Positions 1 through 20,542 of a DNA stretch of 20,542 bases are shown piece after piece. The notes under the pieces were generated by a model. That model was not told the origin of the DNA. It ran no database searches and worked only from the letters and a program-made list of their open reading frames with translations. Within the stretch, counting starts at the first letter, position 1. Every line of letters starts with the position of its first letter. The translations under genes were made by a program, and so were the position numbers. Location: positions 1-20,542 of the IMG/VR virus record IMGVR_UViG_3300042525_000208, one strand, 5' to 3'. The stretch comes from a virus.

Positions 1-1
1 T

Positions 2-418
2 AAGGTAATATTCCTAGACTATCTTCAGCTTATGAGTGGACAAGGCAAACAAAACCAAAACCGAGAGCAGGAAGTAAGTTTTATAAGCAGAAGCCTTAAA
101 GCCTTAGCCAAAGAGTTGGAAGTACCTATTATCGCATTATCTCAGCTATCTAGAAAGGTTGAGGAAAGAGCTGACAAGCTACCAATGTTGTCTGATCTTA
201 GAGAATCAGGCTCAATCGAACAAGACGCTGACATTGTTATTATGCTCATGCGACCATCTTACTACGAAATGAAAGAACCAGTTGAGATTGGTGGTAAAGA
301 ATACAATCCTGACGACCTTGTTATCGTAAAGGTAGAAAAGAACAGACATGGTAAGACTGGTAATATACCTATTAGATTTATTGGTGAAACAACCACATTT
401 GAAGACTATAAAATTTAA
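2..418 (+). CDS. dnaB: Replicative DNA helicase, DnaB type, C-terminal fragment (gene cut by left window edge)
   Basis: Hexameric 5'-3' helicase that unwinds the phage replication fork. Only the C-terminal RecA-like ATPase part is present. The frame is open from base 2 and reads [12 protein letters not shown] before the first ATG (base 32), so this ATG is internal: IFLDYLQL is the Walker B region of DnaB. Next come the conserved ALSQLSR segment and the signature [15 protein letters not shown], then the [13 protein letters not shown] segment (helicase motif H4 region with the arginine finger area) and a short C-terminal beta stretch. The length after Walker B is normal for the family, so the 3' end is intact. 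It heads the visible part of the + strand early operon; the next gene starts three bases after its stop. The family call is firm; the symbol is by homology to bacterial DnaB. Confidence 0.93.
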
Positions 419-421
419 ACT

Positions 422-700
422 ATGAAAACAGCAATGCAAGAATTATTAGATATTACTTATAAGTCTATATCTAATGCTAAAGAACTAAAGTTAAATGGTC
501 TTAATGATCAACGTGAAATAGACATTTTATTGAATGTATATAATGTTTATAGGGTTATAATAGAAAGAGATATGCTTGAAAAAGAAAAAGATAGAATGTT
601 TCATTCTTTTTATGCTGGAGTTGGATATGATGAAGTTTTAGATGATTGCGACAAAATATTTGAACAATATTATAATGAAGTATTTAACCAAAACAAATAA
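422..700 (+). CDS. Small phage protein of the MKTAMQEL family, copy 1 (92 aa)
   Basis: Function unknown. The protein is charged and helical, begins MKTAMQELLDI, has a central LEKEKDRM segment and ends with FEQYYNEVFNQNK. The same layout (MKTAMQEL start, LEKEK in the middle) recurs in the next gene, so the two are paralogs. From memory, small proteins with this start, an LEKEK-x-x-I-x-x-A core and an EQYYN-x-x-F tail are common in phages of Flavobacteriia; I recall no assigned function. It sits three bases after the helicase stop and is followed by its paralog after two bases, so it is part of the replication operon. There is no Shine-Dalgarno; the leader is A-rich. Confidence 0.85.
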   Translation: MKTAMQELLDITYKSISNAKELKLNGLNDQREIDILLNVYNVYRVIIERDMLEKEKDRMFHSFYAGVGYDEVLDDCDKIFEQYYNEVFNQNK

Positions 701-702
701 CT

Positions 703-921
703 ATGAAAACAGCAATGCAAGAATTAATTGAGTTAATTGTAAACAACAAAACTAGGCTTGATATAATTGAAAAAAATCAACAAATGTGGCTTGAAAAAGA
801 AAAAGAGCAGATAATTACCGCTTTTGAAGTTGGATATAAATCTTGCGATTTAGATGAAACGTTTGAAATTAATAGGAAATTAGCAAGTGGAGAACTGCAC
901 TATAACAAAACTTATAAATAA
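703..921 (+). CDS. Small phage protein of the MKTAMQEL family, copy 2 (72 aa)
   Basis: Function unknown; paralog of the gene just upstream. It begins MKTAMQELIEL, carries LEKEKEQIITAFEVGY in the middle and ends with HYNKTYK, a worn version of the family tail EQYYN-x-x-F. The first 24 coding bases are identical in both copies, while the remaining sequence has diverged strongly. The start codon follows the stop of copy 1 by two bases, inside the leader AACCAAAACAAATAACTATG. Strong conservation confined to the first eight codons suggests the start region itself is under selection or was exchanged. It is predicted to be a soluble, mostly helical protein. Confidence 0.82.
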   Translation: MKTAMQELIELIVNNKTRLDIIEKNQQMWLEKEKEQIITAFEVGYKSCDLDETFEINRKLASGELHYNKTYK

Positions 922-931
922 AACAAATAAC

Positions 932-1162
932 ATGGAACAAAACATCACACTAATCGACCAAAAATTCCCTGAAGTGGAATATGTACAAGGAGAAGACCTT
1001 AACATCGAGAACATGAAAGAACGTATCGTTACTAAAGCATGGTATGATACTGCTAGATTTAACGACATAACAGACATAGCAGTTGGTATCGGTATGGGTA
1101 CTAGAACACTTTTCTTTTATGCTAAGAAACTAAAACTACCTAAGAGAAGTGGACTTAAATAG
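932..1162 (+). CDS. Small protein with helix-turn-helix-like C-terminal half (76 aa)
   Basis: Probable DNA-binding protein. The frame is open to an earlier ATG at 887, but that would overlap the preceding gene by 35 bases; the ATG at 932 follows its stop by ten bases and has the recurrent leader AAAACAAATAACATG, so I choose 932. Residues 38-70 (DTARFNDITDIAVGIGMG, then TRTLFFYAKKLKLPKR) resemble a helix-turn-helix: helix, turn at GIGMG, then a recognition-type helix ending in basic residues. The first 30 residues are acidic. The last 14 bases overlap the next gene. The HTH call is by pattern only; no family is recognised. Confidence 0.75.
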   Translation: MEQNITLIDQKFPEVEYVQGEDLNIENMKERIVTKAWYDTARFNDITDIAVGIGMGTRTLFFYAKKLKLPKRSGLK

Positions 1163-1520
1163 GAACTATAAGAATACTCGTAAGTTCGACATAGAACAAG
1201 CTAAGGCTAAAGATGGCACTTACCAGGCATTGTTATTGTTTGCTAGGAACACAAAAATCCTCGTTATCCAACAGCCAAAAGCCCTAAAGCAGAAATATAT
1301 GTGGCTTGAATATGAGAATAATGGTAAACCTAGTGGTATAGCTGATACAAGAGTAGAGTTCTTTGCTATCAACTTTGACCTTAAAGATAGAATCTACTTT
1401 ATAAGGGCTGAGATGCTTAGAATAAAGGCAAGAAGACACTTTAAATGGGGTAAAACTAAGATAGTCGAGGGCATAAGATATGTAAAAGTTCCAACTGTGG
1501 AGATGATACGTTTCGATTAA
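1149..1520 (+). CDS. Unknown basic protein with GTG start (123 aa)
   Basis: No family recognised. The protein is rich in Lys and Arg with alternating beta-like and helical stretches, for example QALLLFARNTKILVIQQP (about 28-45), DTRVEFFAINFDLKDRIYFI (66-85) and the basic segment MLRIKARRHFKWGKTK (about 88-103). A nucleic-acid-binding role is possible but not shown. The frame is closed by a stop at 1131, and the only plausible start between there and an ATG at 1299 is GTG at 1149, which overlaps the preceding gene by 14 bases in the +1 frame. Starting at 1299 would remove about 50 residues that look like ordinary coding sequence. A frameshifted fusion with the HTH-like gene cannot be excluded. 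Confidence 0.72.
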   Translation: MDLNRNYKNTRKFDIEQAKAKDGTYQALLLFARNTKILVIQQPKALKQKYMWLEYENNGKPSGIADTRVEFFAINFDLKDRIYFIRAEMLRIKARRHFKWGKTKIVEGIRYVKVPTVEMIRFD

Positions 1521-1539
1521 TTGATGTAATTTCGTTTAT

Positions 1540-1911
1540 ATGACATACAAAACAGCAAGTGACTTAACCAAGATGATGCTAGAATATTTAGATAGTTTGG
1601 GTTATGAAGTATGGAGGAATAATAACCTAGCAGTTAAGGGAAGGTCTTTCATTGGTAAGAAAGGTTTACCTGACATTATTGGTTACCATAAGAACTATGG
1701 TCAGTTCATTGCTTGTGAGATTAAAGCTATAGGTGATAGGTTAAGCGTATCACAAATAGAGTTCTTAACTCATTTAGGTATGTGCGGTGGCACATCTATT
1801 GTATGTCAACAAGTATCAGACGGAACAATTAATTTAACAATATTTTTAGACAATGGCGAAAGCAAAATCAGCATCTGGGACGAGTATAAAGGTGAGTTTC
1901 GGGAAGCGTAA
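1540..1911 (+). CDS. VRR-NUC domain nuclease (123 aa)
   Basis: Small nuclease of the PD-(D/E)XK superfamily, VRR-NUC type, a family that includes stand-alone phage enzymes acting on DNA structures such as Holliday junctions or flaps. Visible motifs: KKGLPDIIGYH (G42, P44, D45), then FIACEIKA with E60-I-K62 as the D...ExK metal-binding core, then GDRLSVSQIEFLTHL, whose Q72 is the conserved glutamine of the motif following ExK. An N-terminal helix (1-20) precedes YEVWRNNN, also typical. The length fits a minimal single-domain VRR-NUC protein. Position next to helicase and nucleotide-metabolism-like genes fits a role in replication or recombination. The exact substrate is inferred, not seen. Confidence 0.88.
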   Translation: MTYKTASDLTKMMLEYLDSLGYEVWRNNNLAVKGRSFIGKKGLPDIIGYHKNYGQFIACEIKAIGDRLSVSQIEFLTHLGMCGGTSIVCQQVSDGTINLTIFLDNGESKISIWDEYKGEFREA

Positions 1912-1984
1912 AGAAGGGAAGGCAAAGAAATCTTATAACAAACATAGTCCAAGACCTAAAGCATATCGTGGTCAAGGACGCTAA
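1853..1984 (+). CDS. Short basic protein overlapping the VRR-NUC gene (43 aa)
   Basis: The ORF begins with MAKAKSASGT inside the 3' end of the nuclease gene (59-base overlap, +1 frame) and runs to a stop ten bases before the next ATG, filling what would otherwise be an 82-base gap. It has about 14 Lys/Arg and contains VSFGKRKEGKAKKSYNKHSP and a tail AYRGQGR. From memory, short proteins with a GKRK-x-GKAKKSYNKH core and an RGQGR tail recur in Bacteroidota phages, which supports a real gene. Its composition suggests RNA or DNA binding; no function is known to me. Confidence 0.8.
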   Translation: MAKAKSASGTSIKVSFGKRKEGKAKKSYNKHSPRPKAYRGQGR

Positions 1985-1993
1985 ACAACAATT

Positions 1994-2206
1994 ATGGAAA
2001 ATCAAGAATTAGAAAACAAGGCAGAAAAAGTAACTAAGACAACTAAACAAGAAGTTAAGGTTACTGTAGTTCCTAAAGAAAGCAAGTTTGTAACTGCTGA
2101 AACTATTAAGTTAGTAGAAGACATCTTAAACGATGGTACAGTAGATATTAAATGGAGAGCACAACTTAAAGAACAAGTAAGAAAATATAAAGGGTATGGA
2201 GAATAA
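1994..2206 (+). CDS. Unknown small protein (70 aa)
   Basis: Not recognised. The first 30 residues are low-complexity and charged, rich in Lys, Glu, Thr and Val, and probably disordered. Residues 35-70 look like two short helices (ETIKLVEDILND; KWRAQLKEQVRKYKGYG). It starts ten bases after the 43-aa gene with an ACAACAATT leader and overlaps the next gene by 11 bases, so it is part of the same operon and likely translationally coupled to its neighbour. Confidence 0.72.
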   Translation: MENQELENKAEKVTKTTKQEVKVTVVPKESKFVTAETIKLVEDILNDGTVDIKWRAQLKEQVRKYKGYGE

Positions 2207-2399
2207 GTATGACACTATAGTCGAGTCTGTGATTACTAAGTATAAAGATAGAGCTAACATTGGCTTTACGAAATACGGAACTAACCTAGACAGAACTGAC
2301 TTAAACACCAAAGAATGGGCTGAGCATTTACAGCAAGAACTTATGGATGCTGTATTATACTTAGAGAAATTCAAAGAAGGAATTAAAAATAGTTTATAA
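2196..2399 (+). CDS. MazG-like small helical protein (67 aa)
   Basis: The pattern KYGTNLDR (residues 26-33), then WAEHLQQELMDAVLYLEKF (41-59), matches short phage proteins related to the all-alpha NTP pyrophosphatase (MazG-like) superfamily, in which an E-x-x-x-E-L-x-D-A helix supplies acidic metal-binding residues. At 67 aa it is shorter than complete MazG-like enzymes, so it may be a reduced form or act as an oligomer; catalysis on non-canonical nucleotides is inference. The ATG overlaps the stop of the previous gene by 11 bases, pointing to coupled translation. Confidence 0.65.
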   Translation: MENKYDTIVESVITKYKDRANIGFTKYGTNLDRTDLNTKEWAEHLQQELMDAVLYLEKFKEGIKNSL

Positions 2400-2414
2400 A
2401 CCAAAACAAATATC

Positions 2415-2669
2415 ATGGCAACACAAAAAGAGAACTTCTTAGGAAGATGTTTCACACTTAGATCAGCTTACGGATCATTCAGAAAAGTATCATTCGGTCC
2501 AGAGGACTTAAAGAAACTAAATGAGTTCGCAGCATCTAACAAAGGATGGTGTTCTATCCTTATCAAAGACAAAAAGAACGCAGGACCTGAACAAAGTGAT
2601 TTCTATTGCGAAATGGATACATTTAAAGCAGGTGATTACAAACCAACAGATAAAAAATTACCATTTTAG
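2415..2669 (+). CDS. Unknown small phage protein (84 aa)
   Basis: Not recognised. A soluble protein with a mixed alpha/beta look: FTLRSAYGSFRKVSFG, then a helix around PEDLKKLNEFAASNK, then a strand CSILIKDKK and a C-terminal tail TDKKLPF. The final Pro-Phe recalls the SSB tail, but the tail here is basic rather than acidic, so I do not call SSB. Its leader AACCAAAACAAATATC is nearly the same as that in front of the gene at 703. Confidence 0.72.
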   Translation: MATQKENFLGRCFTLRSAYGSFRKVSFGPEDLKKLNEFAASNKGWCSILIKDKKNAGPEQSDFYCEMDTFKAGDYKPTDKKLPF

Positions 2670-2671
2670 TT

Positions 2672-2860
2672 ATGAACTCAAAAATTTATAGAGATATTTT
2701 AATTAACTTATCACTTTTATTAGTAGGTTTGTATCTACCATTCGCTTTCATTATCAATAAGTATAACCCAACAATGTGGGAATGGTATGAAAGAGCATTA
2801 TACGTTATATCTGTTGCAGTAACTATAGGTTACGGAGCTAATCAGTATAACAAAAAGTAG
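2672..2860 (+). CDS. Small membrane protein with two predicted helices (62 aa)
   Basis: Last gene of the + strand operon. It has two hydrophobic stretches: about residues 9-28 (ILINLSLLLVGLYLPFAFII) and 41-56 (RALYVISVAVTIGYGA), joined by a short polar loop with Trp residues, and a basic C-terminus NQYNKK. This is the layout of a small inner-membrane hairpin protein. A holin is possible by shape, but it lies in the early operon, far from the endolysin, so a superinfection or host-membrane function is as likely. It starts two bases after the previous stop and is followed 26 bases later by a strong terminator. Confidence 0.75.
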   Translation: MNSKIYRDILINLSLLLVGLYLPFAFIINKYNPTMWEWYERALYVISVAVTIGYGANQYNKK

Positions 2861-2886
2861 TATGTTTTGTTTGTAGTTTAATAGTT

Positions 2887-2917
2887 AGACGCTGCTATTC
2901 TTAGTAGCGTCTTTTTT
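2887..2917 (+). terminator. Intrinsic terminator of the + strand operon
   Basis: Perfect 11-bp stem with one G-T wobble: AGACGCTGCTA (2887-2897), loop TTCT, TAGTAGCGTCT (2902-2912), followed by a run of six T (2912-2917). It lies 26 bases after the last + strand gene. This is a classic Rho-independent terminator. Confidence 0.92.
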
Positions 2918-2927
2918 ATGTATCAAA

Positions 2928-2956
2928 TTGACTTATATCAATAAAACATAAGTCAA
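2928..2956. repeat. 9-bp perfect inverted repeat in the convergent junction
   Basis: TTGACTTAT (2928-2936) and ATAAGTCAA (2948-2956) are separated by 11 bases. It lies directly after the + strand terminator. It could be a further weak hairpin or a binding site for a dimeric protein; there is no T-run on the + side. Confidence 0.6.
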
Positions 2957-2980
2957 AAAGTAGTAGTTTTACTACCTTTT
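2955..2980. terminator. A/T-flanked hairpin, possible bidirectional terminator
   Basis: GTAGTA (2960-2965), loop GTTT, TACTAC (2970-2975), extended after one mismatch by AAAA (2955-2958) paired with TTTT (2977-2980). Read on the - strand the stem is followed by TTTTT, and on the + strand by CTTTT, so it could back up termination from both sides of the convergent junction. Confidence 0.5.
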
Positions 2981-3014
2981 ATGATCGATAAATGAACTTT
3001 ATATGAGCGATAAA
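2981..3014. repeat. Short direct repeat ATGA-x-CGATAAA
   Basis: ATGATCGATAAA (2981-2992) and ATGAGCGATAAA (3003-3014) match at 11 of 12 bases with a 22-base period, about two helical turns. They lie in the noncoding junction between the operons. This could be a tandem protein-binding site or chance in AT-rich DNA. Confidence 0.35.
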
Positions 3015-3040
3015 AAACCCCCAGATTTTACCTGAGGGTT
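3012..3040 (-). terminator. Intrinsic terminator of the - strand 3084-3477 unit
   Basis: On the - strand, AACCCTCAG (3040-3032), loop GTAAAAT, CTGGGGGTT (3024-3016) forms a 9-bp stem with one mismatch. A run of six T follows (3017-3012), two of them closing the stem. It lies 44 bases after the stop of the gene at 3084. Confidence 0.8.
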
Positions 3041-3083
3041 AACCAAAACTACACACAATCACACACCACACATGAGAGCTATT

Positions 3084-3356
3084 TTAATTATGACTATTTC
3101 TAGTGTCATAAAACTTTGTCAATACTGATCCGTAAAGGACTGCTTGATACCTTGTAGTAAAACTATCCATAGATTCGTTTACATAGAAGTAATCCTCATT
3201 GGACATATATACAAAACACCTATCACTATTTTCTTCATCAGCCGTTACACTCGCCACCTGATAGATGTTGATATAAGCATCCGATTCCTCAGAATTATCC
3301 TGGAAATCATAGCTTTCATCTTCCTCTTCGGTCAGTTGTATGATGTGCATTAACAT
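3084..3356 (-). CDS. Acidic protein of unknown function (90 aa)
   Basis: Not recognised. Strongly acidic, especially residues 10-26 (EEEDESYDFQDNSEESD), with a later part that looks like short beta strands (INIYQVASV, CFVYMSNEDYFYV) and a helix. Acidic small phage proteins are sometimes inhibitors or DNA mimics, but nothing here shows that. The start is at MLMHIIQL; the second Met, two codons later, is equally possible. The first 41 bases overlap a 53-aa reading frame upstream on the same strand, and a terminator follows the stop. Confidence 0.75.
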   Translation of the reverse strand: MLMHIIQLTEEEDESYDFQDNSEESDAYINIYQVASVTADEENSDRCFVYMSNEDYFYVNESMDSFTTRYQAVLYGSVLTKFYDTRNSHN

Positions 3357-3477
3357 TTGTGATACTATTTTTAAGTACAGTAAGTCGTAATTCCTTTACA
3401 ATCAACTCAAGCCTAGCTTCTAAATGAGTCTTTTCTTTCATTAATTGGTTAATCTTAACGTCTACTTCTCTGTTCAT
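3316..3477 (-). CDS. Short coiled-coil-like reading frame (53 aa)
   Basis: The ORF begins MNREVDVKINQLMKEK and continues THLEARLELIVKELRL, a regular heptad-like charged helix, then ends with a basic tail HHTTDRRGR that lies inside the start of the next gene. It fills the space between the terminator of the late operon and the 90-aa gene, and a TAAATTTG promoter-like site lies one base before its ATG. With that promoter the transcript would be leaderless or would begin at the internal Met13, so the start is uncertain. The regular helical pattern argues for a real protein. Confidence 0.55.
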   Translation of the reverse strand: MNREVDVKINQLMKEKTHLEARLELIVKELRLTVLKNSITNVNAHHTTDRRGR

Positions 3478-3478
3478 A

Positions 3479-3486
3479 CAAATTTA
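3479..3486 (-). promoter_or_regulatory. Bacteroidota-type -7 promoter element TAAATTTG
   Basis: TAAATTTG on the - strand matches the TA-x-x-TTTG -7 consensus of Bacteroidota primary sigma factors. It lies 17 bases beyond the terminator that closes the late operon and just before the 53-aa and 90-aa genes, which is where a separate promoter would be expected. No clear TTG -33 element is visible at the usual spacing, so strength is uncertain. Confidence 0.5.
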
Positions 3487-3503
3487 CGATTTAATTCTAA
3501 TGG

Positions 3504-3549
3504 AAATAAAAAGTGCATACCCCATTGACAACCAATGCAATACACACTT
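3504..3549 (-). terminator. Long intrinsic terminator of the late operon
   Basis: On the - strand, a 17-position stem (3549-3533 with 3527-3511) closes a five-base loop GTTGT. It has one G-G mismatch and four G-T wobbles; the outer five pairs (AAGTG/CACTT) and the inner five (CATTG/CAATG) are perfect. A T-rich run TTTTTATTT follows (3510-3502). It lies 23 bases after the stop of the metallophosphoesterase gene. Confidence 0.85.
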
Positions 3550-3572
3550 TCTTTATATTTACTAGACTATAG

Positions 3573-4277
3573 TTACTTTCTAGGTAACCTAATAATCTTA
3601 CTGCCTAGAGGCATCGGAACAAATATAGCAACTCTTCCGCCATCTAGAACAACTCCACAACCTAATGTGGGTCTTTTGGGGAAAGGTCGTGAATACTCCA
3701 TAGCATAGGCATCAATATCGATACCACAGCCTACATTCATACCGAATATCATGTCCTTGTCAGATGAGCTGTAAAGCACACCTCCAAAGCTATGTATATG
3801 ACCTATTACTGTTGATTGTCGAGCATCTCTTGCTCTATTGATTGCACCTGCTTGTCCTGATGAACCTGTACCATGAGTATATAAAACACCGTCTATTTCC
3901 CATTCTAAAGCCCATTTCCAGCCTTTAGGAGCATCCCAAGCTTGTTCATAGGACTTGATAAAACGTTCTGGTAAACCGCTTGTTTGAGCCTTTCTTTTAT
4001 GAAGGGCTGAGTGGTTACCAATACATACTTTTACGTTAGGGAATTGTTTGTACCATTTATACATAGCAGCTTGTGCTAAGTCTGCTTCTCTACCTGCTCC
4101 ATGTCCGTCAGGTTTTGATTCATGGTAACTGATGGCATGATTGTCAACTTCATCTCCAATGTGTACAACCTCAGAACATTGAAACTTATTCGCTACTTCA
4201 TAGCAAAAAGCTTTATATCCAGGATGACAGAATGGTTCATGAGTGTCGCCTATTACTAGGACATTTTTCTTGCTCAT
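3573..4277 (-). CDS. Calcineurin-like metallophosphoesterase (234 aa)
   Basis: Two-metal phosphoesterase acting on phosphomonoesters, phosphodiesters or nucleic acids. All five family motifs are visible: GDTHEP (D11, H13), GDEVDNH (D42), GNH (N88, H89), THG (H135) and GHIHS (H160, H162), so the active site looks complete. There is no signal peptide or membrane segment, so it should act in the cytoplasm. It is the last gene of the late operon, 22 bases after the endolysin, and a long terminator follows. Such enzymes in phages are more often met among replication genes; this distal spot suggests an accessory gene. The substrate cannot be told from sequence. The leader is an A/C-rich repeat of CCAAAA, with no Shine-Dalgarno. 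Confidence 0.9.
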   Translation of the reverse strand: MSKKNVLVIGDTHEPFCHPGYKAFCYEVANKFQCSEVVHIGDEVDNHAISYHESKPDGHGAGREADLAQAAMYKWYKQFPNVKVCIGNHSALHKRKAQTSGLPERFIKSYEQAWDAPKGWKWALEWEIDGVLYTHGTGSSGQAGAINRARDARQSTVIGHIHSFGGVLYSSSDKDMIFGMNVGCGIDIDAYAMEYSRPFPKRPTLGCGVVLDGGRVAIFVPMPLGSKIIRLPRK

Positions 4278-4299
4278 TATGTGTGGTTTTGGTTTTGGT

Positions 4300-4785
4300 T
4301 TATTTTACTAACTTTTCGTTACCCTTATAAGTAACATAGTTAGTTCTTCCGCCTGTTTTATCTTTAGCAATCAATATTTCTTGCTTTAGATTATTAGCAT
4401 CATAAGCTACATGAACCCATCCTAATTTACCATCCTTTGGAAACTCTGCTATTAACTGCTTAAATTTAAGATTGTCTTTGATATAGTGAAATATATCATT
4501 GTTTGTATATGTGCTACCTGAACCATCTTGATCGATATCTGCCGCACAACCAAAACTATGATCTGATTTTAATGCTCCACCTATGAAGTGATTAAGCATC
4601 TTTGACCTGTAACCACTAGAAAGCGTAATAGGACCAAACTTCATTCTGATTGGTTCTAATACTTTTTCACATAGTACTTTAATGTTTTCAATGTGTTCAG
4701 GAGTTGGCTCGTTAGATACTCCATGTCTTTTTGCTGATTCACTACGAGTAAACTCTATAAGTGAAAAATGTGCTGTTAATTTCAT
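4300..4785 (-). CDS. Endolysin, peptidase M15 family (161 aa)
   Basis: Zinc peptidase that cuts peptidoglycan stem peptides at lysis. Motifs of the M15A group: SSGYRS (56-61), SDHSFGCAADID with zinc ligands H76 and D83, and GWVHVAY with W123 and H125. It starts with KLTAHFSLIEFTRSESAKRH, the usual N-terminus of this phage/prophage subgroup. There is no signal peptide, so export would depend on the holin. It lies directly downstream of a holin candidate and a 28-aa membrane protein, with a one-base gap to the latter, completing the lysis cassette. Whether it is an L-Ala-D-Glu or D-Ala-type endopeptidase is not decidable here. Confidence 0.9.
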   Translation of the reverse strand: MKLTAHFSLIEFTRSESAKRHGVSNEPTPEHIENIKVLCEKVLEPIRMKFGPITLSSGYRSKMLNHFIGGALKSDHSFGCAADIDQDGSGSTYTNNDIFHYIKDNLKFKQLIAEFPKDGKLGWVHVAYDANNLKQEILIAKDKTGGRTNYVTYKGNEKLVK

Positions 4786-4786
4786 C

Positions 4787-4873
4787 TTAAATAATTTGAT
4801 TTACAAAATATGCTAATCCTAGCAACCACAATAGGAAGCCAAGTGTTAAAATTATCTTTTCGTTCTTAGGCAT
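4787..4873 (-). CDS. 28-aa membrane microprotein between holin and endolysin
   Basis: Reads MPKNEKIILTLGFLLWLLGL and continues AYFVNQII. Residues 7-24 form one clear membrane helix behind a short charged N-terminus. It overlaps the 3' end of the holin candidate by eight bases and stops one base before the endolysin start, so without it there would be an 80-base gap in an otherwise tightly packed operon. By position and shape it may be a holin partner, antiholin or pinholin-type protein. Length makes it easy to miss; the tight fit between neighbours is the main evidence that it is real. Confidence 0.7.
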   Translation of the reverse strand: MPKNEKIILTLGFLLWLLGLAYFVNQII

Positions 4874-5081
4874 CTTTCTTAAATATTTTCTCTACTGAGG
4901 TTAAACCTAAGCAACCGAATGCTAACAAAGCTACTGATTCTACAAGTATTGAACTTGGAGCTATATGCTCTTCACTAAAACTATTGTGATATACTGTAAC
5001 ACATAATGTAATTACACATAACAAACCACATAAACGCTTCATGCTGAATCTACCGCTATCTTCTTGGAAAAACTGTTTCAT
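4866..5081 (-). CDS. Holin candidate with two membrane helices (71 aa)
   Basis: Small membrane protein with helices at about residues 15-31 and 43-60 and a basic C-terminus EKIFKKDA, which is class II holin topology. The N-terminus MKQFFQEDSGRFSMKRLCGL fits a pattern common in putative Bacteroidota phage holins (a short polar segment with G-x-x-S-x-x-R before helix 1). The position two genes before the M15 endolysin supports a role in inner-membrane permeabilisation. It starts one base after the stop of the gene at 5083 and overlaps the 28-aa gene by eight bases. The holin role is inferred from topology and context. Confidence 0.7.
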   Translation of the reverse strand: MKQFFQEDSGRFSMKRLCGLLCVITLCVTVYHNSFSEEHIAPSSILVESVALLAFGCLGLTSVEKIFKKDA

Positions 5082-5082
5082 A

Positions 5083-5481
5083 TTATTTAATTTTTATTAA
5101 TGCTAATGCTACAAACAAAAGCAAAGTCCATAATCTATTTATACCTTGTTCTTGTTCAAACTTTTCTTTAAACTCTGGATCAATTCCTGTACTAGATTTA
5201 ATATTTTGGATATGAAATCTGTAAATATTGACTGAATCTTCTTTACTGCGTAGTTTACTATTTGTTGTAACATATAAATTGTTTTTAAGTGATAACGAGT
5301 CCTTATAAGCGATTATTGTATCGTTATAGGACTTATATAATTTGTTAATAGTGTCTGCTTGACCAATGGTCATTATAACAACAGAATCACCCTTAATCTT
5401 TTTTGTAGTGGGATATTGGGAGTAGCTTGAAACTGACAGCAGTATCATTGCTAACACTATCCAAAGTTGCTTTAACTTCAT
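5083..5481 (-). CDS. Exported protein with signal peptide and C-terminal membrane helix; spanin-like topology (132 aa)
   Basis: The N-terminus MKLKQLWIVLAMILLSVSSY ending in SQ is a typical Bacteroidota signal peptide with cleavage near residue 22. A polar, coiled-coil-like periplasmic part (about 30-110) follows, and a second hydrophobic helix ends the protein (RLWTLLLFVALALI, 116-129). The first 89 bases overlap the 3' end of the next upstream gene in another frame. An export signal plus C-terminal membrane helix recalls unimolecular spanins, but those are lipoproteins and no lipobox cysteine is present here. It lies two bases before the holin candidate. A role in outer-membrane disruption at lysis is a hypothesis from topology and position. 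Confidence 0.75.
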   Translation of the reverse strand: MKLKQLWIVLAMILLSVSSYSQYPTTKKIKGDSVVIMTIGQADTINKLYKSYNDTIIAYKDSLSLKNNLYVTTNSKLRSKEDSVNIYRFHIQNIKSSTGIDPEFKEKFEQEQGINRLWTLLLFVALALIKIK

Positions 5482-5737
5482 TTAGTTCGGTTTTTAGTGT
5501 GGTTATCTCTTGCTTAATCTCAGCGAACTTACTAACGGTAGACGTTACTATAGCTTCTTTAGCCTGATCAGCTTTAACTTGAACAGCTTTGTTCTTAGTC
5601 ATTGTGCTATTAAACTCAGTCATAAATTGCTGGAACTCCTTATCTTCAGTTACTGCTTTATCTTCTTTTTTAGCTGTAACATTTATAGTAGTTGCTGTAA
5701 CTGTTAGAAAACCAAATATCAAAAGAATAGATTTCAT
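5393..5737 (-). CDS. Exported coiled-coil protein overlapping its downstream neighbour (114 aa)
   Basis: The N-terminus MKSILLIFGFLTVTATTINV looks like a signal peptide or anchor. The rest (about 25-100) is a charged helical region with heptad-like spacing (KFAEIKQEITTLKTELNEVK). The last 89 bases overlap the next gene in a different frame, so the C-terminal segment TAVSFKLLPISHYKKD is encoded by the same DNA as the signal peptide of the next protein. Overlapping exported coiled-coil proteins next to a holin resemble the Rz/Rz1 spanin arrangement; no lipobox is visible. Function is unproven. Confidence 0.75.
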   Translation of the reverse strand: MKSILLIFGFLTVTATTINVTAKKEDKAVTEDKEFQQFMTEFNSTMTKNKAVQVKADQAKEAIVTSTVSKFAEIKQEITTLKTELNEVKATLDSVSNDTAVSFKLLPISHYKKD

Positions 5738-5743
5738 TGCCTT

Positions 5744-6049
5744 TTATTTAACTGTTGATTTAATAGCTCCCATAGCATCTAAGGTTTCAAGCTTAGTTGT
5801 AGTAGAACTTAATGCTGTTTTACACTCAATTAAAGCCTGAGTCTTTAGGCTATCCTTATACTCAAGATTAGTTATCCTAGCGTCTTGAGAGTCTATCTGA
5901 TTGTTGAAATTGCCTCTAATGTCTACATAAAGAACAGTTATACCGATTATAACTAGGAACATAGTTCCTTTGATTGGGTCTTTACTAAACTGAGAAAAGC
6001 TAATCGGTAGAGGATTAGCACTTACATTAACGTCTTTTTTAGCTGCCAT
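5744..6049 (-). CDS. Single-pass membrane protein with coiled coil (101 aa)
   Basis: Residues 1-28 are polar, 29-43 are hydrophobic (TMFLVIIGITVLYV), and 46-100 form a charged helical region (NNQIDSQDARITNLEYKDSL). An N-terminal membrane anchor with a periplasmic coiled coil is the shape of an inner-membrane spanin (Rz-like). It sits between two exported proteins, with gaps of six and four bases, in the lysis region of the late operon. The spanin role is inferred from topology and context only. Confidence 0.75.
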   Translation of the reverse strand: MAAKKDVNVSANPLPISFSQFSKDPIKGTMFLVIIGITVLYVDIRGNFNNQIDSQDARITNLEYKDSLKTQALIECKTALSSTTTKLETLDAMGAIKSTVK

Positions 6050-6053
6050 TTAC

Positions 6054-6638
6054 TTACTTTTTACCTATTTTAAAATATACACTACCTGAGTAGCCTATAT
6101 TAAAGTTTTTATTAATATTTACATTAAGACCTATTAGAGCCTTATTTTTGGCATTAAGCATGATTCCAGGACTTAGTACTTCTAAGCCATTAGACTCGCT
6201 TAAATCGCCTCTAAAGCCTAAATAAAGGGTATTCTTAGCTTTAGCTGCCTTAGTAATGGTGGTAAGTATTGTTTTTTCGGTTATTTTAGCCTCAAATCCC
6301 CTTGATTGGATCATATTTTGGCTTATAGTGTCGTTGATGACAAAGGTATTAGAATCTACATTAATGGTGTCAGAATACGCATAAGTACGCATATAATCGG
6401 ATACTATGCGTATAGTATCATGTACGGTAATTTGTACAGAATCATGTACAGTATCTGTAGCTATTATAACAAAAGGAATATCTTTTCCTTGTTTCCACCT
6501 GGTGGTTACATTTGTTTGATATACAGTATCGGTCTTTACAGACTCTATAACAGCACTTGAGCTATGGCATGAGTCGTAAACCCACACCATAGCAAAGAAG
6601 CTAACAATAATGATTAAATAGTCCTTAATATGCTTCAT
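6054..6638 (-). CDS. Membrane-anchored beta-rich protein (194 aa)
   Basis: Hydrophobic N-terminus at about residues 7-21 (YLIIIVSFFAMVWVY), followed by a cysteine at 24 (YDSCHSSS), which is a poor lipobox. Residues 35-110 are rich in Asp-Thr-Val repeats (TDTVYQT, TDTVHDSV, VHDTIRIV, DTINVDS), suggesting a chain of short beta strands. The C-terminal 60 residues alternate in a beta-barrel-like way (TLYLGFRGDL, ALIGLNVNIN, FNIGYSGSVYFKIG). I recall similar anchored proteins in Bacteroidota phages near lysis genes, without known function. It overlaps the preceding gene by one base (TAATG), so translation is probably coupled. Periplasmic or outer-membrane contact is inferred. Confidence 0.75.
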   Translation of the reverse strand: MKHIKDYLIIIVSFFAMVWVYDSCHSSSAVIESVKTDTVYQTNVTTRWKQGKDIPFVIIATDTVHDSVQITVHDTIRIVSDYMRTYAYSDTINVDSNTFVINDTISQNMIQSRGFEAKITEKTILTTITKAAKAKNTLYLGFRGDLSESNGLEVLSPGIMLNAKNKALIGLNVNINKNFNIGYSGSVYFKIGKK

Positions 6639-6979
6639 TATTCAGCACCTTCTGTAGATTGTTCAATAGCTTTTTCAACAATTGGCTCTGGTACAGGAGC
6701 AACATAATCACCTGTGATTGTTAGTTTAAGTTTAGCAGCTAACCAATCCCAAGCATAAGCATTAGCATCAGAAGCACTATTGTAGCTAACATAATCAGCA
6801 CCATTCATATCAACAGTTCCATTTACTAAAGGAGATATATTAATGTCTACTTGTTCAAATAATTGATAGTAAAAAGTTGCATTGTCTACAAGATTGTCTG
6901 AATTAACTTGAGAATATAACACACTTGCTTGTTTTGACTCTCCATTTATCCATATGGTTAGTGGATTAATTGTTTTCAT
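6638..6979 (-). CDS. Small fiber-associated protein, copy 2 (113 aa)
   Basis: Paralog of the 91-aa protein at 8516-8791. Shared features: MKTI-x-P at the start, DNL...ATFYYQL (residues 28-40), a Gly-x-x-x-Met-x-Gly-x-Asp-Tyr segment (NGTVDMNGADY), an aromatic helix YAWDWLAAKL and LTITGDYV. This copy has about 20 extra residues at the C-terminus (PVPEPIVEKAIEQSTEGAE). Each copy follows a fiber gene directly, so it is probably a fiber partner: an assembly chaperone, a capping subunit or a virion decoration. I recall small proteins of this kind behind fibers in Bacteroidota prophages but no proven function. Confidence 0.8.
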   Translation of the reverse strand: MKTINPLTIWINGESKQASVLYSQVNSDNLVDNATFYYQLFEQVDINISPLVNGTVDMNGADYVSYNSASDANAYAWDWLAAKLKLTITGDYVAPVPEPIVEKAIEQSTEGAE

Positions 6980-6991
6980 TTTATATTTTTT

Positions 6992-8455
6992 TTATTGTAA
7001 TTGATAAGACCTAACGTTTCCATCTTGTTGTATTAATGCAGTTGCACCTACCGCTATTGTTATACTTGAAACAGCTGTTGCGGAATTATTTATAATATTA
7101 GTACCACTAAAAGCATTTAAAGTAAGTACACCTGTACCTGCATTTTTAATCCAAAACATTTGATTTGTTCCGCTTGGATTAGGTAATGTCCAAGTTGCCG
7201 TACCTGTACCATTGTAAATCCAAGTAGTTGTAGCAGTTGTTATTGTTAATGTTGTACTTGTACTTGCAGTTGCATTAGGACTAAATCCAAGAGTGTAAGT
7301 TGTTCCATTATTAATAAAACTAAATAATGAATTATCACCTGCACCATTTACATTTAATCTTGATGTTGTATTTATAACACCAGCCGATGTGATTCTCATT
7401 CGTTCGCTTCCGTTAGCTCCAAAACCCAATGCACCAAGAGAAGGAGAAAATAAGTAAGGGGATGTAGATGCGGGGTCTGTTGAACCATAAACATTTACTG
7501 CTTCACCACGAATAACTCCTGCAACTTCTAATTTTTGACTTGGCGAACTCGTTCCGATTCCAACGTTACCACCCGTAGTTATAACCATCCTATCACTTAC
7601 GTTTCTAAATACTAAAGAGCCTGATAAATAATCTGATTGATGTCCAAATATCCAAGGTGTGCCACCTGGACTACCTAATAATTGATATTGAGCAAAAGCT
7701 CCTGCTGCTGTTTCTACTAATGAAACTACATTGCCAGAACCTGTAACGTGTAGCTTTTGACTTGGACTAGTCGTTCCGATTCCAACGTTACCACCGCTTG
7801 TGATTGTCATTTGTGTAGTAGGATTTGCACCACTTGCAGCAGTTAAAAATCTCATTTCACTTGGCACACCAGAATCCGCATTTGAAACGATATCCATTGT
7901 TTTAGTATATGGTGAACCATTTGCAGATTGATAACTTGATATTTCAAATTGAGCTACTTTAGAATATGTTCTATATGCACTTAATCCAGCCGTATACCCT
8001 AATATTGAAGCACCAGCCGTTACACTACTTGAGAATGTAGCACTTCCACTTACTTGTAGTTTTGCACCATTATCCGATGTAGTGTTTATTAATACATTAC
8101 CACCAACACTTGGAGTACCTCCTGTTAGTGTCATAATCATATTGCCATTAGTGTATAACATTATTGGTGAAGAACCTGTACTATAAACTAATGTAGCATT
8201 TGGTGAACTACCTAAATAAGAACCACTATTGTTGTTTTTACCAAAATATGTAGTTCCATCAGTATTTGTTACTTGTAAAAAAGCAGCACTTGTATTTGTA
8301 GAAGGTATAATACTTATTTGCCCATTTTCACCAGTTGTAATTGATTTTGATGAAGTTAAAAATCCTGTAATAGTACCACCACTAAGAGGCAATAAACTAC
8401 TCGTAGATATACCACTATCTGTTAAAATATTACCTGTTATATTAGCTATTGCCAT
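6992..8455 (-). CDS. Tail fiber / receptor-binding structural protein 2 (487 aa)
   Basis: Beta-rich, Gly/Ser/Thr/Asn-rich fiber protein. The N-terminus contains LLPLSGGTITGFL. The shaft has repeats of the type GGNVGIGTTSPSQKLHV and GGNVGIGTSSPSQKLEV, plus a worn copy GGNVLINTTSDNGAKLQV; such motifs are common in fiber shafts of phages of Bacteroidota and in S74-type fibers. The C-terminus is a compact beta domain (TWTLPNPSGTNQMFWIKN and a further 40 residues), and no intramolecular S74 chaperone follows. It is followed after 12 bases by its small MKTI partner. It probably forms trimers at the tail tip and contacts the host surface. Confidence 0.82.
   Translation of the reverse strand: MAIANITGNILTDSGISTSSLLPLSGGTITGFLTSSKSITTGENGQISIIPSTNTSAAFLQVTNTDGTTYFGKNNNSGSYLGSSPNATLVYSTGSSPIMLYTNGNMIMTLTGGTPSVGGNVLINTTSDNGAKLQVSGSATFSSSVTAGASILGYTAGLSAYRTYSKVAQFEISSYQSANGSPYTKTMDIVSNADSGVPSEMRFLTAASGANPTTQMTITSGGNVGIGTTSPSQKLHVTGSGNVVSLVETAAGAFAQYQLLGSPGGTPWIFGHQSDYLSGSLVFRNVSDRMVITTGGNVGIGTSSPSQKLEVAGVIRGEAVNVYGSTDPASTSPYLFSPSLGALGFGANGSERMRITSAGVINTTSRLNVNGAGDNSLFSFINNGTTYTLGFSPNATASTSTTLTITTATTTWIYNGTGTATWTLPNPSGTNQMFWIKNAGTGVLTLNAFSGTNIINNSATAVSSITIAVGATALIQQDGNVRSYQLQ
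7533..7795 (-). repeat. Two 41-base direct repeats encoding the GGNVGIGT-SPSQKL fiber motif
   Basis: Copies at 7533-7573 and 7755-7795, 222 bases (74 codons) apart, match at 37 of 41 bases with 24 identical bases in a row. They encode the GGNVGIGT-x-SPSQK shaft motif. Near-identity at the DNA level, beyond what the protein motif needs, points to recent duplication or recombination within the fiber gene. Confidence 0.8.
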
Positions 8456-8515
8456 TTTCTTTTCTTTTTTGTAGCATTTTTATATGCTTATTTGTTACAA
8501 AGTTCTATTTTGGAA

Positions 8516-8791
8516 CTAACCATTTGTTACATCTTCTGTCACAAAATTTCCAATAATTGTGACATCAATTTGTTCCGCAACCCACTCATACGCATATTCG
8601 TTTGTTGCCCAATTATCGTAATCTTCTCCTGTCATTGTTAAGTTACCTTGTTGTAACTGACTTTGAGTATCACTTAAAAGTGCATAGTAGAAAGTAGCAG
8701 ATGTGCTTAAATTGTCATTGATGCAGTATGCGTTTAAAATTACTGCTGTTCCTAAGTTTAGTGGGAATACCACAGGTTGAATTGTTTTCAT
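8516..8791 (-). CDS. Small fiber-associated protein, copy 1 (91 aa)
   Basis: Paralog of the 113-aa protein at 6638-6979: MKTIQPV start, NDNLSTSATFYYALL, GNLTMTGEDY, YAYEWVAEQI and VTIIGNFV line up without large gaps. It begins 17 bases after the stop of fiber 1 behind an A/T-rich leader (ATATAAAA just before the ATG) and is followed by fiber 2. The alternation fiber-small protein-fiber-small protein suggests each small protein serves the fiber encoded upstream of it. Function unproven; mainly beta strands with one aromatic helix near the C-terminus. Confidence 0.8.
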   Translation of the reverse strand: MKTIQPVVFPLNLGTAVILNAYCINDNLSTSATFYYALLSDTQSQLQQGNLTMTGEDYDNWATNEYAYEWVAEQIDVTIIGNFVTEDVTNG

Positions 8792-8808
8792 TTTTATATT
8801 ATTTTATT

Positions 8809-11800
8809 TTATACCATTGTTAAAGATTTCCAAGCACCACCGCTATACACATATACCCCTTCTGTTCCGTCTGTTTGATATACCATTAATCCTGTTGCAG
8901 GAGAAGATATTGCAGCTCTTTGAGCAGCAGTCATTCTTGGTGGTAGGAAGCCTTTTGTAGTGCTTTCAATTTCAAAAACCGCAGATGCAGGAATAGTTGA
9001 AGTTGATTTCATTATCCCAACAGCACCACTATCTGTGGTAGTTATCATAATTGGTTCTAATGAAGTATTATTATTAGTTATACATATATTATTTGTATTT
9101 CCTAATGATGATTGACCAAATTTTTTAGTCCCACTTCCTGTGCTTCTTATAAATAAATCAAATTGAACGTGTGCATTTCCATAAATACCCGTTGAACTAC
9201 TATTTATACCATATATCCCTGAATTATTAGCGGTAGAAGTCCACATTCTTATTTGTCCACCTGAAGCATTGCTTAAATGAACTAAATCCTGTACCCTTGC
9301 AGTACCATTTACATCTAACCTAAAGCCTGCGTCTGTGAATGTACCACCGTTTTGAATAGTAACATTACCACTTTGGAAAATTCTAAAATTCTCATTAATA
9401 GTTCCTGCATTATTTCTATTTTGAATAGCAAAATATGGGTTTTGATTATCTACATTGCCCGATACCAAATTTATTATTGAAGATACACTTGAAGCAGTAT
9501 TGACTATTCTTATTGCTGTAGTATTAGCGTTATTTGCAATCGTTGTAAAAAAAAGTGCAGATAAATTATTTCCTGTTGTAGTGTTTTGAACTCTCAATCC
9601 AATATTACTAACCCCCGTAAACGCACCATTCGTAAATGTTGGGTTTATATCAAGACCAACAAGAACGTCATTGTTTGCTGCTGCTACTAAAGTAGTGTTT
9701 AATAACTGACCTCTTGCTATTGCACTTGATGCAGTTTCAGAGCCTCCTAATGTGAACTTGGTTGCAGTTCCAAAAGTAGTAGTACCTAATGCTAAATCAC
9801 CACCTGAACTTAAAGTTAATTGAGCAGTACTTGAACCACCTGCTGCAAAGTTTATATTACCTGATGCAAAGTCGTTTAATATAGAAATATTTCCTGCTGT
9901 AGAATTATTAAATATTATTGCATCTCTTGAAGCTAATGTTTTATACGATGTAGTTGCAGTAGAATATTTTACAACAGAAAACTGACCTGATGTAGCATCT
10001 GATGTTATTTGAATACCAGACACAGATAATGCACCAGATGTAGTATTATTTATATCAAGACGAGTTTGGGCATTTGCATTTTTGCTTATTGTTATATTAT
10101 CTTGTACTCTTGCAGTACCATTAACATCTAATTTAAAGCCTGAATCTGTTGCAGTACCTAAATGCATATTACCATTTGCTCTTAACCATAATAATGGAGA
10201 ACCACCATAAAATGTAAATGTTGCAGCATTTGATGTGCTTCCTGCTCCTGCATTATAAAAATTAAATCCAACAGTATTATTTAAAGATGCAGCAGTACCT
10301 AATGTAAAAGCAACTGATTGTGTTGCAGTTAAGTTAGGTGCTAACATATCAAGTGTATTAACATAAGTTGTAGAACCATTATTTGTTAATAATGCAGTAC
10401 CTAATGTTGTTGAATTTGATGTTGATGTAATTGACCTTGCATTTGATACAACACTTCTAAAACCACCACTTATATCTAAAGCAAAAGTAGATGTTGTAGT
10501 TGTGCCAATAAGTAACTGCCCTGCTAAATAGTTAGCAGCAGAACCATTCATATATAAATTCCAACGATTAGTACCGCTTGGAATGTTTCCGTAGAAACCA
10601 AAGTTGTTAGTTGCACCAATTAATGAAGATGCAGCGTGAAAACCAATTTGACTTGTAACTGTTGAACCTGCTCCAAATGTACCTTGTGATGCAAAATTAT
10701 GATGTAAAAAATTTAAAGTAAATGTTGCCGCTTGAGTTGATGCTATACTTCTATAATAATAAGCATTACTTGTTACATCTGATAAAACTGTACCATCATT
10801 GACTATACCATAAGATGTAGCTAATCCTGTAATGTCTTTTGAAATTCTTATTGCATATCCAGTTAAAGGTCCAGCACCAATCCCCAACAAACCACTTATA
10901 AAGCTATTAGAACCCAAACTAATCAAAGTACCACTATCTGTAATATTACTATTACCTATTGCACTTGCACCTGTGAACTTAGGTAAAGTGTTTGTTGTAC
11001 CTGTACCTGTTACAGGGTTAGTTAAAGCATTCTGCTTATTATTAAAAGTTGTCCAATCCGTTGAACTTAACTTACCTGTATTTGTAGCCGAAGCAATAGG
11101 TAGGTTAAAAGTATGAGTATCACCAGTTGAAGCGATAGTAAAGTCAGTACCGCTTGTTCCTGTGGTTAAAAATTGTGATTGGTCTGTTAAGTTATTCAAA
11201 GAAACCATACCCTTAGATAAAGTAGTAACTACTTGACACAAATGTCCATTCTCGGTATGTAAAGTAACTGTTCTACCATCTACGTTTACATAGATTCTAA
11301 TTGCCAATCTATCCGTTAAAGCTAAAGCAGCAGTAGCGACAGGAATAGCAAAATAGTAAGGTGCTATTATAGTTCCTTGATTAATATATTCAGGAACTCC
11401 AACGCTACTACCTAATAAGGTAAAAGTTGTGCCATCGTACTTATAAAGTTCTGCATAGAAAAAAGGATTGCCTGTATCGTTACTAACACTAAAATAGAAC
11501 TCACAATTAAAATTACCGCCAGGAATTGATAATACATCAGGGTCATTAGCATCCGTTAAATAACTTGCCACATATCCGTTAGCTGCAATAGCAATGTCAG
11601 TTCCAGCACCTATAATTGGTTCTTTATTTAACTCTCTATATGCAACTCCACCTATTGTACCTTGTGAAACACTTGAGTTAAGATAGTAAGAAACCGAACT
11701 TCCGCCACCACTTGATGTTGGGAAATCCGCTAACGTACCATCCCCTCGTACATATTGAGAAGCAGCACCATCTAAAGCAGTTATTACACCACTATTAGCC

Positions 11801-11862
11801 ACTACTGGACCTTGTATGTCCCTTATCTTTGCTTCCCCTGATACCTGTAATTGTGAACTCAT
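8809..11862 (-). CDS. Large tail fiber / adhesin 1 (1017 aa)
   Basis: Modular fiber. The N-terminus carries a shaft-like motif ([12 protein letters not shown]), a segment [15 protein letters not shown] and a Gly/Ser linker. Residues about 59-214 form a domain shared with the 389-aa tube-like protein (SYYLNSS..., [56 protein letters not shown]). The middle is a long series of degenerate beta repeats such as [40 protein letters not shown] and [18 protein letters not shown]. The C-terminus [20 protein letters not shown], then GLMVYQTDG...[11 protein letters not shown], is the standard terminal segment of many Bacteroidota phage fibers. It is the largest protein in the window and probably the main host-contact fiber. 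Confidence 0.85.
9288..10149 (-). repeat. Two 49-base repeats encoding the [11 protein letters not shown] fiber motif
   Basis: Copies at 9288-9336 and 10101-10149 match at 42 of 49 bases and encode [16 protein letters not shown] and [16 protein letters not shown]. They are 813 bases (271 codons) apart within fiber 1 and mark a repeated shaft element. Confidence 0.7.
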
Positions 11863-11882
11863 TTATATATAAATTTTAACTA

Positions 11883-13052
11883 TTATTTTGCAATTATTCT
11901 AACAAACTCATCAACCTCTAAAGCTCTGCCAAAGGTAACAACTCCTGTCGAAGCGTTAAATGTAACATTGTCGCCTGTTGGTACACCTGAAGTTTGTATT
12001 GTTCTAACCTCCATACCACCTCTTGTAACTGACAAGCAAACTCCACCTATTGCACCTGCAAAGATTACTGTTGTTTCACCGCCACTAGCTGTATATTGAT
12101 ACATTATCACATTTGAAGTTTCTATTACCACTCCACCACCAGGAGTAACTTGTGTACCTGTTATATTATAAGCACCAGAGCCTTGTAGTGACACGCTATA
12201 TGTCGAGGCTGCCTCTACCCCTGCACTTAAACTAAGTGAGCTTAAATTGGCTGATCCTGTGAATACTGAGTATCCTAGAGTACCACTACCATCTCCATTG
12301 TCATTATCCACTTGGAACTTAATTAAGATAGGTTGTCTTGTCAACTGAAGGTTAGCCAAGAATAAGTAAGAATAGTCGCTTAAAGCAACAAAGCCATCAG
12401 CATTGATAGACCATGAAGCTACGTCATTCTTAAACTCTTTAAACCATGCAGAACTTTGAGATGTTACTTCCTTTTGATCTACTGAAACCTCAAAAGAGCA
12501 GTTTGTAGCTGCTCCAAATGGGATTGTTGTAGGTATAGTTGTAATCGCTGAAGCATCATTAGAACCTTGTGTATAGAATGTCATTGTTTTTGTAGTAATC
12601 TGACTTGCTACCACTTGTATAACTATTCTTTCATTCGACAATAATGTTGCACCTGGAAACGCAAATGTTTGTGTGTATTGTTTAACAGCTAGTTGTGTAA
12701 AAAATATGGAGTTTGTAGTTCCTATAGATGTCAATGTTGTACCATTGTATTTGTATATATGGTAGTAGAATCTAGGTGCTGATACCAAATCATCACTTAT
12801 CGATGCAAAAGCATTAAAAGTCCAAGTACCAGAAGGTATTGATAATGTTGGAACATCTGTAATAAATCCTGCAACTATACCATCTGAAGTTTTAGTAAAA
12901 TTCGTAGCTACTCCGTTACTATCAAGTAATCCAAATTGCTTATAACTTAAACCACTAATGGTAGTTACCGAAGTAGAACCATTAAAATAAAAGGTTGGGT
13001 TTGGGTTTGTATAGTACAATACTATGTTCGTTCCGTTTATTACTGATGCCAT
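11883..13052 (-). CDS. Tail-tube-fold protein with inserted fiber-type domain (389 aa)
   Basis: Composite structural protein. Residues 5-13 (INGTNIVLY) match the start of the 144-aa major tail protein (FNGTNLVVL). Residues 183-298 match the rest of it: TNCSFEVSVDQ with TSCSLSVSADL, SSAWFKEF...SWSINADGFVAL with SSGGWADQ...SWSLTTDGLTTV, ILIKF with VTVKF, and TYSVSLQGSG with TYSASFTGQG. Residues about 19-176 between the two parts are a separate domain shared with fiber 1 (IYKYNGTTLTSIGTT with [15 protein letters not shown]). A C-terminal extension (305-389) ends TGVVTFGRALEVDEFVRIIA. The gene lies between the hub-type protein and fiber 1, so it is probably a tail-tip or distal-tail ring component that carries an accessory binding domain. 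The homologies are visible; the role is inferred. Confidence 0.8.
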   Translation of the reverse strand: MASVINGTNIVLYYTNPNPTFYFNGSTSVTTISGLSYKQFGLLDSNGVATNFTKTSDGIVAGFITDVPTLSIPSGTWTFNAFASISDDLVSAPRFYYHIYKYNGTTLTSIGTTNSIFFTQLAVKQYTQTFAFPGATLLSNERIVIQVVASQITTKTMTFYTQGSNDASAITTIPTTIPFGAATNCSFEVSVDQKEVTSQSSAWFKEFKNDVASWSINADGFVALSDYSYLFLANLQLTRQPILIKFQVDNDNGDGSGTLGYSVFTGSANLSSLSLSAGVEAASTYSVSLQGSGAYNITGTQVTPGGGVVIETSNVIMYQYTASGGETTVIFAGAIGGVCLSVTRGGMEVRTIQTSGVPTGDNVTFNASTGVVTFGRALEVDEFVRIIAK

Positions 13053-13067
13053 TATTTATATTTTATA

Positions 13068-15281
13068 TTATCCATAAGTTTCTAAAATCTCTCCTGCTCC
13101 ACTAATTCTGTAAGCTTGGAAGTAAGTGTCTGTTACTAATACCTTCCACCAAATATTAGCACCATTAAATCCTACATTTAACAAGTCATTTGTATAGAAG
13201 AAATCACCAATACTTGGCACTCCTATATCTTCAAGATATATCAAATTACTTGTTAAAGGAGCTGCATAAGCTAATTCCTTAGTTAAATAACCATTTGACC
13301 TAAAGTGACCATAGCCTGTTTCAGCAGTTGATAATTTATTGCTATCATATATAGTAGTCATTGTTGTAGATACATTATTAGGGTTTACCTCTAGTAAAGT
13401 AGCTGCTATAACATCATTAGGCAAGTCTATAGTAGAATTGCCAATTATATATCTCTTGTCGTTAACGCTAATTTGTGCAGGGTCGGTATCTATAGCCCTA
13501 ATAGGCATAGCACCACTAAATCTACCTTCTGATGTTTGCATACCCATAAATGCAGCATCTAGATTTATTATGTTTTTATTTAAGCAGTTTGAGTATTGTT
13601 TTACAACTAACTCACTTAGGCTTCTATATATATCTGTTGGGTATTCCTGTCTGTACCAATTTTTTAAGTTTAAACCAGCCGAATCACTTAAAAATCCCTT
13701 GTAGCTATACTTGCCATCATTTATGTCATTAAAGCCCATTGGTAGGTCTATTTCAAGCACATATTCATTATTGTTAGTAATATAGCTTTCTGTTGTTAGG
13801 CTGATAAAGGTGGACTGTAAATCAATTTTAAAATTACTTACATCTGCACCTGCAATGGTAGATTTCCAATAAGGAGCTGAATTGTCACATAAAATAAGCT
13901 CTACTACAAGTTGACCAGTTACAGGGCAAACAGGAGTTGTTACGTTTACATTAGCTTTTGGGTCAGCAGGATTAAAAGCCTCAAAATAATAGTGATCTCC
14001 TGTGTTAACTGCTTCTTTCCATGCTTTATTATTATCTAAGAAATAAGAAGGACCTGTTGCAGGATTAACTTGTACTTTTAATATAAACAATGCGTCTGGA
14101 CCACCAGCAGGAGTACCTAAACCTACTATGTCAAATGATATGTTAAAAGTATCACTTGAGTTAAGATTTGGTAGATTATTAGGAGATACTGAAACGTAAT
14201 AAGGATTAACTGTTAAATCATGGCTTAAAATAAAAGAATTATACTTTCTTTCAGGATATGGCTTTATGTAATTAGTGCCACCATTCCTAACTTGTGTCCA
14301 TCCAAAAGCATTGCTTACTGTTGGTGAAACATATTCATATATTTTTAAGTCCCAATTCGTAGCATAGTTTGTAGGGTTTTCAATAGTCTTGTTAAATCTA
14401 ATTTTGTTATAACCTTTTCTAATTAACTTAAATTGACTATTATCTACAAAATATAATCCTGTATCATTTCCTGAATATCCTTCAATAATACCTTTTACAT
14501 CAAATACGTCATTACCGCTTATTGTTCCATCACTATTATAAATAGTAACATAATAAGATTCTTGTGCAAACTGAGTTAAAGATACTATATGCCAATTACC
14601 ATTAGCCTGAAACAATCTTGCTCCAAAGCTTTTAGTTAACATAGTTAAAATCTCTAAACAGTTTAATGTTTCTTGTTTGTCATTAACTATTGTAGCATAA
14701 TTTATATATGTTTGGTCTAATGGATCAGCGTTTAAATTGCCTGTTCTATTAGTCATCCCTTCGGCATAAAAACTTATACCGCTTATAATATCATAATCTA
14801 ATGGGTATTCTAACTCTAATAAACAATCCTTTATAAAGGTCATTGCTTTTTGTACTTGTGTTAAGTATATAGTGTTAGGTAAATTGTACTTAATTCTTTC
14901 TAGCATACCCAAACCATCTATAGCACTAAAAGACAGTTCTTTTCTACCAGTGTTAAATAAAAACTGTACATCATCACTTATAGACCATCCTTGAAAATCT
15001 GTAATACCGCCTGATACAACCTTAACAAAATACTTTCTGTCATTTAGAGTTGTAAAGTTTGGCATATTTTCTATATTATCAGTAACGTCAATAGACACAT
15101 TTAATTGGCTAACATAAATAGGCTCAAACGTATCATCACTATTAGGTATATATTCTAATTGTAGACCTGTAGCTTGATATTCTATAGTGCTGCCAACATA
15201 TCCATCTTCGTAAAGATAAACTGTACTACTAACATTACTTTTACTAGCTGTATTTATTATATATTTTACTGCGTATGCCAT
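13068..15281 (-). CDS. Tail hub / baseplate-type structural protein (737 aa)
   Basis: Directly follows the tape measure (one-base TAATG overlap), the position of distal-tail and hub proteins in siphoviruses. The N-terminal 150 residues are beta-rich (STIEYQATGLQLEY, VSQLNVSIDVTD, ELSFSAIDGLGMLERI). Next comes a mixed region with CLEILTMLTKSFGARLFQAN and NWHIVSLTQF, resembling the hub region where proteins of this kind discuss a 'domain plus ring' layout. A carbohydrate-binding-like beta sandwich may lie at about 290-490, and the last third contains WYRQEYPTDIYRSLSELVVK and a C-terminal beta stretch. I recall similar large proteins after tape measures in Bacteroidota phages annotated only as tail proteins. 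The hub assignment rests mainly on gene order. Confidence 0.7.
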   Translation of the reverse strand: MAYAVKYIINTASKSNVSSTVYLYEDGYVGSTIEYQATGLQLEYIPNSDDTFEPIYVSQLNVSIDVTDNIENMPNFTTLNDRKYFVKVVSGGITDFQGWSISDDVQFLFNTGRKELSFSAIDGLGMLERIKYNLPNTIYLTQVQKAMTFIKDCLLELEYPLDYDIISGISFYAEGMTNRTGNLNADPLDQTYINYATIVNDKQETLNCLEILTMLTKSFGARLFQANGNWHIVSLTQFAQESYYVTIYNSDGTISGNDVFDVKGIIEGYSGNDTGLYFVDNSQFKLIRKGYNKIRFNKTIENPTNYATNWDLKIYEYVSPTVSNAFGWTQVRNGGTNYIKPYPERKYNSFILSHDLTVNPYYVSVSPNNLPNLNSSDTFNISFDIVGLGTPAGGPDALFILKVQVNPATGPSYFLDNNKAWKEAVNTGDHYYFEAFNPADPKANVNVTTPVCPVTGQLVVELILCDNSAPYWKSTIAGADVSNFKIDLQSTFISLTTESYITNNNEYVLEIDLPMGFNDINDGKYSYKGFLSDSAGLNLKNWYRQEYPTDIYRSLSELVVKQYSNCLNKNIINLDAAFMGMQTSEGRFSGAMPIRAIDTDPAQISVNDKRYIIGNSTIDLPNDVIAATLLEVNPNNVSTTMTTIYDSNKLSTAETGYGHFRSNGYLTKELAYAAPLTSNLIYLEDIGVPSIGDFFYTNDLLNVGFNGANIWWKVLVTDTYFQAYRISGAGEILETYG

Positions 15282-17491
15282 TACCCTCTTCTAATATTTA
15301 ATGATGAATTAGACCTTTGCATAGCCAAAACTAAGTCTTGTCCTCTTAATACAAACTGACCATTTCCACCACCACCAATCAAATCTTTTAATTTATCTAA
15401 AGGTGCTATAACCTCAGGGTTATTTTGTGCACCTGGATATTCACCCATTAGACCCATAGTAGGTCCTGATACAATACCGCCATTAGCAAATGCCGTAGGA
15501 TCAACAGCAGATTGCTTAAGTCTATTCTTAATTATAGTACCTAAAGCAACAGCTCCAACACCAGCAGCAATAGCTACAAAAGGATCAGGTGATGCAAAAG
15601 CTATTTGTAATAATGTTCCATATTGTATTAACATTTTACCAATGTTAATTAAAGCGTCAGCAAGTAATTTTTGGAAATGTTCAAGAGGCTTTACTTCGCC
15701 ACCACTTAATGCGTTACCTATATTTTCGCCTAAAGTTGTAAATGAATCAGCTAAAAATCCTGATATAATACCACTTATTCCTTGAGCAGTAGCTTGAAAT
15801 GTATCACCCAAAGATTCTATCTTGTTGTTCATTTCATCTATTTCCTTGTCTACTGCTGCAACTTGCGTAGGTAATCCAAGTAATTCTAACTTAGCTTTTT
15901 CTTCTTGTAATTTCTTTAAGGCATCTTTATAATCTTTTATTTGTAGATTAATGTTATTTCTATCTAATCTTAATCTTACCTTTAAAGCATCTTGTATTTT
16001 TTTAATTTCAGCAGAAGTCATGTTTTGATTTATCCTATCAATGGCATCTGCGATATTTTCTCTATTTTGTATTATTAACTTACCAATTTGAATTTCTTTG
16101 TCTAATTCTTTTTTTAGTAAATCTTCTTTTAAGTTGTACGTTTGTTTATATAAGTCAGCTATAGTATTTTGATAAAAGGACTCTTCAATAATCCCTTGAT
16201 TGTACCAAGCTACTAAATCAGCCATTGCTTTCTGAAGTAGTTGTACCTTTTTTAAATCATTGCCCTCTGCATAAGCCAACTGATTATCTAAATTATCTTT
16301 AAATAATCTTTGTTCTTCTTCTAAAGCTTTAAGAAAATCTTTTGCATAAGTGTCTTTTGGCTCAGGCTTGTCTTTACCTCCTCCACCACCAGGCAATAAA
16401 CCTGCTACAAATGTCTTTTGTAATTCAAGAATTTTGCTTTTTACTTTTTCAACAGCACTAGCTGCATTAAGAACAACTTGTTCTTGATTCATCCATTGTC
16501 TATCGGCTTCATTTGTATATGTTTTTGTAGCTAAAGATGTTACATCAATTTCTTTACTTAATGTTTGATAATTTAGTATACCATCTTTTACTACAGTTTC
16601 AGATGCTTTAGCTGTTTTTTTAGCTTGTCCAGCTAATTCCTTTTCTTTATCTAAAACCTTTACTAATGCAACATATTCATCTTTATAAGCAGCAATAAGA
16701 GCCTGATTAAGCATTGCTTCTGTAACCTTCTTAATTGCTTCTTCTGATTTGCCTGTTTTTATAGTATTTTCATCTAACTTTATACCATAATCTTTAAGAA
16801 CCTTATTTACTTCATTAATTGCATTCTTTCTTTGTAAATCAGTAGAGTTTGCATCTCTTGCTATTTTAACATAATTTGTAAGCAATAATTCGTTAGCGTA
16901 ATAATCATTTTTAGAATCGCCTAAAGCTTTATTTAAATCTTCTTGTGATTGCTTTAATTCATCAGTAGTTTTTTTAGCTTTAAACATACCCATATCCCAA
17001 GCTGTAATAACAGCTATAAGAGCAGATATACCTAAATATATAGGACCAGTCATTTTAGCAAACCCACCAGCAACGGCAGGAAGGTTATTTTGAATACCTC
17101 TAAATCCAAATGGCAAATCCTGTATAACTAACGCAAGGTTAGTCCATTGTATATTATTTTTTCGTAAAGAGCCTGTAGTAGCATCTATCCCAGCAGATGT
17201 TGGCATTGATGCAGTCATTTTCTTAAAACTAGCACTAGCTGGGTCTATTCCATTTGCAACCAAAGACTGAAAGTCTTTTTGAAGTTTATTAGCAGCAGCT
17301 CCTGCTTGTTGTGATGCAGGACCAAATAACTTAATAGCAGCCTCTAGATTTTTAGCGTTCTTTTGAATGTTATTAGCAATTTTTTGGAACTCTTTATCAG
17401 TACCATTAAACTGACCAATCATTTGATATAACGCATCATTAACCCCTTGAAAATCGAGGTTTAGTTTTAAGTCTACTTGATTATCTGCCAT
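15281..17491 (-). CDS. Tail tape measure protein (736 aa)
   Basis: Sets tail length and is ejected with the DNA. It has the typical make-up: helical charged N-terminus (1-115), a hydrophobic segment at about 150-166 (IYLGISALIAVITAW), a long coiled-coil middle (about 170-570, including DKEIDEMNNKIESLGDTFQ-like segments), a Gly/Ala-rich hydrophobic part near 620-660 (FVAIAAGVGAVALGTI) and the family-typical C-terminal GGIVSGPTMGLMGEYPGA...PEVIAPLDKL. At the usual 0.15 nm per residue, 736 residues predict a tail near 110 nm. It follows the frameshifted chaperone pair and overlaps the hub gene by one base. Confidence 0.92.
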   Translation of the reverse strand: MADNQVDLKLNLDFQGVNDALYQMIGQFNGTDKEFQKIANNIQKNAKNLEAAIKLFGPASQQAGAAANKLQKDFQSLVANGIDPASASFKKMTASMPTSAGIDATTGSLRKNNIQWTNLALVIQDLPFGFRGIQNNLPAVAGGFAKMTGPIYLGISALIAVITAWDMGMFKAKKTTDELKQSQEDLNKALGDSKNDYYANELLLTNYVKIARDANSTDLQRKNAINEVNKVLKDYGIKLDENTIKTGKSEEAIKKVTEAMLNQALIAAYKDEYVALVKVLDKEKELAGQAKKTAKASETVVKDGILNYQTLSKEIDVTSLATKTYTNEADRQWMNQEQVVLNAASAVEKVKSKILELQKTFVAGLLPGGGGGKDKPEPKDTYAKDFLKALEEEQRLFKDNLDNQLAYAEGNDLKKVQLLQKAMADLVAWYNQGIIEESFYQNTIADLYKQTYNLKEDLLKKELDKEIQIGKLIIQNRENIADAIDRINQNMTSAEIKKIQDALKVRLRLDRNNINLQIKDYKDALKKLQEEKAKLELLGLPTQVAAVDKEIDEMNNKIESLGDTFQATAQGISGIISGFLADSFTTLGENIGNALSGGEVKPLEHFQKLLADALINIGKMLIQYGTLLQIAFASPDPFVAIAAGVGAVALGTIIKNRLKQSAVDPTAFANGGIVSGPTMGLMGEYPGAQNNPEVIAPLDKLKDLIGGGGNGQFVLRGQDLVLAMQRSNSSLNIRRG

Positions 17492-17495
17492 TATC

Positions 17496-17777
17496 CTATT
17501 TCTTTATATTATCGTATTTTTTTAAGACCTCTTTAAGTTCCTCAGGTGTCATTACCCTCTGTTTTACAAAGTTACGATTATCGCAGTCAAGTGGTAAAAG
17601 CTCATGTGGCTTTATCTTTTTCCCTTTTGGAAGTTGTATATTTAACAAAATAGAAGTTTGCCACCTTGCTCTTAACCATTCTTGTTCTTCTTTATGACGG
17701 TAACCATACCAAATAAAATCTAACTCAGCCATCGTCATATCCCAAAACAAATGGGGAAGCACTTGGCACTCCCCCAT
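17496..17777 (-). CDS. Tail assembly chaperone, downstream frame (T-like part, 93 aa from its ATG)
   Basis: This is the second part of the chaperone pair that coats the tape measure during tail assembly. Visible core: LPHLFWDMTMAELDFIWYGY and HKEEQEWLRARWQ, a helix rich in aromatic residues common in chaperones of this position, and a C-terminal helix TPEELKEVLKKYD. The frame is open upstream of the ATG: reading on from the A9 run of the previous gene in the -1 frame gives KLEWIDIERYTMGECQ, joining the two ORFs without a break. The fusion would be 226 aa (122 + 104). The ATG at 17777 sits inside a strong hairpin and has no good leader, so separate initiation looks unlikely. It lies between major tail protein and tape measure genes, exactly where lambda-type G/GT frameshifts occur. 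Confidence 0.85.
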   Translation of the reverse strand: MGECQVLPHLFWDMTMAELDFIWYGYRHKEEQEWLRARWQTSILLNIQLPKGKKIKPHELLPLDCDNRNFVKQRVMTPEELKEVLKKYDNIKK

Positions 17778-17778
17778 T
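17750..17778 (-). promoter_or_regulatory. 10-bp RNA hairpin covering the ATG of the downstream chaperone ORF
   Basis: In the mRNA, AAUGGGGGAG (17778-17769) pairs with CUUCCCCAUU (17759-17750) around a nine-base loop, giving ten pairs with one G-U. This is a very stable stem in such AT-rich DNA. It includes the only ATG of the downstream ORF and starts 31 bases after the slippery site, farther than the usual 5-9 bases of a classical frameshift stimulator. It could prevent internal initiation so that the downstream part is made only as a fusion, or slow ribosomes at a distance. Confidence 0.65.
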
Positions 17779-17803
17779 GTATATCTTTCAATATCAATCC
17801 ACT

Positions 17804-18175
17804 CTAATTTTTTTTTACAGCGTCTTTATTAGCTTTTTTGTTAGTAGGTTGTTCAACACCACTATTCATGCTTTCTGCTAAAGAAGCCATAACATCTTGG
17901 AACTTCTTACTACCTAATCCACCCATATCATCAATCCAATCACATACTTCAATATCTGTAAAGCTTGGAGTTATTCCTTGACTATACAATGGATATTCTG
18001 CCGCAGCTTTTAGCAAATTAGTAATCGCATCTAATGATTGATTACCTGATAATGCTTCCGATATGTCCGATGGTCCAATGCCTTGAAGTTGACAGAATCT
18101 TTTTAAAGACCATGTACAAAACCTCATAGGTATTTTAGTCCCATCACTTAGGGATAGTTCGTAATGTCCTCTCAT
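17804..18175 (-). CDS. Tail assembly chaperone, upstream frame (G-like part, 123 aa)
   Basis: First chaperone ORF after the major tail protein gene. It is a soluble helical protein (TWSLKRFCQLQGIGPSDISE, AITNLLKAAAEYPLYSQG, VCDWIDDMGGLGSKKFQDVM) with a Lys/Asn-rich flexible tail ending KKANKDAVKKN. The N-terminus RGHYELSLSDGTKIPMRFCT, followed by a helical domain, fits the common layout of such chaperones in Bacteroidota and other siphoviruses. The last codons contain the slippery A9 run; most ribosomes should stop at TAG, a minority should shift -1 into the next ORF. Role in tape-measure folding and tail-tube assembly is inferred from family and order. Confidence 0.85.
   Translation of the reverse strand: MRGHYELSLSDGTKIPMRFCTWSLKRFCQLQGIGPSDISEALSGNQSLDAITNLLKAAAEYPLYSQGITPSFTDIEVCDWIDDMGGLGSKKFQDVMASLAESMNSGVEQPTNKKANKDAVKKN
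17810..17816 (-). promoter_or_regulatory. Probable -1 programmed frameshift site A AAA AAA
   Basis: The 3' end of the upstream chaperone gene reads GTA AAA AAA AAT TAG within a run of nine A (17816-17808). The heptamer A AAA AAA fits the X XXY YYZ slippery pattern in the zero frame; a -1 slip continues AAA TTA GAG TGG straight into the downstream ORF, two codons before the zero-frame stop would end translation. The position between chaperone ORFs upstream of the tape measure is the conserved place for this event in long-tailed phages. Confidence 0.85.
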
Positions 18176-18196
18176 ATTTTGGTGTTTTTGGTGTTA

Positions 18197-18631
18197 TTAT
18201 GCGTTAGTAGCCTGAGTTAATTGACCTTGTCCTGTAAAAGAAGCAGAGTAAGTAACTGGAGACTCCATGTCAGCAGTAATATCTAAGCTTTCTACAAATG
18301 CAGAACCAGACCAAATTAAGTCACCTACGATTGGAGTGCTACCGTTAACTGTAGTAAACTTAACTGTAACTACACCTCTACCATTTAAAGCAGAGAAAAT
18401 ATCTCCTACTACATAGTTTGTACCTGTTGGTTCAACTGTAGTAAGACCATCTGTAGTTAAAGACCAAGAACGCAAACCTGCGATTTGATCAGCCCATCCA
18501 CCACTTGATTTAGTTGTTGCATCTGGTAAGTCAGCACTTACAGATAAAGAGCAAGATGTAGAATGAGCTACAACTTCAGTTCCTACTAGAACTACTAGGT
18601 TTGTACCATTAAAAATTCCTGTTGTTGGCAT
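18197..18631 (-). CDS. Major tail (tube) protein (144 aa)
   Basis: Forms the stacked rings of the tail tube. The sequence is beta-rich: FNGTNLVVLVG (7-17), TSCSLSVSADLPDATTKSSG (25-44), GWADQIAGLRSWSLTTDGL (45-63), GVVTVKFTT (86-94) and VTYSASFTGQGQL (126-138). The W-ADQ-x-x-G-x-RSW-S-x-x-x-DG core is the usual signature of phage tail tube proteins of this size. It lies between the tail terminator-like and the tail chaperone genes, as expected. The 389-aa protein at 11883 is a divergent, expanded paralog. As a highly expressed protein it has its own A/T-rich leader (AAAATTAAAATAAA before the ATG). Confidence 0.88.
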   Translation of the reverse strand: MPTTGIFNGTNLVVLVGTEVVAHSTSCSLSVSADLPDATTKSSGGWADQIAGLRSWSLTTDGLTTVEPTGTNYVVGDIFSALNGRGVVTVKFTTVNGSTPIVGDLIWSGSAFVESLDITADMESPVTYSASFTGQGQLTQATNA

Positions 18632-18650
18632 TTTATTTTATTTTAATTTT

Positions 18651-19079
18651 TTATAATATTTGAGTTACAAAGTGATCCATTGTAATTACTCTTCTGAAAA
18701 CATAAGATTCGTCTACATAATCAAATGTAGCGATATTGCTTGTCATCTTACGAGTAACTATTTTAAAGTCAGGAGAAGCACTTGGGTAATCAGGTACATT
18801 AACGCCTATGATCTCTAACAATTCGTTAGCCCACTGGTCTACCGATTTCTGACCTACTTCACCTGACTTAAGAGTTCTATACACAACATCAAATTGAATA
18901 GTAACATCAAAGTTATAACTCTGTTTGTCGCTATTTTCTAAAGATGTTTGACTGCTTATGAGTAAAAACGGAGGCTCTACATCGTCAGGTGCAATAGTAT
19001 CGTAAACACCCAAAGAAAAACTCTCTGAGGCTAACTTATCTACATAAGCCTTTCTAATAGCTAATCCGCAATCTTTCAT
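18651..19079 (-). CDS. Tail terminator / tail completion-like protein (142 aa)
   Basis: Protein of the size and position of tail terminators that cap the tube and join it to the head. It has an N-terminal helix GLAIRKAYVDKLA, a strand after PPFLLISSQ, NFDVTIQFDVVYRTL, a helix around VDQWANELLEII and a C-terminal strand SYVFRRVITMDHFVTQI. The pattern recalls DUF3168/gpU-type tail completion proteins, though identity is not certain. The start overlaps the stop of the 50-aa gene by one base (TAATG). It directly precedes the major tail protein gene. Confidence 0.75.
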   Translation of the reverse strand: MKDCGLAIRKAYVDKLASESFSLGVYDTIAPDDVEPPFLLISSQTSLENSDKQSYNFDVTIQFDVVYRTLKSGEVGQKSVDQWANELLEIIGVNVPDYPSASPDFKIVTRKMTSNIATFDYVDESYVFRRVITMDHFVTQIL

Positions 19080-19231
19080 TAAGCTTCTGTTTCCTCTTTT
19101 ACTTCTTCAGGATTTTGCTCCTGAGCAAGTTTTGATAAGAACTGAGTTAAAGGTAAACCATACTTAGTTGGTAATTCTTGGATGAACGCATCTAATTGTT
19201 TTACCTGCTCTTCGTTTAGTGTAATTGTCAT
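19079..19231 (-). CDS. Small unknown protein in the head-tail module (50 aa)
   Basis: The ORF starts MTITLNEEQVKQLDAFIQEL and ends KEETEA. It is acidic and helical, with a predicted helix 6-19 and another at about 27-38 (LTQFLSKLAQEQ). It fills the 196-base space between the gp10-like gene and the tail-terminator-like gene, and its stop overlaps the next start by one base (TAATG), a coupling used several times in this operon. A TAAATTTG promoter-like site lies 15 bases ahead of its ATG. No family recognised. Confidence 0.78.
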   Translation of the reverse strand: MTITLNEEQVKQLDAFIQELPTKYGLPLTQFLSKLAQEQNPEEVKEETEA

Positions 19232-19246
19232 GGTATTAATTTTGTA

Positions 19247-19254
19247 CAAATTTA
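19247..19254 (-). promoter_or_regulatory. Bacteroidota-type -7 element TAAATTTG inside the late operon
   Basis: TAAATTTGTA on the - strand, identical over ten bases to the site at 3486-3477. It lies in the only noncoding gap of the head-tail module (44 bases between the gp10-like stop and the 50-aa start), and a start point about seven bases on would leave a short leader. No good TTG -33 element is seen upstream. It could add transcription of the tail genes, including the major tail protein. Confidence 0.55.
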
Positions 19255-19275
19255 GTGAAATATATTTATATAAGA

Positions 19276-19764
19276 TTACCTTACTTTATAGCTTTTTAAG
19301 GTTTTTAACAATGTTGCATATTTCTCATCAAAGGTCTTAAAGAAGAATGGTCTATTCGGCATATTGTAATTCCTTAATTTTGAACCTCTAAATTGTGAAG
19401 CAAAGCTATTCATTGGCTTTTTAAGGCTAAATTTATATTTAGGAATTCCAAATCCACCTCCTGTACCAAATTCAACATAAGGTGCATATTTAACTGTTTC
19501 ATTGCCCATAGAGAATGAGGCATACCCATTTTGATATGGAGTTGATGATACGCTTCTAGATAAATTACCAGTTCTTTTATATGGTTTTTTTGCTGTAGAA
19601 GGAACTCTAGGCAAGTTACCTGCTTTTGTTGTAGCTTCTATTTCCATAGCTTTTACAGCCTTATTAACTTCTTGTATAGCATAAGCCTTGTACAATTCTG
19701 CTGTTTGCTTATACTTATCTCTTATTTTAATTAAAGCCTTAGTATCTACTGTAAATGTAGCCAT
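19276..19764 (-). CDS. HK97 gp10-like head-tail / tail completion protein (162 aa)
   Basis: Family signature: RTGNLSRS (64-71) followed by KYAPYVEFGTGGG (92-104) and RPFFFKTF near 138-145; this is the classic HK97 gp10-like pattern with L-x-x-S, Y-x-x-x-V-E-x-G-T and RPF. An N-terminal helix (10-48, ALIKIRDKYKQTAELYKAYA) precedes it. It acts at the head-tail joint or tail completion. The start overlaps the stop of the head closure gene by one base (TAATG). It lies in the standard order connector, closure, gp10, terminator, tube. Confidence 0.88.
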   Translation of the reverse strand: MATFTVDTKALIKIRDKYKQTAELYKAYAIQEVNKAVKAMEIEATTKAGNLPRVPSTAKKPYKRTGNLSRSVSSTPYQNGYASFSMGNETVKYAPYVEFGTGGGFGIPKYKFSLKKPMNSFASQFRGSKLRNYNMPNRPFFFKTFDEKYATLLKTLKSYKVR

Positions 19765-20084
19765 TATTTAAGGGTTGAGCAACCTATTAAAAAATACTTA
19801 TTACGATCTTGTTCGTTTATGATAGAATTTATCATATATAACTTATTTTGGAATGTAATGGTCAACTTCTTATCAAATACTTTAGATGTTGTATATCTTA
19901 TTCTAAATGTAATATCAGCAGCAAAACCATCTGTACCAGCTATATTTGTTCTTGTGTTTGTGTCTGTAACAATCTCAGCCCAGCAAGTATAATAAGCTGC
20001 AAGGGTGTTTACAAAACCACCTGCACCGTCAGAAGCTCCAGTCTTACTATTAAAAGTAATCCTATTCATTAATCTTCCTATCAT
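19764..20084 (-). CDS. Head closure / head-tail joining protein (106 aa)
   Basis: Fits the SPP1 gp16-type (phage H-T-join) family: N-terminal GRLMNRITFNSKTGASDGAG with the R-I-T-F strand, DGAGGFVNT before the W-AE segment (YYTCWAEIVTD), ITFRIRYTTSKVFD, and KLYMINSIINEQDRNKYFLI near the end, the usual I-x-x-I-x-x-x-x-x-x-x-Y-L pattern. It forms the stopper between connector and tail. It is coupled by one-base overlaps to genes on both sides. Confidence 0.88.
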   Translation of the reverse strand: MIGRLMNRITFNSKTGASDGAGGFVNTLAAYYTCWAEIVTDTNTRTNIAGTDGFAADITFRIRYTTSKVFDKKLTITFQNKLYMINSIINEQDRNKYFLIGCSTLK

Positions 20085-20542
20085 TAGATAATTACATTTA
20101 TGCGTTTAAATGGCTTCATAAGCTCGTATGCGGTCATCAAATTAGCTGAAGGCTTAGTTGCTTCAACTGAAGATTCTCTGTACTCATATAGGTCTGAAAT
20201 CATCTTTAAAAGGGCAGTCTTCATTGTTGTAGGAGTAGTAGCGTAACCACAAGTGTAAGTAAATCTAAACTCGTTATCGAAAATGCTAGTCATGTAGACC
20301 TTTTTGGTTGTTTCACCAAGCACCTGGTAATCCCCAACAGACATTGCTACCCAAGCTGTGCTATCCCAGTATTCTACTACTGATATAGTGTTTGTAGGAG
20401 TGTAAGGTAACTCTATAAAGCTATCTACATAAGCTACAACTCTTAAAGTTCTAGGAGTCATTGCGACACCTGCATATTGCTCAAGTCTTGTTTGAGCTGT
20501 ATTGATTAAAGATGTAATCAAAGTATCATCTTCACTATAATC
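20084..20542 (-). CDS. Head-tail connector, gp6-like (C-terminal 152 aa; gene cut by right window edge)
   Basis: Adaptor ring protein between portal and head closure protein. The frame is open to the window edge and reads DYSEDDTLITSLINTAQTRL, a typical gp6/gp15-type N-terminal helix, so a TTG at 20521 sometimes chosen as a start is only an internal Leu codon. Other family features: EQYAGVAMTPRTL, FIELPYTP...ISVVEYWD, VGDYQVLG, FRFTYTCGYATTPTTMKTAL, and a C-terminal helix ending MKPFKRINVII. It begins the visible part of the head-tail module. Only a short N-terminal piece appears to be missing. Confidence 0.88.
   Translation of the reverse strand, partial: DYSEDDTLITSLINTAQTRLEQYAGVAMTPRTLRVVAYVDSFIELPYTPTNTISVVEYWDSTAWVAMSVGDYQVLGETTKKVYMTSIFDNEFRFTYTCGYATTPTTMKTALLKMISDLYEYRESSVEATKPSANLMTAYELMKPFKRINVII

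Follow-up and report, generated by a model that had tools for sequence, protein, structure and literature searches.

The 389-residue protein encoded on the minus strand at positions 11883-13052 of the viral record IMGVR_UViG_3300042525_000208 (the window, meaning the whole stretch of 20,542 nt that was analysed) is supported by sequence and modelling as a tube-fold paralog of the tail tube protein encoded in the same DNA, and it carries within its first beta-hairpin a module that is shared with the neighbouring fiber. Among relatives this module is repeatedly lacking, gained or swapped, and it may therefore serve as an interchangeable device for host binding at the tail tip. The reading that we regard as probable is that a duplicated tube gene supplies a tail-tip ring subunit with an optional, exchangeable adhesion module, which would act in the manner of an evolved distal tail protein (evolved Dit) on a different scaffold.

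The tube homology of the scaffold is seen at several levels. In a BLASTP comparison within the window, the 389-residue protein has two real partners only, fiber 1 (1017 residues; 8809-11862, minus strand) and the major tail tube protein (144 residues; 18197-18631, minus strand; Pfam Phage_tail_2, E 2e-9; PHROG 1407, E 7e-25), which is the paralog without an insert; neither the tube score nor the fiber-1 score was matched by any of 500 shuffles. Residues 182-293 align with tube residues 24-136 at 28% identity (E 9e-9), in agreement with an earlier sequence-only reading that had tube similarity resume at residue 183. The segment comprising residues 178-298 (12159-12521, minus strand), which makes up the rest of the tube domain, is also recognized by Pfam Phage_tail_2 (residues 183-295; 24.9 bits against a cut-off of 23.8) and by PHROG 1407, a major tail protein family (residues 172-309; E 1e-16), and a profile of the scaffold searched against solved structures matched a single family, the monocin tail tube MttP (E 9e-7). 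The first beta strand of the tube domain lies in residues 1-13 (13014-13052, minus strand), which align with tube residues 6-14 through a nine-residue match (INGTNIVL / FNGTNLVV). By itself this match is weak, as 1 of 500 shuffles equals its score; it becomes firm because PHROG 1407 covers residues 1-155 without a break in natural insert-less relatives.

Structure prediction, which had been proposed as the check on a tube fold in residues 183-298, bears that fold out. Foldseek searches with the model of the 389-residue protein returned MttP (27% identity) and viral major tail proteins; normalized to the length of the target, the TM score was 0.44-0.48 for MttP and 0.67 for a viral protein of 132 residues. 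Among viral proteins the best match was to a 294-residue protein of an uncultured phage, annotated as a TP901-1 major tail protein, with 46% identity; members of the family are therefore already in databases. In the AlphaFold2 monomer model, the insert mostly has a pLDDT of about 90 and the C-terminal domain of about 80-95, and the tube domain, which consists of strands and one helix, has values of about 50-65; such values are plausible for a subunit modelled without its ring, but they do limit the model. The C-terminal beta domain (residues 313-389; 11886-12116, minus strand), which the sequence-only reading had missed, is conserved among relatives, and no counterpart was found in the tube protein or in the other proteins of the loci searched.

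The limits of the insert are set by the insert-less relatives, in which the first strand (NGTNIILYYYD) passes through a short beta-hairpin turn (PETEE) into the second strand (GIPFGAATNCSFEVSVDQ). The module takes the place of this turn and spans residues 14-177 (12522-13013, minus strand), so that the proposal of an insertion after the first strand is confirmed by natural empty alleles. The module is homologous to residues 59-215 of fiber 1 (11218-11688, minus strand): residues 21-173 align with this part of the fiber at 30% identity (E 5e-14), close to the match of residues 19-176 first noticed. The fiber module modelled alone (pLDDT 86, pTM 0.81) and the model of the whole tube paralog gave the same leading Foldseek matches, to the jelly-roll domain of CocE-type hydrolases, as would be expected if insert and fiber domain are alike in structure. 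This hydrolase domain is classed as galactose-binding-domain-like; weaker matches were to CBM6-type modules and to phage baseplate or spike proteins. The prediction for the module is a galactose-binding-like domain with a jelly-roll fold. A Pfam search of the module gave no match to a carbohydrate-binding module family, only sub-threshold families of unknown function. The jelly-roll fold is a common one, and many jelly-rolls do not bind sugar. Within module types dN/dS is 0.03-0.22, and the module is therefore maintained by purifying selection. It is also present in fibers of other uncultured phages. (Its position differs among the fibers of L048, L049, L126, L156 and other loci, being near residue 57 in one set and near residue 230 in another, which indicates that the fiber N-terminus is itself modular.)

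A first scan of viral contigs found 80 loci with relatives, most of them full length (about 382-392 residues) and several of 234-238 residues that lack exactly the insert; further scans brought the set to 167 distinct complete relatives. Because the searches were seeded with the window's own sequences, the counts that follow are not population frequencies. The module is present in 86 of the 167, in ORFs of about 380-402 residues, and missing from the other 81, 80 of which are about 230-250 residues long, giving two discrete length classes overall. No other type of insert was found at this site among the 167 complete relatives. In the closest pair with and without the module (L012 and L065, respectively), DNA identity is 92% in the 60 bases that end at codon 13 and 89% in the stretch that starts at codon 178 and continues into the following gene, the difference being the insert. 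The window also resembles an insert-less locus (L080), with 92% identity across 7 kb that reaches almost to the same codon. One locus (L016, 7390-8301) has a tube paralog 99% identical to that of the window whose frame ends after 302 residues; in the first scan it still matched residues 1-389, which suggests a frameshift or a sequencing error.

The history of the module was followed on a tree of the scaffold, built from complete ORFs only (91 rows) with the module columns excluded. (A 5'-truncated ORF, L073, was left out; counted as empty, it gave 12 changes rather than 11.) Presence and absence require 11 changes on this tree, at least 8 of which are forced by well-supported branches. Alleles have also been exchanged. 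The window and L020 have scaffolds that are 96% identical and modules that are 34% identical, and their DNA homology stops at nucleotide 77 of the gene and resumes at 532; the module has therefore been swapped as a cassette. The window and L048 present the reverse case, with scaffolds at 50% and modules at 78% identity, and constraining the window-type modules to a single clade on the scaffold tree was rejected (AU p 1.3e-9). The modules carried by tube paralogs and those carried by fibers form two separate clades (support 100/99 and 99), and the result was the same when more fibers were added; recurrent copying from the adjacent fiber is therefore not indicated. Among the sampled sequences, the module thus entered the tube paralog once, or from one source, and was then lost and transferred at the same site.

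The gene lies in a tail-tip gene block, as do tip tube paralogs of the T5 p140 type. On the minus strand the order is connectors, tail terminator, tube, two small genes, a probable tape measure protein (736 residues; 15281-17491; assigned from position and a weak PHROG tape-measure match), a virion structural protein of 737 residues (13068-15281; PHROG 23570), and the tube paralog, followed by fiber 1, a small gene, fiber 2, a paralog of that small gene and lysis-like genes; fiber 1 is the next gene downstream of the tube paralog in the window, and this order recurs in relatives. The 737-residue protein, which stands between tape measure and tube paralog, is a candidate for the hub. Its N-terminus is related by tblastn to gp58 of Cellulophaga phage phi12:1, and a profile search of the protein against solved structures in the PDB gave no match. 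The two small genes 3' of the fibers (6638-6979 and 8516-8791, minus strand), each directly following one fiber gene, are paralogs (35% identity, E 5e-14) and possibly encode fiber-specific chaperones or caps. Elsewhere in the window, two adjacent small ORFs at 422-921 (plus strand) share the start peptide MKTAMQEL and then differ, and near the lysis-like genes two ORFs of 132 and 114 residues (5083-5737, minus strand) lie in different frames with an overlap of about 90 bases.

The nearest cultured phage found is phi12:1, which has one recognized tube gene. The gene after gp58, gp59, was considered as an empty relative and rejected, since gp59 is not tube-like. When 50,697 phage records were searched by tblastn, neither the whole protein nor its scaffold nor the fiber module gave a match, and no cultured relative carrying the tube-paralog gene was found among these records; a scan of genome contigs with the scaffold likewise gave no matches. 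Two MAGs, one of Flavobacteriaceae and one of Chitinophaga, have contigs with the fiber module among those binned to them, and most start codons of the window are preceded by A-rich leaders with no clear Shine-Dalgarno site. Together, these observations suggest a Bacteroidota host, which would be Gram-negative and is probably Flavobacterium-like.

The main rival explanation gives the added domain a structural role, in which it would pack on the neighbouring ring subunit, or dock the fiber through contact of like with like, and bind no host molecule. A precedent exists in the tube protein of phage YSD1, whose inserted beta-sandwich stabilizes the ring (PMC8718954), and the adjacent fiber does have a domain of the same family, with 53 loci in which a module-bearing tube paralog is followed downstream by a module-bearing fiber. 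However, in 58 loci the module is present in the fiber and missing from the tube paralog; therefore the tube module is not needed for assembly or for docking of the fiber. Nor would repeated loss of a packing domain, or the swapping of versions only 34% identical on an unchanged scaffold, be expected, and a purely structural module thus seems unlikely.

A different placement of the protein, as a minor tube subunit along the tail shaft whose module decorates the tail, would recall the carbohydrate-binding extensions of the lactococcal 936 major tail protein. The paralog does belong to the same family as the main tube protein, and carbohydrate-binding modules on tail shafts are known (PMC6669499), but the known ones extend the main tube protein at its C-terminus, the tube paralog has a conserved C-terminal domain of its own, and its gene adjoins the fibers, past those for the tape measure and the candidate hub. 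We consider shaft decoration quite unlikely, and the same gene position was counted in favour of a ring at the tip; counted against the tip ring were phi12:1, which has no tube-like protein at the matching position, and the low pLDDT of the tube domain in the monomer model. Finally, the sharing of a module by adjacent genes might point to an insert copied recently from the neighbouring fiber in each genome, but the two well-supported clades of tube and fiber modules reflect one old split; recent copying is rejected by the trees, and intragenomic duplication is very improbable as a source.

In the preferred reading, duplication of a tail-tube gene would have yielded a tail-tip (baseplate) ring subunit, whose tube domain would form a stacked ring close to the hub, where the tail ends. 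A jelly-roll of about 160 residues, of the kind that the neighbouring fiber also has close to its N-terminus, can take the place of the turn that joins strands 1 and 2. Pointing outward, a ring of such modules would offer extra, probably low-affinity sites for host surface glycans that supplement the fibers and may affect host range. Since the DNA on either side of the insertion site is conserved, recombination between related phages can add, remove or exchange the module and leave the ring untouched. A more specific proposal, which we offer only tentatively, is that the first hairpin is a dedicated domain-exchange site at which a second receptor-binding module is toggled or swapped independently of the fiber, giving two-tier recognition (fiber and ring) in a group of uncultured phages that probably infect Bacteroidota. 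If the tip-ring reading is correct, the strategy of an optional tip-ring adhesion module arose a further time, with a duplicated tube protein as its scaffold and, probably, Gram-negative Bacteroidota as the hosts; in the literature searched, no description of this insertion was found. The near-identical natural pairs with and without the module, or with two unlike modules, constitute a ready-made experiment on the role of a tip module in adsorption.

Known systems share separate parts of this arrangement. The closest solved relative of the tube domain, MttP of the Listeria monocin (8qhs, 9j1j, 9j1k), is a main tube protein and has no insert. A second tube-fold ring protein in the tip is found in T5 p140 (and T4 gp54), where it is explained by duplication of the tube gene (PMC10038345); p140, however, carries no inserted module and is regarded as a landmark confined to T5-like phages. 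Paralogs of the p140 type lie between tube and Dit, with a collar around them. Add-on domains of the YSD1 and lambda type can be structural (PMC8718954). The YSD1 major tail protein, YSD1_22, resembles the tube paralog in having a beta-sandwich domain inserted in a tube fold, but that insert separates helix 1 from strand 4, belongs to a main tube protein and has a structural role (PMC8718954). TpeX of the 936 phages and gp17.1 of SPP1 also join a tube-family protein to a domain with putative or demonstrated carbohydrate binding (PMC6669499, PMC8718954), but there the domain is appended to the C-terminus of the main tube protein by a frameshift.

Evolved Dits have been described mainly in phages of Gram-positive bacteria. 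In lactococcal, lactobacillar and streptococcal siphophages they combine a tip ring, which here would be formed by the tube paralog, with an optional binding insert of similar size (PMC10688798, PMC7291167, PMC6669499), and one such insert, of 168 residues, restores adsorption to and infection of exopolysaccharide-bearing hosts (PMC10688798). As in the tube paralogs, relatives with and without the insert exist, and related modules are reused in other virion proteins. The Dit gene, however, directly follows the tape measure and precedes the hub, whereas the scaffold described here comes after the 737-residue hub candidate, matches tail-tube families only and is not a recognizable Dit. Moreover, the insert of the tube paralog lies in the first hairpin of the ring domain rather than in galectin-domain loops, the module belongs to another family, and the host is probably Gram-negative. 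The likeness to evolved distal tail proteins that was drawn from the sequence at the outset therefore holds as an analogy of mechanism, and membership is not supported, the scaffold being a tube paralog with its insertion site in the first hairpin.

Follow-up and report, generated by a model that had tools for sequence, protein, structure and literature searches.

Gene order at the locus

The window analysed here is the whole IMG/VR virus record IMGVR_UViG_3300042525_000208, a metagenomic sequence of 20,542 bases. On its minus strand, a tail terminator-like gene is followed by the gene for the major tail protein, two small overlapping ORFs (ORF1 and ORF2) and a tape measure-like gene (Table 1). 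The preliminary description had placed the ORF pair between the genes for the major tail protein and the tape measure, which was borne out by Pfam and PHROG matches and by the gene order; in Cellulophaga phage phi39:1, the gene at the same place as our tape measure gene is annotated as tape measure. Two small overlapping ORFs between the tail tube and tape measure genes are the arrangement of the lambda G/GT type. The lambda genes for gpG and gpGT share this layout, including the second ORF at -1 and a slippery run ending the first. Unlike lambda, whose heptamer is GGGAAAG, the phage described here has a run of nine A's (A9) and an extra conserved hairpin over the ATG of ORF2.

Table 1. Features of the tail gene region, with positions in the 20,542-base window.
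Feature	Position	Strand	Basis
Tail terminator-like gene	19079-18651	-	
Major tail (tube) protein gene	18197..18631	-	Pfam Phage_tail_2 37.9 bits (cutoff 23.8); phrog_1407 major tail protein 6.6e-25
ORF1, G-like tail assembly chaperone (putative), 123 aa	17804..18175	-	Position; predicted fold; weak 2ob9 match
Nine-A slippery run (putative)	17808..17816	-	In-register heptamer A_AAA_AAA at 17816-17810
-1-frame codons KLEWIDIERYT, slip to ORF2 ATG	17778..17810	-	pN/pS; no upstream start codon
Zero-frame stop TAG of ORF1	17804..17806	-	Sequence, ORF list
ORF2, T-like domain (putative), 93 aa from ATG, 104 aa from slip	17496..17777	-	phrog_16333 3.9e-11 (unknown function); Phage_TAC_6 sub-cutoff
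13-bp RNA hairpin with triloop, includes ORF2 ATG	17750..17778	-	Fold, codon freeze, pairing in relatives
U-rich tail TGTTTT after hairpin	17744..17749	-	Invariant in aligned relatives
Tape measure protein gene (putative), 736 aa	15281..17491	-	phrog_30292 2.6e-13 (unknown function); weak phrog_20660 tail length tape measure 0.0047; position and length

We consider ORF1 and ORF2 to be a tail assembly chaperone pair of the lambda G/GT type, mainly on the grounds of gene order and recoding, with some support from the predicted fold. The predicted fold of ORF1 (pLDDT 81) matched uncharacterised viral proteins best; the best named match was a viral tail assembly chaperone (E 1.6e-4, TM 0.65), the others were at 4.7e-3 and weaker, and some of the weaker rows were named tail tube protein. 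Superposition of ORF1 on the HK97 chaperone 2ob9 gave a Z of 3.0 over 85 residues with an rmsd of 4.8, tied with unrelated proteins. Neither ORF had a significant match in the PDB by Foldseek or VIA-align, and the PDB sequence search with an ORF1 profile returned none. Likewise, the family searches run gave no sequence match to lambda proteins, and the Pfam and PHROG matches bearing on chaperone identity were below cut-off or unnamed. A nucleotide search of phages gave one short match, tblastn of ORF1 in phages found no match, and Rfam had no match anywhere in the window. A genome scan with an ORF2 profile yielded 43 stretches fitting a pattern, none of which encoded a relative.

A conserved slippery run ends ORF1

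ORF1 ends GTA AAA AAA AAT TAG, within the nine-A run, and the -1 frame continues AAA TTA GAG TGG and on without a stop into ORF2, so that slippage is predicted to produce a fusion of 122 + 104 = 226 aa. Sequence and ORFs confirmed both parts of the preliminary description on this point. Its further argument from the register of the heptamer A_AAA_AAA stands as an observation but not as independent evidence, because any run of nine A's includes an A_AAA_AAA in register, regardless of frame, and the register therefore adds nothing beyond the run itself. The coding strand of the window has no other A-run of nine or more. Codon shuffles of the 11 minus-strand coding sequences (12.4 kb) gave an expectation of 0.69 such runs overall and about 0.0012 per 22-nt overlap. 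An A9 somewhere in the coding sequences is thus unremarkable by chance, whereas its conservation is far beyond chance.

Searches of viral contigs found 404 stretches related to ORF1 and 280 related to ORF2, of which the best 80 of each were taken. Since one contig can yield several overlapping locus ids, the counts that matter are those of distinct sequences. Within this first set, ORF2 is at -1 relative to ORF1 in 157/157 two-ORF loci, representing 53 distinct junctions. In wider scans covering 145 distinct ORF1-ORF2 DNAs, 144 have it at -1, and each of these contains GTAAAAAAAAATTAG. In the single exception (625 nt, compared with 671-698), the stop is read just before the run, which seems to reflect an indel upstream in ORF1. 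We also placed the search pattern only inside ORF2, to avoid selecting by the slip site. Among the 117 new loci thus obtained, two are cut off; the run is present in all 115 others, as A9 in 99 and as A10 in 16. The preliminary description had proposed a comparison of homologous phages as a check, and the run proved to be kept throughout: taken together, 193 distinct junctions have A9 (182) or A10 (11), each with the in-register A_AAA_AAA, and the distance from the end of the run to the ATG of ORF2 is always 30 nt. The ATG itself is retained in 193/193. An in-frame TAG directly after the run is also kept in relatives. None of the 193 has A_AAA_AAA replaced by A_AAA_AAG, the heptamer most familiar from E. 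coli dnaX. In the close family, the AAT at the end of the run is never AGT, though the resulting -1-frame codon AAG would be synonymous.

The 11 codons between the slip and the ATG (KLEWIDIERYT) evolve as protein-coding sequence in the -1 frame, with a pN/pS of 0.17 compared with 1.81 and 0.68 in the other two frames (22 distinct variants from 432 loci). None of the 22 variants has a -1-frame stop in this interval. Upstream of the ATG, no ATG, GTG or TTG occurs in the -1 frame in any of the 193 distinct junctions, the only near-start codons there being ATT, ATA and rare ATC. Protein constraint in the -1 frame without an upstream ATG, GTG or TTG indicates translation of these codons, which are most simply reached by slippage. 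With ORF2 extended back to the slip, its E value against phi39:1 improved from 3e-3 to 2e-4, at 26% over 95% of the lengthened ORF2, and the match goes upstream of the annotated start in that phage. The score for Phage_TAC_6 rose from 14.4 to 16.9 bits, both below the cutoff of 23.4, and the PHROG families were nearly unmoved (44.2 to 44.4 bits, with phrog_7377 slightly worse).

Distant relatives

The run and the -1 relation extend to more distant relatives. Bacteroides phage F4, five loci in Bacteroidota MAGs (L440-L444) and two faecal phage contigs have an A9 with ORF2 at -1, i.e. 8/8, the run reading GAA AAA AAA AG in seven and GCA AAA AAA AAG in one. A ninth F4-type match (L445) has no such ORF1. 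The F4-type chaperone pairs of L440-L444, each with an A9, lie in MAG contigs and probably belong to prophages. The host phylum of our phage is assigned from such distant relatives only. The Bacteroides phages Bacuni F1/F2/F4 (MT806185 and relatives) resemble it in gene order, in the A9, in ORF2 at -1 and in having KLE right after the slip, but their run is in another codon phase (GAA AAA AAA AGT TAG), and F1/F2/F4-like relatives are without a comparable hairpin. As the preliminary description expected of standard annotation, F4 and phi39:1 each carry two separately annotated genes here, both for hypothetical proteins. The words frameshift, slippery and chaperone are absent from the main text of PMC8143477, which deals with the Bacuni phages.

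Phi39:1 (gp19/gp20) likewise has a distant ORF2 homologue and an A run ending ORF1. However, the run is A8 and ORF2 is at +1/-2 (L241, 3880-3930) instead of A9 and -1, which would imply recoding in another direction; a switch in direction between related phages is possible. A relative of phi39:1 (L321) has ORF2 at -1 and no clear heptamer.

A hairpin over the ORF2 start codon

The ATG of ORF2 lies within a hairpin, AAUGGGGGAGUGC-CAA-GUGCUUCCCCAUU (17778-17750), with 13 pairs and -17.7 kcal/mol. It ranks second among 35-nt hairpins on the minus strand; the first, at 6594-6560 (-21.4 kcal/mol), is within the start of the ORF at 6638-6054. The hairpin folds in 190/190 distinct junctions of the family and is not found in phi39:1 or L321. 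In an alignment of 70 of 108 distinct 116-nt segments, picked for diversity, all 13 pairs form in 70/70 rows. Four pairs vary, three of them on one side without loss of pairing, and one by a compensatory change from C-G to U-A in 5 rows. Shuffles reached one pair with both sides changed in 197/500 cases and five such cells in 0/500. The covariation consists of few events and rests on one pair. The synonymous freeze, in contrast, is strong: mean synonymous homozygosity is 0.98 in and just after the hairpin compared with 0.62 beyond, and the codons CCC, GGG and TTG there are invariant in 193/193, although they make up 1%, 8% and 9% of the codons for their amino acids further on. Retention of G-U pairs points to selection on RNA, not on duplex DNA. 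The TTG at the foot of the hairpin (17750-17748), one of the three invariant codons, is accounted for by pairing at its first base only.

A lower stem (AAGAUA with UGUUUU) predicted by folding the single sequence was dropped, being absent from the alignment consensus; by eye, L383 and L324 break the pairing. No copies of the hairpin were seen elsewhere in the examined loci: the five other matches listed were this very site read on the opposite strand, and the count of such matches (432/868) is the number expected from opposite-strand reading.

The -1 recoding found here is of a known kind, that of lambda G/GT, and the new part is the hairpin together with the fixed A9/A10 run. To our knowledge, no RNA element was previously known at such a place. 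Among the papers listed by literature searches, judged by title and abstract opening, none dealt with a chaperone frameshift in Bacteroidota phages or with this hairpin.

Recoding and its mechanism

Gene order, the -1 relation, the slippery run and its conservation support the fused tail assembly chaperone proposed in the preliminary description, and from these sequence data we regard it as highly probable that the two ORFs are joined by -1 recoding, whichever machine slips. The conserved frameshift in the tail assembly chaperone genes of long-tailed phages was described by Xu, Hendrix and Duda in 2004 (via PMC5009743). Slippage of the ribosome on A_AAA_AAA would probably be the specific mechanism. 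We infer the slipping machine, the ratio of the products and their binding partners as follows. Most ribosomes would stop at the TAG to yield the 123-aa G-like protein, and a minority would slip back by one base, with two lysine tRNAs on A_AAA_AAA, to produce the 226-aa G-T fusion. If the analogy to lambda holds, the G part would coat the tape measure protein, with the T part recruiting the tail tube protein. The hairpin over the AUG at 17777 may help to prevent the making of a free T domain.

An alternative is that RNA polymerase slips on the nine A's, so that some mRNAs contain ten and are read into ORF2 by normal ribosomes. All 193 distinct junctions have 9 or 10 uninterrupted A's, a length typical of slippery homopolymers (8-9 or more), and 9 A's are present in 8/8 distant relatives despite the differing codon phase (GTA, GAA or GCA before AAA AAA), as if length outweighed the heptamer. 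The absence of AGT in the close family fits the same pattern, although the presence of a second heptamer, A_AAA_AAT, might alone account for the retention of AAT. A classic 3' stimulator is also missing. Stimulatory structures usually start 5-9 nt after the heptamer and in a minority 12-15 nt after it (PMC5009743); no structure starting at 5-9 nt was found, and the only conserved structure found, the hairpin, starts 31 nt after the heptamer and is thus no classic stimulator. Furthermore, A9 is a proven site of such slippage elsewhere, as in Yersinia tssM3 with 15-25% (PMC4256274) and in Thermus dnaX (PMC3711429); Citrobacter tssM1 has programmed transcriptional slippage at an A11 (PMC4256274; PMC3711429), and two genes of a chaperone cluster are reported with 6-7% frameshifting (PMC3711429). 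Thermus dnaX, Yersinia tssM3 and Citrobacter tssM1 share with our phage an uninterrupted run of about nine A's that shifts the frame, but they are bacterial genes. Against the polymerase, chaperone frameshifts of the lambda type are described as ribosomal (PMC5009743), and any A9 contains the ribosomal heptamer as well. We regard slippage by the polymerase as a less likely but serious alternative, and an A9 suits both machines.

That the two ORFs are ordinary genes, with ORF2 translated from the ATG at 17777 and coupled to the termination of ORF1, is very improbable. It would agree with the retention of the ATG in all 193 junctions and with the separate genes annotated for relatives in databases. 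However, the codons 5' of the ATG are under protein constraint in the -1 frame, and the ATG itself lies within the conserved 13-bp hairpin. In addition, 8/10 distant rows have a residue other than Met where Met17777 aligns, the exceptions being L446 and L447, and a start at the ATG would cut the first predicted helix of the extended ORF2 (residues 4-14, pLDDT about 90), in which Met17777 is residue 12. The preliminary description had named detection of the downstream protein only as a product beginning at this Met among the findings that would overturn the fusion, and the constraint on the upstream codons disfavours such a sole product. Homopolymers are error-prone and the window is one metagenomic record, but a sequencing or assembly artefact hiding a single frame is refuted in practice by independent assemblies and has a negligible probability, as the same length and frame relation occur in 193 distinct sequences from many contigs, and an in-frame TAG is retained directly after the run.

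With fusion by -1 recoding, a large uncultured group would join the phages that are expected to make a chaperone fusion missed by annotation, and by relation the same is expected of (pro)phages of Bacteroides, Alistipes and other Bacteroidales. The fixed A9/A10 run makes it possible to ask cleanly which of the two, RNA polymerase or ribosome, slips in phage tail modules.

Possible roles of the hairpin

As an RNA element, the hairpin is under strong selection and can be tested directly. Our guess is that it buries the internal AUG, attenuates transcription, or both. In the second case, the hairpin and its U-rich tail would act as a partial intrinsic terminator: ribosomes halting at the TAG would leave the hairpin free, and RNA polymerase would often stop before the tape measure gene, whereas frameshifted ribosomes would cover the hairpin and transcription would continue. 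This is compatible with either route to the fusion. The hairpin begins 28 nt downstream of the TAG, counted from the first base of that codon, and has the most base pairs (13) among the terminator-scan sites in 15000-20542; its tail is invariant, the otherwise rare TTG codon included, and a low-copy tape measure gene would follow a high-copy tail tube gene if the copy numbers are as in lambda. On the other hand, the terminator scan as a whole found about as many sites as chance (3 versus 2.2 expected), and no such element was seen in the F4-like relatives. We consider attenuation a tentative and somewhat unlikely role.

It is more doubtful still, indeed improbable, that slip site and hairpin form one two-part device. 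Ribosomes stopped at the TAG would then end short of the hairpin, which would stay folded, hide the AUG of ORF2 and dampen transcription of the tape measure gene, and frame-shifted ribosomes would open it. If this were true, the frequency of frameshifting would set both the G:GT ratio and the amount of tape measure protein.

As a candidate intrinsic terminator, the hairpin has a stem of -17.7 kcal/mol, and its tail, TGTTTTGGGA, is poor compared with likely real terminators at the ends of gene blocks in the same window, which have TTTTT (2887-2912, plus strand) and TTTT (3040-3016, minus strand). These two good terminator-like hairpins with T-runs lie face to face at the boundary between the plus- and minus-strand gene blocks.
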